Source: Bacteroidia bacterium
GTDB lineage: Bacteria; Bacteroidota; Bacteroidia; J057; JAIXKT01
Length of the DNA stretch: 52,453 bases
NCBI GenBank assembly: GCA_026932145.1
Contig: JAIXKT010000011.1
Location: forward strand, 1-52,453
Reading direction: 5' to 3'
Shown: positions 1 to 52,453 of the stretch, piece after piece
How positions within the stretch are numbered: position 1 is the stretch's first letter
How the letters are laid out: every line of letters begins with the position of its first letter
Notes under the pieces: generated by a model
Seen by the model: the letters and a program-made list of their open reading frames with translations, nothing else
The model's database searches: none
What the model was told of the DNA's origin: nothing
Translations under genes and position numbers: made by a program

Positions 1-2
1 TT

Positions 3-62
3 GAGCCTGTTGCACGACAAAAAGAATAAAAATATTTAACTATTTGATTTTGAATTAATTAA
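3..62. repeat. Terminal 60 bp of an IS5-family element (remnant)
   Basis: These 60 bases are identical to the reverse complement of 30302-30361, the transposase-proximal end of the complete IS5 element in this window. Identity stops exactly at the terminal GAGCCTGTTGCAC on the outer side and at the IS630 end on the inner side. The rest of the IS5 element is absent, so this is a truncated copy. The window, or its contig, may begin here because of the repeat. Confidence 0.85.
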
Positions 63-143
63 TACGATAGTGAAAAATAAACAAGACCAATATTTTGCAT
101 ATTGGATTTTTTATTTTATTTTTGGTTTTTAATATAAATCATT

Positions 144-656
144 ATGTCATTTGCATTATATATTCCTGTATCAGAAAGTTTGACTGAGTTGAGAAAATCA
201 TTAAAATCATCGTCTTTAATGATGCAACCTCGCATCAAAATGTTGGTAGCGATGAAAGAGGCGGGCAGTAAAGGTATTTCTAAACGTGAGTTGATGGATA
301 CCATTGGTGCCAGCAGTCAAAGCATCCACAATTGGCGCACTGCCTACAAAAAAGGAGGTATGGACACCTTGCTACATAATGGTAGGAAAGGGAAAGCAGG
401 AAAGCCATCAGTGTTCACCAAGGAAGAGCATAAAAAAATGGAAGAGAAACTGCATGACCCTAAAAATGGACTGGCAGGGTATATTGAACTCAAGGAATGG
501 ATAGCCAATGAGTTTAACAAGGATATTAAATACAACACAGTGCTTAAATATGCCACAAAGCATTTTGGGACAAAGGTAAAAGTAGCTCGCAAAAGCCATG
601 TCAAAAAAAATGAACTAGCTGTTGAGGATTTTAAAAAAACTTTATCAATAGAGTAA
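144..656 (+). CDS. IS630 transposase, OrfA (DNA-binding half)
   Basis: 170 residues with an N-terminal helix-turn-helix region around residues 50-85 (KRELMDTIGASSQSIHNW), typical of IS630 transposases, followed by a second winged-helix-like stretch. It should recognise the element's ends. It stops at 656 without the catalytic DDE domain. The catalytic half lies in the -1 frame, which opens at 635 and so overlaps the end of this one. A run of seven A (633-639) sits in the overlap as AAA AAA in this frame, a classical -1 slippage site. A full-length enzyme is therefore expected from ribosomal frameshifting, though a disabling mutation is possible. Confidence 0.8.
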   Translation: MSFALYIPVSESLTELRKSLKSSSLMMQPRIKMLVAMKEAGSKGISKRELMDTIGASSQSIHNWRTAYKKGGMDTLLHNGRKGKAGKPSVFTKEEHKKMEEKLHDPKNGLAGYIELKEWIANEFNKDIKYNTVLKYATKHFGTKVKVARKSHVKKNELAVEDFKKTLSIE

Positions 657-1213
657 CCAATATAATCCTTTCATTTTCAATAGATTTTCAATCTGTTAAT
701 CTCTATTTTCAAGACGAAAGCCGTTTTGGATTACATACCAAGTATGGTAGAGGTCTTACGGCCAAGGGCATTCAACCGGTGTGTACTTTCCAACAAGTTT
801 TTCAATACACTTATCTTTTTGGAGCATTTTCTCCTGTAAGTGGTACGCAATTCCAACTGGAGATGCCTAGTTGCAATGGAGAAACTTTTCAAATTTTCAT
901 TGATGAATTTTCATTGCAAGAACCTGAAGAATACAAAATAATGGTTTTGGATAATGGTGCATTCCACAAGGCAAAAAAACTAATCATTCCAAAAAATATC
1001 TTCCTATTATTTCTACCTCCTTACAGCCCAGAGTTAAACCCTGCTGAAAAGATATGGCAACATATCAAAAGAAAGTTTACCAATAAACATTTCGAAAATT
1101 TAGAACAAATCAGCACATTCTTTGACCAAGCAATAAAGAACCTAAGCCCTCAAATGGTAATGTCTATATGCACATTCAAATATATGAATATAGATACATT
1201 TTGGTCTAATTAA
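635..1213 (+). CDS. IS630 transposase, OrfB (DDE catalytic half)
   Basis: This frame is open from 635 and has no convincing start codon of its own until a GTG at 779, which lies after the first catalytic motif. It encodes the DDE domain: FQDESRFG (first Asp), MVLDNGAFH (second Asp) and PPYSPELNPAEKIW (catalytic Glu), the IS630/Tc1-mariner pattern. Joining it to OrfA by a -1 shift on the A7 run gives 357 codons from 144 to 1213, close to the usual IS630 transposase length. It should cut and join DNA at the element ends. I infer that only the OrfA-OrfB fusion is active. Confidence 0.8.
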   Translation, partial: KNFINRVTNIILSFSIDFQSVNLYFQDESRFGLHTKYGRGLTAKGIQPVCTFQQVFQYTYLFGAFSPVSGTQFQLEMPSCNGETFQIFIDEFSLQEPEEYKIMVLDNGAFHKAKKLIIPKNIFLLFLPPYSPELNPAEKIWQHIKRKFTNKHFENLEQISTFFDQAIKNLSPQMVMSICTFKYMNIDTFWSN

Positions 1214-1412
1214 AATATCATTATCGTATAATTGCCTATTTTTGTTTTCTGGATTAATGCTCTTTTTTAACGGTATTGTATTGAAAATAAACCTTTAATA
1301 TACAGAATATCAGTTCTCTGTCAAAATTGATAAGAACCTATTTCTTCGGTTTTTAGGTTGCTATATTTTTGTCTTGTACCGAAATATTAAGAATGATAGC
1401 CTAAAATATTTG

Positions 1413-1420
1413 TAACTTTG
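1413..1420 (+). promoter_or_regulatory. -7 promoter box of secA
   Basis: TAACTTTG fits the Bacteroidota -7 consensus TAnnTTTG and lies 26 nt before the secA start. The -33 TTG is not clear. The spacer 1229-1446 holds nothing else I recognise. Confidence 0.6.
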
Positions 1421-1446
1421 CAACCTTTTCGAAAAGAAATATTTAT

Positions 1447-4400
1447 ATGTGGAACTTTCTTTCTAAATTTTTTCCTTCTAAGAAAGATAAAGACGTTGCA
1501 GCTCTAAAGCCATTAGTAGCAGCTATTAACCAAGAATATGCTAAGCTACGTACTATCTCTGACGATATGTTACGAGCCAAAACCGAAGACTTTCAAAAAC
1601 GTATTACCAATCACTTAACTGCTACTAACTCAAAGTTGGCTTCCCTACAAGAAGAAACCCAAGCCAGCGAAAACCAAGATGATACTACTCATTTAGAGCA
1701 AATTTACCGCCAAATAGACCAGCTAACCAAAGAAAGAAATCAAACTTTGGAAGCTGCTCTAAATGAAATTTTACCGGAGGCATTTGCCGTCGTTAAAGAA
1801 ACCTGTCGCCGTTTAACAGAAAATAAACAGTTGGTTGTTCAAGCTACCGATTGGGACAGAACCATTGCAGCCAATAAGCCTAACGTAGTAATCAATGGAG
1901 ATAAAGCTATCTGGCAAAACCGCTGGTTAGTAACCGGTAACGAAATTGAGTGGAACATGGTGCATTATGATGTGCAGCTCATGGGAGGGGTCAACTTACA
2001 TCAGGGAAAAATCTCTGAAATGGCAACTGGTGAAGGAAAAACCTTAGTATCTACACTGCCAGCCTACTTAAACGCACTCGCCGGCTTCGGAGTCCATATC
2101 GTAACCGTTAATGACTACTTAGCACGAAGAGACTGCGAGTGGAACGGCCCTATCTTTGAATTCCATAAAATCCGTGTTGATGTAATTGACATCCATGACC
2201 CCAATACCCCTCAACGGCAAAATGCCTACTTAGCTGATATAACCTACGGAACCAACAACGAATTTGGCTTCGATTATCTTCGGGACAATATGGTTACCCA
2301 CCCCGAAAACCTCGTACAACGAAAACTTCATTATGCAATGATAGACGAAGTGGACTCCGTATTGGTTGATGAAGCCCGTACTCCCTTAATCATATCCGGC
2401 CCAGTTCCGCAAGGAGATAAACATGAATTTCATCTACTTAAACCACGTATTGAACGCTTAGTGCAAGAACAACGCCGTGTCGTCAATGAATGTTTAAATA
2501 AAGCAAAACTGCTAATTGACAAAAACGACACAACGCAAGGAGGCCTAATGCTCCTAAGAGCACACCGAGGACTCCCTAAATACAAGCCACTTATCAAATA
2601 CCTAAGCGAAAAAGGAGTTAAAGCAGTGCTGAATAAATCAGAAGCACACTATATGCAAGATAACTCCAAAAATATGCATATCGTAGATGAAGAACTGTAT
2701 TTCGTAATAGACGAAAAAAACAATTCATCTGAACTTACGGATAAAGGACGCGAGTTAATTACCAAACAGGGAGAAGACCACGACTTCTTCGTGCTGCCGG
2801 ATATCGCAGCAATGCTTAACGAAATAGAATATTCCGCTAACATATCCGATGCAGAAAGAATACAACGTAAAGAAGACCTCTCCCGCAGCTATTCTGAAAA
2901 ATCAGAACGTTTACACTCCGTCCAACAGTTATTAAAAGCCTACTGCCTATTTGAAAAAGACATTCAATATATCGTTCAAGATGGCAAAGTGATGATTGTA
3001 GATGAGCAAACGGGGCGTGTGCTACCCGGCCGCCGGTATTCAGACGGATTACACCAAGCCATTGAAGCCAAAGAAAACGTTCGAGTAGAAGCTGCCACCC
3101 AAACCTTTGCAACCATCACGCTGCAAAACTACTTCCGAATGTATCACAAATTAGCCGGAATGACCGGTACTGCTGAAACAGAAGCTGCCGAATTATACCA
3201 AATCTATAAGTTAGATGTAACCGTTATCCTCACCAATAAATTAATTATCCGTAAAGATGCCGATGATTTGGTATATAAAACTAAACGAGAAAAATATAAC
3301 GCTATCATCGAAGAAATAGTAAGCCTTTCACAGGCAGGAAGACCCGTTCTGGTAGGAACAACCTCTGTGGAAGTATCAGAGCTATTAAGCAAAATGCTTT
3401 CATTGCAAAAAATCAAGCATAATGTCTTGAATGCCAAGCAGCATCAGCGTGAAGCAGAAATTGTTGCAGAGGCAGGGACTGCCGGTACAGTAACTATTGC
3501 TACCAATATGGCTGGACGCGGTACAGACATTAAATTAGGGCCGGGCGTTAAAGAAGCCGGAGGCTTAGCAATCATCGGGAGTGAACGGCACGAATCCAGA
3601 CGTATTGACCGCCAGCTACGCGGACGGGCAGGCCGGCAAGGAGACCCAGGCTCATCACAATTCTTCGTATCCTTAGAAGATGACCTCATGAGACTTTTTG
3701 GCTCCGAAAAAATCGCCGGAATCATGGATAGACTTGGCCATAAAGAAGGAGAAGTTATCCAGCATTCCATGATATCAAGGTCAATCACAAATGCACAGAA
3801 AAAAGTAGAAGAAAATCACTTTGGAATGCGTAAACGTCTCCTTGAGTACGATGACGTGATGAACTCCCAAAGAGAGGTTATCTATAAACGCAGACGCAAT
3901 GCCTTATTCGGTGATAGAATCCGGGTGGACTTTGAAGATATGCTCTATGACACCTGCCAAAATATCATTCAAAAAAGTTCTGATGCCGAAACATTACGAT
4001 TAGAAGCACTTAGAACCCTCGCTATTGACCCTACCATAACAGATAAAGACCTTGAACATAAAAAACAAGAAGACTTAATCCAAGATTTATTTGAACTTGC
4101 TAAAAATCAGTATAAAGTAAGAACCGAAAGAATAGCAGAGATTATCACCTCTTCAATCAAGGCTGTAATCGGGCAAATTCCGCCTCAGGTAAACTATGTT
4201 GAAGTAGCCCTCACAGACGGATCAAGCGTTATAGGCTTACCGCTACCGATTCGCCAAATAGCCCAAGAACACGGCAAATACCTGATTGACTTATTGGAAA
4301 GAACCATAATTCTTCAAGTAATAGACCGAAATTGGATGGAACACCTAAGAGAAATGGACGACCTTCGCCAATCTGTTCAAAATGCTGTTTTTGAGCAAAA

Positions 4401-4731
4401 AGACCCTCTCTTGGTTTATAAATTCCAAGCATTTGAAATCTTTCAGCAAATGCTGAGTACCATCAATTTTCAAACGCTATCTTTCTTGTTCAGAGCTCAG
4501 ATTGCAAATCCGCCAGAAGAGCAAAAACGATTTAACACAACTCAGGCTGCACCCAAGAGAGATGACTTTTCCAAACTTTCTGCTAAACACGAGGAAGAAC
4601 ACAAAGAACAATCAAAATCAAAAAATTATGTTATTCAAGATGACGAATATGCAGATGAAAACCCCCATACAGATGACCGTCCGTTAAGCCGTGCTGAACG
4701 CAGAAAATTAGAACGAAACAAAAAAAGATAA
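1447..4731 (+). CDS. secA: Preprotein translocase ATPase SecA
   Basis: SecA uses ATP to push unfolded exported proteins through SecYEG. The 1094 residues show Walker A MATGEGKT (192-199), the DEVD box in MIDEVDSVLVDEART, the preprotein cross-linking region, the second RecA-like fold (MAGRGTDIKLG, RQLRGRAGRQGD) and the helical scaffold (DDVMNSQRE). It is longer than E. coli SecA (901) through an N-terminal insert (about 60-95) and inserts in the first motor domain, as is common in this phylum. The C-terminus ends in a charged stretch (SRAERRKLERNKKR). It lacks the cysteine-rich zinc motif that many SecA proteins carry and that helps bind SecB and lipids. miaB follows after 21 nt. Confidence 0.97.
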   Translation: MWNFLSKFFPSKKDKDVAALKPLVAAINQEYAKLRTISDDMLRAKTEDFQKRITNHLTATNSKLASLQEETQASENQDDTTHLEQIYRQIDQLTKERNQTLEAALNEILPEAFAVVKETCRRLTENKQLVVQATDWDRTIAANKPNVVINGDKAIWQNRWLVTGNEIEWNMVHYDVQLMGGVNLHQGKISEMATGEGKTLVSTLPAYLNALAGFGVHIVTVNDYLARRDCEWNGPIFEFHKIRVDVIDIHDPNTPQRQNAYLADITYGTNNEFGFDYLRDNMVTHPENLVQRKLHYAMIDEVDSVLVDEARTPLIISGPVPQGDKHEFHLLKPRIERLVQEQRRVVNECLNKAKLLIDKNDTTQGGLMLLRAHRGLPKYKPLIKYLSEKGVKAVLNKSEAHYMQDNSKNMHIVDEELYFVIDEKNNSSELTDKGRELITKQGEDHDFFVLPDIAAMLNEIEYSANISDAERIQRKEDLSRSYSEKSERLHSVQQLLKAYCLFEKDIQYIVQDGKVMIVDEQTGRVLPGRRYSDGLHQAIEAKENVRVEAATQTFATITLQNYFRMYHKLAGMTGTAETEAAELYQIYKLDVTVILTNKLIIRKDADDLVYKTKREKYNAIIEEIVSLSQAGRPVLVGTTSVEVSELLSKMLSLQKIKHNVLNAKQHQREAEIVAEAGTAGTVTIATNMAGRGTDIKLGPGVKEAGGLAIIGSERHESRRIDRQLRGRAGRQGDPGSSQFFVSLEDDLMRLFGSEKIAGIMDRLGHKEGEVIQHSMISRSITNAQKKVEENHFGMRKRLLEYDDVMNSQREVIYKRRRNALFGDRIRVDFEDMLYDTCQNIIQKSSDAETLRLEALRTLAIDPTITDKDLEHKKQEDLIQDLFELAKNQYKVRTERIAEIITSSIKAVIGQIPPQVNYVEVALTDGSSVIGLPLPIRQIAQEHGKYLIDLLERTIILQVIDRNWMEHLREMDDLRQSVQNAVFEQKDPLLVYKFQAFEIFQQMLSTINFQTLSFLFRAQIANPPEEQKRFNTTQAAPKRDDFSKLSAKHEEEHKEQSKSKNYVIQDDEYADENPHTDDRPLSRAERRKLERNKKR

Positions 4732-4752
4732 CCTAATCACCTTAAAACCAAT

Positions 4753-6150
4753 ATGTTTAATGAGTCTAAAAAAGTAATTGACGAGCAGAGACAGGGTGAA
4801 CGCTATCTACCAAATGAGGAAAAAGATAGCTCAAGTAAATTCGCTTTCGTTGAGACTTACGGCTGCCAAATGAATTTTTCTGATACCGAAATCATCGCAT
4901 CGGTACTTACCGGCGCAGGCTATGGCTTTACTCAAGATGAATTAAACGCAGACTTAGTGCTATTAAACACCTGTTCCATTCGAGAAAATGCTGAAAATCG
5001 AGTTTGGCAACGCCTAAAATCTCTCAGCTACCTCAAAAAGAAAAAACCGGGCTTAGTTGTGGGGCTATTAGGCTGTATGGCAGAACGACTAAAAGATAAA
5101 GTTTTAGAGCAAGAAAAATTAGTTGATTTGGTCGTTGGCCCTGATGCTTATAGGAGTTTACCAACACTCTTAGCAGAAATAGAAACAGGACAAAAAGCTG
5201 TTAATGTGCTGCTTTCTCGCGAAGAAACGTATGCAGATATTTCGCCGGTTCGGTTAAATAGCAACGGAGTAACTGCATTTTTGTCAATTATGCGGGGCTG
5301 CAATAATATGTGCAGTTTTTGTGTAGTTCCGTTTACACGCGGGCGCGAACGCTCCCGACCCGCCAAAAGCATTTTAGATGAAGTATCTGAACTTATACAA
5401 AACGGCTACAAAGAAGTAACTCTACTAGGCCAAAATGTAGATTCTTATGATTATGAGGGAGTTAGCTTTGCCCAGATTATGCGTCAAGTGGCCGCGTTAG
5501 ATTCAAGCCTCAGAGTTCGTTTTGCCACTTCGCACCCCAAAGACATCACAGACGAAGTGCTATTTACAATAGCAGAATTTCCAAATATCTGTAATTACAT
5601 TCATCTACCAGTTCAAAGTGGCTCTACCCGAATCTTGGATATGATGAACCGCAATTACTCCCGAGAATGGTATCTCCAAAAAATAGCCAGAATACGGGAA
5701 ATTATCCCTAACTGCGCCATCTCTACGGATATTATAACCGGATTTTGTAGCGAAACAGAATCCGACCACCAAGAAACAGTATCACTTATGAAGCAAGTTC
5801 AATTTGATTACGCCTATATGTTTGCATACTCAGAGAGAGACGGCACCTTAGCACAACGAAAATACCCTGATGACGTTCCCGAAGAAACCAAAAAACAAAG
5901 GCTGAATGAAATCATAGACATTCAGAGCAAGGCAAGTTTCCAATCAAACCAGCGAGATATTGGAAAAAAGTTTTCTATATTGGTAGAAAAAACAGCTAAA
6001 AAAAACCAATCTGAATGGTGTGGCAGAAACGACAATAATAAAATGGTAGTATTTTCACCTAAAAATCAAATAATTAATCAGGGAGATTATGTTGAGGTGT
6101 TGGTTGAAAGTGCTACATCAGCAACCCTACTTGGCTCGATAGCTGAATAG
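4753..6150 (+). CDS. miaB: tRNA-2-methylthio-N6-dimethylallyladenosine synthase MiaB
   Basis: A radical-SAM methylthiotransferase that adds CH3S to C2 of i6A37 in tRNAs reading UNN codons. It shows an N-terminal UPF0004 domain with three cluster cysteines ([26 protein letters not shown]), then the radical SAM motif CNNMCSFC, whose CxxxCxxC holds the second [4Fe-4S] cluster, and a C-terminal TRAM domain ([15 protein letters not shown]). The 465 residues are normal length. The motif pattern and the 'GRERSR' context favour MiaB over RimO or MtaB. It lies 21 nt after secA on the same strand, so co-transcription is likely. Confidence 0.95.
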
Positions 6151-6211
6151 CTTTTAACTACTTTTGAAACCGTAAATCCTTTATTGCCAGATGCATTCCG
6201 GAATTCAGATT

Positions 6212-6877
6212 TCAGAATAAGATTATCCAGAGAATATAATCAGAAATAAGTACCGCAACAGCAGATCCCACAAAGGCTTGAATAGTAGCGTTTCCAACGC
6301 CTACTGAGCCGCCACTTGCTTTCAGGCCTATATGGCAGGAAACTCCAGATATTAATGCCCCAAAAATAACCGCTTTAAAAATACCCCCAAAAATATCCTT
6401 TACTTCTACAAAATCTTGAATCGAGCTGAAAAAAGTTTCCGGAGTAATTCCCAAAAAATAATTTGATACAAAACAAGCTCCCACTATTGCTATCATATTG
6501 GCATAAAATGTTAGCAAAGGCATCATTATTGTTAAAGCGACGATACGAGGTAATGCCAAAAAACGTATTGGCGAGATAGCTAATGTTAGTAGCGCATCTA
6601 TTTGTTCGGAGAGGCGCATTGTTCCTAACTCAGCAGCCATTGAAGCACCAATACGGCCTGAAATCACTAAGGCAGTTAAAACAGGCCCCATCTCCATCAC
6701 AATAACTCGCGTTGCCTGCCCACCCATGATAGATAGAGATATTAAACCCTTAAACTGATAGGCAGCCTGCCAAGCGATAATAGATCCGGCAAAAAAACCA
6801 ACTAATGCTACTAAGGGAAAAGAATCAACGCCCGTCCGGATACATTGCTCCCGAATACGCCCCCAATCCCGTAACAT
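6212..6877 (-). CDS. mlaE: MlaE-family ABC transporter permease
   Basis: Inner-membrane permease of the MlaE/YrbE family, which moves phospholipids or other lipids between membranes with an MlaF ATPase and an MlaD MCE protein. Family signals: GPVLTALVISGRIGASMAAELGTM followed by SEQIDAL, then hydrophobic segments to the C-terminus. At 221 residues it is shorter than usual (about 245-265): the N-terminal amphipathic stretch is reduced. A stop lies in frame upstream with no other start between, so the ATG at 6877 stands. AAAGGAG, a clear Shine-Dalgarno sequence and rare in this window, lies 14 nt upstream. It starts 7 nt after the small membrane-protein gene. Neither mlaF nor mlaD is in the window. 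Confidence 0.85.
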   Translation of the reverse strand: MLRDWGRIREQCIRTGVDSFPLVALVGFFAGSIIAWQAAYQFKGLISLSIMGGQATRVIVMEMGPVLTALVISGRIGASMAAELGTMRLSEQIDALLTLAISPIRFLALPRIVALTIMMPLLTFYANMIAIVGACFVSNYFLGITPETFFSSIQDFVEVKDIFGGIFKAVIFGALISGVSCHIGLKASGGSVGVGNATIQAFVGSAVAVLISDYILWIILF

Positions 6878-6884
6878 TAGCTTG

Positions 6885-7079
6885 CTAAAATCTCCTTTGT
6901 CTAAATATAGTTCGCATAATCAGCCGTATAACCATCGAAAAAATGGTCATCAAAATAAACTGCTTAGTGCTACTATTTATCAACGGGTTTCTGTCTGCCT
7001 GCGAATTGCTATTATTATTAGACAGGTTGTTAGTTGTGGTGATGTTTTCCGGTTCATCGCGTTCAATACGTACTGGCAT
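6885..7079 (-). CDS. Small Asn-rich membrane protein, unknown function
   Basis: 64 residues: a charged start (MPVRIERDEPEN), an Asn/Ser-rich linker and a C-terminal hydrophobic segment (about 43-58) ending in a basic tail (RQRRF). It looks like a single-pass protein with a polar N-terminus. I do not recognise a family. Three points support it being real: a TATATTTG promoter box with TTG upstream, an ATG about 20 nt after it, and mlaE beginning 7 nt after its stop, suggesting an operon. The opposite strand also has an open frame here, but without these signals. Confidence 0.5.
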   Translation of the reverse strand: MPVRIERDEPENITTTNNLSNNNSNSQADRNPLINSSTKQFILMTIFSMVIRLIMRTIFRQRRF

Positions 7080-7098
7080 AGTTTTAGTTTTAAAGAAC

Positions 7099-7127
7099 CA
7101 AATATACAGTTTTTTTATTCAACAAAG
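7099..7127 (-). promoter_or_regulatory. Promoter for the small membrane protein and mlaE
   Basis: On the minus strand TATATTTG (7106-7099) fits the -7 consensus TAnnTTTG. A TTG at 7125-7123 is 16 bp upstream, near the expected -33 spacing. The site separates this pair from the upstream GH3 gene, which ends at 7128. Confidence 0.6.
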
Positions 7128-10043
7128 TCAATTTTGTATCGCGCCATAGAGTAAATCCATAACTTTTACTCTTATACTCTCCTGCACGAAACGCATATCA
7201 GTATCTACTGGGTAGGTTCTATTGGATAAAAATACATACGTTAGCTGGTTTGTTGGGTCTATCCAAACACAGGTTCCGGTGAATCCCAAGTGGCCGTAGG
7301 TTTGTGGAGACGCTTTTTCTGAGGTAGGGGAGGCAGCTTTGTTATTTATATCAGGCTTATCCCAGCCTAAACCACGCCGGCTATAGGTTAGAGAAGGGCG
7401 AGTAAAAAGTTCTATAGTTGTAGAATCTAAATAACGTTTTCTGGCAAATAGACCGTTGTTTCGCAACATCGAAAGAACTTTAAGGATGTCATAACCTGTT
7501 GAAAATAAACCTGCATGACCGGAAACGCCCCCTAATAAAGCAGCGTTTTCATCATGTACATAACCAGATACAGTTCCAAGCCGCCAAATATCATCTATCT
7601 CTGTTGGGGCTATTGGCTTATTCAGGCATTTCATTCCGGGGTTAAAAACCGTATTGGTCATCCCAAGTGGTGAGTAAAATGTTTCTGTAAGATACCATTC
7701 TAAGGGCATCTTAAGTATGCGTTCAATAATTTTTGCCAACACAATCATACTTAAATCGCTATAGACAACTTTTCCTTTATTGGGTAAATCACAATGCTGA
7801 ATCCAGTGCCACATGGAATCCGGGAAATTTTTGTTTAGGAATAAGCTGTCGTTTAATGGGATAGTAAACGGGGTTTCCATTTTTTTGCTTATCCAATTCG
7901 GGTCAACGTTTTTTCCATTCATCGTGCGCTTCCAAAATGGAATAAATGGCGGGAAACCTGCATTATGCTGTAATAGCTGGATAACTTGAATAGTTGCTTT
8001 GTTTGTGTTTTTTAGCTCCGGAAGGTAGGTAGCTATGGGTTCATCTAAGAGCAAGCGACCTTGTTCATATAAGCGCATGGCGGCCAACAAAGTAGCCGTT
8101 ACTTTTGTAACGGAGGCTAAATCATACAGCGTGTTGGCCGGATTTACGGGCACTTTGGCACTGTAATCCGTAAACCCAAAGCCTTTGGCATAAAATACAG
8201 TATCTCCTTTCATGGCCATTACAACGGCACCGGGAAATAGCTTTTTTTCTAAGCATTTGGACATTAAGGTGTCTATTTGGCTCAAAGAATTTCTTTTTAT
8301 TCCCATCGTTGTAGGTTCGCCGAAAACAAAGCGTTTTGTGAGTGAATCTTTTTTGATAGCACTTGGTAAGCGGCCATTAACTGGAATTCTTCCATAGGGA
8401 ATAAATTCAGATAAGATAGTTTCTGCCGCAACTGACTGTGCTTCAACTGATTCGTCATAACATTGCAACCACGCTCCTTCAAAATTTGGAATTAACCGTT
8501 GTGAATATGCATTTCCAAAAACAGATAGGATTGTTTTTTTCCCTTTGGAAGCAATTCTTTCAATTAGTTGTAATGTACCTTGACTTAGGCCAAAGTTTTT
8601 GGCTGGCTGACGATTCATATCAAAAATCCCGATAATCACGGTATTAACTGCATTTAAGCGCATCAACAAAGAATCTTGCTGAATCGGGCTTAAACCCTCT
8701 TTGGGTAAAATGAGGGTTTCTACGCCTATACTTTGGTAAACTTGGTTGGTAAATGGGGTATTTTGTTGATAACCTACTTGTAAACAAATTGTTTCTTGAG
8801 GGTTTGTAACCTGAATCGGGATCAGTTGATTGTCATTTTTAAGTAGGGTAATGGCTGCACGGTAAAGTTCCTGTTTTAGCTTCAAGGCACTTGGGCTGTT
8901 GAGTTCTGTTTCCCATAAAGTAGGCTCTACAAATCTATTTTGATGAATACCGAGCCATTCTTTGGCCAATAGAATTTTATATACTTTTTCATCAAGCCAA
9001 GCTTTGTCTATCGTTCCATTTTGATAGGCGCGTAGGATGGCTTGAAACATTACGGAAACTTTTTCGGGGTAAAGTAAAATATCGTTACCGGCGAGCAGTG
9101 CTAAAATCCCTAAGGTATCTTGGCTAAAGTATTTATTTGCGCCTTGCATATTTAGGGCATCCGTTAATACGATACCGGGAAAATCAAGGGAGTCTTTTAA
9201 AAGTCGGGTAACTATTGGGTAGGACAGCGTTGCCGGAAGGTTGATTGTTGTTTCATAGGCTGGTAGGTATAGGTGCGCAACCATTACAGACTGGACGTTT
9301 TCACAAAATTGCTGCACAAAGGGGTATAGTTCGAGGGTATCCAGGCGGGTGCGTCCGTGTGGGATTATCGGTAGGTCGTGGTGCGAGTCTGATTCAGTGT
9401 CGCCGTGTCCCGGAAAGTGTTTTGCACAGGCTATTACGCCGTTGTCTTGCATTCCGCGCATAAGCATCACGGACTTACGGGCGACATTGTATTTGTCTTC
9501 ACCAAAAGACCGGTCATTGATAACCGGATTTTGTGGGTTGTTATTAACATCAACGACCGGTGCAAAGTTGAGATGAACGCCTACGGCTTTGCATTGCCGG
9601 GCAAGTTCTGCACCATAGCGGTAAATTATAGAATCATCCTGAATTGCACCGAGTGCCATATTCTTGGGAAAGCGTATGGTACTATCTAAACGCATATTTA
9701 AACCCCATTCGGCATCTTGGGCAACTAACAACGGTATGTTACTGAGCATCTGATAGCGGTTATTCAGATTAACTTGACTTCTGGGGTTACCCTGCATCCA
9801 GATGATTCCGCCAATTCGGTATGTTTTGATTAAGTATTCTACTTCTGCAGAATTTTGTTTTCCATTAGAAAACGCGCTGCACATAAATAGCTGGCCAATT
9901 TTCCCCTCTATGGATAATGTATCTAATACAGACCTTGCCCAATTTCCGGAAGTTTTGGGAAAAACAGCATGAACTGGCGGCAACTGGGCAAAACCAACTA
10001 ATACCATCCAGAGAAATAACAATAATAAACTAACTTTTTTCAA
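7128..10043 (-). CDS. Exported GH3 beta-N-acetylglucosaminidase-like / serine hydrolase (beta-lactamase family) fusion
   Basis: 971 residues. A signal peptide (1-20, ending FAQ) is followed by a GH3 catalytic barrel. The motif KHFPGHGDTESDSHHD (208-222) is the NagZ-type loop with the His-Asp dyad, and LTDALNM (from 293) carries the nucleophile Asp. After a GH3 C-terminal region comes a class C beta-lactamase-like domain (from about 605) with SVTK (SxxK), YSD in the YxN position and SGHAG. Such fusions are known in Bacteroidota and probably act on peptidoglycan fragments in the periplasm. The start is TTG 10043; no ATG precedes it in frame and TATTTTTG lies at 10078-10071. Which substrates each half uses cannot be read from the sequence. 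Confidence 0.9.
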   Translation of the reverse strand: MKKVSLLLLFLWMVLVGFAQLPPVHAVFPKTSGNWARSVLDTLSIEGKIGQLFMCSAFSNGKQNSAEVEYLIKTYRIGGIIWMQGNPRSQVNLNNRYQMLSNIPLLVAQDAEWGLNMRLDSTIRFPKNMALGAIQDDSIIYRYGAELARQCKAVGVHLNFAPVVDVNNNPQNPVINDRSFGEDKYNVARKSVMLMRGMQDNGVIACAKHFPGHGDTESDSHHDLPIIPHGRTRLDTLELYPFVQQFCENVQSVMVAHLYLPAYETTINLPATLSYPIVTRLLKDSLDFPGIVLTDALNMQGANKYFSQDTLGILALLAGNDILLYPEKVSVMFQAILRAYQNGTIDKAWLDEKVYKILLAKEWLGIHQNRFVEPTLWETELNSPSALKLKQELYRAAITLLKNDNQLIPIQVTNPQETICLQVGYQQNTPFTNQVYQSIGVETLILPKEGLSPIQQDSLLMRLNAVNTVIIGIFDMNRQPAKNFGLSQGTLQLIERIASKGKKTILSVFGNAYSQRLIPNFEGAWLQCYDESVEAQSVAAETILSEFIPYGRIPVNGRLPSAIKKDSLTKRFVFGEPTTMGIKRNSLSQIDTLMSKCLEKKLFPGAVVMAMKGDTVFYAKGFGFTDYSAKVPVNPANTLYDLASVTKVTATLLAAMRLYEQGRLLLDEPIATYLPELKNTNKATIQVIQLLQHNAGFPPFIPFWKRTMNGKNVDPNWISKKMETPFTIPLNDSLFLNKNFPDSMWHWIQHCDLPNKGKVVYSDLSMIVLAKIIERILKMPLEWYLTETFYSPLGMTNTVFNPGMKCLNKPIAPTEIDDIWRLGTVSGYVHDENAALLGGVSGHAGLFSTGYDILKVLSMLRNNGLFARKRYLDSTTIELFTRPSLTYSRRGLGWDKPDINNKAASPTSEKASPQTYGHLGFTGTCVWIDPTNQLTYVFLSNRTYPVDTDMRFVQESIRVKVMDLLYGAIQN

Positions 10044-10070
10044 AAAATTACCTCAAGGCCGATTGTTCTG

Positions 10071-10078
10071 CAAAAATA
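10071..10078 (-). promoter_or_regulatory. -7 promoter box of the GH3 fusion gene
   Basis: TATTTTTG on the minus strand fits TAnnTTTG and lies 27 nt before the TTG start at 10043, supporting that start. Confidence 0.5.
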
Positions 10079-10172
10079 TAGCTTAGGGCGAATGATATAC
10101 AAAATAATGTCTTTTATCCTAAGTATTGATTAAAAGCAAAAAGTATTATGCTGTAAAAAAAATGGCTACACG

Positions 10173-13100
10173 CTAAGTTGTTTTTGAGTTAATATGTAGC
10201 ATCCAAGTAGTCATAATTAATTTCTGCAATTCATTGGGTTTAAATGGCTTGGTTATATAACCATTGAAGCCGGAGGCTAAACATCTTTCTTTTTCTTCTT
10301 CTGAAGAATGAGCCGTTAGGGCGATAACCGGAATACTCAAAAACAATTCGTTTCTAATCTTTTCAATGGTTTGATAGCCATCTAAAACCGGCATCTGAAT
10401 ATCCATCAAAACTATATCATACTTATTATCAAATAGTTGATGAATAGCTTTTTCACCATCAGATGCTATGGTAACTGTGTGGCCTAAGTTTTCCAATACT
10501 TTTTTTACCAAGATTTGGTTCAGGGGGTTATCTTCAACGGCTAATATTGTTAAAAGTTGGTTCGGGATAGCTTCTTCGGGGGCTACTGTTATGGGTTCTG
10601 TGATAGTTGTTGGATCAGGAATCCGGAACGGTATAACGATTCTAAAAGTAGAACCTTTCCCTAATACGCTGCTTACGGTGATTGTTCCGTGCATAAGTTC
10701 TACAAAATTTTTGGTAATGCTCAGGCCAAGCCCGGTACCTTCAAACTTACGATTTATTCCGGAGCTAACTTGCTCAAAACGTTCAAATATAGTAGTTAGT
10801 TTATCTTCGGGGATTCCAATTCCGGTATCTATGATTTCAAAGGATAGCCAGCAATGCTCTTGGGTTCTTTTTTCTACGCCTACGGAAAGAGTTACTGAAC
10901 CTTGCAGGGTAAACTTACAGGCGTTACCCAGTAAATTGATTAAGACTTGATGTAGGCGGCTTATGTCTCCTACCAATATTGGGGGAATATTTGGGGAATA
11001 GTCCACCAAAAAAGAAAGATTTTTTTCCCGAACTTTAAATTCAAATAGGTTTTGTAGGAATAAAACGGCTTCTTTGACATGAAATTCTGCCGGATGCAAG
11101 ACTATTTTGCCGGATTCTAACTTATTAAAATCCAATAAGTCATTTATGATTTGCAATAATTTTTCAGAGGCTTGGTGAACAATTCGTGTGTATTGGTTCT
11201 GTTTTTCGGAGAGCGTAGTTTGTTGGAGGAGGTCTGCAAAGCCTATAATTGCGTTTAGTGGTGTTCTGATTTCATGGCTCATATTAGCCATAAAATCATC
11301 TTTAACCCGCATTGTTTGGGTTAGTTTTTCGTATGTTTCTTGGAGTTTATCTAAGGTAGCGTTTAGTTCCGCGTTATTGTCTTTTAGGGCTATGTTTATT
11401 TGCTCTATTTCTTTTTGATATTCATATTGGCGGGTTATGTCAGTAGATATTCCAAGTATCATTTGTTCATTGTTACTTAAAAAGGACATTTTGGTGAAGA
11501 AGAAACGTTTTTCTTGGTCATCATGCTGGAGGGAATGTTCGTAGGTAAAGATTTGGTACGGGTTTTTGATACATTCTGTATCCATGGCTTCATAGAATCT
11601 TATTAGGTGTGATTCTTTTACTAACTCTTTGTCAGTAGTTCCAATTATTTCTGCTGCTTTTTTGTGGAAAAAGTCGGCGAAGGATTGATTTACTAAAATG
11701 TATTCTTGGTGTTGATTTTTGACAAAAATCAAGTTAGGGGATATTGATATAATTTGCTGAATTAATGCTTTTTGTTTTTCGATTTCTTTTCTGGTGCGTA
11801 TGTCTTCTGTTACGTCTATTGAGCTGGCAATGATATACGGAGGGTCAGCTTCTACATAAATATTTTTATAGGCGGCAATACGTCTATCTCTATTTTTATT
11901 AAAGATAGTCATATAGCCCTGGTCTGCTTTTTGGTGAATTATTTTTTCTAAGTAGGTGTCAAAGAACTCTGCGTGTTCTTCCGGAAGAAATTCTTTAATA
12001 TTTTTACCTGTAAATTCTTCTTTTGAGTAATGAAAGTTTTCCAGAACAGCTTTATTGGCTTCAATAACATATCCTTCTGTATCATGGATTAGCAACATAG
12101 TTTGGGTATTTTCGAGGATATGGCGGATTCTTTGTTCGGATTGGCTTAATGCGTCTTCTAATTCTTTATGTTTGGTTAGGTTGGTAATCGTAATCATAAA
12201 GCCGTTTATTTCTCTATTTGTGTCATAAATAGGGACAGAGGCCATTTTCACCCATGCAAATTGGTTAGGATCTCCGGTAATTGCGGCTTCTAAATAAGTT
12301 TGCTCGCCGGATAGTGTTTTAGTTGTTAGGCTATTAAAGAGTTCCTGATCTGCTTTATTTGTAAATATTTGTGAAAAGTCATTAAAAAGCGTAGGTTTCG
12401 TCTTAATCTGGGTGAGTTCATAGAAAGAAGGGTTGGCAAAAATAATCTTAACTGCTGTATCAAAATATACTACACTTTCGGTCATGTTTTCAATCAAGCG
12501 TGCATATTTTTCTTCTTGGTTTTTCTTCTCTATTTCGGTATTAACTTGTTGGGTTATGTTAGAAACAAAAATTGCTACCCCCCGAACTTTATTCTGTTGA
12601 TTATAAATTGGATACGCAGAATATAAGATGTGAATTAATTCATTATTAGTAGCATTTTTTACTTTTTGATATTCATTTTTGATATAGGATCCTTGTAAAA
12701 CGCTGCGGGCTTTTTCTTCAACATATTGCTGCCCTTTTGTATCCGAATAGTAATCTAACATACATCCACCCACTTCAATATCTCTTAGGGTAAATAGTTT
12801 CATGAATTTTGCATGCGTTTGATTAAAAGTGATATAGTTGAATTGAACATCGAGGGCTATTATCTGCTCTTGGGTGCTTTCTAAAATTCCTTGAAGCAGG
12901 TAATTATTGGTGCTGAGTTTATTGAGTAATGATTTGTATGACGTAATATCCTGAACTGTACCGGATAGTTTTACAGCCTCTCCTGTTTGATTTTTAATAA
13001 ATTTAACTGTATTTCGGAGGTATCTTACTTTTCCGGTGGTGGTTACTATGCGGTACTCAACGTCAAAAGCTGTGTAGGATTTAAGTTTTTTTTCAATAAG

Positions 13101-13973
13101 TTCTTTCACATTGTTTAGGTCATCAATATGAATATTTTTCCAAAATGAATTCTGTGAATTTTTGAGAATATTGTTGTAAAACTGCTGCTGTTCATCAGGT
13201 GTATATGCTTCATATAAAGCAAAGAATTGTTCTGAAAAAGAATGCTCGCCGGAAGTCAAGTCTATGTCCCAACTTCCTATTTTTCCTAACTGTTGGGTTT
13301 CAGATAGTTTAGTTTCGGCTTTTTCAAGTTGCTTAGAAATTATTTTATTTTTCGCACTAATACGAATTATGGTATAAACCATAGCCAAAAACGGCCCTAC
13401 CAAGAGGCAAAATATAGCTAATATACCCAAAGATATAGTCCATAATAGATTTAATTCAGTAGATAGTTGGCGCTGAATGTTGGTAACGAGTTCTGTTGTT
13501 TCGACTATTTGGGTATAGATACCTTTTAAGTCTTGGATAATCGTTTCAGTAGCAGCTTTTCTCTGAACAACGAGGGTATTCTCAGAAATATGCTTATTGA
13601 GTAGCTGTATTTTGGGTAAATATTTTCCTTTAAAGTGCTCAACTTGGTATTTATTGTCTAATATCAAATATTCTTCTAACTCCTCAGAAAACCGTTTTAA
13701 TTCACCCCAATAATGAAAAATAGCACTATCTCCTTCAGGAGAATTGTATTTATTTATATCTGTAACCTGATACTGAAAGGATTGTAGTTTATCAGCTACT
13801 TGAGATAGCCGGGCTTTTATTAAGATATTGCTTTTTAGTTCATTACGTAAATATTCCGAGCGCAATAAAACATAAAGGGTGCCAGATGTGATAAGTATTG
13901 ATAACGTCCAAGCGATTGTTAGATGTACCCGTTTATTTGCAAAAAACTGAAGTACGTTTTTTCCAGAAAACAC
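10173..13973 (-). CDS. Hybrid sensor histidine kinase with several PAS domains and receiver
   Basis: About 1266 residues. Positions (counted from a TTG two codons upstream): TM1 21-40, a periplasmic helical sensor region 42-175 resembling CHASE3, TM2 178-207, about five PAS/PAC modules (225-350, 360-480, 490-605, 615-730, 738-855), a coiled coil, HisKA with MSHEIRTPLNAI (His 902), HATPase with N1018, DTGIGIP and GTGLGLS, and a receiver with phospho-acceptor Asp 1193 (LMDIQMP). It should autophosphorylate and pass phosphate to its own receiver. No output gene is adjacent, so an unlinked HPt or regulator is expected. I prefer the GTG at 13973, because the -7 box TAACTTTG (13984-13977) overlaps the upstream TTG. 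Confidence 0.93.
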   Translation of the reverse strand: MFSGKNVLQFFANKRVHLTIAWTLSILITSGTLYVLLRSEYLRNELKSNILIKARLSQVADKLQSFQYQVTDINKYNSPEGDSAIFHYWGELKRFSEELEEYLILDNKYQVEHFKGKYLPKIQLLNKHISENTLVVQRKAATETIIQDLKGIYTQIVETTELVTNIQRQLSTELNLLWTISLGILAIFCLLVGPFLAMVYTIIRISAKNKIISKQLEKAETKLSETQQLGKIGSWDIDLTSGEHSFSEQFFALYEAYTPDEQQQFYNNILKNSQNSFWKNIHIDDLNNVKELIEKKLKSYTAFDVEYRIVTTTGKVRYLRNTVKFIKNQTGEAVKLSGTVQDITSYKSLLNKLSTNNYLLQGILESTQEQIIALDVQFNYITFNQTHAKFMKLFTLRDIEVGGCMLDYYSDTKGQQYVEEKARSVLQGSYIKNEYQKVKNATNNELIHILYSAYPIYNQQNKVRGVAIFVSNITQQVNTEIEKKNQEEKYARLIENMTESVVYFDTAVKIIFANPSFYELTQIKTKPTLFNDFSQIFTNKADQELFNSLTTKTLSGEQTYLEAAITGDPNQFAWVKMASVPIYDTNREINGFMITITNLTKHKELEDALSQSEQRIRHILENTQTMLLIHDTEGYVIEANKAVLENFHYSKEEFTGKNIKEFLPEEHAEFFDTYLEKIIHQKADQGYMTIFNKNRDRRIAAYKNIYVEADPPYIIASSIDVTEDIRTRKEIEKQKALIQQIISISPNLIFVKNQHQEYILVNQSFADFFHKKAAEIIGTTDKELVKESHLIRFYEAMDTECIKNPYQIFTYEHSLQHDDQEKRFFFTKMSFLSNNEQMILGISTDITRQYEYQKEIEQINIALKDNNAELNATLDKLQETYEKLTQTMRVKDDFMANMSHEIRTPLNAIIGFADLLQQTTLSEKQNQYTRIVHQASEKLLQIINDLLDFNKLESGKIVLHPAEFHVKEAVLFLQNLFEFKVREKNLSFLVDYSPNIPPILVGDISRLHQVLINLLGNACKFTLQGSVTLSVGVEKRTQEHCWLSFEIIDTGIGIPEDKLTTIFERFEQVSSGINRKFEGTGLGLSITKNFVELMHGTITVSSVLGKGSTFRIVIPFRIPDPTTITEPITVAPEEAIPNQLLTILAVEDNPLNQILVKKVLENLGHTVTIASDGEKAIHQLFDNKYDIVLMDIQMPVLDGYQTIEKIRNELFLSIPVIALTAHSSEEEKERCLASGFNGYITKPFKPNELQKLIMTTWMLHINSKTT

Positions 13974-13976
13974 GCT

Positions 13977-13984
13977 CAAAGTTA
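13977..13984 (-). promoter_or_regulatory. -7 promoter box abutting the sensor kinase start
   Basis: TAACTTTG on the minus strand ends 3 nt before GTG 13973 and overlaps the alternative TTG start at 13979. Initiation at the usual distance would put the first mRNA base at or next to the GTG. Confidence 0.5.
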
Positions 13985-14110
13985 CGAAATTATGCTTAAT
14001 ATTTTATATCTGCTCTAATGTTAATACCTTTTTCAGCTATATCTCAATGAAGAAGCAACAACAATCATTGTTCCGAAAAAGAGTTTAAATTTTCTTTTTA
14101 TAAAGTTTTA

Positions 14111-14142
14111 TTGTAAAATACAAGTAAAATTTTGTACCTTTG
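14111..14142 (+). promoter_or_regulatory. Promoter of rpsP-rimM
   Basis: TTG at 14111-14113 and TACCTTTG at 14135-14142, separated by 21 bp, match the Bacteroidota -33/-7 arrangement. The rpsP start follows 29 nt later. Confidence 0.7.
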
Positions 14143-14171
14143 CGCTCTTAAAAAATTATTGAGTACTCGAA

Positions 14172-14657
14172 ATGCCTGTACGTTTAAGACTTAGAAGACT
14201 TGGTCGTAAAGATAGACCTTACTATCATATCATTGCAGCAGATTCTCGCTCACCCAGAGATGGACGTTTCATTGAGATCGTTGGTCATTATGACCCCCTA
14301 ACGAACCCCGCTACAATTGATCTTGATCAAGATAAAGCTCTAAAGTGGCTGAAAAATGGTGCCCAACCTACCGAAACCGTTCGTGCAATCCTATCTTACA
14401 AAGGAGTATTATTAAAATTGCATTTAACGCGCAAAGGATTTTCACCGGAAGAAATCCAAAGCCGATTTGAGACTTGGCAAAAAGATAAATTAGCCCAAAT
14501 CCAAGCTAAAAAAGACCGCTTAGCCGCCGAAGAAGCAGTACGTAAATCAGAAGCTCTAAATCAAGAATCTAAGCGCCGTCAAGCTATTGAAGAAAGAATC
14601 AGAAGCAAGAACCAGCCATCTGTTGTTGAAGAATCCGCTCCGCCTGCAAGCGAGTAA
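14172..14657 (+). CDS. rpsP: 30S ribosomal protein S16
   Basis: A small-subunit protein needed for 30S assembly. Residues 1-85 carry the family core (MPVRLRLRRLGRKDRPYYHI, then DGRFIEIVGHYDP). Length is 161 against about 80-90 in E. coli. The extra C-terminal half is rich in Lys, Ala and Glu (QAKKDRLAAEEAVRKSEAL), probably helical, and ends EESAPPASE. Extended S16 tails are common in Bacteroidota. rimM starts 3 nt after the stop. Confidence 0.97.
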   Translation: MPVRLRLRRLGRKDRPYYHIIAADSRSPRDGRFIEIVGHYDPLTNPATIDLDQDKALKWLKNGAQPTETVRAILSYKGVLLKLHLTRKGFSPEEIQSRFETWQKDKLAQIQAKKDRLAAEEAVRKSEALNQESKRRQAIEERIRSKNQPSVVEESAPPASE

Positions 14658-14660
14658 TCT

Positions 14661-15206
14661 ATGAAAGACCTGCAATATTCTGACTGCTACTATGTTGGCA
14701 AAATATTGCGCGCACACGCCCTTCATGGAAACGTAGCTGCACTCTTCGACGTAGATACGCCACAAGCATATCTAAAATCAAAACTTTTTTACCTGCCCAC
14801 AAAAGATCAAGGACTTCAAAAATATTCAGTTTCAGATATAAAACATACCGGAGGTCAGTCTTTCTTAATTAAATTTAAAGAGATTAATACCCGAGAGGCT
14901 GCAGAATCTTTGACCGGAGTAGAATTATTTCTCCCAATTTCTACACTCCCAAAACTAACCGGAAACTTATTTTACTACTATGAAATAATTGATTTTGAAG
15001 TAGTTGATAAAAAATTAGGATCTATTGGTAAAGTGCGGGAAGTTAAAGAAATGCCCGCACAGGATTTATTGGTTGTTCCTTACCAAAACGTAGAAATCCT
15101 AATCCCAATTGTAGATTCATTTCTAATATCGGTAAATCGTACAGAAAAAACATTGTATATGGATTTACCGGATGGTCTGTTAGATGTTTACTTGGAAGAA
15201 AGTTGA
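14661..15206 (+). CDS. rimM: 16S rRNA processing protein RimM
   Basis: RimM helps mature the 3' domain of the 30S subunit and binds S19. The 181 residues show the N-terminal RimM barrel (DCYYVGKILRAHALHGNVAALFDVD) and the C-terminal PRC-barrel (YYEIIDFEVVDKKLGSIGKVREVKEMPAQDLLVV, IPIVDSFLI). Length is normal. The ATG is 3 nt after rpsP, the usual rpsP-rimM pairing, and a hairpin terminator follows at 15216. Confidence 0.95.
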   Translation: MKDLQYSDCYYVGKILRAHALHGNVAALFDVDTPQAYLKSKLFYLPTKDQGLQKYSVSDIKHTGGQSFLIKFKEINTREAAESLTGVELFLPISTLPKLTGNLFYYYEIIDFEVVDKKLGSIGKVREVKEMPAQDLLVVPYQNVEILIPIVDSFLISVNRTEKTLYMDLPDGLLDVYLEES

Positions 15207-15215
15207 TTTTCTCTT

Positions 15216-15243
15216 TTTTAGCACCGCTTTGGGGTGCTAAAAG
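15216..15243 (+). terminator. Rho-independent-type terminator after rimM
   Basis: TTTTAGCACC (15216-15225) pairs with GGTGCTAAAA (15233-15242) around a 7-nt loop, a 10-bp stem 9 nt after the rimM stop. T/A runs flank both arms, so it could act on either strand. Confidence 0.7.
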
Positions 15244-15336
15244 TGTTTATTCCCTTGTAATTATATTTTACCGAAATAAAGACTTACAATTCAACGTCTT
15301 TAATAGATTCGCAAAAGTTTTTCTTCGGTAATTGTC

Positions 15337-15344
15337 TATATTTG
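15337..15344 (+). promoter_or_regulatory. -7 promoter box of porQ-aroE
   Basis: TATATTTG fits TAnnTTTG and overlaps a possible TTG start at 15332, which argues for translation from the ATG at 15356, 11 nt after the box. Confidence 0.6.
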
Positions 15345-15355
15345 TAGCAGGTTTC

Positions 15356-16399
15356 ATGCGTTTCGGATTATTATTTATTTTTTTAACTTACTGTTATTCA
15401 GTAAGTGATGCCCAGATCGGCGGAAGATTTGTTTTTGATTTTTTACGGCTTTCGCCGGGTGCGCGCATTGCAGCCAATGGAGGAGCTAACGTTTCCTTGT
15501 ATGATAGAGATCTTTCCGTAGCTTTTTTTAACCCGTCTATCAATTCCGACTCTATGCACAGTCGCGGGCAAATTGGCATAACAAGCTATTTAGCAGATAT
15601 TTCCTATGGGTCTTTCGCCTACTCACATCGTATTGCCGGAAACCTAAATTTGTTTGGCGGACTTCAATATGTAAATTATGGAAAGTTTACTGAGGCCGAT
15701 GAATTTGGAAATCGTATTGGGAATTTTCGTGCTAATGATATTGCTTTTGTTGCCGGACTTTCCCGAAGTTTTGGTGAATATGTGCGTTTTGGCGGTAACT
15801 TTAAGTTTATAACGAGCTCTATTGCAGGGCGTTCTGCGCTTGGAATAGCTATGGACTTAGGCGGGCTTTTGTATATTCCGGAAAAAAGACTCTCTGTGGG
15901 TGTTTCTTTCAGTAATGTAGGTGCACAACTTAAGACTTTTTCACCGGCAGATTCACCAGACCCATTGCCTTTGGACTTGCAAATTGGCGTTACACATAAG
16001 CTGGCACATACACCTTTGCGCTTATCCCTAACGCTTGTAAACTTGGTGCGCCCTACCTTAATTTACAAAAATCCCTATCAACCAACTCAATATGACCTTG
16101 CCGGCCAAGAAATTCCACAAAAAATTAGTGCCGTAGATAATATCTTTCGCCATTTGGTATTTGGAACAGAACTCGTGCTTTCTAAAAACTTCCATATCCG
16201 TTTTGGCTACAATCATCAGCGCAGACAAGAACTTAAACGCCAAACTCAAGGGCTATTTCTAACCGGAATGTCTTTTGGCGTAGGTCTTCGGGTGTCAAAA
16301 TTTTACTTAGACTATGCTTACAGTAACTTTCATGCTGTTGGCGGTGTACACCAGTGGGGTATCAGCACTTATTTAAATTCTTTCCAAAAGAACCCGTGA
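15356..16399 (+). CDS. porQ: Type IX secretion system protein PorQ
   Basis: 347 residues from ATG 15356. A signal peptide (MRFGLLFIFLTYCYSVSDAQ) is followed by the family's opening GGRFVFDFLRLSPGARIAANGG and a run of amphipathic strands typical of an outer-membrane barrel (RFGGNFKFITS, LDYAYSNFHAVGGVHQWG near the end). PorQ is an outer-membrane part of the T9SS and acts with the PorU/PorV/PorZ attachment machinery that handles cargo with C-terminal sorting domains. The ATG is chosen over an upstream TTG because the -7 box covers that TTG. It overlaps aroE by 4 bp. No other T9SS core gene is in the window; a T9SS cargo remnant lies at 28860-28970. Confidence 0.85.
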   Translation: MRFGLLFIFLTYCYSVSDAQIGGRFVFDFLRLSPGARIAANGGANVSLYDRDLSVAFFNPSINSDSMHSRGQIGITSYLADISYGSFAYSHRIAGNLNLFGGLQYVNYGKFTEADEFGNRIGNFRANDIAFVAGLSRSFGEYVRFGGNFKFITSSIAGRSALGIAMDLGGLLYIPEKRLSVGVSFSNVGAQLKTFSPADSPDPLPLDLQIGVTHKLAHTPLRLSLTLVNLVRPTLIYKNPYQPTQYDLAGQEIPQKISAVDNIFRHLVFGTELVLSKNFHIRFGYNHQRRQELKRQTQGLFLTGMSFGVGLRVSKFYLDYAYSNFHAVGGVHQWGISTYLNSFQKNP

Positions 16400-17130
16400 G
16401 TTATTTTGGGCTTATTGGCTTTCCGCTTTCCCACAGCTTTTCACAAAAAATATTTCAGCAACAATTTGGTGAGGCACATCAGTATGATTTATTACCCTGC
16501 GAAACAATTTCTCAGGTAGAAAGCCGGCTAAAAAAAAACCATAAATATTCCGGTTTTAATGTTACAATTCCCTATAAAGAACAAGTAATCAATTTGTTGG
16601 ATGAATTAAGTATGGAGGCTTCCGAAATAAAAGCTGTTAATACTATTTTGGTGGAAAAAAGTGGAAGAAAAGTCGGATACAATACAGATTCCAATGCTTT
16701 TAAGATAACCCTATTAGAGTGGTTACCGGAGTTACCAAAGTCCGCAATAATATTAGGAGGTGGAGGTGCGTCTAAAGCTGTTGCTTATGCTTTGAGGAGT
16801 TTAGGAGTTCCTTTTTCGGTTGTAGAGAGAAAACCGCATATTTCTAAGCATCTTTCTTATAGTCAGTTAAATCAAATTGGGCTTGGTGAATTTGAGCTTA
16901 TTGTAAACACAACTCCCTGCGGAATGCATCCCAATGTATCTGAAACACCCCCAATTTTACTGAATCAAATTTCTGCTAACCATAAAGTTTATGACTTAAT
17001 TTACAACCCTCATACAACAGCCCTCATGCAAAGCGCAGCAGATAAAAAAGCAGCAACTTTAAACGGAATTAATATGCTAAAACTACAAGCTAAGATTGCT
17101 TGGAATATTTGGGGGCTTACTAACAAATAA
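16396..17130 (+). CDS. aroE: Shikimate dehydrogenase
   Basis: Reduces 3-dehydroshikimate to shikimate with NADPH in aromatic amino-acid synthesis. Motifs: FGLIGFPLSHSFS (substrate binding), NVTIPYKE with the catalytic Lys, YNTDSNAF with the Asp, the nucleotide-binding GGGGASKAVAYAL, and a C-terminal NGINMLKLQA. Length is 244 from GTG 16396, usual for AroE. The GTG overlaps the porQ TGA (GTGA), implying translational coupling. A GTG at 16354 would add 14 residues inside porQ and is less likely. Confidence 0.93.
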   Translation: MSYFGLIGFPLSHSFSQKIFQQQFGEAHQYDLLPCETISQVESRLKKNHKYSGFNVTIPYKEQVINLLDELSMEASEIKAVNTILVEKSGRKVGYNTDSNAFKITLLEWLPELPKSAIILGGGGASKAVAYALRSLGVPFSVVERKPHISKHLSYSQLNQIGLGEFELIVNTTPCGMHPNVSETPPILLNQISANHKVYDLIYNPHTTALMQSAADKKAATLNGINMLKLQAKIAWNIWGLTNK

Positions 17131-17332
17131 TTAGTTACTTAACAATTTCGGTAATCCATGTAAATCTCGATAAGTTATCCATATTAGACTAATTTCACAG
17201 CCCAAAATTTAATGAACTACTGCGTAAGATGAGTAATTCAAGATAAAAATAGTTGATATTGAGCCATAATCAGACTATTACAGCCAAGTTTCTGCTTCAA
17301 AAAAATGAATTTCAATTTTTTAGCCCATTTTT

Positions 17333-17358
17333 GGATATTTTTGTGCTTTGGCAATGAG
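17333..17358. repeat. Dispersed intergenic repeat, copy C (partial)
   Basis: 26 bases identical to 40129-40154 and, in reverse complement, close to the end of the copy at 35541. It lies in the 275-bp spacer 17131-17405 between aroE and the M16 gene, where I see nothing else convincing. Confidence 0.7.
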
Positions 17359-17405
17359 AGGTAGGTAGCTTTTGTTTCAACCCAAAATTGTAAAATTGCT
17401 TCTTT

Positions 17406-18728
17406 TTGCCAACCTTTATATTGTGCACCTTGAACCACAACTTCTTTTTAATCTGGTTATTATTGGCATTTAGTCTGAAGACAATATCATTTGCGGATAA
17501 TATTCCGGCAAATGTTCGGATAATTTCTTCCGGCGGAACTAACCTATACCATTACTCAACCAGCAGTGATTTTGTTTCTGTACGGATTGTTATTTTGGGT
17601 GGCGTAAATAACTATCTAAAAAAATATGAAGGCATTGAATCATTGGCCTTAGATGCGATGTTGGTAGGCGGTTCAAAATACTACACCCAAGATAGTATCA
17701 GAACTATTTTTGAGGAAAATCACGTTCAGATTGCTACAATGGCAGGTTTAGATTTCTCGGTAATTGATTTTTCATGTCCGCAGGTTTTGTTAGAAAATGC
17801 TTGGCCGGTATTCATCAAGTTAGTCTGCTATCCCGGTTTTGAAGAAGAATCTTTTAAGCTAACCCAAGTTCGGTATCACAAAGCACTATCTGAAGCCGAA
17901 AAGCTACCGGCAGAGCAACTGAAAAGAGCATCTTTTGAGCGATACCTAAAAGGCTATCCTTATGAGCGAAACCCATTAGGCTCACTCAAATCATTATCTA
18001 TTATTTCGAGAGAAATGGTGGTTTCTTATTATCAGACACTTATGACGAGCTCTCGGCTTCGTATTTTAACATCGGGAAACTTAACCGACTCTACCCTGAC
18101 ATATTTGGCAAAATCATTTCAAGATTTACCGTTAGGTAAATTTGTGAACCGCCCAATATTAAACAAGACTTTCTCTAAATCACAGACATCCGGCAAGCAA
18201 TCAGTTTCCTCAACCTGTACTATTCGAGGGTTACTTTCAGCCCCTTCGGGTAGTTCTGCAGATGTTCTGGCCGTTGAACTCCTTGTTGCGCTGCTGCAAG
18301 ATAAAATAACCGCTAATTTGAACGGCCAAGCTACCGAAATTTCTATCGGTTATTTACCCGGCCTGCAAGGTATAATTGTTTTAGAAGCCGAAACATATAA
18401 TCCCTACGGACTTGCTTTGTTAATTCAGCAGCAAATACAGCACGTTCGCTCAAGGATGCTACCCGAAGAACTCGTTACCGCTAAGAAAAAATTGCTTTAT
18501 CGAAAAACAATAGAGGCTTTTGAAACCGGAAGCGGCCAAATCTATTGGCTAACACAAGGAGTAGTCTATAACCAGTGGATGGAGGTAAATCAATTAGAAG
18601 AAAAATTGCAATTGATTACTCCGGAACAGCTACAAAAGTTAGCTAAGTTTTGGCTAATTCATTGGCAGTGGATACTTTCCGGTAATTTTTCCGAAAGCAT
18701 TCAGCAGGTATTCGGAAAAATTCCCTGA
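17406..18728 (+). CDS. M16 (insulinase-like) peptidase homologue lacking the zinc motif
   Basis: 440 residues with an N-terminal hydrophobic export signal (FFLIWLLLAFSLKTISFA) and the two-lobed M16 layout: VRIVILGGVNNYLKKYEGIESLALDAML is the first-lobe helix, and the second lobe begins near residue 275. Active M16 enzymes have HxxEH on that helix; here the site reads GIESLALDAM with no His pair, so zinc catalysis is not expected. M16 proteins often work as an active and an inactive subunit; the active partner is not in the window. The start is uncertain: only TTG codons (17406, 17421, 17430) are available. It converges on the methyltransferase gene, 6 bp away. Confidence 0.75.
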   Translation: MPTFILCTLNHNFFLIWLLLAFSLKTISFADNIPANVRIISSGGTNLYHYSTSSDFVSVRIVILGGVNNYLKKYEGIESLALDAMLVGGSKYYTQDSIRTIFEENHVQIATMAGLDFSVIDFSCPQVLLENAWPVFIKLVCYPGFEEESFKLTQVRYHKALSEAEKLPAEQLKRASFERYLKGYPYERNPLGSLKSLSIISREMVVSYYQTLMTSSRLRILTSGNLTDSTLTYLAKSFQDLPLGKFVNRPILNKTFSKSQTSGKQSVSSTCTIRGLLSAPSGSSADVLAVELLVALLQDKITANLNGQATEISIGYLPGLQGIIVLEAETYNPYGLALLIQQQIQHVRSRMLPEELVTAKKKLLYRKTIEAFETGSGQIYWLTQGVVYNQWMEVNQLEEKLQLITPEQLQKLAKFWLIHWQWILSGNFSESIQQVFGKIP

Positions 18729-18734
18729 TGATAA

Positions 18735-19628
18735 TTACAACTTATGCCGAATTAAATACAGCACGCTGGCAGAGAACTTTGCATTGTTGCGGGCTGCTAT
18801 ATTAGACCGCAAACCAGACCAAAACGCTTTCGGAAAACGCATTATTCCAACATTTTGGTATTGTTCACTTAGCAACGAAACATAATACGCATCAAAAGGC
18901 ATCGGCAAAAATTCTGCAATCTCTAACTGATGCTGGTTAAGTAACGCTTCCATATCCTGCGGACGAAAATGATACAAATGGCGTGGAACATCGTAAGCAG
19001 CCCAATATTGCCGATAAAATTGGGCATCATTGCTATCTCGATTCGGAACAGCAATAAGTAGCCAACCATTAGACGATAATATTTCCTTTAAAAGAACCAA
19101 AGTGCCATGCAAATCATGCAAGTGCTCCAAAACGTGCCAAAGAGAAATAATATCGAAAGAATAACTTTGTTTATTCTGAGATAGCTCTTCAGGGGTAATT
19201 ACCTGAATATTTTGCTGTTTAGCTATTTTTCTGGCCGTTTCACTGGCATCAACACCCAATGTTTTCCAGCCGGCTTGGGTGCAGACTTGTAAAAACTCCC
19301 CGCTGCCGCAGCCATAATCCAAAATACCTCCCGGATTTGGGCATAACCTTGTTATTAGCTGCAATTTATTTTTTAAGGCAATCTTACGAACCTCTCGATA
19401 TAGTTTCGCTATAACCGAGCTATCACCACCGGAATGAGGTGTATAAGCCGCAGACTCATAATAACGGCCAATATCAGCCATAGCGGGGCGGGGATTCGTA
19501 AAAACAAACGAACACTGAACACAACGTACCAAAGAAAACTGCTCTTTGCTAACCGTATAATCTACACAATTTAAAAACGGCTCAAATTGAGCGCGCTTAC
19601 AGACCGGGCAACTCTCCAAAAACTCCAT
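18735..19628 (-). CDS. Class I SAM-dependent methyltransferase with N-terminal zinc-finger-like region
   Basis: 297 residues from ATG 19628. The N-terminus has CPVC and CVQC pairs that could bind zinc (CPVCKRAQFEPFL, VRCVQCSFVFTNPRP). A Methyltransf_23-type Rossmann domain follows: LDYGCGSGEFLQVC (SAM-binding motif I), WKTLGVDAS, and DIISLWHVLEHLHD (motif II region). The arrangement resembles methyltransferases of sugar and polysaccharide pathways, but the substrate is unknown. A TTG at 19658 would add ten residues. It is divergent from prfA. Confidence 0.8.
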   Translation of the reverse strand: MEFLESCPVCKRAQFEPFLNCVDYTVSKEQFSLVRCVQCSFVFTNPRPAMADIGRYYESAAYTPHSGGDSSVIAKLYREVRKIALKNKLQLITRLCPNPGGILDYGCGSGEFLQVCTQAGWKTLGVDASETARKIAKQQNIQVITPEELSQNKQSYSFDIISLWHVLEHLHDLHGTLVLLKEILSSNGWLLIAVPNRDSNDAQFYRQYWAAYDVPRHLYHFRPQDMEALLNQHQLEIAEFLPMPFDAYYVSLLSEQYQNVGIMRFPKAFWSGLRSNIAARNNAKFSASVLYLIRHKL

Positions 19629-19666
19629 GTGCAGACAAAGTTCGTAAAACCTGTTCAAAAAAATAC

Positions 19667-19674
19667 TACCTTTG
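19667..19674 (+). promoter_or_regulatory. -7 promoter box of prfA-mutY
   Basis: TACCTTTG fits TAnnTTTG and lies 25 nt before the prfA ATG. Confidence 0.6.
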
Positions 19675-19699
19675 CATCAATAATCGTATAAAGTATCCA

Positions 19700-20776
19700 A
19701 TGCTGGAAAAACTTGCTGAAATAGAGGCTCGTTTTGATGAGGTAAATGAAGCATTAGCTAATCCATTAATAATGAATGATATTAAGCAAATGCGTACCTT
19801 AGGAAAAGAGCTTAAAGAACTTGGACGTATCGTTGATGCAGCCAAAAAATACCGCAAAATAGTAGCAAATATAGACAGCGCACGCGCTATCTTACAAGAA
19901 ACAGCCGATGAAGACTTACGGGAATTAGCCAAAGAAGAGCTTGCTCTATTAGAACCCCGCTTTGATGCTATCGAAAATGATATTAAGAATTTGCTTATCC
20001 CGCAGGACCCTGACGATAGCAAAAACACAATTTTAGAAATTCGTGCAGGTACCGGTGGCGACGAAGCCGCACTTTTTGCCGGAGACCTCTTCAGAATGTA
20101 CCAACGTTATGCCGAAGTCAAAGGATGGAAATTTGAAGTATCTGATTTCCAAGAAGGTACAATGGGCGGATTTAAAGAAATTATCGTGGCGGTATCCGGC
20201 GAAGATTGTTACGGGCACCTAAAATTTGAATCCGGCGTTCATCGGGTGCAGCGTGTACCCCAAACAGAACAACAAGGAAGAATACACACCTCCGCAGCCT
20301 CAGTAGCAGCCCTCCCAGAACCCGAAGAATTTGAAATAGAAATTAAAGACTCTGACCTACGAAAAGACACTTTTTGCTCTTCCGGAAACGGCGGCCAGTC
20401 TGTAAACACAACTTATTCCGCAGTCCGCCTCACCCATATTCCAACCGGAGTAGTCGTCAGTTGCCAAGACGAACGCTCTCAAATTAAAAATATGGATAAA
20501 GCCATGAAAACCTTACGCGCCAAACTCTACGACATAGAGCTAACCAAAAGATCCCAAGAAACAGCTGCAAAACGCAAATCCCTCGTTTCTACAGGTGATA
20601 GAAGCGCCAAAATTAGAACCTACAACTTCCCCCAAAGCCGCCTAACAGACCATAGAATCGGCCTCACCCTATACAATCTACCAATGATTTTAGATGGTAA
20701 TCTAAATGAAGTTATTGAAACCTTACGAATTGCCGAAAATACCGAAAGACTAAAAGAAGGTGCAATAACCATCTAA
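19700..20776 (+). CDS. prfA: Peptide chain release factor 1
   Basis: Ends translation at UAA and UAG. The 358 residues show the PCRF domain, the codon-recognition tripeptide PxT (PQT in HRVQRVPQTEQQGRIHT), which marks RF1 rather than the SPF of RF2, and the catalytic GGQ loop (SSGNGGQSVNTTYSAVRLTHIPTG). Length matches the family. mutY starts 1 nt after the stop. prmC, a frequent partner elsewhere, is not adjacent. Confidence 0.97.
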   Translation: MLEKLAEIEARFDEVNEALANPLIMNDIKQMRTLGKELKELGRIVDAAKKYRKIVANIDSARAILQETADEDLRELAKEELALLEPRFDAIENDIKNLLIPQDPDDSKNTILEIRAGTGGDEAALFAGDLFRMYQRYAEVKGWKFEVSDFQEGTMGGFKEIIVAVSGEDCYGHLKFESGVHRVQRVPQTEQQGRIHTSAASVAALPEPEEFEIEIKDSDLRKDTFCSSGNGGQSVNTTYSAVRLTHIPTGVVVSCQDERSQIKNMDKAMKTLRAKLYDIELTKRSQETAAKRKSLVSTGDRSAKIRTYNFPQSRLTDHRIGLTLYNLPMILDGNLNEVIETLRIAENTERLKEGAITI

Positions 20777-20777
20777 C

Positions 20778-21797
20778 ATGAATCCGCAACCACACATAAC
20801 TTTGTTACTTGCGTGGTTCAACGACTTTGGCCGTACTCTTCCTTGGCGAAACATCCAAGACCATTATCAAATTTGGGTTTCCGAAATCATCTTACAACAA
20901 ACTCGGATTCAACAAGGATACGCTTATTATGAGCGATTTATAGCTATTTTTCCCGATGTATTTTCGTTATCAGAATCTTCCTTAGAGTCAGTATTAAAGG
21001 CTTGGGAGGGTTTGGGCTATTACGCCCGTGCACGTAATATGCACAAATGTGCCAAGATTTTAGTTTCCGAATATCAAGGTAGGTTTCCGCAGGATTTAGA
21101 AATTTTACTCAAGCTACCCGGGATAGGTCCCTATACCGCAAGAGCTATTGCCAGTTTTGCTTTTAGCCAAGAAGTTGCCGTCTTAGACGGTAATGTCTTT
21201 CGCATTCTCAGCCGTTATTATGCTGATACTACGCCGGTTAATTCCCCACAAGCAAAAACACATTATCAGAACTTGGCAGATAGTTGGGTTAAAAATGCTC
21301 CCTCAGCAGACTTTAACGCAGCTATGATGGATTTAGGATCATTAATTTGCACTCCCCAAAAACCAAAATGCTCAAAATGCCCATTCTCTGCGTATTGTAA
21401 AGCATATTTGCAAAATATAGCGACTCATTTTCCCGTATTTCTACCCCCAAAAGTTCGTTCTGTACGATATATCGTTTTTCAGCTTATTTTCAATGCACTT
21501 CAAGACAAAATTCAAATACAAAAACGCCCGGAATCAGGACTTTGGGGAGGACTATGGGAACTACCTAATTATGAAGTAACTGAAACAGAATGGAATTATA
21601 TTGTAGCTAAAAGAGGAATCATAAAGCCAATAAAACATATTTTGACCCACATAACTTACCAAGCTACCACAATTTTAGATAATATAGAACAAACTCCAAA
21701 CGGAATTTGGGCAGATAAGCAAAAGGTATCCGAACTCCCGCTTTCTAAATTGACTCATAAAATTATTGAGCTATTACCCAAAAAAATAATAAAGTAG
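20778..21797 (+). CDS. mutY: A/G-specific adenine DNA glycosylase MutY
   Basis: Removes adenine mispaired with 8-oxoguanine. Motifs: ILQQTRIQQG with the preceding catalytic Glu (VSEIILQQT), the helix-hairpin-helix LKLPGIGPYTARAIASFAF, the catalytic Asp in AVLDGNVFRIL, and the [4Fe-4S] loop CTPQKPKCSKCPFSAYC (Cys spacing 6-2-5). A NUDIX-like C-terminal domain (GLWGGLWELP) recognises 8-oxoG. The 339 residues are typical. It is translationally linked to prfA, with a 1-nt gap. Confidence 0.95.
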   Translation: MNPQPHITLLLAWFNDFGRTLPWRNIQDHYQIWVSEIILQQTRIQQGYAYYERFIAIFPDVFSLSESSLESVLKAWEGLGYYARARNMHKCAKILVSEYQGRFPQDLEILLKLPGIGPYTARAIASFAFSQEVAVLDGNVFRILSRYYADTTPVNSPQAKTHYQNLADSWVKNAPSADFNAAMMDLGSLICTPQKPKCSKCPFSAYCKAYLQNIATHFPVFLPPKVRSVRYIVFQLIFNALQDKIQIQKRPESGLWGGLWELPNYEVTETEWNYIVAKRGIIKPIKHILTHITYQATTILDNIEQTPNGIWADKQKVSELPLSKLTHKIIELLPKKIIK

Positions 21798-21811
21798 CTT
21801 ATTTTAAGCTA
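21795..21811. terminator. Bidirectional terminator between mutY and the GT2 gene
   Basis: TAGCTTA (21795-21801) and TAAGCTA (21805-21811) form a 7-bp stem with loop TTT. The 5' arm includes the mutY stop. The two genes converge here. Confidence 0.45.
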
Positions 21812-21841
21812 TTTATCACAAAATAATTGATGTTGAAAGAG

Positions 21842-22684
21842 TTAGTTTGGCGGCTTATTAATACCATGCAAGGTAAAGAATAGTTTTTCTTTCTGTACCT
21901 GCTCAAATAATAGCCGGCTTTCATCCGGTCGAGGTAAAAGTTTATGATAGCAATGATACAGTACAGCAATGTTCAAAATGGGTTTTATGGTGATGCCGGC
22001 TAAACGCAATCTATATTCTACATCGGTATCTTCCCCAAAAGTAGGTTGAGTATATCGTTCATCAAAGCCATTGATAGCCAGTAGGTCAGACTTATACAGG
22101 GAAAAATTAGCACCCAACAAGCCACGCTCTTTTCGGTTAAAATAGCGCAACAAAAGTTGATTTTGGGTATAAAAGCCGTTCATTAGATGAAAGAGTTTTA
22201 GGCGTAGATAATCAACTATCATTTGTAAAAAGAAACTTCCTGACTCTAAGTTTCCGTCCTGAATAAATTCTGGAGTTAGTTGTTTGGTAAGGCGGTTTGA
22301 TAAATCTACTCTTCTTCCGCTAAGGCAGTATTTTTGCTGGGCTTGTTGCAAATGGCCGGATACAAATTCTGGGTGCGGAATGCAGTCTCCGTCTATAAAA
22401 ATCAAATACTCAGATTCAGCAGCTATTACTGCTTGATTCAGAATTCGGTTTTTCCGAAAACCCAGATCTTCCTGCCAAATGTGCTTAATCCTAAGATTTG
22501 ACTTCTTTTTAAGTGCATTAAATTGTGTTATGAATTCGGCATTAGAGCCATCATCAGCGATAATAATCTCAAAATCAGACTCTTGCTGGCGTTCAAATCC
22601 AGCTAAAACAAGTTTTAAAAAATCAAATCGGTTGTAAACAGAAATAATAACTGACGCCTTAGAATTGCTGGGTAATAAAGACAT
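21842..22684 (-). CDS. Family 2 glycosyltransferase
   Basis: 280 residues with the GT-A fold: SVIISVYNRFDFLKLVL, FEIIIADDGSN (nucleotide-sugar Asp), LIFIDGDCIPHPEF (DxD-type metal site), and GANFSLYKSDLLAINGFDE then FGEDTDVEYRL (acceptor site and catalytic base region). It probably adds a sugar to a surface glycan or glycolipid; the donor and acceptor cannot be told. There is no transmembrane tail. A TACATTTG box lies about 26 nt upstream. The nearest gene on the same strand is the upstream initiator tRNA, which has its own promoter and terminator. Confidence 0.88.
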   Translation of the reverse strand: MSLLPSNSKASVIISVYNRFDFLKLVLAGFERQQESDFEIIIADDGSNAEFITQFNALKKKSNLRIKHIWQEDLGFRKNRILNQAVIAAESEYLIFIDGDCIPHPEFVSGHLQQAQQKYCLSGRRVDLSNRLTKQLTPEFIQDGNLESGSFFLQMIVDYLRLKLFHLMNGFYTQNQLLLRYFNRKERGLLGANFSLYKSDLLAINGFDERYTQPTFGEDTDVEYRLRLAGITIKPILNIAVLYHCYHKLLPRPDESRLLFEQVQKEKLFFTLHGINKPPN

Positions 22685-22751
22685 ACAGGGTTTGTTTTTG
22701 GCTATTCCACAAATGTAATATATTCCTGCATTGTTATGCTATGGCATAAAA

Positions 22752-22787
22752 AAATGCAGCCTACTGGTTGAATAGTAGGCTGCATTT
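22752..22787 (-). terminator. Terminator of the initiator tRNA gene
   Basis: AAATGCAGCCTAC (22752-22764) pairs with GTAGGCTGCATTT (22775-22787), a perfect 13-bp stem with a 10-nt loop. It begins 1 nt after the tRNA 3' end, and a run of A (T on the transcribed strand) follows. Confidence 0.85.
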
Positions 22788-22788
22788 G

Positions 22789-22861
<73 letters not shown>

Positions 22862-22872
22862 ATTTCAGAGTA

Positions 22873-22880
22873 CAAAGGTA
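22873..22880 (-). promoter_or_regulatory. -7 promoter box of the tRNA gene
   Basis: TACCTTTG on the minus strand (22880-22873) lies 11 nt before the tRNA 5' end, so the tRNA need not depend on aspS read-through. Confidence 0.6.
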
Positions 22881-22963
22881 GGTACTTTTTTATTATATGT
22901 AATAATAAATTTTTGAAATAAAAATAACAATTTAATAATCAGTGAGTTATTTTTTTGTTCTGA

Positions 22964-24736
22964 TTATTGTGTAGAAATATGTAGTTCAGAAAGAGCTGTT
23001 TCGGGTACGGTTGCCGGAGCATCAAGCATAATATCTCGGCCACCACTTGTTTTGGGAAAAGCGATAACATCTCGAATAGAGTTTCCTTGTGCGAAAAGCA
23101 TACACCAGCGGTCTATCCCAAAAGCACAGCCGCCATGTGGAGGTGCTCCGTATTCAAAAGCCCGCAACAGAAACCCAAACTTCTGCTGAATCTCAAACTC
23201 ACTGAGTCCTAAAATATTGAAAATACGGTTCTGTAATTCCCGTTGGTGTATCCGAATACTACCACTCAAAATCTCATTACCATTGATTACCAAGTCATAA
23301 CATTGCGCCCGAACTGTTTCGGGGTTTGTTTCTAATAAATGTAAATCATCCGGATTGGGCGCAACAAATGGATGGTGCACAAAAATTAACTGGTTGGTTT
23401 CCGGGTCAAGTTCAAACATCGGAAAATCTACCACCCACAAAACAGACCAAACATCAGGCTTTCTGAGAGATAGTTTATTAGCCAGCTCAAGCCTCAAATC
23501 TCCTAAAATCTTGTATGTTTTTGAGGAAATATCCGCTACAATCAACACCAAATCTTCCGGCTTTGCTTGGATAGAATGGGCAATCAACAATAAATCTTCC
23601 TGCGAAAAGAACTTATCGGCAGAGGATTTTAAGGTATTGTCAGCATTATATTTTAGGTAAAAAAGTCCTTTTCCGTTTCTGTTGGGTGTCTTAACGAAAT
23701 TAACTAATTCATCTAACTCTTTACGAGATAATGAAGCTGCATTTGGGATGCAGATTCCGGCAACGGTTTCCCCTTTGTTAAATGCTTCATCAAAAGCCGG
23801 AAAGATTCCGGTTATTTCTGACCGAGAAAAAGTATGAATTTTCACATCGAAGCGTAAATCCGGCTTATCCGAACCATAAAAACGAATCGCATCGTTATAT
23901 GTAAGTTGCTGGATTTCAGGTAGATTTACAGCTAATATTTCTTTGAAAACGGCTTGGGTAAGACCCCCAAAAGTTTGTAGAATGTCATCTTGGGTAACGA
24001 AAGACATTTCGCAGTCTAATTGGGTAAACTCTGGCTGCCTATCCCCGCGAAAGTCTTCATCCCGAAAACATTTAACTATCTGATAATATCTATCCATTCC
24101 GGATACCATAAGCAGTTGTTTTAATATTTGTGGGGACTGTGGCAGGGCATAAAATGTACCCGGGTGCAGGCGGGAAGGCACCAAAAAATCCCGTGCTCCT
24201 TCGGGGGTGGATTTAATCAGGTTTGGGGTTTCTATTTCCAAAAAGCCTTGTGCATCCAAATACCGGCGCATAGCCTGTATCATTTGGGCACGCAAAACGA
24301 GGTTCTGCGCCATCACCGGCCTCCGTAAATCTAAATAACGATACTGCATACGAAGCTCCTCGCCTCCGTCAGTGATATTTTCAATCTTAAATGGCGGAAC
24401 TTCAGCAACATTCAGTAAGTTAATTACTTCCGGAATAATCTCAATATCTCCGGTTTCTATTTGTGGATTTTTGTTACTCCGTTCAGCCACCGTGCCTACT
24501 ACTTGAATAACATATTCTCGGCCTAACTTTTTAGCAAATTCATACAATTCGCTTTGTTCTTTCTGGTTAACAGCAACTTGTGTTATACCAAATCTATCTC
24601 GAATGTCAATAAAAATAAACTTTCCAAAATCCCTTGTAGTTTGTACCCAGCCGCACAGGCGTACTTTTTTTCCAATATCTGAAAGCCGTAAATCTCCGCA
24701 GGTATGTGTGCGAAGGTTTAATGGAGTTGAATGCAT
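22964..24736 (-). CDS. aspS: Aspartyl-tRNA synthetase
   Basis: Charges tRNA-Asp. The 590 residues show the N-terminal OB-fold anticodon domain (RTHTCGDLRLSDIGKKVRLCGWVQ, FIDIRDRFG), class II motif 1 (QGFLEIETPNLIKSTPEGARDFLVP), motif 2 (CFRDEDFRGDRQPEFTQLDCEMS), the bacterial GAD insert domain, and motif 3 (YGAPPHGGCAFGIDRWCML). Length is that of bacterial AspRS. The ATG at 24736 has no alternative nearby, and a TAATTTTG box ends only 4 nt before it, suggesting a leaderless mRNA. Whether it also charges tRNA-Asn cannot be decided here. Confidence 0.97.
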   Translation of the reverse strand: MHSTPLNLRTHTCGDLRLSDIGKKVRLCGWVQTTRDFGKFIFIDIRDRFGITQVAVNQKEQSELYEFAKKLGREYVIQVVGTVAERSNKNPQIETGDIEIIPEVINLLNVAEVPPFKIENITDGGEELRMQYRYLDLRRPVMAQNLVLRAQMIQAMRRYLDAQGFLEIETPNLIKSTPEGARDFLVPSRLHPGTFYALPQSPQILKQLLMVSGMDRYYQIVKCFRDEDFRGDRQPEFTQLDCEMSFVTQDDILQTFGGLTQAVFKEILAVNLPEIQQLTYNDAIRFYGSDKPDLRFDVKIHTFSRSEITGIFPAFDEAFNKGETVAGICIPNAASLSRKELDELVNFVKTPNRNGKGLFYLKYNADNTLKSSADKFFSQEDLLLIAHSIQAKPEDLVLIVADISSKTYKILGDLRLELANKLSLRKPDVWSVLWVVDFPMFELDPETNQLIFVHHPFVAPNPDDLHLLETNPETVRAQCYDLVINGNEILSGSIRIHQRELQNRIFNILGLSEFEIQQKFGFLLRAFEYGAPPHGGCAFGIDRWCMLFAQGNSIRDVIAFPKTSGGRDIMLDAPATVPETALSELHISTQ

Positions 24737-24740
24737 ACCG

Positions 24741-24748
24741 CAAAATTA
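24741..24748 (-). promoter_or_regulatory. -7 promoter box abutting aspS
   Basis: TAATTTTG on the minus strand ends 4 nt before the aspS ATG. A TTG (24768-24766) is 17 bp upstream. Confidence 0.6.
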
Positions 24749-24832
24749 ATTAGGAAACGTTATTCCAATACCTTAGAAACAATTTTAGGCTACAATTTTG
24801 CCGAAGCCGAGAAATAGCCTTGTTTTTTGGAT

Positions 24833-24895
24833 TATAGTTCAGAAAACATGAAAGCTATGGTTTGGTTGGTGAATCATAGCTTTCTGGACTACAAC
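24833..24895. repeat. Dispersed intergenic repeat, copy D (palindromic form)
   Basis: AAAGCTATG (24851-24859) and CATAGCTTT (24875-24883) form a 9-bp stem. Outside it, AGTTCAGAAA on the left and TCTGGACTAC on the right are imperfect inverted copies of the end found in the other family members. The left half matches the reverse complement of 35757-35806. Confidence 0.7.
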
Positions 24896-24958
24896 CGATT
24901 AATCTAACGAAATTATAGACTTATTTCAGAATAAGTTTACAACAAAATAGATTGGTTT

Positions 24959-24966
24959 TATATTTG
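24959..24966 (+). promoter_or_regulatory. -7 promoter box of the polytopic membrane protein
   Basis: TATATTTG, 16 nt before the ATG at 24983. Confidence 0.55.
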
Positions 24967-24982
24967 CGGCCAAATTGTTCTT

Positions 24983-26212
24983 ATGACTGAAAATAGGTTC
25001 AAAATTTGGATTTTCTTTTCTATTTTAAGTTTTTGGGTAGTTTCAGCAGTGGGCACGCTCATGCGCTATAAAATTGGTTTTGAATTTCCTTTTTTTTACC
25101 AAAAATACTTACTGCACGCTCATTCACATTTTGCCTTCGCCGGTTGGGTTACCCAAACGCTGATGATATTGATGGTTTATAGTATTCGAGAATACCTAAC
25201 TAACGCTAAATTAATTCAGTATCAGCGGATTTTTGGTGCCAATTTAGTTGTTTCTTATGGGATGTTAGTCTTCTTTACGATTCAAGGTTATGGGCTTTTT
25301 TCGATTACATTCTCAACACTTTCCATCCTAACATTGCTTTTCTTTACTTATTTATTCATCAAAGATTTAATAAATAATGATTTAGTAAACAAGCATTTAT
25401 GGTTTATTGCTGCCTTATTTTTTAATTTTTTATCTATTTTTGGGACGGCAAAGTTGATTCACATGATGGCTACGAAGCAAATTGTGCAGGATACTTTTTT
25501 AGCCTCCATTTATTGGTATTTACATTTTCAGTATAACGGTTGGTTTTTCTTTGCTTTTTTGGGGCTGTTTATCTATTATTTAGAAAAAACCTACGGTTTT
25601 CAGTTACCTAAAAAGGTTTTTTACTTATTAGCAGCAGCTTGCATACCTACTTATGGTTTATCTCTTTTGTGGGCAAACTTGCCGCTTTGGATTTATTGCA
25701 TAGTGGCAGCAGGAGCAGTAGTACAGGTTTATGCCTGGGGAGTTTTTTCTAAGAAGCTGGTTGATGTTAAGTTACATATTTTTCAGAATATCTTTGAACC
25801 CCATAAACTACTGTTAATTGTTGCTTTACTGGCATCTACCACAAAGTTTTTGCTACAATTTATTTCGATAGTACCGGAAATCAGCAAATTAGCTTTTGGG
25901 TTTCGGCCAATTATTATTGCTTATTTGCACTTAGCACTTTTGGCTATGACTTCGATGTTTTTGCTGTATTTATGCCTAAAGAACAAACTTTTAGAGAATA
26001 ATCATATCTTCAGAATCGGTGTCTTTGTGGTAATTACTGGCGTTCTTTTGAATGAACTCGTTTTGTTAATTCAGGGACTTGCTTCATTAGAATATCTACC
26101 ACTTGATATGCTTACATTTACGAATGAATCATTATTTGGTATTTCTGCGCTTATTTTTATAGGGATTGCCCAATTGATAGTTTCTCAGGTTCAGGCTCTA
26201 AAAAGTTCTTGA
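24983..26212 (+). CDS. Polytopic membrane protein, distantly like haem-copper oxidase subunit I
   Basis: 409 residues, almost entirely hydrophobic helices (about 12 segments). The second segment has HAHSHFAFAGWVTQTLM, and later ones have KLIHMMA and YWYLHFQYNGWFFFAFLG, a pattern of His and Gly-Trp that recalls haem-binding helices of cytochrome oxidase subunit I or NnrS-like proteins. The HPEVY motif and a clear CuB histidine set are absent, so oxidase activity is not supported. Haem or metal binding in the membrane is a guess from the histidines. No respiratory genes are adjacent; it is a single gene with its own promoter. Confidence 0.6.
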   Translation: MTENRFKIWIFFSILSFWVVSAVGTLMRYKIGFEFPFFYQKYLLHAHSHFAFAGWVTQTLMILMVYSIREYLTNAKLIQYQRIFGANLVVSYGMLVFFTIQGYGLFSITFSTLSILTLLFFTYLFIKDLINNDLVNKHLWFIAALFFNFLSIFGTAKLIHMMATKQIVQDTFLASIYWYLHFQYNGWFFFAFLGLFIYYLEKTYGFQLPKKVFYLLAAACIPTYGLSLLWANLPLWIYCIVAAGAVVQVYAWGVFSKKLVDVKLHIFQNIFEPHKLLLIVALLASTTKFLLQFISIVPEISKLAFGFRPIIIAYLHLALLAMTSMFLLYLCLKNKLLENNHIFRIGVFVVITGVLLNELVLLIQGLASLEYLPLDMLTFTNESLFGISALIFIGIAQLIVSQVQALKSS

Positions 26213-26271
26213 ACTAAGATTTGTTATTAGAATGACTTTCTGCGAAGATTAAGGATATTTTAAACAAAGCT

Positions 26272-26290
26272 TTTAGCTTAGTTAGCTAAA
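26272..26290. terminator. Possible terminator after the polytopic membrane protein
   Basis: TTTAGCT (26272-26278) and AGCTAAA (26284-26290) form a 7-bp stem, with a T-run shortly after. The rest of 26213-26406 holds only the next promoter. Confidence 0.35.
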
Positions 26291-26358
26291 CTATGTTTTT
26301 TTGTGCATAAAACGTGCTTTTTAGCGATTTAAGTCGTTCAAGATGGTCTATTTTTTGA

Positions 26359-26366
26359 TAACTTTG
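26359..26366 (+). promoter_or_regulatory. -7 promoter box of the tandem-repeat protein
   Basis: TAACTTTG, 40 nt before the ATG at 26407. Confidence 0.5.
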
Positions 26367-26406
26367 TGCAAAATTAGACTGGGTTTCTATTTTAAAAAAA
26401 TCACAA

Positions 26407-27513
26407 ATGCTTAGTAGGGTTCTTTCGTTTTGTTTATGCTGGTGTGCGTTAACAACAGCCGTATTTGCGCAACTTGCCGGCAAGTTGTACATAGGGCCGG
26501 AAGTGGCCAAAAATACCGGTTTTGTGATGTCGCCGGATTCCGTATTTAAATTAGTTCCGCCACAAACGCGAGTATTTATTGAATACCGGAACAGTAAGCC
26601 ACTGCTGATTGACACCTTATTTATGGTTGTAAAATCTGTCAGTGGAGCTACGCTAAAATACTATATGAAAAAAGGCAAAAATGGGTATAGTGCTTACGGT
26701 AAGATTTTCTTTAAAAAAGAGGGAATTTATCGTGTAGCGGTATTTAACCCTCGCCAATTAGCGAAACCAATCGCCTCTATGCGATTATACATAACCAGCC
26801 AAAACCACCCAACAATTGCTGCATTAATCGAACGCCAGAAAAAAATCCTCGTTGAACGCGGTAAACTAAAACAAAATAACACGGCTTCCAACAAACCCAA
26901 TACCACCACCAACAAACCCAATACCACCGCTACAACCACAAACCCAAGCACTACCAACAAACCCAACACTACCGCAACAACCACAAACCCAAGCACCACC
27001 AACAAACCCAACACCACCGCTACAACCACAAACCCAAGCACCACCAACAAACCCAACACTACCGCAACAACCACAAACCCAAGCACCACCAACAAACCCA
27101 ACACCACCGCTACAACCACAAACCCAAGCACCACCAACAAACCCAACACTACCGCAACAACCACAAACCCAAGCACTACCAACAAGCCCAACACTACCGC
27201 AACAACCACAAACCCAAGCACCACCAACAAACCCAATACCACCGCTACAACCACAAACCCAAGCACCACCAACAAACCCAATACCACCGCTACAACCACA
27301 AAACCCAATCAACAAACCCAAAAAACAGTTGTTGATGATGACGATGATGATAGCGATTTAGATGATGATGACAAAAGCACAAACGAAAAAGATGACGACA
27401 AAAACTATTCCGTGGACGACGATGATGTTTTAGACATTGATATAGACTCCTCCGATGTTGATGAAGCCACTTTTCAAGATGATGACCCGGAAGAAGATCT
27501 GGATGACCTATAA
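26407..27513 (+). CDS. Exported Thr/Asn/Pro tandem-repeat protein with Asp-rich tail
   Basis: 368 residues in three parts. A signal peptide (MLSRVLSFCLCWCALTTAVFAQ) leads to a globular N-domain (about 22-155, with strands such as TRVFIEYRNSKPLLIDTLFMVVKS). Residues 169-298 are tandem copies of the 15-residue unit NKPNTTATTTNPSTT: eight full and one partial. The C-terminal 60 residues are highly acidic (clusters of 4-6 Asp). The middle resembles a mucin-like or glycosylated stalk, and the tail could bind cations. There is no T9SS sorting domain, lipobox or membrane anchor, so location beyond the inner membrane is unknown. I recognise no family. It ends 50 bp before the convergent murG gene. 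Confidence 0.75.
   Translation: MLSRVLSFCLCWCALTTAVFAQLAGKLYIGPEVAKNTGFVMSPDSVFKLVPPQTRVFIEYRNSKPLLIDTLFMVVKSVSGATLKYYMKKGKNGYSAYGKIFFKKEGIYRVAVFNPRQLAKPIASMRLYITSQNHPTIAALIERQKKILVERGKLKQNNTASNKPNTTTNKPNTTATTTNPSTTNKPNTTATTTNPSTTNKPNTTATTTNPSTTNKPNTTATTTNPSTTNKPNTTATTTNPSTTNKPNTTATTTNPSTTNKPNTTATTTNPSTTNKPNTTATTTNPSTTNKPNTTATTTKPNQQTQKTVVDDDDDDSDLDDDDKSTNEKDDDKNYSVDDDDVLDIDIDSSDVDEATFQDDDPEEDLDDL
26911..27300 (+). repeat. In-frame 45-bp tandem repeat with 90-bp higher-order pattern
   Basis: Copies begin at 26911, 26956, 27001, 27046, 27091, 27136, 27181 and 27226 (eight full units); the ninth (27271) is complete for ten codons. Synonymous differences (ACC ACC GCT ACA versus ACT ACC GCA ACA) alternate A-B-A-B-A-B, then B-A-A, so the recent duplication unit was mostly 90 bp. 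Because 45 is a multiple of three, copy loss or gain keeps the frame. Confidence 0.95.
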
Positions 27514-27562
27514 TTCAACTTCGATTACTGCTAACAATGAGGGATGTATGATTTTGTGCCTA

Positions 27563-28684
27563 CTATTTTGTTTTGGAAAAAAGGTAAGGTTCTATCTGTT
27601 TCAAGATGATTTGTTGAGTATCTGGAAGTTTTATTAATTTCAATTGTTCTTTTGCTTTGGTTATTTGTTCGGGTTCAGTGAATATTTTTAAGATAGTAGG
27701 AATTAATTTTTCGGGGGCATTAGAATCCGTAATTAGCCATCCGGCACCTTTTTCTGTAATAGACTTAGCATTATGAGTTTGGTGGTTGTCGGTTACATTG
27801 GGAGAGGGAACTAAAATAGCTGGTTGCTGTAATGTGATGAGTTCTGTAAGGGTCATGGCCCCGGCTCTTGCAACCACGAGTGTAGCTGCCGAATAGGCAG
27901 CAGCCATGTTTTTGATAAAGGGCAAAATCACAAGCCCTTTTTGCGGAGTTACTTCCTTAATAATAGCCTCATAATTAGTGCCTCCGGTTTGCCAAATAAT
28001 TTGAATACCATTGTTCAAGAGTATTAGGTATTGGGTTAATAAAGTTTTGTTAAAAGTTCCGGCACCAAGGCTTCCCCCAAAAATAAAAACGGTAGGTTTT
28101 TCTGGATTCAATGCAAAAGAGGCGCAAGCCTCTTCGTGGGAAATAGATGCCATACCGGTACGTACGGGATTTCCGACATAATAAACAGCTTTATTTTGAG
28201 GGACGAAAAATCGTGTGGCAAATTCATTACCTAACCAAATAGCTTGTGCTCGTTTGGCTAATAAGCGGTTGGCTAAACCCGGAAAGGCGTTTTGTTCTGC
28301 CAAAATGGTGGGAATCCCAAGTAATTGGGCAATAAAAACGGTTGGCAAACTGGCATAGCCCCCCACACCGATTACCAGTTTGGGGCTGTTTGTTCTTAGT
28401 ATTTGAAAGGCTTGCCAGCAAGCTGTTATGATTTTAAATGGTAACGATAGGTTTCTTTTCAAAGCCCGCCACGAGAGGCCGCGTTGAAACCCGGATACCC
28501 ATAAGCCGCTTATAGAAAAGCCATTTTCAGGGATTTTCTGCATCTCCATACCTCCTTGCGCACCCACGTAGTGCACATAAACCTCCGGCCAACGTACTGT
28601 AATCCATTCCCCAATAGCTAAAGCAGGGAAAATATGCCCTCCCGTTCCCCCACCGCTGATAATCACACAAAGTCTGTTTTTCAT
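27563..28684 (-). CDS. murG: UDP-N-acetylglucosamine--MurNAc-pentapeptide transferase MurG
   Basis: Adds GlcNAc to lipid I to make lipid II at the cytoplasmic face of the inner membrane. The 373 residues are a GT-B fold with ISGGGTGGHIFPALAIGEW at the N-terminus, GVGGYASLPTVFIAQLLGIPTILAEQNAFPGLANR, the family motif FGGSLGAGTFN and the donor site ARAGAMTLTELITLQQPAILVPSPNVTDNHQ. Length is normal. In many bacteria murG lies between ftsW and murC in the dcw cluster; here it stands alone between unrelated genes. Confidence 0.96.
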   Translation of the reverse strand: MKNRLCVIISGGGTGGHIFPALAIGEWITVRWPEVYVHYVGAQGGMEMQKIPENGFSISGLWVSGFQRGLSWRALKRNLSLPFKIITACWQAFQILRTNSPKLVIGVGGYASLPTVFIAQLLGIPTILAEQNAFPGLANRLLAKRAQAIWLGNEFATRFFVPQNKAVYYVGNPVRTGMASISHEEACASFALNPEKPTVFIFGGSLGAGTFNKTLLTQYLILLNNGIQIIWQTGGTNYEAIIKEVTPQKGLVILPFIKNMAAAYSAATLVVARAGAMTLTELITLQQPAILVPSPNVTDNHQTHNAKSITEKGAGWLITDSNAPEKLIPTILKIFTEPEQITKAKEQLKLIKLPDTQQIILKQIEPYLFSKTK

Positions 28685-28806
28685 TCTGCTAAACTAAAAA
28701 CCTTTTGTCGTGTATGCAATGTATGGATAATTTCCTGCTTATTCTCACTACTTTATACCGTTACCAAAATCGTTACTAAAAAATGAACCTAATACACAAA
28801 AACTAA

Positions 28807-28843
28807 AAATCCACTACAAAGAAATCATCTCCGTAGTGGATTT
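28807..28843 (-). terminator. Terminator of the disrupted T9SS cargo gene
   Basis: AAATCCACTAC (28807-28817) pairs with GTAGTGGATTT (28833-28843), an 11-bp stem with a 15-nt loop, 16 nt after the stop of the gene remnant on the minus strand. It remains although the gene body is lost. Confidence 0.65.
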
Positions 28844-28859
28844 GTGATAGACAAGGAAA

Positions 28860-28970
28860 TTATTGTTTTACTAATTTTAGACTGTAGGTTTTGCCGTTTA
28901 ACTCCATCTTTACGGTATAAATTCCACTTTGCTGGTTTGATAGGTCAATTATATTTTGGGAAGACTCGTT
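28860..28970 (-). pseudogene. 3' remnant of a T9SS cargo gene (type A sorting domain)
   Basis: Reading the minus strand from the IS border gives 36 codons and a stop: NESSQNIIDLSNQQSGIYTV, then KMELNGKTYSLKLVKQ. This is the typical end of a type A T9SS sorting domain (a IDLS..SGIYxV.. strand, then a short basic C-terminus after K-L-V-K). The frame is cut exactly at the IS5 end (28971). The sequence beyond the other end of the IS is the mrp promoter, not the missing 5' part, so the rest was deleted or moved. Confidence 0.75.
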
Positions 28971-30361
28971 GAGCGTGTTGCATAACCTCTAAATTTTTAA
29001 AAAAGCTCAGATTTTCTCCCGTTCAAAATAAATTTTGATTTTTTGGGGAGTTTATGGGGAGTTTTTTTACAATTTACGTCTTTTTTTGTGGGTGTGGGGT
29101 TTCATTTTTTATGTTTTTGCCCCTTTTTCGCCTCATTTTTACCAATTGGGCGTATTTTGGGCCTACAGGCTTAAAATAGCTGCATTTGAGGTGGTGCCGT
29201 TTTTGGTGTTAACATATTGTTTACTAATAGCTTAGGTAACCTATACAGGTTGTATGCAATTGCTTCCAGGGCGTGCTGGGCGTGGGTTTTGGCGATGCCC
29301 ACATAGCGGGCGGTGCCGCCGCCGAACCAGCTTTTGGTGCCGGCAAAGGTGCGCTCTATTTTGTAGCGGTGTTTGCCGCAGAGTTGGTTGAATTTGAGTT
29401 GTAATTTTGTTAAGGGTTTGTTTTTCACTGCTTTATAACACACTCTATCTTTAAGTCCCTTCGCTTTGAGGTAGGTGGTATGGGCTTTGGATTTGTAGGC
29501 TTTGTCGGCATAGATGGCGACTTTTGGGGGAACTTGTGCCTTGGTTATCAATGTGTTAAAGTGGTTATGGTCATGGACGTTGGCGGGTGTGGTCTCCAGG
29601 GCAAGGACCAATCCGTTGCCGTCGGTAATAACGTGTTTTTTGTAGCCAAAGCGGGTTTCTTTGCCTTTTTTGAGCCAGCGGGCTTCGTCGTCCACGCCAG
29701 GTTGATTTACTTTAACAAGCTTTAATTCAGCCGTTTGTGTTTGTATAGCTTCTTCCGTTTGTTCGTTTTCTTTTCTGTCTTCGGCAATTTCGTAGGTGGG
29801 TTTTCCGGTGGGTTTGCGGGGGCTGTCGGTAATGGAGGCATCTATTATGCAGCCGGATTTTACCGTAATAGCATGTTTATCAAGCTGTTGGTTAAGTTCT
29901 TGCAACAGCAAGTCGTAGGCATTGCTTCCTGCCAGTTCGTTGCGGAAGCGGCACAGGGTGCTGTGGTCGGGTACTTCGTCTTCAAGACTCAGCCCAACGA
30001 AGGTCATCCAGCTTAAATCGGTGTTGGTCCTGTCTTCTATGTCTCTGTCGCTCAGGCTTTTATACCAAACGCCGAGCAGTAGCATTTTGAAAAGAATAAT
30101 GGGGTTGTAGGCGGGTCTGCCGTCCGGTCTAAGCCCTTTTGGGTAGTGTTTTTGAAGTATTTTTACGATTGATTCCCAATCAATTACCTCATTTATTTGC
30201 TTTAGAAACGCGTTTTTAGAACTGCGTTTAGAAACGTAGGGCTGGCTAAAACTCATCTGTATTTGGGCGTGCTTTATCACACCACAAAAATAATAAATTA
30301 GTTAATTAATTCAAAATCAAATAGTTAAATATTTTTATTCTTTTTGTCGTGCAACAGGCTC
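28971..30361 (-). mobile_element. IS5-family insertion sequence, complete
   Basis: The ends are imperfect inverted repeats: GAGCGTGTTGCATAAC at 28971 and GAGCCTGTTGCACGAC in reverse complement from 30361. The outer border on the transposase-start side is confirmed by the independent partial copy at 3-62, where identity stops at the same base. No target-site duplication is visible (CTCGTT on one side, TTTTAA on the other), which fits an IS-mediated deletion. About 200 bp (28971-29170) after the transposase are non-coding. Confidence 0.85.
29171..30280 (-). CDS. IS5-family transposase (DDE, DUF772 type)
   Basis: 369 residues. The N-terminal DUF772-type domain reads RPDGRPAYNPIILFKMLLLG then WMTFVGLSLEDEVPDHSTLCRFRN. 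The DDE domain has GCIIDASI (first Asp), AIYADKAYKSK (second Asp) and YKIERTFAGTKSWFGGG (Glu with the following Arg). All catalytic residues are present and the frame is intact, so it may be active. Its base composition is visibly richer in G and C than its neighbours, which suggests a different recent host. Confidence 0.93.
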   Translation of the reverse strand: MIKHAQIQMSFSQPYVSKRSSKNAFLKQINEVIDWESIVKILQKHYPKGLRPDGRPAYNPIILFKMLLLGVWYKSLSDRDIEDRTNTDLSWMTFVGLSLEDEVPDHSTLCRFRNELAGSNAYDLLLQELNQQLDKHAITVKSGCIIDASITDSPRKPTGKPTYEIAEDRKENEQTEEAIQTQTAELKLVKVNQPGVDDEARWLKKGKETRFGYKKHVITDGNGLVLALETTPANVHDHNHFNTLITKAQVPPKVAIYADKAYKSKAHTTYLKAKGLKDRVCYKAVKNKPLTKLQLKFNQLCGKHRYKIERTFAGTKSWFGGGTARYVGIAKTHAQHALEAIAYNLYRLPKLLVNNMLTPKTAPPQMQLF

Positions 30362-30455
30362 TTTTAATATAAAGTCTATTTTACAAAAAAAAAAATTGTA
30401 ATATAGAACTTCGCAACTTTGCGAATTGTTCATTCTAAAAAACAGTTTTATTACT

Positions 30456-31538
30456 ATGATTACACAAGAGCAGGTGCTGAAAGCACTGCGCACAGTTGAT
30501 GACCCTGACCTAAAAAGAGATTTAGTAACCTTAGGGATGGTTCAAAATTTAACGATTGAAAATAACCGAATTAAGTTTTCGGTGGTGCTAACAACCCCCG
30601 CTTGCCCACTGAAAGAACTTATCCATAATAATTGTCTTAATGCTATCAAAACATTGGTTTCTCCGGATGCAGAAATCGAAATTGAGATGACCTCTAAGGT
30701 TACCTCTACACGTGATGGAAGTGCAATGCTGGCCGGTGTAAAAAATATCATTGCGGTAGCCTCCGGCAAAGGAGGTGTTGGGAAATCAACGGTAGCCGTA
30801 AATCTTGCTATTGGTTTAGCCCGCGACGGAGCCTCGGTGGGCTTATTAGATGCCGACATTTATGGCCCAAGTGTTCCTATCTTATTAAGTACCCAGCATT
30901 TAAAGCCGGCAATAGAAGTCGTTAATGGGCAAAATAAAATCCTGCCGATAGAGCGTTTGGGAATCAAGACATTATCTTTGGGAAATCTAATCCCCGCAGA
31001 CCAGGCCGTTGTATGGCGTGGCCCGATGGCTTCCAATGCTTTGCGGCAACTTATCGGGGATACTTTGTGGGGAGAGTTAGACTATATGATTTTAGATTTA
31101 CCTCCCGGAACAGGTGATATTCAGCTAACCTTAGCTCAACAATTATCTTTGACGGGTGCTGTTATCGTAACTACCCCTCAGAAAGTGGCCGTTGCAGATG
31201 CTCGAAAGGGGCTGGCGATGTTTGTTGCACCCCAAATTAACGTACCGGTGTTGGGAATCGTAGAGAATATGAGCTATTTTATTCCGCCGGAAGACCCGAA
31301 TAAGCGTTATTTTATTTTTGGGCAAGGAGGTGGAAACCAATTATCACAAGAGTTTAACATTCCTATATTGGCGCAAGTTCCTATTGAAGAAGCAGTTCAG
31401 GCAGATGGTGATGAAGGAATACCGATTGTATTAGATGCAAGTTCGCCTGCCGGATTGGTCTTTCGCCGGCTGAGTGCAGCCGTTGCGCAGGCAGTAGCTA
31501 TTAGAAATGCCGAAAAAGTAATTTCTCCACAAGTTTAG
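30456..31538 (+). CDS. mrp: Mrp/NBP35-family Fe-S cluster carrier ATPase
   Basis: 360 residues from ATG 30456 (a TTG at 30426 would extend it by ten, less likely). The N-terminal MIP18/DUF59 domain (VLKALRTVDDPDLKRDLVTLGMV) precedes a P-loop ATPase with the deviant Walker A ASGKGGVGKST, DADIYGPS and DLPPGTGDIQLTL. It is thought to deliver Fe-S clusters to apo-proteins. The CxxC seen after VENMS in E. coli Mrp is replaced by FIPPEDPNKRY; I believe this is usual for Bacteroidota. A CAACTTTG box lies about 35 nt upstream, just right of the IS5 element. Confidence 0.93.
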   Translation: MITQEQVLKALRTVDDPDLKRDLVTLGMVQNLTIENNRIKFSVVLTTPACPLKELIHNNCLNAIKTLVSPDAEIEIEMTSKVTSTRDGSAMLAGVKNIIAVASGKGGVGKSTVAVNLAIGLARDGASVGLLDADIYGPSVPILLSTQHLKPAIEVVNGQNKILPIERLGIKTLSLGNLIPADQAVVWRGPMASNALRQLIGDTLWGELDYMILDLPPGTGDIQLTLAQQLSLTGAVIVTTPQKVAVADARKGLAMFVAPQINVPVLGIVENMSYFIPPEDPNKRYFIFGQGGGNQLSQEFNIPILAQVPIEEAVQADGDEGIPIVLDASSPAGLVFRRLSAAVAQAVAIRNAEKVISPQV

Positions 31539-31557
31539 GATTCCTAAATTTGTGGAG
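31525..31557 (+). terminator. Terminator-like hairpin overlapping the mrp stop codon
   Basis: CTCCACAAGTTTAGGA (31525-31540) pairs with TCCTAAATTTGTGGAG (31542-31557), nearly perfect and including the TAG stop. A second hairpin (31568-31598) follows, so the spacer to the convergent methyltransferase gene is filled with structure. Confidence 0.6.
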
Positions 31558-31567
31558 AAATATAATG

Positions 31568-31598
31568 AAGGGGGATTTTTTCGGAGAAATCTCCCTTA
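31568..31598. terminator. Second hairpin between mrp and the methyltransferase gene
   Basis: AAGGGGGATTT and AAATCTCCCTT pair with one mismatch around a short loop. It probably ends transcription from one or both convergent genes. Confidence 0.45.
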
Positions 31599-31639
31599 TA
31601 GTAGCTTTTTGGGCAATAGTCCCATGAAAATTATCCTGA

Positions 31640-32416
31640 TTATTGTTTTTCTGCTACAATAACAATGGCATTCATGTGTTTTGCGTGCGTTTTAAAAACA
31701 TGATGCATTTCTAATACCCGCTTTCTTGCTGGTTTATTAGCAAGTATATTAAATCCGATTTTTAGTGCTCTGAAAAAGCCTTCATCTGCTATAATTCTGG
31801 AAGTTTCCAGCAAATACATAGGGTTAGTAGCTATAAATTTTATTTTAAATCCTTCTCTTTCAAGAAGTTGCGACCATTCATTTTGGGTAAGCGGCCGGGC
31901 GTTTACTTTTATACTTAAAGAGAGGTCTTTTTGTATCTGGTCTTTGAGGTTTTTGTCAATAGAATCTGGGGTAAGCCCTAATTCATGGATAGCATATAGG
32001 CCGCCCTTTTTTAGGATACGATGTGCTTCTTGAATAATTTCTGTTTTGCGGTGGTCAGCGTGCATAGTTAGCATAGCTTCACCATAGACTTTGGTTACGC
32101 TTTCTTCTTTGAGGGCTGTTTGAGCAGCATTTCCTTCAATGATACGTTGATTATTTCCGTTAATCGTTTTTCGTAACTGTTTAATTGCATCAGGGTTAGC
32201 ATCAATTCCTGTGTATGTTTTAGGTTTATGCTGAAGTGCTAATGAGGCTGTGTATCCTAAGCCGGGGGCTAACTCAACTACGTCGTCTTCAGGTGTTATC
32301 GCTAATGCTTTTATGAGTTTATGGGTTAATTCTTTGCCGCCCGGCCGCAGCACTTTTTTTCCCATTTTAGCCAGCACCCAGTGGCCTTGTGCTTTTGATA
32401 TATCTAATACTTCCAT
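31640..32416 (-). CDS. Class I SAM-dependent methyltransferase (Methyltransf_11 type)
   Basis: 258 residues. VVELAPGLGYTASLAL is SAM motif I, TYTGIDANPDAIKQLRKTI the acidic loop, and EAHRILKKGGLYAIHELGL the post-motif strand common in Methyltransf_11. It starts with MEVLDISKAQGHWVLAKMGKKVLRPGG, whose KxxLRPGG stretch recurs in small-molecule methyltransferases of this type. No DNA-methyltransferase DPPY or NPPY motif is present, so it is not a restriction partner of the adjacent helicase. TAGTTTTG (32441-32434) lies 17 nt upstream. The substrate is unknown. Confidence 0.82.
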   Translation of the reverse strand: MEVLDISKAQGHWVLAKMGKKVLRPGGKELTHKLIKALAITPEDDVVELAPGLGYTASLALQHKPKTYTGIDANPDAIKQLRKTINGNNQRIIEGNAAQTALKEESVTKVYGEAMLTMHADHRKTEIIQEAHRILKKGGLYAIHELGLTPDSIDKNLKDQIQKDLSLSIKVNARPLTQNEWSQLLEREGFKIKFIATNPMYLLETSRIIADEGFFRALKIGFNILANKPARKRVLEMHHVFKTHAKHMNAIVIVAEKQ

Positions 32417-32433
32417 CTTCTTGGTTTAGAGTT

Positions 32434-32441
32434 CAAAACTA
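32434..32441 (-). promoter_or_regulatory. -7 promoter box of the methyltransferase gene
   Basis: TAGTTTTG on the minus strand fits TAnnTTTG, 17 nt before ATG 32416. Confidence 0.45.
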
Positions 32442-32554
32442 TTAATTAGAATGATTCTAAACAATACCACAAATTAGGTATTTTATAGCTTCTATGTAGT
32501 GCTTTAGATTGTTTTCTAAAAATAAGATAGTCCTCTTCTTTCTTGGAAAAGTAA

Positions 32555-32633
32555 ATAATCTTCCGTTTCTAACTTGTAATGTTAAGCTGCTCTTTATTGC
32601 AGAAAACTTCATTATACTTTTCGAACCACAGCC
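32555..32633. repeat. Dispersed intergenic repeat, copy F
   Basis: In reverse complement it begins GGCTGTGGTTCGAAAAGTATAA, related to the family end, and finishes with ATTACAAGTTAGAAACGGAAGATTA, which matches the distal module of the copy at 35541 (ATTACAAGTTAGAAATAGAAGATTTA at 35675-35700). The part between is about 85 nt shorter than there. It occupies the spacer between the divergent methyltransferase and helicase genes. Confidence 0.65.
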
Positions 32634-32663
32634 AATATTTGAGTTCGCTATTCTGTATAAAGT

Positions 32664-32671
32664 TAATTTTG
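32664..32671 (+). promoter_or_regulatory. -7 promoter box of the SNF2 helicase gene
   Basis: TAATTTTG fits TAnnTTTG and ends 11 nt before the ATG at 32683. Confidence 0.5.
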
Positions 32672-32682
32672 CTGACTTTTAG

Positions 32683-35532
32683 ATGAACCACCCTGTCAAT
32701 ACTGTTTTACCGTACGTTTCGGTATATTCTATTACTATTCATGACATTATGGGGCCGCTTGTTTCAGCCCATATTGTTAAAACCTTGCCTTCCGGTAAAC
32801 TTTCCCTCAATCACCAGCATTTATTACCGGAAAATTTTAATCATTTTGCTGCTTATCTTGACCAAAATGATCACGCACTATGCTTATTAACAAGTGAGCT
32901 AACGATTCAAAAAATTCAGCAAAAACACGATACCAATAAGTATCTTTCGCCCAATGCTTTTTTTAAATCCTTAAAAGATCCCAACAAAAAGGCAGTTTTA
33001 GCTATTGTTCGGCAGTATTTGCAGGTTAGAATTACTAAAATACTAAAACTATTAGCCGGAAAAAATCTATACTTAATGGGAAAAGATTATTATCCTGCTG
33101 ATACACCCATAAAGCTAATTTCAGAACCTGCTGATATTCAGTTTGCTATTTATAAAAATCCCCAAAACCTGCACTATTTTCCCAGAATTCGGGTTAATCA
33201 AGTACCGATTGAAATTAACCAGAAAAATACCTACATCTTACTAAACTATCCCTGCTGGGTTCTTAGTGAAAAAATGCTGTTTCATATTCCAAATGTTCCG
33301 GAAAATATTAACTTACAGCCATTTACAAGGAAAAAATTTATAGAAATACCGATTGATAAGGAATATGAATTTTTACACAAATTTGCCAGCAAACTGCTTG
33401 AGTCGGATTCTGTAAAATTTTATGGCTATGAAGTAGTCGAAATTCGAGAAAACCCCAAACTGTGTATCGAACTTTCACGGGATAATCAAAGGCTTTATAC
33501 CATCAAATGCTGCGCTTACTACCAAGAATATGCCTTAGACATTAATAGTCTCAAGCATAAAATTGAGTTAATATCTCAAAATGGTGCCTATCACTTCATA
33601 AAAGTTTTTCGGGATTTAGCGGCAGAAGAAATTCTAAAATCATGGTATCATAAACTACAAACAGAATTTAACTTGTTTAACTCTCTGTTTACCGTTTTGC
33701 CTGAATCAGATTTAATTACTTGGCTTTGCAAACATATAGCCGCGATGCGCCAAGATGGAATCCAGATTGTACAATGTTATGAGAAGCCACATTTTAGCTT
33801 TGAAAACCCTGAATTACATTGGGAAATTGTTCCGGTTCAAGAAGATTGGGAGTTTCGGGGTGAAGTTTCTTTAGGAAATAAAAAAATCACATTCAATCAG
33901 TTAATTCCTTCTTTGGTGAAACAAAGCCGTGAATATGAATTTTCTGATGGGACGAGTATGCACATTCCTACTTCGTGGGTAACGGATTTTCGTCATTTTG
34001 TGGAAATAGCCCAAAAAACTGAACAGGGGTTGCGTTTCAAAACCTATCAAGGCTTAGCACTGCCTCAGTATATTCAAGAAGGGCATACTGCAATTCGGGC
34101 TATGTTAGAAGAGTTTAGCCATATTCAGACTTATGAGCCTCCTCATGAATTACGAGCTACTTTACGTCCGTATCAGCAGGCCGGCTACGATTGGCTGCGG
34201 TTTTTAAATCGGTTTCAGTTGGGAGGGATTTTGGCTGATGATATGGGGCTTGGAAAAACCCTACAAACCATCACCTTAATATGCCATGAAGTTTCCTTAA
34301 ACCCACATTTCACAGCCTTAGTAATATTACCAAACTCACTGCTATTCAATTGGTCTAATGAACTAAAAAGATTTGCACCGCACCTGAAAGTATCAGAATA
34401 TCGAGGCAGTAACCGTGCTGCACAACTATCACAATGTCTTGCTTCTCACGTTATTTTGACGACCTATGGCATTGCCCGGCAAGATGAATCTGTACTTCAG
34501 CAATATGTTTTTAATTACATCATTTTAGATGAAAGCCACGTTATTAAAAATAAAGATTCCCAAACTACTCGGGCTATTTTGCGGTTAAATGCGCGGATGA
34601 AATTATCGCTTACCGGCACACCCTTAGAGAATACAACGGCTGACTTGTGGCCACAATTAGAATTCTTAAACCCCGGCTTTTTGGGAAGCCAGTCTTTCTT
34701 TTACAACCGATACGTAGTTCCAATAGACAAAGAAGGAAACCTTGAGTCTTCTGCGAAGCTACGAAGTATGTTAAATCCTTTCTTACTCAGAAGAACTAAG
34801 GAGCAAGTAGCTACCGAGCTTCCCGCCAAAATTGAACAAACTATTTATTGTGAAATGGGTGAAGACCAACAGGCTGTGTATGACCACCACAAACGATTAT
34901 TTCGGGGACAAATTACCTTAGATGGTGAAAATGCCAGCAGCCGAACCTCTATCTGGGCTGCATTAATTAAGTTACGGCAAATAGCACTGCACCCAAGTTT
35001 AATTATACCGGATTATCGAGGCTCTGCTACTAAATATGAAATTTTACTATCTCGTATCGAAGAACTTATATCAGAAAAAGGAAAAGTTTTGGTTTTTTCT
35101 CAATTTGTACGTTTTTTAGACCTCTTAGCGAATGACCTTCGTCAAAAGGGGTTGAGTTTTTCTTATTTAACGGGCCAAACCCAAAATAGGCAAGATGAGG
35201 TAGCCCGTTTTCAAAACGATTCAAGTGTTAAAATCTTCTTATTAAGTCTAAAAGCCGGTGGTGTTGGGTTAAACTTAACGGCTGCTAATACCGTTTTTAT
35301 TGTGGATCCTTGGTGGAATCCCGCTACCGAACGGCAAGCAATAGACCGTGCACACAGAATCGGCCAGCAAGCAACCGTTTTTGCCTACCGGCTTCTAACC
35401 CAAAACTCTGTCGAAGAAAAAATCCAAAAAATCCAAGAACGAAAAAAAAATATTTATGATGAATTAATCACTGCCGAAGAAAGTTTCGCAAAATCCCTGA
35501 CCAAAGAAGACTTATTGGCATTATTTGATTAA
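32683..35532 (+). CDS. SNF2-family DNA-dependent ATPase/helicase
   Basis: 949 residues. The C-terminal half is a full SNF2 motor: GGILADDMGLGKTLQTITLI (Walker A, near residue 516), ILDESHVIKN (motif II as DESH rather than DEAH), LTGTPLENTTADLW (motif III), VLVFSQFVRFLDLL, then LSLKAGGVGLNLTAANTVFIVDPWWNPATERQ and DRAHRIGQ (motifs V and VI). The N-terminal 460 residues are mostly uncharacterised; no SWIM zinc cysteines are seen. Such proteins translocate on duplex DNA and act with RNA polymerase or in repair. No nuclease or DNA methyltransferase partner is adjacent, so a defence role is not supported by context. Confidence 0.9.
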   Translation: MNHPVNTVLPYVSVYSITIHDIMGPLVSAHIVKTLPSGKLSLNHQHLLPENFNHFAAYLDQNDHALCLLTSELTIQKIQQKHDTNKYLSPNAFFKSLKDPNKKAVLAIVRQYLQVRITKILKLLAGKNLYLMGKDYYPADTPIKLISEPADIQFAIYKNPQNLHYFPRIRVNQVPIEINQKNTYILLNYPCWVLSEKMLFHIPNVPENINLQPFTRKKFIEIPIDKEYEFLHKFASKLLESDSVKFYGYEVVEIRENPKLCIELSRDNQRLYTIKCCAYYQEYALDINSLKHKIELISQNGAYHFIKVFRDLAAEEILKSWYHKLQTEFNLFNSLFTVLPESDLITWLCKHIAAMRQDGIQIVQCYEKPHFSFENPELHWEIVPVQEDWEFRGEVSLGNKKITFNQLIPSLVKQSREYEFSDGTSMHIPTSWVTDFRHFVEIAQKTEQGLRFKTYQGLALPQYIQEGHTAIRAMLEEFSHIQTYEPPHELRATLRPYQQAGYDWLRFLNRFQLGGILADDMGLGKTLQTITLICHEVSLNPHFTALVILPNSLLFNWSNELKRFAPHLKVSEYRGSNRAAQLSQCLASHVILTTYGIARQDESVLQQYVFNYIILDESHVIKNKDSQTTRAILRLNARMKLSLTGTPLENTTADLWPQLEFLNPGFLGSQSFFYNRYVVPIDKEGNLESSAKLRSMLNPFLLRRTKEQVATELPAKIEQTIYCEMGEDQQAVYDHHKRLFRGQITLDGENASSRTSIWAALIKLRQIALHPSLIIPDYRGSATKYEILLSRIEELISEKGKVLVFSQFVRFLDLLANDLRQKGLSFSYLTGQTQNRQDEVARFQNDSSVKIFLLSLKAGGVGLNLTAANTVFIVDPWWNPATERQAIDRAHRIGQQATVFAYRLLTQNSVEEKIQKIQERKKNIYDELITAEESFAKSLTKEDLLALFD

Positions 35533-35540
35533 TTTTTGCT

Positions 35541-35705
35541 TGTAGTTCAGAAAGTATGATGAGATTTTTGACAATAAGGACTAACTTTCTCGTCTATGCC
35601 AGAAGTCCAAACTAACGCTTACTTACCCTCATTGCCGAAGCACAAAATACCTAAAAAACAAATATAAATGATTGATTACAAGTTAGAAATAGAAGATTTA
35701 TTGGA
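35541..35705. repeat. Dispersed intergenic repeat, copy A (longest)
   Basis: Starts TGTAGTTCAGAAAGTATGAT, then about 105 bp matching the reverse complement of 40129-40242, then the module 35675-35700 shared with copy F. It lies in the 478-bp gene-free spacer 35533-36010, which also holds copy E in the opposite orientation. The remainder (35807-36010) is AT-rich with no feature I can name. Confidence 0.75.
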
Positions 35706-35756
35706 AGGCTACCTGTTTTCCCAAAAAATAAGAAAACGATGATGCTTTGATAGCAA

Positions 35757-35806
35757 CAATGATCCACCAACGAAACCATAGCTTTCATACTTTCTGAGCC
35801 ACAACC
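35757..35806. repeat. Dispersed intergenic repeat, copy E
   Basis: In reverse complement it reads GGTTGTGGCTCAGAAAGTAT and then GAAAGCTATGGTTTCGTTGG, matching copy D at 24833. With copy A it makes a long-range inverted pair of the same end sequence. Confidence 0.7.
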
Positions 35807-36010
35807 AAATATAGAATTTTAGAAAAATACGTTATATTTGCTTTAGTTTGAGAAAATTAGCAATGGGATTCTGTGTTTTGTTTCAAATTAATTCAAAAAA
35901 AGAATTTTTAGAACCCTCCTAAACTTGTTAGAGTAAAACTTTCGTTAAAAGCTATTTTTTCGTAAGATAGACTTTTTGTAAATTGCCCCTAAAATTGGAT
36001 GAGTTGAGCT

Positions 36011-37606
36011 ATGACAAAGCGAGTGGACTATTTAATCATCGGTTCGGGAGTTGCCGGGCTGTTTTTTGCCTTAAAAGTTGCAAGAGCCGGCCAAAGCGTA
36101 TTGGTCATTACCAAACAATCTCCCAGTGAAACCAATACAAATTATGCTCAAGGAGGCATTGCCGGAGTCTTTGCTTCTACAGATTCTTTTGAAAAGCATA
36201 TTCAGGATACATTGATTGCCGGGGACGGTTTGTGTAACGAAGGAGTGGTTAGAATGGTTGTTTCGGAAGGCCCTAATAGAATTAGAGAGCTAATAAACTT
36301 CGGGGTTGAATTTGATAAAGATAATCAGGGTATTTTGCGTTTAGCCAAAGAAGGCGGGCATTCGGAACACCGGATTTTACATTCTGCGGATGCCACAGGG
36401 CGTGAAATTCAACGTGCCTTACTGCAAGCCTGTGACCAACATCCGAATATCCAAATCACAGACCAGTTATTTGCCGTTGATTTACTCACACAGCATCACC
36501 TTGGGCAATATGTAAATCGCGGGAATCCCAACATCACTTGTTTTGGAATTTATGCCTTAGACGTTCGGAAACGAAAAGTCATGAAGATATTAGCCAAAAT
36601 AACCGTTTTAGCCTCCGGCGGAGCAGGTAATGTATATGCCAGCACAACCAACCCCAGTGTTGCTACCGGAGATGGCGTTGCAATGGTATTAAGGGCCAAA
36701 GGCAGAATTGCCAATATGGAGTTTTATCAATTTCACCCCACCGCATTATACGACCCGGGAGTTAGCCCGTCATTCTTAATCACAGAAGCTTTGCGCGGAA
36801 AAGGTGCCGTTTTACGCAGCTTTTATGACAAAACGGAGTTTATGTACAAATATGACGAGCGCGGTTCCTTAGCTCCAAGAGACATCGTAGCCAGAGCAAT
36901 TGATAATGAAATGAAAATATCCGGTTCTAACTATGTGTTTTTAGATGCCCGCCACATTCCTAAAGAAGATTTATTGCAAGAATTTCCCAATATTTACCAC
37001 AAATGCGCCGAAAAAGGTATCAACTTAAATGAAGATATGATACCTGTTGTGCCGGCGGCTCATTATATGTGCGGGGGCGTTCATGTGGATATGCGGGCAC
37101 GAACTTCCATCCAAAATTTATATGCTGTGGGCGAAGTTAGCTGCACTGGACTGCACGGCGCGAATAGACTCGCATCAAATTCACTCTTAGAGGCCATCGT
37201 CTATGCCGAAAATGCCGCACAAGACGCTGCGCAAAGAATCGAAAATATTGATTTCCAAGCCGAAATAGCTAACTGGAGCGAAAAAGGAACTCAAAACCCA
37301 GAAGAATGGGTGCTGATTTCACATAATACCCAAGAAGTGCAGCAAATTATGAGCAACTATGTAGGAATAGTTCGTTCTAACCTTAGATTAGAGCGTGCCG
37401 AAAGACGTATTAACTATCTCTATGCCGAAACAGAAGCATTTTACCAAAGAACCCGCCTTAGCCCGGAACTTTGTGAACTCAGAAATATTTTAGCCTGCGC
37501 CTATTTAATCATAAAATGCGCTAAAATCCGAAAAGAAAGCAGAGGGCTGCATTTTAGTACAAGCTATCCTGAAAAACTTAAACGAGTGTATGAAACAATT
37601 GTTTAA
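36011..37606 (+). CDS. nadB: L-aspartate oxidase
   Basis: A flavoenzyme that oxidises L-aspartate to iminoaspartate, the first step of de novo NAD synthesis. The 531 residues show the FAD dinucleotide site IIGSGVAGLFFALKVARAG, the loop NTNYAQGGIAGV, HSEHRILHSADATGREI, the fumarate-reductase-type motif EFYQFHPTALYDPG with the catalytic His region, and CGGVHVDMRARTS then GEVSCTGLHGANRLASNSLLEA. Length is normal. The partners nadA and nadC are not in the window. It converges on the RNA methyltransferase gene 9 bp away. Confidence 0.95.
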   Translation: MTKRVDYLIIGSGVAGLFFALKVARAGQSVLVITKQSPSETNTNYAQGGIAGVFASTDSFEKHIQDTLIAGDGLCNEGVVRMVVSEGPNRIRELINFGVEFDKDNQGILRLAKEGGHSEHRILHSADATGREIQRALLQACDQHPNIQITDQLFAVDLLTQHHLGQYVNRGNPNITCFGIYALDVRKRKVMKILAKITVLASGGAGNVYASTTNPSVATGDGVAMVLRAKGRIANMEFYQFHPTALYDPGVSPSFLITEALRGKGAVLRSFYDKTEFMYKYDERGSLAPRDIVARAIDNEMKISGSNYVFLDARHIPKEDLLQEFPNIYHKCAEKGINLNEDMIPVVPAAHYMCGGVHVDMRARTSIQNLYAVGEVSCTGLHGANRLASNSLLEAIVYAENAAQDAAQRIENIDFQAEIANWSEKGTQNPEEWVLISHNTQEVQQIMSNYVGIVRSNLRLERAERRINYLYAETEAFYQRTRLSPELCELRNILACAYLIIKCAKIRKESRGLHFSTSYPEKLKRVYETIV

Positions 37607-37615
37607 CTAACTTAT

Positions 37616-38377
37616 CTATAAACTATTACCAGCCATCCAGAATAACAAGATACCTCCGGCTACTCCAACATTTAAGGATTCACCGGCATAGCCGGGAATC
37701 GAAACTTTTTCAACCAAATTATTATGGATAATTTCTGGTGGAATCCCGTGCGATTCATTTCCCAGTAATAATATATTTTTACGTGGCTTTATTTGTTGAA
37801 TAGAATTTCCGTTGGCAGAAGCAGCATAAATGAGTTCGGCATATTGGTTAATCCAAGACTTTGAGTTTTCAGGCCAAAATGGTTGAATATGAAAAATACC
37901 GCCCATACTGGCACGAACTACTTTTGGGTTTGTTAGTTCAGCACAACTCGGAGTTAATAATAACTGCTTTACCCCAAACCAGTACATTGTTCTGATGATT
38001 GTGCCCAAGTTTCCGGGATCTTGAATGTCCCACAAAAAGATACTTGGCCGGTTAAAATCTAAGGTTTCAATAGGAAGCCAATTCGGGATTTTAATGACAG
38101 AAAGTAAGCCTTCGGGATTTTGCTGGTCTGTTAGCTTCGCAAAGTCCTCAAAATTAGCAGAATAAATAGGTACATCAATGGGTATTGAAACCTGCCCTAC
38201 ATAATCAGTGCGTATTATTATCGCTTCAATTTGAAAACCGGATAAAATCGCCTCCTGGCACAATTTTTCCCCATAAGCTAAAAACAGCTTATACTCTAAC
38301 CGGTATTTTTTTTGCTGTAATTGCCTAAAAAAATTTAATTTACTTTTAGAGAGATTGCTATGAGACAAATGATTCAT
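37616..38377 (-). CDS. TrmH/SpoU-family RNA 2'-O-methyltransferase
   Basis: 253 residues from ATG 38377. An upstream start would lie deep inside the rhomboid gene. The N-terminal substrate-binding domain (SKSKLNFFRQLQQKKYRLEYKLFLAYGEKL) precedes the knotted SPOUT domain: FLWDIQDPGNLGTIIRTMYWFG (motif 1), LLGNESHGIPPEI (motif 2) and VSIPGYAGESLNVGVAGGILLF (motif 3). It methylates a ribose in rRNA or tRNA; the site is unknown. It starts 5 nt after the rhomboid stop, and a hairpin covering that stop sits 3 nt before its ATG. Confidence 0.9.
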   Translation of the reverse strand: MNHLSHSNLSKSKLNFFRQLQQKKYRLEYKLFLAYGEKLCQEAILSGFQIEAIIIRTDYVGQVSIPIDVPIYSANFEDFAKLTDQQNPEGLLSVIKIPNWLPIETLDFNRPSIFLWDIQDPGNLGTIIRTMYWFGVKQLLLTPSCAELTNPKVVRASMGGIFHIQPFWPENSKSWINQYAELIYAASANGNSIQQIKPRKNILLLGNESHGIPPEIIHNNLVEKVSIPGYAGESLNVGVAGGILLFWMAGNSL

Positions 38378-38380
38378 TGA

Positions 38381-38400
38381 CGTTATCTTTTGAGATAACG
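38381..38400 (-). promoter_or_regulatory. Hairpin over the rhomboid stop / RNA methyltransferase start
   Basis: On the minus strand CGTTATCT, loop CAAA and AGATAACG form a perfect 8-bp stem. The rhomboid TAA lies in the 3' arm, and the next ATG starts 3 nt after the stem. Ribosomes finishing the rhomboid gene would open it, a layout that could couple the two translations. Confidence 0.5.
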
Positions 38401-39009
38401 AAAGTAAGCAACATAGATAGCGGCTACCAACATACCGGCAAAATGCCCAAAGTGAGAAATACCATCTCCATAGCCAGAATTTATCAGCGGTAACACAACT
38501 CCCAGCACAAACGAAATCACAAATGATCCCCAAATCAGATACTTTGCACGAATTGGTATCGGAATCGGAAATAAAATAAGCTCATTATTAGGATACAAAA
38601 CAGCAAAAGCAATAGCAACGCCCGCTATAGCTGCCGAAGCACCTAAAACCGGATACGGATTGGGATCAAATATTGAAGTAACAATCCCAGCACCAATAGC
38701 ACAAATTAAATAAAACTCAATAAAACGCCTCGAACCAATGGTCATCTCTACCATAGAACCTAAGCCGTATAAAGCAATAGAATTAAATAAAATATGCAGA
38801 AAGCCTCCATGCATAAACGCATACGTTAGCCACTGAATAAAGTTAAACTCAGGAAGCGTTTTCATCAAATCAGGGTCCCGCTTGATTACCCAATTAACTT
38901 TCTCTAAAATTAAATACGGCTCAACTTCCGAAAAAATTAATTGTAGTAAAAAAACAATAATATTGATAATCAGAATATTGGTAACAACAGGTGTAGGTCC
39001 ACGAAACAT
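38383..39009 (-). CDS. Rhomboid-family intramembrane serine protease
   Basis: 208 residues with six hydrophobic helices. The family signals are present: HGGFLHILFNSIALYGLG (residues 67-84, with H72 and N76 for the oxyanion hole), the catalytic Ser125 in GASAAIAG, and His186 in GISHFGHFAGM. The dyad is therefore complete and activity is expected, cleaving a membrane protein of unknown identity. It is first in a two-gene unit with the RNA methyltransferase. Confidence 0.93.
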   Translation of the reverse strand: MFRGPTPVVTNILIINIIVFLLQLIFSEVEPYLILEKVNWVIKRDPDLMKTLPEFNFIQWLTYAFMHGGFLHILFNSIALYGLGSMVEMTIGSRRFIEFYLICAIGAGIVTSIFDPNPYPVLGASAAIAGVAIAFAVLYPNNELILFPIPIPIRAKYLIWGSFVISFVLGVVLPLINSGYGDGISHFGHFAGMLVAAIYVAYFRYLKR

Positions 39010-39217
39010 GAAGCAGAAATTTTAATAAACTATAATAACAACTAAAAAGGTTTTTACCCAAAAAGAAAACTCAACAAAATGCTTGAGCAAATCAGTAAAA
39101 TTTTGAAACGAACACATTAGGCTGCTATTTTAAGTAGTTTTTAAAAACGCTGACACCTTTAACCCCAAAAATATATATTAAGTTCAAAGTTATAGCCTGG
39201 CGGAAAAAATTTGATTC

Positions 39218-40105
39218 AGAGGTTGTTTAAAAATGGTGTAAAAATTGTTAAATTATTTAATATCACATGGTTAAATACATATTTATTTGTATATTGCTGA
39301 TTATTAATCAGATAATTAAGCAAGTATGAAAGCCTACCCAACCAACCTAACTGATATTCAGTACGAAGCTATTGAAAAAATAGTAAATGATAACAGGAAA
39401 AGAAAGCATCCTTTAAGATGTATTGTAGACGCATTATTGTACATCACCAAAACTGGTGTTCAATGGAGATTGCTGCCTAAAGATTTCCCTAAGTGGCAAC
39501 TCGTTTATTATTATTTCAGAAAATGGACAGCAGAAGGGCTTATTGAAGAAATACATGATTTTTTGCGTGATAAGTTAAGAAAGGAAAAAGGAAAACATGT
39601 TTCACCAAGTCTTGGATTAATTGATAGTCAAACTGTTAAAACTTGTTCTTTCTCGTTATCAAACGGTTATGACGGAAACAAGAAAATTAAAGGAAGAAAA
39701 AGACATATTATTACTGACACATTCGGATTTATTATAGCTATTGTGATTCATAACGCTGATATTCAGGACAGAGAAGGAGCTAAATATGTTCTTGAAGAAT
39801 TAAGATATAAGTACCCTAGATTGACAAAAATATTGGCAGATCAAGGTTATACCGGTAACTTAGCTGAATGGATTTTAAAAAGTTTGAATTACACTTTGGA
39901 AATTGTAAAAAAAGTGGCAGGAATTAGTGGATTTAATGTCTTACCCAAGAGATGGATAGTTGAACGAACTTTTGGATGGCTTGGTTTTCAACGAAGATTG
40001 GTTAATGACTATGAATTCCACCCCGAATGCAGTACAAGCTTTGTGCACTTAGCTATGATTAGAATTATGCTTAAAGAATAAAAAAATAAATTTTAAACAA
40101 CCTCT
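39218..40105 (+). mobile_element. IS5-family (IS1031/IS427-like) insertion sequence, complete
   Basis: Perfect 15-bp inverted repeats AGAGGTTGTTTAAAA at 39218-39232 and 40091-40105 bound one intact transposase gene. Flanking trinucleotides (TTC and TAG, or TCA and TTA if shifted by one) do not give a clean target duplication. It is unrelated to the element at 28971. A 15-bp palindrome (39297-39311, CTGATTA T TAATCAG) lies just before the transposase. The flanks 39010-39217 and 40106-40128 hold nothing I recognise. Confidence 0.88.
39326..40081 (+). CDS. IS5-family transposase (DUF4096 + DDE)
   Basis: 251 residues. The N-terminal DUF4096-like region (LTDIQYEAIEKIV, GVQWRLLPKDFPKWQLVYYYFRKW) precedes a DDE domain with LGLIDSQTVKT, TKILADQGYTGN and KRWIVERTFGWLGFQRRL. 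Catalytic Asp, Asp and Glu are all present. The frame is single and intact, without the two-frame layout of many related elements. It starts at ATG 39326 inside the inverted repeats. Confidence 0.92.
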   Translation: MKAYPTNLTDIQYEAIEKIVNDNRKRKHPLRCIVDALLYITKTGVQWRLLPKDFPKWQLVYYYFRKWTAEGLIEEIHDFLRDKLRKEKGKHVSPSLGLIDSQTVKTCSFSLSNGYDGNKKIKGRKRHIITDTFGFIIAIVIHNADIQDREGAKYVLEELRYKYPRLTKILADQGYTGNLAEWILKSLNYTLEIVKKVAGISGFNVLPKRWIVERTFGWLGFQRRLVNDYEFHPECSTSFVHLAMIRIMLKE

Positions 40106-40128
40106 TAGAGAACAGAGACACTCCTAAT

Positions 40129-40242
40129 GGATATTTTTGTGCTTTGGCAATGAGGGTAAATAACCCTTAGCTTGACTTCTGGCATAGACGATAAAGTTAG
40201 TCTTTATTGCCAAAAACCTCATCATACTTTCTGAACCACAAC
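40129..40242. repeat. Dispersed intergenic repeat, copy B
   Basis: About 114 bp, highly similar over its length to the reverse complement of 35541-35652. In reverse complement it begins GTTGTGGTTCAGAAAGTATG and ends with the 26-bp stretch identical to 17333-17358. The rest of the 318-bp spacer 40082-40399 holds only the IS end and AT-rich DNA before moaCB. Confidence 0.8.
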
Positions 40243-40399
40243 TTTAAATCACTTCACTATGCTAAATAAATACCGACACTAAAGGCAGTCTTAGATTTGA
40301 AATAAACCGCTTGTTTTAGCGAGTAGAAGTTGTTTTTTTTGCGCGGATAAGAAAATCCCATATTTTCGTTCAATATCAAATTTATAAGTTACATAGAAA

Positions 40400-41311
40400 A
40401 TGGTTAATATCACCCACAAAAATCCAACCTATCGCATTGCTTTAGCGCAGGCAGTTGTAAAAGTAGGCTCACCGGAAACAATAACCGCTATTGTAGAAAA
40501 AAAAGTTCCCAAAGGAGATGTTTTAGAGATGGCTAAAGTAGCCGGACTTTTTGCAGCCAAGAAAACGAGTGATGTAATCCCTGACTGCCACCCAATGCCC
40601 ATAGAAGCAACCTCAATCACCTATGAAATCACGCCTGTTGAAATTAAAATATCAGTAGAAGTACAAACTATCTACAAAACCGGCGTTGAGGTAGAGGCTA
40701 TGTATGCCGCATCAGTAGTCGCACTCACGATTTATGATATGCTAAAACCTATAGACAAAAACATTGTTATTGAGCAAGTTAAGCTAATTAACAAGCAAGG
40801 TGGAAAAAGCGATTGGGCTAAAAAGGAGGTCTCGGGAATTAAGGCATCCGTAATCGTTTGTTCAGATTCTATTTCAAAAGGAACCAAAGAAGATAGAGCC
40901 GGCAAGGCGATTATTCAAAAATTAGAGCAATTTAAAGTAACAGTGGTTGATTATGTGATTATTCCTGATGAGAAAAAGGATATTCAAGAGATGGTAAGCA
41001 GCTATTGTAATCAGGGTTTACAGTTGGTTATTCTTACTGGTGGAACGGGGTTATCTCCGCGCGATGTAACGCCGGAAGCCTTAGATCCGCTTATCCAAAA
41101 AAGAATTCCCGGTATCGAAGAGGCTATTCGGAGCTACGGTCAAACGAGAACTCCCTATGCGATGCTCTCCCGTAGCGTTGTGGGATTGATTGGCCAAACA
41201 CTGGTATTAGGGCTCCCAGGATCTACCCGCGGCGCATCTGAAAGTATAGATGCTGTATTTCCCCAAATCCTGCACATATTTCGAGTAATGAAAGGCGCTA
41301 ACCACGATTAA
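40400..41311 (+). CDS. moaCB: Bifunctional molybdenum cofactor protein MoaC-MoaB/Mog fusion
   Basis: 303 residues in two parts. Residues 1-150 are MoaC (cyclic pyranopterin monophosphate synthase): KGDVLEMAKVAGLFAAKKTSDVIPDCHPMP and TGVEVEAMYAASVVALTIYDM. Residues 156-303 are a MoaB/Mog domain: VIVCSDSISKGTKEDRAGKAI, LTGGTGLSPRDVTPEALDPL and GLPGSTRGASESIDAVFP, the molybdopterin-binding and adenylyl-transfer fold. MoaC acts early in the pathway and Mog late, so the fused steps are not consecutive. The fusion is known in Bacteroidota. No other moa or moe gene is in the window. Confidence 0.92.
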   Translation: MVNITHKNPTYRIALAQAVVKVGSPETITAIVEKKVPKGDVLEMAKVAGLFAAKKTSDVIPDCHPMPIEATSITYEITPVEIKISVEVQTIYKTGVEVEAMYAASVVALTIYDMLKPIDKNIVIEQVKLINKQGGKSDWAKKEVSGIKASVIVCSDSISKGTKEDRAGKAIIQKLEQFKVTVVDYVIIPDEKKDIQEMVSSYCNQGLQLVILTGGTGLSPRDVTPEALDPLIQKRIPGIEEAIRSYGQTRTPYAMLSRSVVGLIGQTLVLGLPGSTRGASESIDAVFPQILHIFRVMKGANHD

Positions 41312-41317
41312 AGACTC

Positions 41318-41346
41318 CTATTCAGCATTCAAAAAATGCTGAATAG
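41318..41346 (+). terminator. Terminator after moaCB
   Basis: CTATTCAGCATT (41318-41329) and AATGCTGAATAG (41335-41346) form a perfect 12-bp stem with a 5-nt loop, 6 nt after the stop. The next gene converges, so it may serve both strands. Confidence 0.7.
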
Positions 41347-41389
41347 CACTCAAATACTGAAAATCTAACTTAGTAATTTACTCCCCTAA

Positions 41390-41929
41390 TTATTTTTTGG
41401 GGGTAAATACCTGATTCGGAAAAGAATTAGCAGTAGGTACTTGTATCTGAATAAAACCGTGTTTTGCATTAACGTGGCAGGTATTGCAGCCATCAATTAA
41501 CGCTAAATAAGATTGTTGAAATAATTTAGCATCTTGCTTTTTGATGGAATTATCAACAGCTTCGATTTTAGAATACAGAGCCTCCTTAATTAAGGTGCTG
41601 ATGTTTATTTCATCTTCAACAATGTTGTGTTTGGCAATATCTTCTGCTTTTTCTGCTAATTCTTCTAAGTAAAAATCTGCGAGTTCCCAATTTTTATTGC
41701 TTCCTGCGAAATATAGCTTTTCGATAAACCGCTGATTGTAAGACATAGCCATAATGAGGTCATAATCTTCTTTTTCGTCCTTTTTCTCTGCCTTTGAATG
41801 TTCTTTTTTATCGCCATCTACTGGTTGGGTTACTTTTTTTTCAATATCATTTATTTTGATGAATAACCCGATATTCATGATGATAGAAAGCGCAAATAAA
41901 CCTACTAAAACGGTGTTGGTAATTTTCAT
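41390..41929 (-). CDS. Membrane-anchored small c-type cytochrome-like protein
   Basis: 179 residues: an N-terminal hydrophobic anchor (TVLVGLFALSIIMNIGLFI), a highly charged Lys/Glu linker (about 35-57), a helical domain, and one haem-binding motif CNTCH (residues 151-155) near the C-terminus. One CxxCH after predicted helices fits the cytochrome c' / four-helix layout rather than class I cytochromes. It should face the periplasm. The redox partner is unknown and no oxidase is adjacent. TAATTTTG ends 4 nt before its ATG. Confidence 0.7.
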   Translation of the reverse strand: MKITNTVLVGLFALSIIMNIGLFIKINDIEKKVTQPVDGDKKEHSKAEKKDEKEDYDLIMAMSYNQRFIEKLYFAGSNKNWELADFYLEELAEKAEDIAKHNIVEDEINISTLIKEALYSKIEAVDNSIKKQDAKLFQQSYLALIDGCNTCHVNAKHGFIQIQVPTANSFPNQVFTPKK

Positions 41930-41933
41930 GGCG

Positions 41934-41941
41934 CAAAATTA
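41934..41941 (-). promoter_or_regulatory. -7 promoter box abutting the cytochrome-like gene
   Basis: TAATTTTG on the minus strand ends 4 nt before ATG 41929, the same spacing as at aspS. Confidence 0.55.
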
Positions 41942-42048
41942 ATTTAGATTAGGTTTAAATAAAAATTGTATGCTAAATTTTTTTGCTTTTCACAGAATTG
42001 ATTTTCAGGAAATTAGTAAAAATCTTTTTCTGCCTTTTAAACTTTTAT

Positions 42049-42852
42049 TTATCCGCCGTGTTTTTGTTCTGTTGGCTCCATTGGGGGAGGCGGAGGGCAA
42101 ATTAGCTTGAAAATTTTATCCCAAAAAGGAGTACGAATCTTATCCGGCGGATCTTTGGGAGGCAAAGCAGGTAAACCATGCGGATCCGAAAAAGTATTGA
42201 ACTTCAAACTTTTATGATAATAATTTGATAAGAAATAGATCAATAAATCTTTGGGATTATCTCTATCCATTTGAAATTCATAGTAGAGGTAGCTATACCA
42301 ACTACATTCTTGCTGAAAAATTTTTACCTGATTAATGAGGTCTGTTAAGGTTTTGGGAATATTCCCTTCCTCTTTAAATTTAGTTTCTAATTCTTTTAGG
42401 CTGTCTAATTTTTCGCCTGCTTCTTTAAAGGAACGGACGTAGTATTTTTCCAAGCTATCAGCATAATCAATCATCCCTTTTAGGTATAAGCAATGCGTTT
42501 TGTAGGGTATTGGAACTTCTGGATTCTTTTTGTTGAATGAAACTACTGCTAAGTAGGTTTTTTGGCCGCGATTTGCTAAGCGATACCCGTTTACCTTGAT
42601 GTCTGTGGCGGTAATTATATGTAGATAATAGTTATGCCAGCCATATTTTAGTTTATATCCCCTTCGAGTGTATAAGCTAGGGTTTGATATTTCTAAATCT
42701 ATTCCGCTTGCAATCTTGATACGCTGATTGAGGGAATCGTTGGTGGTTATCCACGTATCATAGATAGTATCAATAATTTGCGCTGTAGTATTCAGTTGAA
42801 TAAAACAGCCAAAAAACACCGAAATAGAGATTAAGAATTCTTTTAACCTCAT
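42049..42852 (-). CDS. Exported protein of unknown function
   Basis: 267 residues from ATG 42852 with a signal peptide (RLKEFLISISVFFGCFIQLNTTAQ). The mature part has strands around GYKLKYGWHNYYLHIITATDIKVNGY, a helical middle (DYADSLEKYYVRSFKEAGEKLDSLKELE), several Tyr/Trp-rich segments, and a proline-rich C-terminus (PPPPPMEPTEQKHGG). I recognise no family and no catalytic motif. It shares a 27-bp intergenic region, and a palindromic promoter, with the divergent DUF6438-like lipoprotein gene. Confidence 0.6.
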   Translation of the reverse strand: MRLKEFLISISVFFGCFIQLNTTAQIIDTIYDTWITTNDSLNQRIKIASGIDLEISNPSLYTRRGYKLKYGWHNYYLHIITATDIKVNGYRLANRGQKTYLAVVSFNKKNPEVPIPYKTHCLYLKGMIDYADSLEKYYVRSFKEAGEKLDSLKELETKFKEEGNIPKTLTDLINQVKIFQQECSWYSYLYYEFQMDRDNPKDLLIYFLSNYYHKSLKFNTFSDPHGLPALPPKDPPDKIRTPFWDKIFKLICPPPPPMEPTEQKHGG

Positions 42853-42856
42853 GAGC

Positions 42857-42877
42857 AGCAAAGTTACTAACTTTGCT
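42857..42877. promoter_or_regulatory. Palindromic divergent promoter
   Basis: AGCAAAGTTA, one base, then TAACTTTGCT: a 21-bp palindrome in which each strand carries TAACTTTG, the -7 consensus. The plus box (42868-42875) ends 4 nt before GTG 42880. The minus box (42866-42859) ends 6 nt before ATG 42852. The two promoters would therefore overlap face to face. Confidence 0.6.
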
Positions 42878-42879
42878 CT

Positions 42880-43374
42880 GTGAATGTAGCAAAGTATTTA
42901 TATATCGTAATTTTAGTAGGGATTTTATCATTTTTATTTGCCTGCCAGAGTAATCGGTTAAGTAAAAAGACACGAGTTCCCGCAGATTTTATTTTTCAAG
43001 TAGAGCATAGCGGTTGTTACGGAACTTGCCCAATTTATCAAATGCGGCTGAATGCCAAAAGAGAGGTACGCTGGGTCGGAAAACGCTTTACTGAAAATAT
43101 CGGTACTTGGCAAAAAATAATGCCCGAAGATCAGTTTGCAGTGCTGTTAAAATACATTAAAGAAGCTACTTTAGAATCCTACAAAGATTCTTATGATGAC
43201 CCCAACATAAGCGATATACCTGCTACAACGCTCACTTTTACTCAAAATGAAAAGACAAAAACCATAGTTTGCCGCTACAAAGTTCCCACTACCCTCGTTC
43301 AATTTATAGATAGCGCAGAAGCAATTATTGGAAAACAAAATTTCGTTAAAGTATCTGATGAAACCAATTATTAA
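42880..43374 (+). CDS. DUF6438-like lipoprotein
   Basis: 164 residues. A lipoprotein signal (KYLYIVILVGILSFLFACQ) puts the lipidated Cys at about residue 22. The mature domain has HSGCYGTCPIYQMRLNAKREV, the mark of the DUF6438 family as I recall it, with a CxxxC pair, then RWVGKRFTENIGTW and two later strands. The function of the family is unknown; envelope location is inferred from the lipobox. The GTG start has no ATG alternative before the signal. A small lipoprotein-like gene overlaps its 3' end by 17 bp. Confidence 0.65.
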   Translation: MNVAKYLYIVILVGILSFLFACQSNRLSKKTRVPADFIFQVEHSGCYGTCPIYQMRLNAKREVRWVGKRFTENIGTWQKIMPEDQFAVLLKYIKEATLESYKDSYDDPNISDIPATTLTFTQNEKTKTIVCRYKVPTTLVQFIDSAEAIIGKQNFVKVSDETNY

Positions 43375-43549
43375 GCAAATATATTTTATAACAAATTGTT
43401 TATCAATTAGTAAATACTTATTAATCAGTGGTGGTTTATTGCTAAGTTTCACCTTAAATTGCGCTGGAGACCCGCGCAAAAACTGTAATCATCCAAAACA
43501 TGTTGAATGGGTGAAAGAAAAAACGCTCAAGAAATACGGTAAGAAATAG
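43358..43549 (+). CDS. Small lipoprotein-like protein, unknown function
   Basis: 63 residues from ATG 43358, overlapping the previous gene by 17 bp. An N-terminal hydrophobic segment ends LLLSFTLNCAGDP, where Cys could be lipidated although Asn before it is not canonical. The rest is a short polar tail with CNHPKHVEWVKEKTLKKYGKK. The compact Cys-His-His set could bind a metal. I know no function. The overlap and the 5-nt gap to the next gene suggest one transcription unit from 42880 to 45623. Confidence 0.5.
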   Translation: MKPIIKQIYFITNCLSISKYLLISGGLLLSFTLNCAGDPRKNCNHPKHVEWVKEKTLKKYGKK

Positions 43550-43554
43550 CTATT

Positions 43555-44418
43555 ATGAATATACGCCAGCTTTTGTATAACCGTTTAGTGCATTTAGCCG
43601 GAAAAGAAGGCCGTGCTAATTGGGAACGACAGCTACTTCAAACAGCTTATTTGAAACTATTAGCCGCAGAAAATCCATTAGTAAGCACTAAAATTGGACA
43701 ATTAGAAATTCATGTTCCCTTTGCAGAAACTCTACCACATTTTGTGGCTACCTCAACGCTGTTTTCAGACTTTTTAAGCCGCGTTCATCAACAGTTAATT
43801 ACCTATTTTGGGGAAACTTCCGCCGTCATAGCCGGTGCAGAAACAGGGATTTTATTGCCTTTTTTGCCGGAAAAACTTCCCACATTGGCTATTGAAGGAA
43901 ATCAAACCTATTTTGACACTATATCCAAGCAATTTAGCTCCCTTCCCAACCTTCGTTTTGAACCAGCCCGAATTACCAATGAAGAGATTGACGAATTTAT
44001 GGACGTTCCGCTGGGAACGGTTGTTTCTATGCCTTTTAACTGGATATTACAAGCAAGCCCGGACTTTTTACACACTAAATGGCTGATTGTGAGCAACCCT
44101 GATGTTTTACTACCGGTTTTAGAAAGTGGTTTTTCGTGGCTTAAACAAGAAACACCTCTTCTCCAGATACGGCTAATTCCCAACCGCTTATACTATTCTG
44201 ACACAGAAATCAAAGACATCTTCACCCTCATACGCGACATCGGCTATTGGTCATTAACAGGTTTTTCTATCTTCGGTAAAAAGATTCATACCTGCACTGT
44301 AACAGACCAAACGGGTATTCAAAATCTACTGAAATATGCTAAAAGTGCCTCCGAAGGAATGATTTGGCTTATTTTATTACCCGGAAAAGAAAAGGAGCTT
44401 CATCAAGCACTGCTCTAA
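43555..44418 (+). CDS. Putative FkbM-like methyltransferase-fold protein
   Basis: 287 residues, soluble. The stretch SAVIAGAETGILLPFL, followed by PTLAIEGNQTYFDTISKQF, resembles SAM motif I and the acidic loop of FkbM-type methyltransferases, and a WLIVSNPDVLLPVLESGFSWL segment is FkbM-like. The glycine pattern is weak, so activity is uncertain. The next gene, a GT9 glycosyltransferase, starts 8 nt after the stop, so a role in a surface glycan is plausible but inferred only from context. Confidence 0.45.
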   Translation: MNIRQLLYNRLVHLAGKEGRANWERQLLQTAYLKLLAAENPLVSTKIGQLEIHVPFAETLPHFVATSTLFSDFLSRVHQQLITYFGETSAVIAGAETGILLPFLPEKLPTLAIEGNQTYFDTISKQFSSLPNLRFEPARITNEEIDEFMDVPLGTVVSMPFNWILQASPDFLHTKWLIVSNPDVLLPVLESGFSWLKQETPLLQIRLIPNRLYYSDTEIKDIFTLIRDIGYWSLTGFSIFGKKIHTCTVTDQTGIQNLLKYAKSASEGMIWLILLPGKEKELHQALL

Positions 44419-44426
44419 CTTCTTTT

Positions 44427-45623
44427 ATGATTGCCAAATATTTCCAAATTTATTATTGGAAACGATTAATACGCAGTATTTTAGCATATTTTCGGTATCT
44501 TCTTTCGTTTCAAGAAGCAGCACAGCCACTTTTAAAACCGGATGAAAAGTTTTATCTGTGGATTCGGCTTGATGAAATTGGGGATTATATTTTGTGGCGC
44601 AACTTCTTACCGTTATTACACCAAATTTGGCCGGAGAAAAAAATGATACTCTGCGGTAATATTGCTTGGAAACAATTGTGGGAAGCCTTAGATGCCCAAT
44701 TAGCTGCTGATTGCGTATGGGTAAACAAAACAAAGTGGCAACAAAATCTCGAATATCGAAAAGAAATTATCCGGCAGATCCGTCAATATAACCCAGAACT
44801 TACCATCAACTTAACCTATTCTCGTTCTTTTTATTTAGATGATTATATTGTTTATCATACCAATAGCCCCAAGCGAATTGGGGTAAATGGGGATTTATCC
44901 AGTAATTTTAGCTGGCAAGATGCTATTTCGCGCACTTGGTACACAGAGTTTATTTCACCTCCTGATAATATCCGGTTTGATTTTTTTAGGAACCGATGGT
45001 TGATAGATAAAGTTGTTCATGCAAAACTACCGATAAATCGTCCGGAAATCATCTGGGATTCGGTAGCGGAGGTAATCGGTAAGCCGCCTTCTAAAACGTA
45101 TTTTGTGCTTTTTCCTGCCGGGAGGCAGTCGTATAAACGCTGGTCAGCTGTTAACTTTGCTATGGTTGCGCAGCAAATAGCCCAACAGTTTGGCCTAACG
45201 ATTGTAATTGCCGGAGGGCCAGGCGAAGAAATCTACTCAAAAGCTGTTTTAAATCATTTAACTGTTCCGGCTATTGACCTTACCGGCCAAACATCACTCC
45301 CACAACTTTTGACCCTACTACGCGATGCAGCACTGCTGATTTCTAATGACACAAGTTCTGTTCATATTGCCACAGCCTTAAACACACCAGTTGTTGCAGT
45401 CTTAAACGGAACACATTATGGTCGTTTTTGCCCGTATCCAGACGAAACAAATGCCTGCTTAGAAGCTATTTACCCACCAGAATTAACCCAAGATAAACTT
45501 ACGGAAACCCAACGATGGGAAAAATATCGCTACCGGTCTGCTTTTTCTATACATACTATTTCGCCCAAAGTAGTTTTAAATACTTGCCAAAAAATATTAG
45601 ACAAAAATTGGTTAAAGCCTTGA
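44427..45623 (+). CDS. Family 9 glycosyltransferase (heptosyltransferase-like)
   Basis: 398 residues from ATG 44427. The GT-B fold of GT9 enzymes is seen in FYLWIRLDEIGDYILWRNFLP (start of domain 1), FVLFPAGRQSYKRWSAVNFAMVAQ and LTIVIAGGPGEE (start of domain 2) and LLRDAALLISNDTSSVHIATALNTPVVAVLNG (donor binding). GT9 members add heptose or other sugars to lipopolysaccharide or glycoproteins. An upstream TTG (44364) lies inside the previous gene and is unlikely. Confidence 0.85.
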   Translation: MIAKYFQIYYWKRLIRSILAYFRYLLSFQEAAQPLLKPDEKFYLWIRLDEIGDYILWRNFLPLLHQIWPEKKMILCGNIAWKQLWEALDAQLAADCVWVNKTKWQQNLEYRKEIIRQIRQYNPELTINLTYSRSFYLDDYIVYHTNSPKRIGVNGDLSSNFSWQDAISRTWYTEFISPPDNIRFDFFRNRWLIDKVVHAKLPINRPEIIWDSVAEVIGKPPSKTYFVLFPAGRQSYKRWSAVNFAMVAQQIAQQFGLTIVIAGGPGEEIYSKAVLNHLTVPAIDLTGQTSLPQLLTLLRDAALLISNDTSSVHIATALNTPVVAVLNGTHYGRFCPYPDETNACLEAIYPPELTQDKLTETQRWEKYRYRSAFSIHTISPKVVLNTCQKILDKNWLKP

Positions 45624-45741
45624 TTAATAATTGAATAGTTATTTTTCAGGTTTTAAAGAGCAGGTTCTTGTTACCCACTTCGTTTTCTTTCCCTAAATGC
45701 GGCCTAAATTTCCCTGATTTTTGTCCTTAAATACAAGAATT

Positions 45742-46437
45742 ATGGAAAGGAACTGGGTACAACCCACGCGGATAAAAGACTGGTTGGTAGAAGATCGGCC
45801 ACGAGAGAAATGTTTGAAATTGGGGGTAGGCTCATTAACAGACTCTGAATTGCTGGCTTTAATATTTGGTAACGGGACCAAGAACCAATCTGCTGTGGAT
45901 TTAGGGCGCAATTTGCTGCAACAGACCCAAGGACTTTTGCAGTTGGCACAGTGTGAATATGAAATGCTGCTTACCATTCCCGGTATTGGTCAGGCCAAAG
46001 CCCTGCAATTATTAGCTGTTTTTGAGTTAGGGCGCAGAAAAAATATACAGGCTCCGGAGAATATAACCTTTACAAGTGCTTCGGAAGTAGCAATGTTTAT
46101 GCGCCCTCGTTTGGTTGATTTACCCCATGAAGAATTTCATGTGTTATTTCTAAACCGAAAAAACAGGCTTTTAAAGCAAAAACGTCATTCTACTGGCGGC
46201 TTACACACCATACTCGTTGACCCACGTTTGATTATTCGAGAAGCTATATTACTTCGCGCCTCAGCACTTATTTTGCTCCATAATCACCCCTCTGGAGACC
46301 CAAATCCCAGCACACAAGACAAAGAAATAACCGAGAAACTAAAGAAACTATCCAATCTATTTGAAATCAGTCTATTAGACCACATAATCATTGCAGGCTT
46401 ATCTTATTTCTCTTTTGCAGATAAAGATTTGTTATGA
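45742..46437 (+). CDS. radC: RadC-family JAMM-domain protein
   Basis: 231 residues from ATG 45742. The N-terminal helix-hairpin-helix region (LLTIPGIGQAKALQLLAVFELGRR) precedes a JAB/MPN domain: EEFHVLFLNRKNRLLKQKRHSTGGLHTILVDPR and the zinc motif HNHPSGDPNPSTQD. The metal-binding His-His-Asp are intact. Despite the name, a role in DNA repair is doubtful; the natural substrate is unknown. It is a single gene. Confidence 0.93.
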   Translation: MERNWVQPTRIKDWLVEDRPREKCLKLGVGSLTDSELLALIFGNGTKNQSAVDLGRNLLQQTQGLLQLAQCEYEMLLTIPGIGQAKALQLLAVFELGRRKNIQAPENITFTSASEVAMFMRPRLVDLPHEEFHVLFLNRKNRLLKQKRHSTGGLHTILVDPRLIIREAILLRASALILLHNHPSGDPNPSTQDKEITEKLKKLSNLFEISLLDHIIIAGLSYFSFADKDLL

Positions 46438-46667
46438 AAAAAGCCCAAGAACAAAGATAGCTTAGCAATCCTGTCCTAAACAATGCCTTAAGCGATTGAT
46501 AATCAACTCGTTTTAAAGAACAAGCATCCCATTTTAAAAGTAGTTATATTTTGCTCATTTTCAATAAGATACAAAGATTTTAAAAAAATATTTAGGGCAC
46601 TATTGATTTTGTAAAAAAAGTTTAAATTACTTTATTTACAAAATTTGTTTTTATTTCGCAATTCTTT

Positions 46668-49600
46668 ATGAGTTTACCTTCCTTATCCTTAAGTCGCCCG
46701 GTTTTAGCTATTGTAATGAATATTGTTTTGCTGCTATTTGGGATAGTAGCTTACCAATATTTGCCGGTTCGGGAGTATCCGGCCATTGACCCGCCAACCG
46801 TTACGGTACGCACAGCTTACACTGGAGCTCCGGCAGAAATTATTGAAAACCAGATTACAGAACCCCTTGAAAAGCAGATAAACGGGATTCCGGGAGTTAG
46901 AACGATAACCTCGACCAGTTCTGTTGGCACAAGTCTTATTACCGTTGAGTTTAACCTTGGAGTAGAGATGGAGGCTGCGGCGGCAGATGTTCGGGATAAG
47001 GTAAGCCAAGCTATGCGTAATCTCCCACAAGATTTAGACGCTCCACCAGTTGTTTCAAAAGCCGATGCTAATAGCGACTTTATCATTCTGATAGCTATCC
47101 AAAGCCCGACAAAAGGTATTTTTGAACTCTCAGATTATGCTGAAAACTCCTTAGTGCCGCGCCTCCAAAGCATTGATGGTGTGAGTTCTGCCAATATTTT
47201 TGGGCAAAAACGCTATGCTATGCGGCTATGGATTGACCCCATTCGCTTAGAAGCTCATCAGCTAACATTTCAGGACGTTAAAATTGCACTTAACCGCGAA
47301 AATATAGAGCTACCTGCCGGAAAAATCACCGGTACTCAAACAGAATTAAGCCTCCATACACAAGGGCGTATGGAAAGTCCGGCAGAGTTTAACCAACTGA
47401 TTGTCAGAAAAGATGCCAATGGAACAGTAACCATAGGAGACATTGGCTATGCAGAGTTAGGCACAGAGGTAGAAGAATCTACGTGGTTGTTAAACGGGAT
47501 GCCCGGATTAGGAATCGCTATTATCCCCCAGCCGGGAGCAAATCATATCGAAATTGCAGATGAATTTTATAAACGATTAAAAGTAATACAGGCTGAAAAT
47601 AAGCAAGATATACATATCGAACTGCTTATTGACAATACCCAAAACATCCGTCATTCGATTCATGAAGTTATTGAGACCCTGCTAATTGCGTTTAGCTTAG
47701 TTGTGTTGGTAGTATTTGCATTTTTTAGAAATTGGCTGATAGCGATTCGCCCGCTGATAGATATTCCCATATCGTTAGTAGCCTCCTTTTTTGTGTTGTA
47801 TCTCATGGGTTATTCCATTAATGTACTTACGTTGTTGGGGATTGTTTTAGCTACAGGTTTGGTTGTGGATGATGGTATTGTGGTTACAGAAAATATTTTC
47901 CGGAAATTAGAATCCGGTATGAATATTCGGGACGCAGCGCGGGAAGGCAGTGATGAAATTTTCTTTGTGGTAATAGCCACTTCGTTAGCCTTAGCAGTTG
48001 TCTTTTTGCCGGTTATATTCTTGCAGGGTTTTGTAGGTAGTTTATTTCGGGAATTTGGGGTCGTCATAGCCTGCTCAGTTCTGATTTCGGCCTTTGTGTC
48101 ATTAACAATTACTCCGGTATTAAATGTTTATCTAAACCGTAACAACGAACAGCATAGTTGGTTTTATTTAAAAACAGAACCATTCTTTGTTTGGTTAGAG
48201 AAATCTTATGAGTCTATATTAAGCAAAGCATTACAAGCACGTTGGATTATCGGGATCATTATCGCGGCAAGTTTTGTAACAATTTATCATCTAAACCAAA
48301 CGCTTAGCGAGGAGTTGGCTCCGATGGAAGACAAAAGCAGCATTCGTCTGATGCTCACGACACCTGAAGGAAGTGGCTTTGACTATACCCGAAAGTTATC
48401 AAACTCCCTCAGTAACTACCTTTATGATTCAATACCGGAAAGGACGTTTGTGTTTAATGCTACTCCCAGTTTTTTTGGAACAGGAATGAACAGTTCTTTT
48501 GGGCGATTATCATTGGTTCCGCCTAACGAAAGAACTCGTTCTCAAAATGATGTTGCTATGCAGATTAACAAAATGTTTGGTCAATATTATGATGCAAAAG
48601 TGTTTGCTATTCAAGAGCAAACGATTTCGGTGGGAATGGCTTCACGGGGAACGCTACCGGTTCAATTTGTAGTTCAAAATTTTGACTTTAAAAAACTACG
48701 TGAAGTAGTACCTAAATTTTTAGATGCTGCTAAACAAAATAAAGTTTTTCAAAATGTGGATGTAAATCTTAAGTTTAATAAACCTGAACTTCAGATTTAT
48801 GTAGATAGAGATAAAGTACGTGAGTCAGGGCTTCAAACTGCGGACGTTTTTGAAGCATTACAGACCGGTTTTGGCGGCGGGCGGGCTGCTTACTTTACCA
48901 TGAATGGAAATCAATATACAGTTATTATTCAAGTTTCGATGAATAACCGTATGAAACCGGAAGACCTCCTAAAAATTAATGTACGAAGTAGCACCGGAAA
49001 GTTGGTTCCAATAGCGAGTGTAGCTAATTGGGTAGAAAATAGCACTCCCCCAACCATTTTCCACCATGATAGATATAAGTCTGCCACTTTTTCGGCTTCT
49101 TTGGTCGAAGGAAAAACAATTGGAGACGGTATTAAAGCGATGAACCAAATTGCAGATTCTTTATTAGATGAAACTTTTCAGCGGTCTCTATCCGGCCCCT
49201 CGCGGGACTTTTCTGAAAGTTCCTCCAATGTATTTTTTGTATTTATCTTAGCTCTAATTCTAACATACTTATTGTTAGCTGCTCAGTTTGAGAGTTTTAT
49301 AGATCCATTTGTTATTTTGCTTACCGTTCCTTTGGCTCTTACGGGTGCATTTGTTACGTTGTGGGCTTTTGACCAAACCATCAATTTGTTCTCTCAAATT
49401 GGTATGATTTTGCTGATTGGGTTGGTAACTAAAAATGGTATTATGATTGTAGAGTTTGCCAATAATGAGTTTAAGTTAGGTCTTAGCCGCGAGAAAGCCG
49501 CATTACGAGGGGCGGTTCACCGCTTGCGCCCGATTCTGATGACCAGCTTGGCTACTGCCTTTGGTGCTTTGCCTTTAGCTATTTCACTTGGAGCTGCTGC

Positions 49601-49727
49601 TACCAGCCGAAAACCGCTTGGCTTGGTGATTGTTGGCGGAATTGCTCTCTCACTCATCTTAACGCTGTTTGTAGTTCCCGTAGTTTATACATTCACCAAG
49701 CCCAAAGTGAATAGAAACCCAAGTTAG
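46668..49727 (+). CDS. RND-family (HAE1/AcrB-like) efflux permease
   Basis: 1019 residues with the duplicated 12-helix RND layout. LSLSRPVLAIVMNIVLLLFGI is TM1, two large periplasmic loops follow TM1 and TM7, GLVVDDGIVVTENIF in TM4 holds the two proton-relay Asp (near residue 400), and LIGLVTKNGIMIVEFANN in TM10 holds the Lys. LRPILMTSLATAFGALPLA closes TM11. It should export hydrophobic compounds with proton influx. A membrane-fusion partner and TolC are not next to it. The spacer 46438-46667 before it is AT-rich with no clear promoter box. Confidence 0.94.
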   Translation: MSLPSLSLSRPVLAIVMNIVLLLFGIVAYQYLPVREYPAIDPPTVTVRTAYTGAPAEIIENQITEPLEKQINGIPGVRTITSTSSVGTSLITVEFNLGVEMEAAAADVRDKVSQAMRNLPQDLDAPPVVSKADANSDFIILIAIQSPTKGIFELSDYAENSLVPRLQSIDGVSSANIFGQKRYAMRLWIDPIRLEAHQLTFQDVKIALNRENIELPAGKITGTQTELSLHTQGRMESPAEFNQLIVRKDANGTVTIGDIGYAELGTEVEESTWLLNGMPGLGIAIIPQPGANHIEIADEFYKRLKVIQAENKQDIHIELLIDNTQNIRHSIHEVIETLLIAFSLVVLVVFAFFRNWLIAIRPLIDIPISLVASFFVLYLMGYSINVLTLLGIVLATGLVVDDGIVVTENIFRKLESGMNIRDAAREGSDEIFFVVIATSLALAVVFLPVIFLQGFVGSLFREFGVVIACSVLISAFVSLTITPVLNVYLNRNNEQHSWFYLKTEPFFVWLEKSYESILSKALQARWIIGIIIAASFVTIYHLNQTLSEELAPMEDKSSIRLMLTTPEGSGFDYTRKLSNSLSNYLYDSIPERTFVFNATPSFFGTGMNSSFGRLSLVPPNERTRSQNDVAMQINKMFGQYYDAKVFAIQEQTISVGMASRGTLPVQFVVQNFDFKKLREVVPKFLDAAKQNKVFQNVDVNLKFNKPELQIYVDRDKVRESGLQTADVFEALQTGFGGGRAAYFTMNGNQYTVIIQVSMNNRMKPEDLLKINVRSSTGKLVPIASVANWVENSTPPTIFHHDRYKSATFSASLVEGKTIGDGIKAMNQIADSLLDETFQRSLSGPSRDFSESSSNVFFVFILALILTYLLLAAQFESFIDPFVILLTVPLALTGAFVTLWAFDQTINLFSQIGMILLIGLVTKNGIMIVEFANNEFKLGLSREKAALRGAVHRLRPILMTSLATAFGALPLAISLGAAATSRKPLGLVIVGGIALSLILTLFVVPVVYTFTKPKVNRNPS

Positions 49728-49849
49728 TTATGGCACTAACTTAAAAACAATGGTGTTTAAAGCTAACGGAGTAAAGAACCACAATAGTGAATTTACGGTT
49801 AATTCGGTGGTATTAACTGCTAAGGGAGCTAAATAACCTAAAAAATGCG

Positions 49850-49857
49850 CAATTTTG
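49850..49857 (+). promoter_or_regulatory. -7-like box abutting rmlA
   Basis: CAATTTTG, one base off TAnnTTTG, ends 4 nt before the rmlA ATG, the spacing seen at aspS and 41929. Confidence 0.45.
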
Positions 49858-49861
49858 CGAT

Positions 49862-50731
49862 ATGAAAGGTATCATTTTAGCGGGAGGCTCAGGAACTCGC
49901 CTGCACCCACTTACGCTGGTTATGAGCAAACAGCTCATGCCTGTCTATGACAAACCGATGATTTATTATCCGCTTTCTACGCTCATGCTGGCCGGAATTC
50001 AGGAAATATTGATTATTTCTACCCCGCATGACTTACCGCATTTTAAGCAATTGCTAGGAGACGGAAAAAGGTTGGGGTTGTCATTACACTATGCAGAGCA
50101 ACCTTCACCGGATGGCCTTGCACAAGCATTTATTATCGGTGCGGATTTTATTCAGCAGGATAAAGTTTGCTTGATTTTAGGCGATAATATTTTTTACGGA
50201 GAAGGTCTTTCCCAAACCGTTCAATCTTGTAGCAATCCAGACGGCGGAATCGTGTTTGCATATCATGTCCATGACCCAGAACGTTATGGTGTGGTGGAGT
50301 TTGACGAACAATGGAATGCTTTGTCCATAGAAGAAAAGCCGACTAAGCCACGCTCTTCCTTTGCCGTTCCCGGAATTTATTTTTATGATAACTCCATCGT
50401 AGAAATTGCCCGAAACCTAAAACCCTCTCCCAGAGGCGAATTAGAGATAACAGACGTTAATAAAATTTATCTTGAAAGAAAAAAACTGAAAGTAACGGTC
50501 ATAAAACGTGGCACGGCTTGGTTAGATACCGGAACCCATGAATCACTATTACAAGCTGCTAATTTTGTGCAAATTATAGAAGCCAGACAAGGACTTAAAG
50601 TCGGTTGTATAGAAGAAGTAGCTTGGAGAATGAAATATATAACCAACCAACAATTAGCTGAAATATCTCAGCCATTAGTTAAAAGTGGATACGGGAGCTA
50701 TTTACTCAAGTTATTAGAAAACCGATTGTAG
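49862..50731 (+). CDS. rmlA: Glucose-1-phosphate thymidylyltransferase
   Basis: Makes dTDP-glucose from dTTP and glucose-1-phosphate, the first step to dTDP-rhamnose. The 289 residues show [35 protein letters not shown] (nucleotide-binding and catalytic Arg/Lys), [30 protein letters not shown] and [17 protein letters not shown]. Length is that of RmlA (RfbA). rpiB follows after 7 nt. rmlB, rmlC and rmlD are not in the window. Confidence 0.95.
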
Positions 50732-50738
50732 TTTCTCT

Positions 50739-51167
50739 ATGTATTTGGTTGCTATAGCTGCTGACCATGCCGGCTTTGAACTAAAAGAAGCCTGCAAGGC
50801 TAATTTGACGCAAGCCGGCATTGAAGTACGTGATTTTGGAACTCACAATCAAAATTCCGTAGATTATCCTGATTTTGTGCATCCGGTAGCAAAGTTTCTT
50901 CAGGAACATTCTGAATATAAAGGGATTTTGATTTGTGGTAGCGGGCAAGGTGTGTGCATAACAGCGAACCGATATACCCATATCCGAGCAGCACTGTGTT
51001 GGGAAAAAAACATTGCAGCACTTGCCCGAAAACATAATGATGCCAATGTGCTGTGCCTCCCCGCCCGTTTTGTAACTCCACAAGATAGTTTTGATATTAT
51101 CCAGACATTCTTAACCACACCGTTTGAAGGCGGACGCCACCAAGTTAGAATAGACAAAATCAACTGA
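50739..51167 (+). CDS. rpiB: Ribose-5-phosphate isomerase B
   Basis: Interconverts ribose-5-phosphate and ribulose-5-phosphate. The 142 residues show the LacAB/RpiB fold: VAIAADHAGFELKEA, VRDFGTHNQNSVDYPDF, the active-site loop ILICGSGQGVCITANRYTHIRAALCW with the catalytic Cys, and ARKHNDANVLCLPARF. Length is typical. It is co-directional with rmlA with a 7-nt gap. Confidence 0.95.
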   Translation: MYLVAIAADHAGFELKEACKANLTQAGIEVRDFGTHNQNSVDYPDFVHPVAKFLQEHSEYKGILICGSGQGVCITANRYTHIRAALCWEKNIAALARKHNDANVLCLPARFVTPQDSFDIIQTFLTTPFEGGRHQVRIDKIN

Positions 51168-51180
51168 CACAATCCTGTTG

Positions 51181-51203
51181 GCTATTTTGAGATTTGAAAT
51201 AGC
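51181..51203. terminator. Bidirectional terminator between rpiB and the prenyltransferase gene
   Basis: GCTATTT (51181-51187) and AAATAGC (51197-51203) form a 7-bp stem with a 9-nt loop between the convergent genes. Confidence 0.45.
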
Positions 51204-51234
51204 ACAAAATCGGTGTTCTAAGGTTTTTACTGCA

Positions 51235-52086
51235 TTACGTAAACGTAAATAAATCTAACACGATTAGACCCCCAAAAACTACGGATGCAATGCCATTTGT
51301 GGTAAAAAAAGCAAGATTAACTCTGGATAAATCTCCTTTTCCAACAACCTGATGTTGGTATCCTAAAAGCATTGCAAACAACCCCGTAGCTGTCCATGAA
51401 AGCCAGCCGGCCTCAATCTGATACGTAAATATCATCAGACCTAATAAACAACCTATGTGTAGCCCCCTCGAAATAAATAATGCTTTTTGTAGCCCAAAAT
51501 ATGCCGGAATACTATTTAGGTTATGTTCTTTATCAAAACCAATATCTTGTAAAGCATAAATGATATCAAAGCCGCTTACCCATAGCATCACCGTAAAGCC
51601 AAGCAAAACAATCATCCACGAGAAGGAATCAACCACAGCTACATACGCCCCTACGGGAGCTAAACCCAGTCCTATACCTAAAAAAAAATGACAAAGCCAC
51701 GTAATTCGTTTCGTGTATGAATATCCTAAAATAACAGCTAAGGCAATCGGCGATAAATAAAAGCATAGTTCGCTGATGCACCATGAAAAAAAGCTGAACA
51801 AAATACTATTCACGACCACAAAAAGGAGCGCAACTTTTGGGGAAATAATCCCTGCCGGAATTTCCCGAACCCAAGTACGTGGATTCGCCGTGTCATATTT
51901 TCTATCAATATAACGGTTAAATGCCATTGCCGCATTACGAGCCGTAATCATACAGCCTAAGATCCAAAAAAGAGTTTTCCACTGAAAATCATGCTGTTGC
52001 TGAAAGCCAAGCGACGCACCCACGAGTGCAAACGGAAGCGCAAATATGGTATGAGAAAACTTAACTAATGAAAAAAAAGACTTCAT
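51235..52086 (-). CDS. UbiA-type polyprenyltransferase (4-hydroxybenzoate / menaquinone pathway)
   Basis: 283 residues, about eight membrane helices. The two Asp-rich motifs that bind the prenyl diphosphate through Mg are present: NRYIDRKYDTANPRT and DIIYALQDIGFDKE. NPRTWVREIPAGIIS is typical of UbiA-like enzymes in bacteria that make menaquinone by the futalosine route (MqnP). The acceptor cannot be decided from sequence, and no mqn or ubi gene is nearby. It starts at ATG 52086. Confidence 0.88.
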   Translation of the reverse strand: MKSFFSLVKFSHTIFALPFALVGASLGFQQQHDFQWKTLFWILGCMITARNAAMAFNRYIDRKYDTANPRTWVREIPAGIISPKVALLFVVVNSILFSFFSWCISELCFYLSPIALAVILGYSYTKRITWLCHFFLGIGLGLAPVGAYVAVVDSFSWMIVLLGFTVMLWVSGFDIIYALQDIGFDKEHNLNSIPAYFGLQKALFISRGLHIGCLLGLMIFTYQIEAGWLSWTATGLFAMLLGYQHQVVGKGDLSRVNLAFFTTNGIASVVFGGLIVLDLFTFT

Positions 52087-52434
52087 TACGTACTATTTCA
52101 ATTAAGGTGCAAATCTGCAAGATTTTAAAACCCTAATATTAAACTTAGAAAAATAAAGACGTATCCTGTAACAATACTTCGATAAAGATTTAAGCGGCTA
52201 TTAAGCCTACTCACCTTAGAAACTGTCTAAAAAACAGGTAATTAAAATCATTAAACATGATAAACAATAACTCCAACCATGGCTTAGGCTTATTTTTTTA
52301 GCTTCGGTTTGTACGCATCAAGTGCTTTTGACTATAGATTTGAAAGTATATGAATCCACTTATTAGCCATATTTTGGGTCAAACTCGAGTTTAAAATTAC
52401 TGATGTTACGCAAGGATATCATTAATTTAGCTGT

Positions 52435-52453
52435 ATGAATGTTGAAAACATAG
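52435..52453 (+). CDS. Possible start of a gene cut by the window edge
   Basis: ATG 52435 begins MNVENI and is open to the last base. A TAATTTAG sequence, one base off TAnnTTTG, ends 4 nt before it, the spacing seen at other genes here. Only six codons are visible, so no function can be given. The spacer 52087-52434 (348 bp) holds no feature I can support. Confidence 0.25.

Follow-up and report, generated by a model that had tools for sequence, protein, structure and literature searches.

The locus and its features

The window, by which we mean the whole 52,453-nucleotide stretch of DNA analysed, was confirmed to carry a 368-aa ORF on the plus strand at 26407-27513. Its product combines a signal peptide, a head domain, a junction, a long stalk with a tandem array and an acidic C-terminal tail (Table 1). 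Two ORFs on the minus strand that overlie the array, of 193 and 151 aa, were rejected as mechanical by-products of the repeat. Directly upstream, on the same strand, lies a gene for a multi-span membrane protein of 409 aa (24983-26212), which gave no Pfam match. Elsewhere in the window, the gene at 15332-16399 is PorQ-like (type 9 secretion system, T9SS) by eye and had no Pfam match at E 0.01. Two different transposase-like ORFs, IS5-like by eye, are present at 29171-30280 and 39326-40081; one is located between murG and a Mrp-type ATPase gene and the other lies further right.

Table 1. Features of the repeat gene and its product, in window coordinates
Feature	Residues	Position	Strand	Basis or remark
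Signal peptide	1-21	26407..26469	+	Hydrophobic N-terminus; predicted cleavage between VFA and Q; Q-rule, PMC5837995
Basic Ig-like beta-sandwich domain (head, predicted)	22-143	26470..26835	+	Net charge +13; AlphaFold2, Foldseek, VIA-align, relatives
D-S-V motif, Bacteroidetes O-glycosylation type	D44	26536..26544	+	Present in 17/17 aligned members; motif as given in PMC4604654
Second O-glycosylation motif, D-T-L	D69	26611..26619	+	Glycosylation motif in 13/17 members; motif as in the same paper
End of C-terminal helix and junction	144-161	26836..26889	+	Net charge +4
Lys/Thr/Asn/Pro stalk	162-307	26890..27327	+	Net charge +12; predicted disordered, pLDDT about 31-37 mostly
Eight perfect 15-residue units NKPNTTATTTNPSTT		26911..27270	+	45 bp each
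Acidic tail	308-368	27328..27510	+	Net charge -30; 29 Asp, 4 Glu; C-terminal EEDLDDL

An earlier note on this DNA had described the product as exported and suggested a surface protein. Export was borne out by the signal peptide, in which Gln at +1, nearly invariant in the 17 aligned relatives, follows the Q-rule for Bacteroidetes SPI substrates (PMC5837995). The window protein has Gln at the predicted +1 position and no Cys anywhere in its mature part, hence no lipobox, and no NCBIfam model of the T9SS C-terminal sorting domain matched any of the 17 members, whose C-terminus is the acidic tail. The surface location is thus unsupported, and a soluble protein that is periplasmic or freely secreted appears likelier than a surface-anchored one. 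The phylum-wide O-glycosylation motif, which PMC4604654 (citing Coyne et al. 2013) gives as D(S/T)(A/L/V/I/M/T), was present in the head at D44 and D69 and absent from the stalk. The two head motifs are candidate sites, and their conservation may be structural.

The tandem repeat array

Tandem Repeats Finder placed the array at 26891-27308 (period 45, 9.2 copies, 93% matches, score 704). The eight full copies of the unit showed zero amino-acid differences, as the earlier note had stated, with partial units at both ends; the number of units is uncertain, since short-read assembly may get the length of a 418-bp array wrong when it contains an exact repeat of 134 bp. Five sites vary among the units, every one at a third codon position. 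These synonymous variants had been described as alternating between two types, A and B. The order was B A B A B A A B B, so that the alternation holds for units 1-6 but is not significant overall: there are 7 runs in 9 units, and exact enumeration gave at least as many runs in 27 of 126 arrangements (P = 0.21).

Growth mainly by 90-bp steps had also been proposed. The self-identity of the array was 0.924 at offset 90 and 0.917 at offset 45. The longest exact repeat, of 134 bp, lies at offset 90 and units 2-3 are exactly equal to units 4-5, indicating one recent 90-bp duplication, whereas a general 90-bp mode is at most hinted at. That the array expanded recently agrees with the lack of amino-acid change among its units and with its absence from every relative examined. 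The repeat unit was not found elsewhere in the genome. As far as sampled, the array appears to be private to the source species, and it seems to have grown out of an ancestral linker that had the same composition.

Fold, relatives and genomic context

The AlphaFold2 model of the head was an eight-strand beta sandwich with a C-terminal helix (pLDDT 83.1, pTM 0.74; built from three sequences, with 2/5 models confident). The closest solved chain was PDB 6oe6, an uncharacterised Leptospira protein (Foldseek E 2.3e-4). By VIA-align both are Ig-like sandwiches (Z 10.2, 103 residues, 2.9 A); they share 12% identity and belong to different phyla, and the comparison covers the domain. PDB matches below rank 1 were mostly antibodies and other Ig-like chains, reflecting a common fold only. 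An Ig-like fold is predicted for the head on this model.

Pfam, NCBIfam and PDB sequence searches of the family members returned no credible family; PS_pyruv_trans and UBA_Crd2 scored below the cut-off, differed between members and were rejected. A first contig scan with the window sequence as sole query gave no match. In all, the family set comprised 24 members, 17 of them aligned; they belong to a single class of Bacteroidota and are spread over two of its orders. Within the order of the window the family was present in 3/22 genomes, and the source genome has a single copy. Homologues from two genomes of this order, about 30% identical in the domain, both had the signal peptide and the domain, followed by a Thr/Asn/Lys/Ser/Pro stalk of 44 aa and an Asp-rich tail of 39-40 aa; neither had the tandem array. 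The co-occurrence of stalk and acidic tail, which the earlier note had wished to see checked in homologues, was therefore found in both same-order relatives, with a stalk of 146 residues in the source species versus 44 in these nearest known relatives. A class sample of 395 genomes yielded further members in another order, where the family occurred in 12/13 genomes, most of them with a second copy, and where the linkers are much shorter; a phylum sample of 395 genomes yielded zero further members. On this sampling the family appears restricted, and the architecture of head, stalk and tail is conserved among relatives.

In 11/11 contigs of the other order (L029-L039), the family gene has lgt on one side and a DUF58/VWA gene on the other, mostly with ispE following, and in most of them it shares 4 bp with the start of the DUF58 gene. 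Pfam confirmed the DUF58 and LGT assignments in L033; ispE was assigned by sequence resemblance. This neighbourhood was not seen in the order of the window and yields no function. Second family copies were located at L030:10900-11511 and L040:2428-3060 and in L058-L064. The one in L030 comes after an AhpC/TSA-type redoxin gene; in L028, where a single copy was seen, a redoxin gene comes next. L041:6917-7870, in another family of the class, encodes an exported protein that has two weakly head-like domains (E 0.002) and lacks an acidic tail.

Charge partition between head, stalk and tail

The stalk had been called neutral. It contains 12 Lys, one per unit, and zero acidic residues, giving a net charge of +12, and is composed of 44% Thr, 21% Asn and 13% Pro with 11 N-x-S/T sites. 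We know of no N-glycosylation system in Bacteroidota. The description of the tail as about 60 residues rich in Asp held well, with 33 of 61 residues being Asp or Glu and a longest Asp run of six. In the mature window protein, the head and junction carry +17, the stalk +12 and the tail -30, for a net charge of -1.

The same partition was found in 24/24 members. The basic Ig-like domain had a net charge of +8 to +17 (mean +11.9, pI 10.0-11.7) and the acidic C-terminal remainder a net charge of -16 to -34 (mean -21.0). For comparison, 168 other ORFs of 150-450 aa were taken from the contigs of the members, and none had a charge of -14 or below in the last 55 residues; two rows flagged as background are paralogues of the family. 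Conserved basic positions of the head include K76 and R126 (each 16/17 aligned members) and K89 (15/17). Across members, head charge and tail charge were uncorrelated (Spearman -0.09, P = 0.67). Asp and Glu interchange between the tails of relatives with the net charge retained; tails in the other order are Glu-rich or mixed, and in L039, for instance, the part C-terminal to the domain has 3 D against 23 E. Such interchange indicates that charge, not Asp itself, is what is kept. In the full-length AlphaFold2 model the tail had a pLDDT of about 44-49 (for the stalk, see Table 1) and was not confidently placed; the linker and tail of the window protein are predicted to be disordered.

Discussion

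The reading we favour, tentatively and at somewhat less than an even chance, is that the protein is exported and soluble, that its basic Ig-like head binds an anionic partner with the tethered acidic tail as internal competitor, and that the number of repeats sets the length of the tether. The partner would be located in the cell envelope or beyond it, and the disordered tail would transiently occupy the basic face of the head, suppressing non-specific binding and giving way to the right partner. Linker length would set the effective concentration of the tail, so that amplification of 45-bp units, by lengthening the linker, would allow a looser self-interaction or a longer reach. The combination of basic folded domain, linker and acidic disordered tail was found as a charge partition in 24/24 members, the disorder being a prediction for the window protein alone. 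The head-tail contact, the anionic ligand and the tuning by repeat number we infer by analogy. In bacterial Hfq, the acidic C-terminal tip binds the basic core, where it and RNA compete for the basic rim, and how strong and stringent the autoinhibition is depends on how many residues the linker has (PMC5606850); HMGB1 is autoinhibited by D/E repeats (PMC10250230). With the chain parameters of the Hfq paper, the effective tail concentration was estimated at about 0.2 mM for a 153-residue linker and about 1.3 mM for one of 47, a rough figure that ignores tail length and the stalk lysines, and one further unit would shift it by slightly more than 10%.

Other functions for the tail were weighed against the same data. 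It could be a docking tip for partner proteins as in SSB, with the head holding one ligand and the repeats lengthening its reach, which we judge somewhat unlikely. The lgt-linked members and the window protein share an acidic ending with a closing Leu (EDL, DDL, DEL), suggesting selection on the extreme C-terminus, and SSB likewise joins a beta-rich domain through a low-complexity linker to an acidic C-terminal tip, of 9 residues after a 56-residue disordered linker (PMC7145534). However, no single end motif is shared: DDAD closes the two same-order relatives, and the second copies finish with LDD, DDE, EEED and similar endings. SSB itself is a cytoplasmic, non-exported protein of OB fold whose tip binds partner proteins. 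If the tail did no more than balance charge, it would keep a very basic head soluble and non-sticky towards the envelope with no regulated contact. The net charge of -1 of the mature window protein fits such a role, but other members are over-compensated, down to -19, which shows that neutrality is not what is conserved, and we hold this reading unlikely. Binding of calcium or mineral, for which 29 Asp in 61 residues and the run of six would speak, seems very improbable: tails of the other order are Glu-rich or mixed, no spacing like that of EF-hands or RTX repeats was seen by eye, and the mineral- or cation-binding role suggested by the earlier note is weakened by relatives that freely swap Asp for Glu while the net charge stays.

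The remaining alternatives concern the stalk and the head. A length-variable, glycosylated, mucin-like surface stalk, also raised by that note, would suit the Thr/Asn/Pro composition, the N-x-S/T sites and the recent array expansion. What stood of the mucin likeness was the Thr/Pro-rich 15-aa tandem units; it is a likeness of composition only, since the known O-glycosylation motif of the phylum (PMC4604654) is absent there. The linkers of the other order are much shorter, and with neither a lipobox nor a T9SS C-terminal domain match, we consider a surface stalk quite unlikely. As for the head, it could be akin to the first domain of Plug, a type 9 secretion protein, and act at the outer-membrane translocon. 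In three genomes the family profile matched Plug-like proteins at E 2e-4 to 8e-4, and one of these proteins (L065) was confirmed as a true Plug (PF17116, 6e-25, 87.9 bits); hhalign of the family against Plug gave a probability of 74% over 45 columns, and the source genome holds one Plug gene. The likeness is that of an exported protein with a weak profile match, which was limited to the last two strands. A G-x-Y motif is common in these strands of Ig-like domains, and for this reason no kinship with Plug is claimed. Moreover, PF17116 matched 0/17 aligned domains, so that no family member reaches it, and a Plug role sits poorly with a family found in only 3/22 genomes of the order. We regard this origin as scarcely probable at all.

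Returning to the tail as a tethered competitor of the head, a bolder version would make the protein an exported rheostat, in which gain and loss of 45-bp units tune binding through head-tail competition in steps rather than as an on/off switch; to this we assign little probability. The family offers a natural series of linker lengths for the tether idea: short in the other order, 44 in the closer relatives and 146 in the source species. A literature search on periplasmic acidic-tail proteins found nothing. Among known systems, HMGB1 resembles the window protein in having an acidic disordered tail that inhibits basic domains (PMC10250230). It differs in being eukaryotic and in its HMG-box fold. 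We know of no comparable tandem array in the HMGB1 linker. A parallel in layout is Hfq, with a basic folded core, a variable disordered linker and an acidic C-terminal end (PMC5606850), although Hfq is a cytoplasmic RNA chaperone of the unrelated Sm fold and its tip spans a few residues versus about 40-60 here. For Hfq and other cytoplasmic proteins, measurements have already shown that linker length tunes autoinhibition by an acidic tail; what the present family adds is an Hfq-like layout in exported bacterial proteins, with the charges of head and tail kept at about 20-30% identity.
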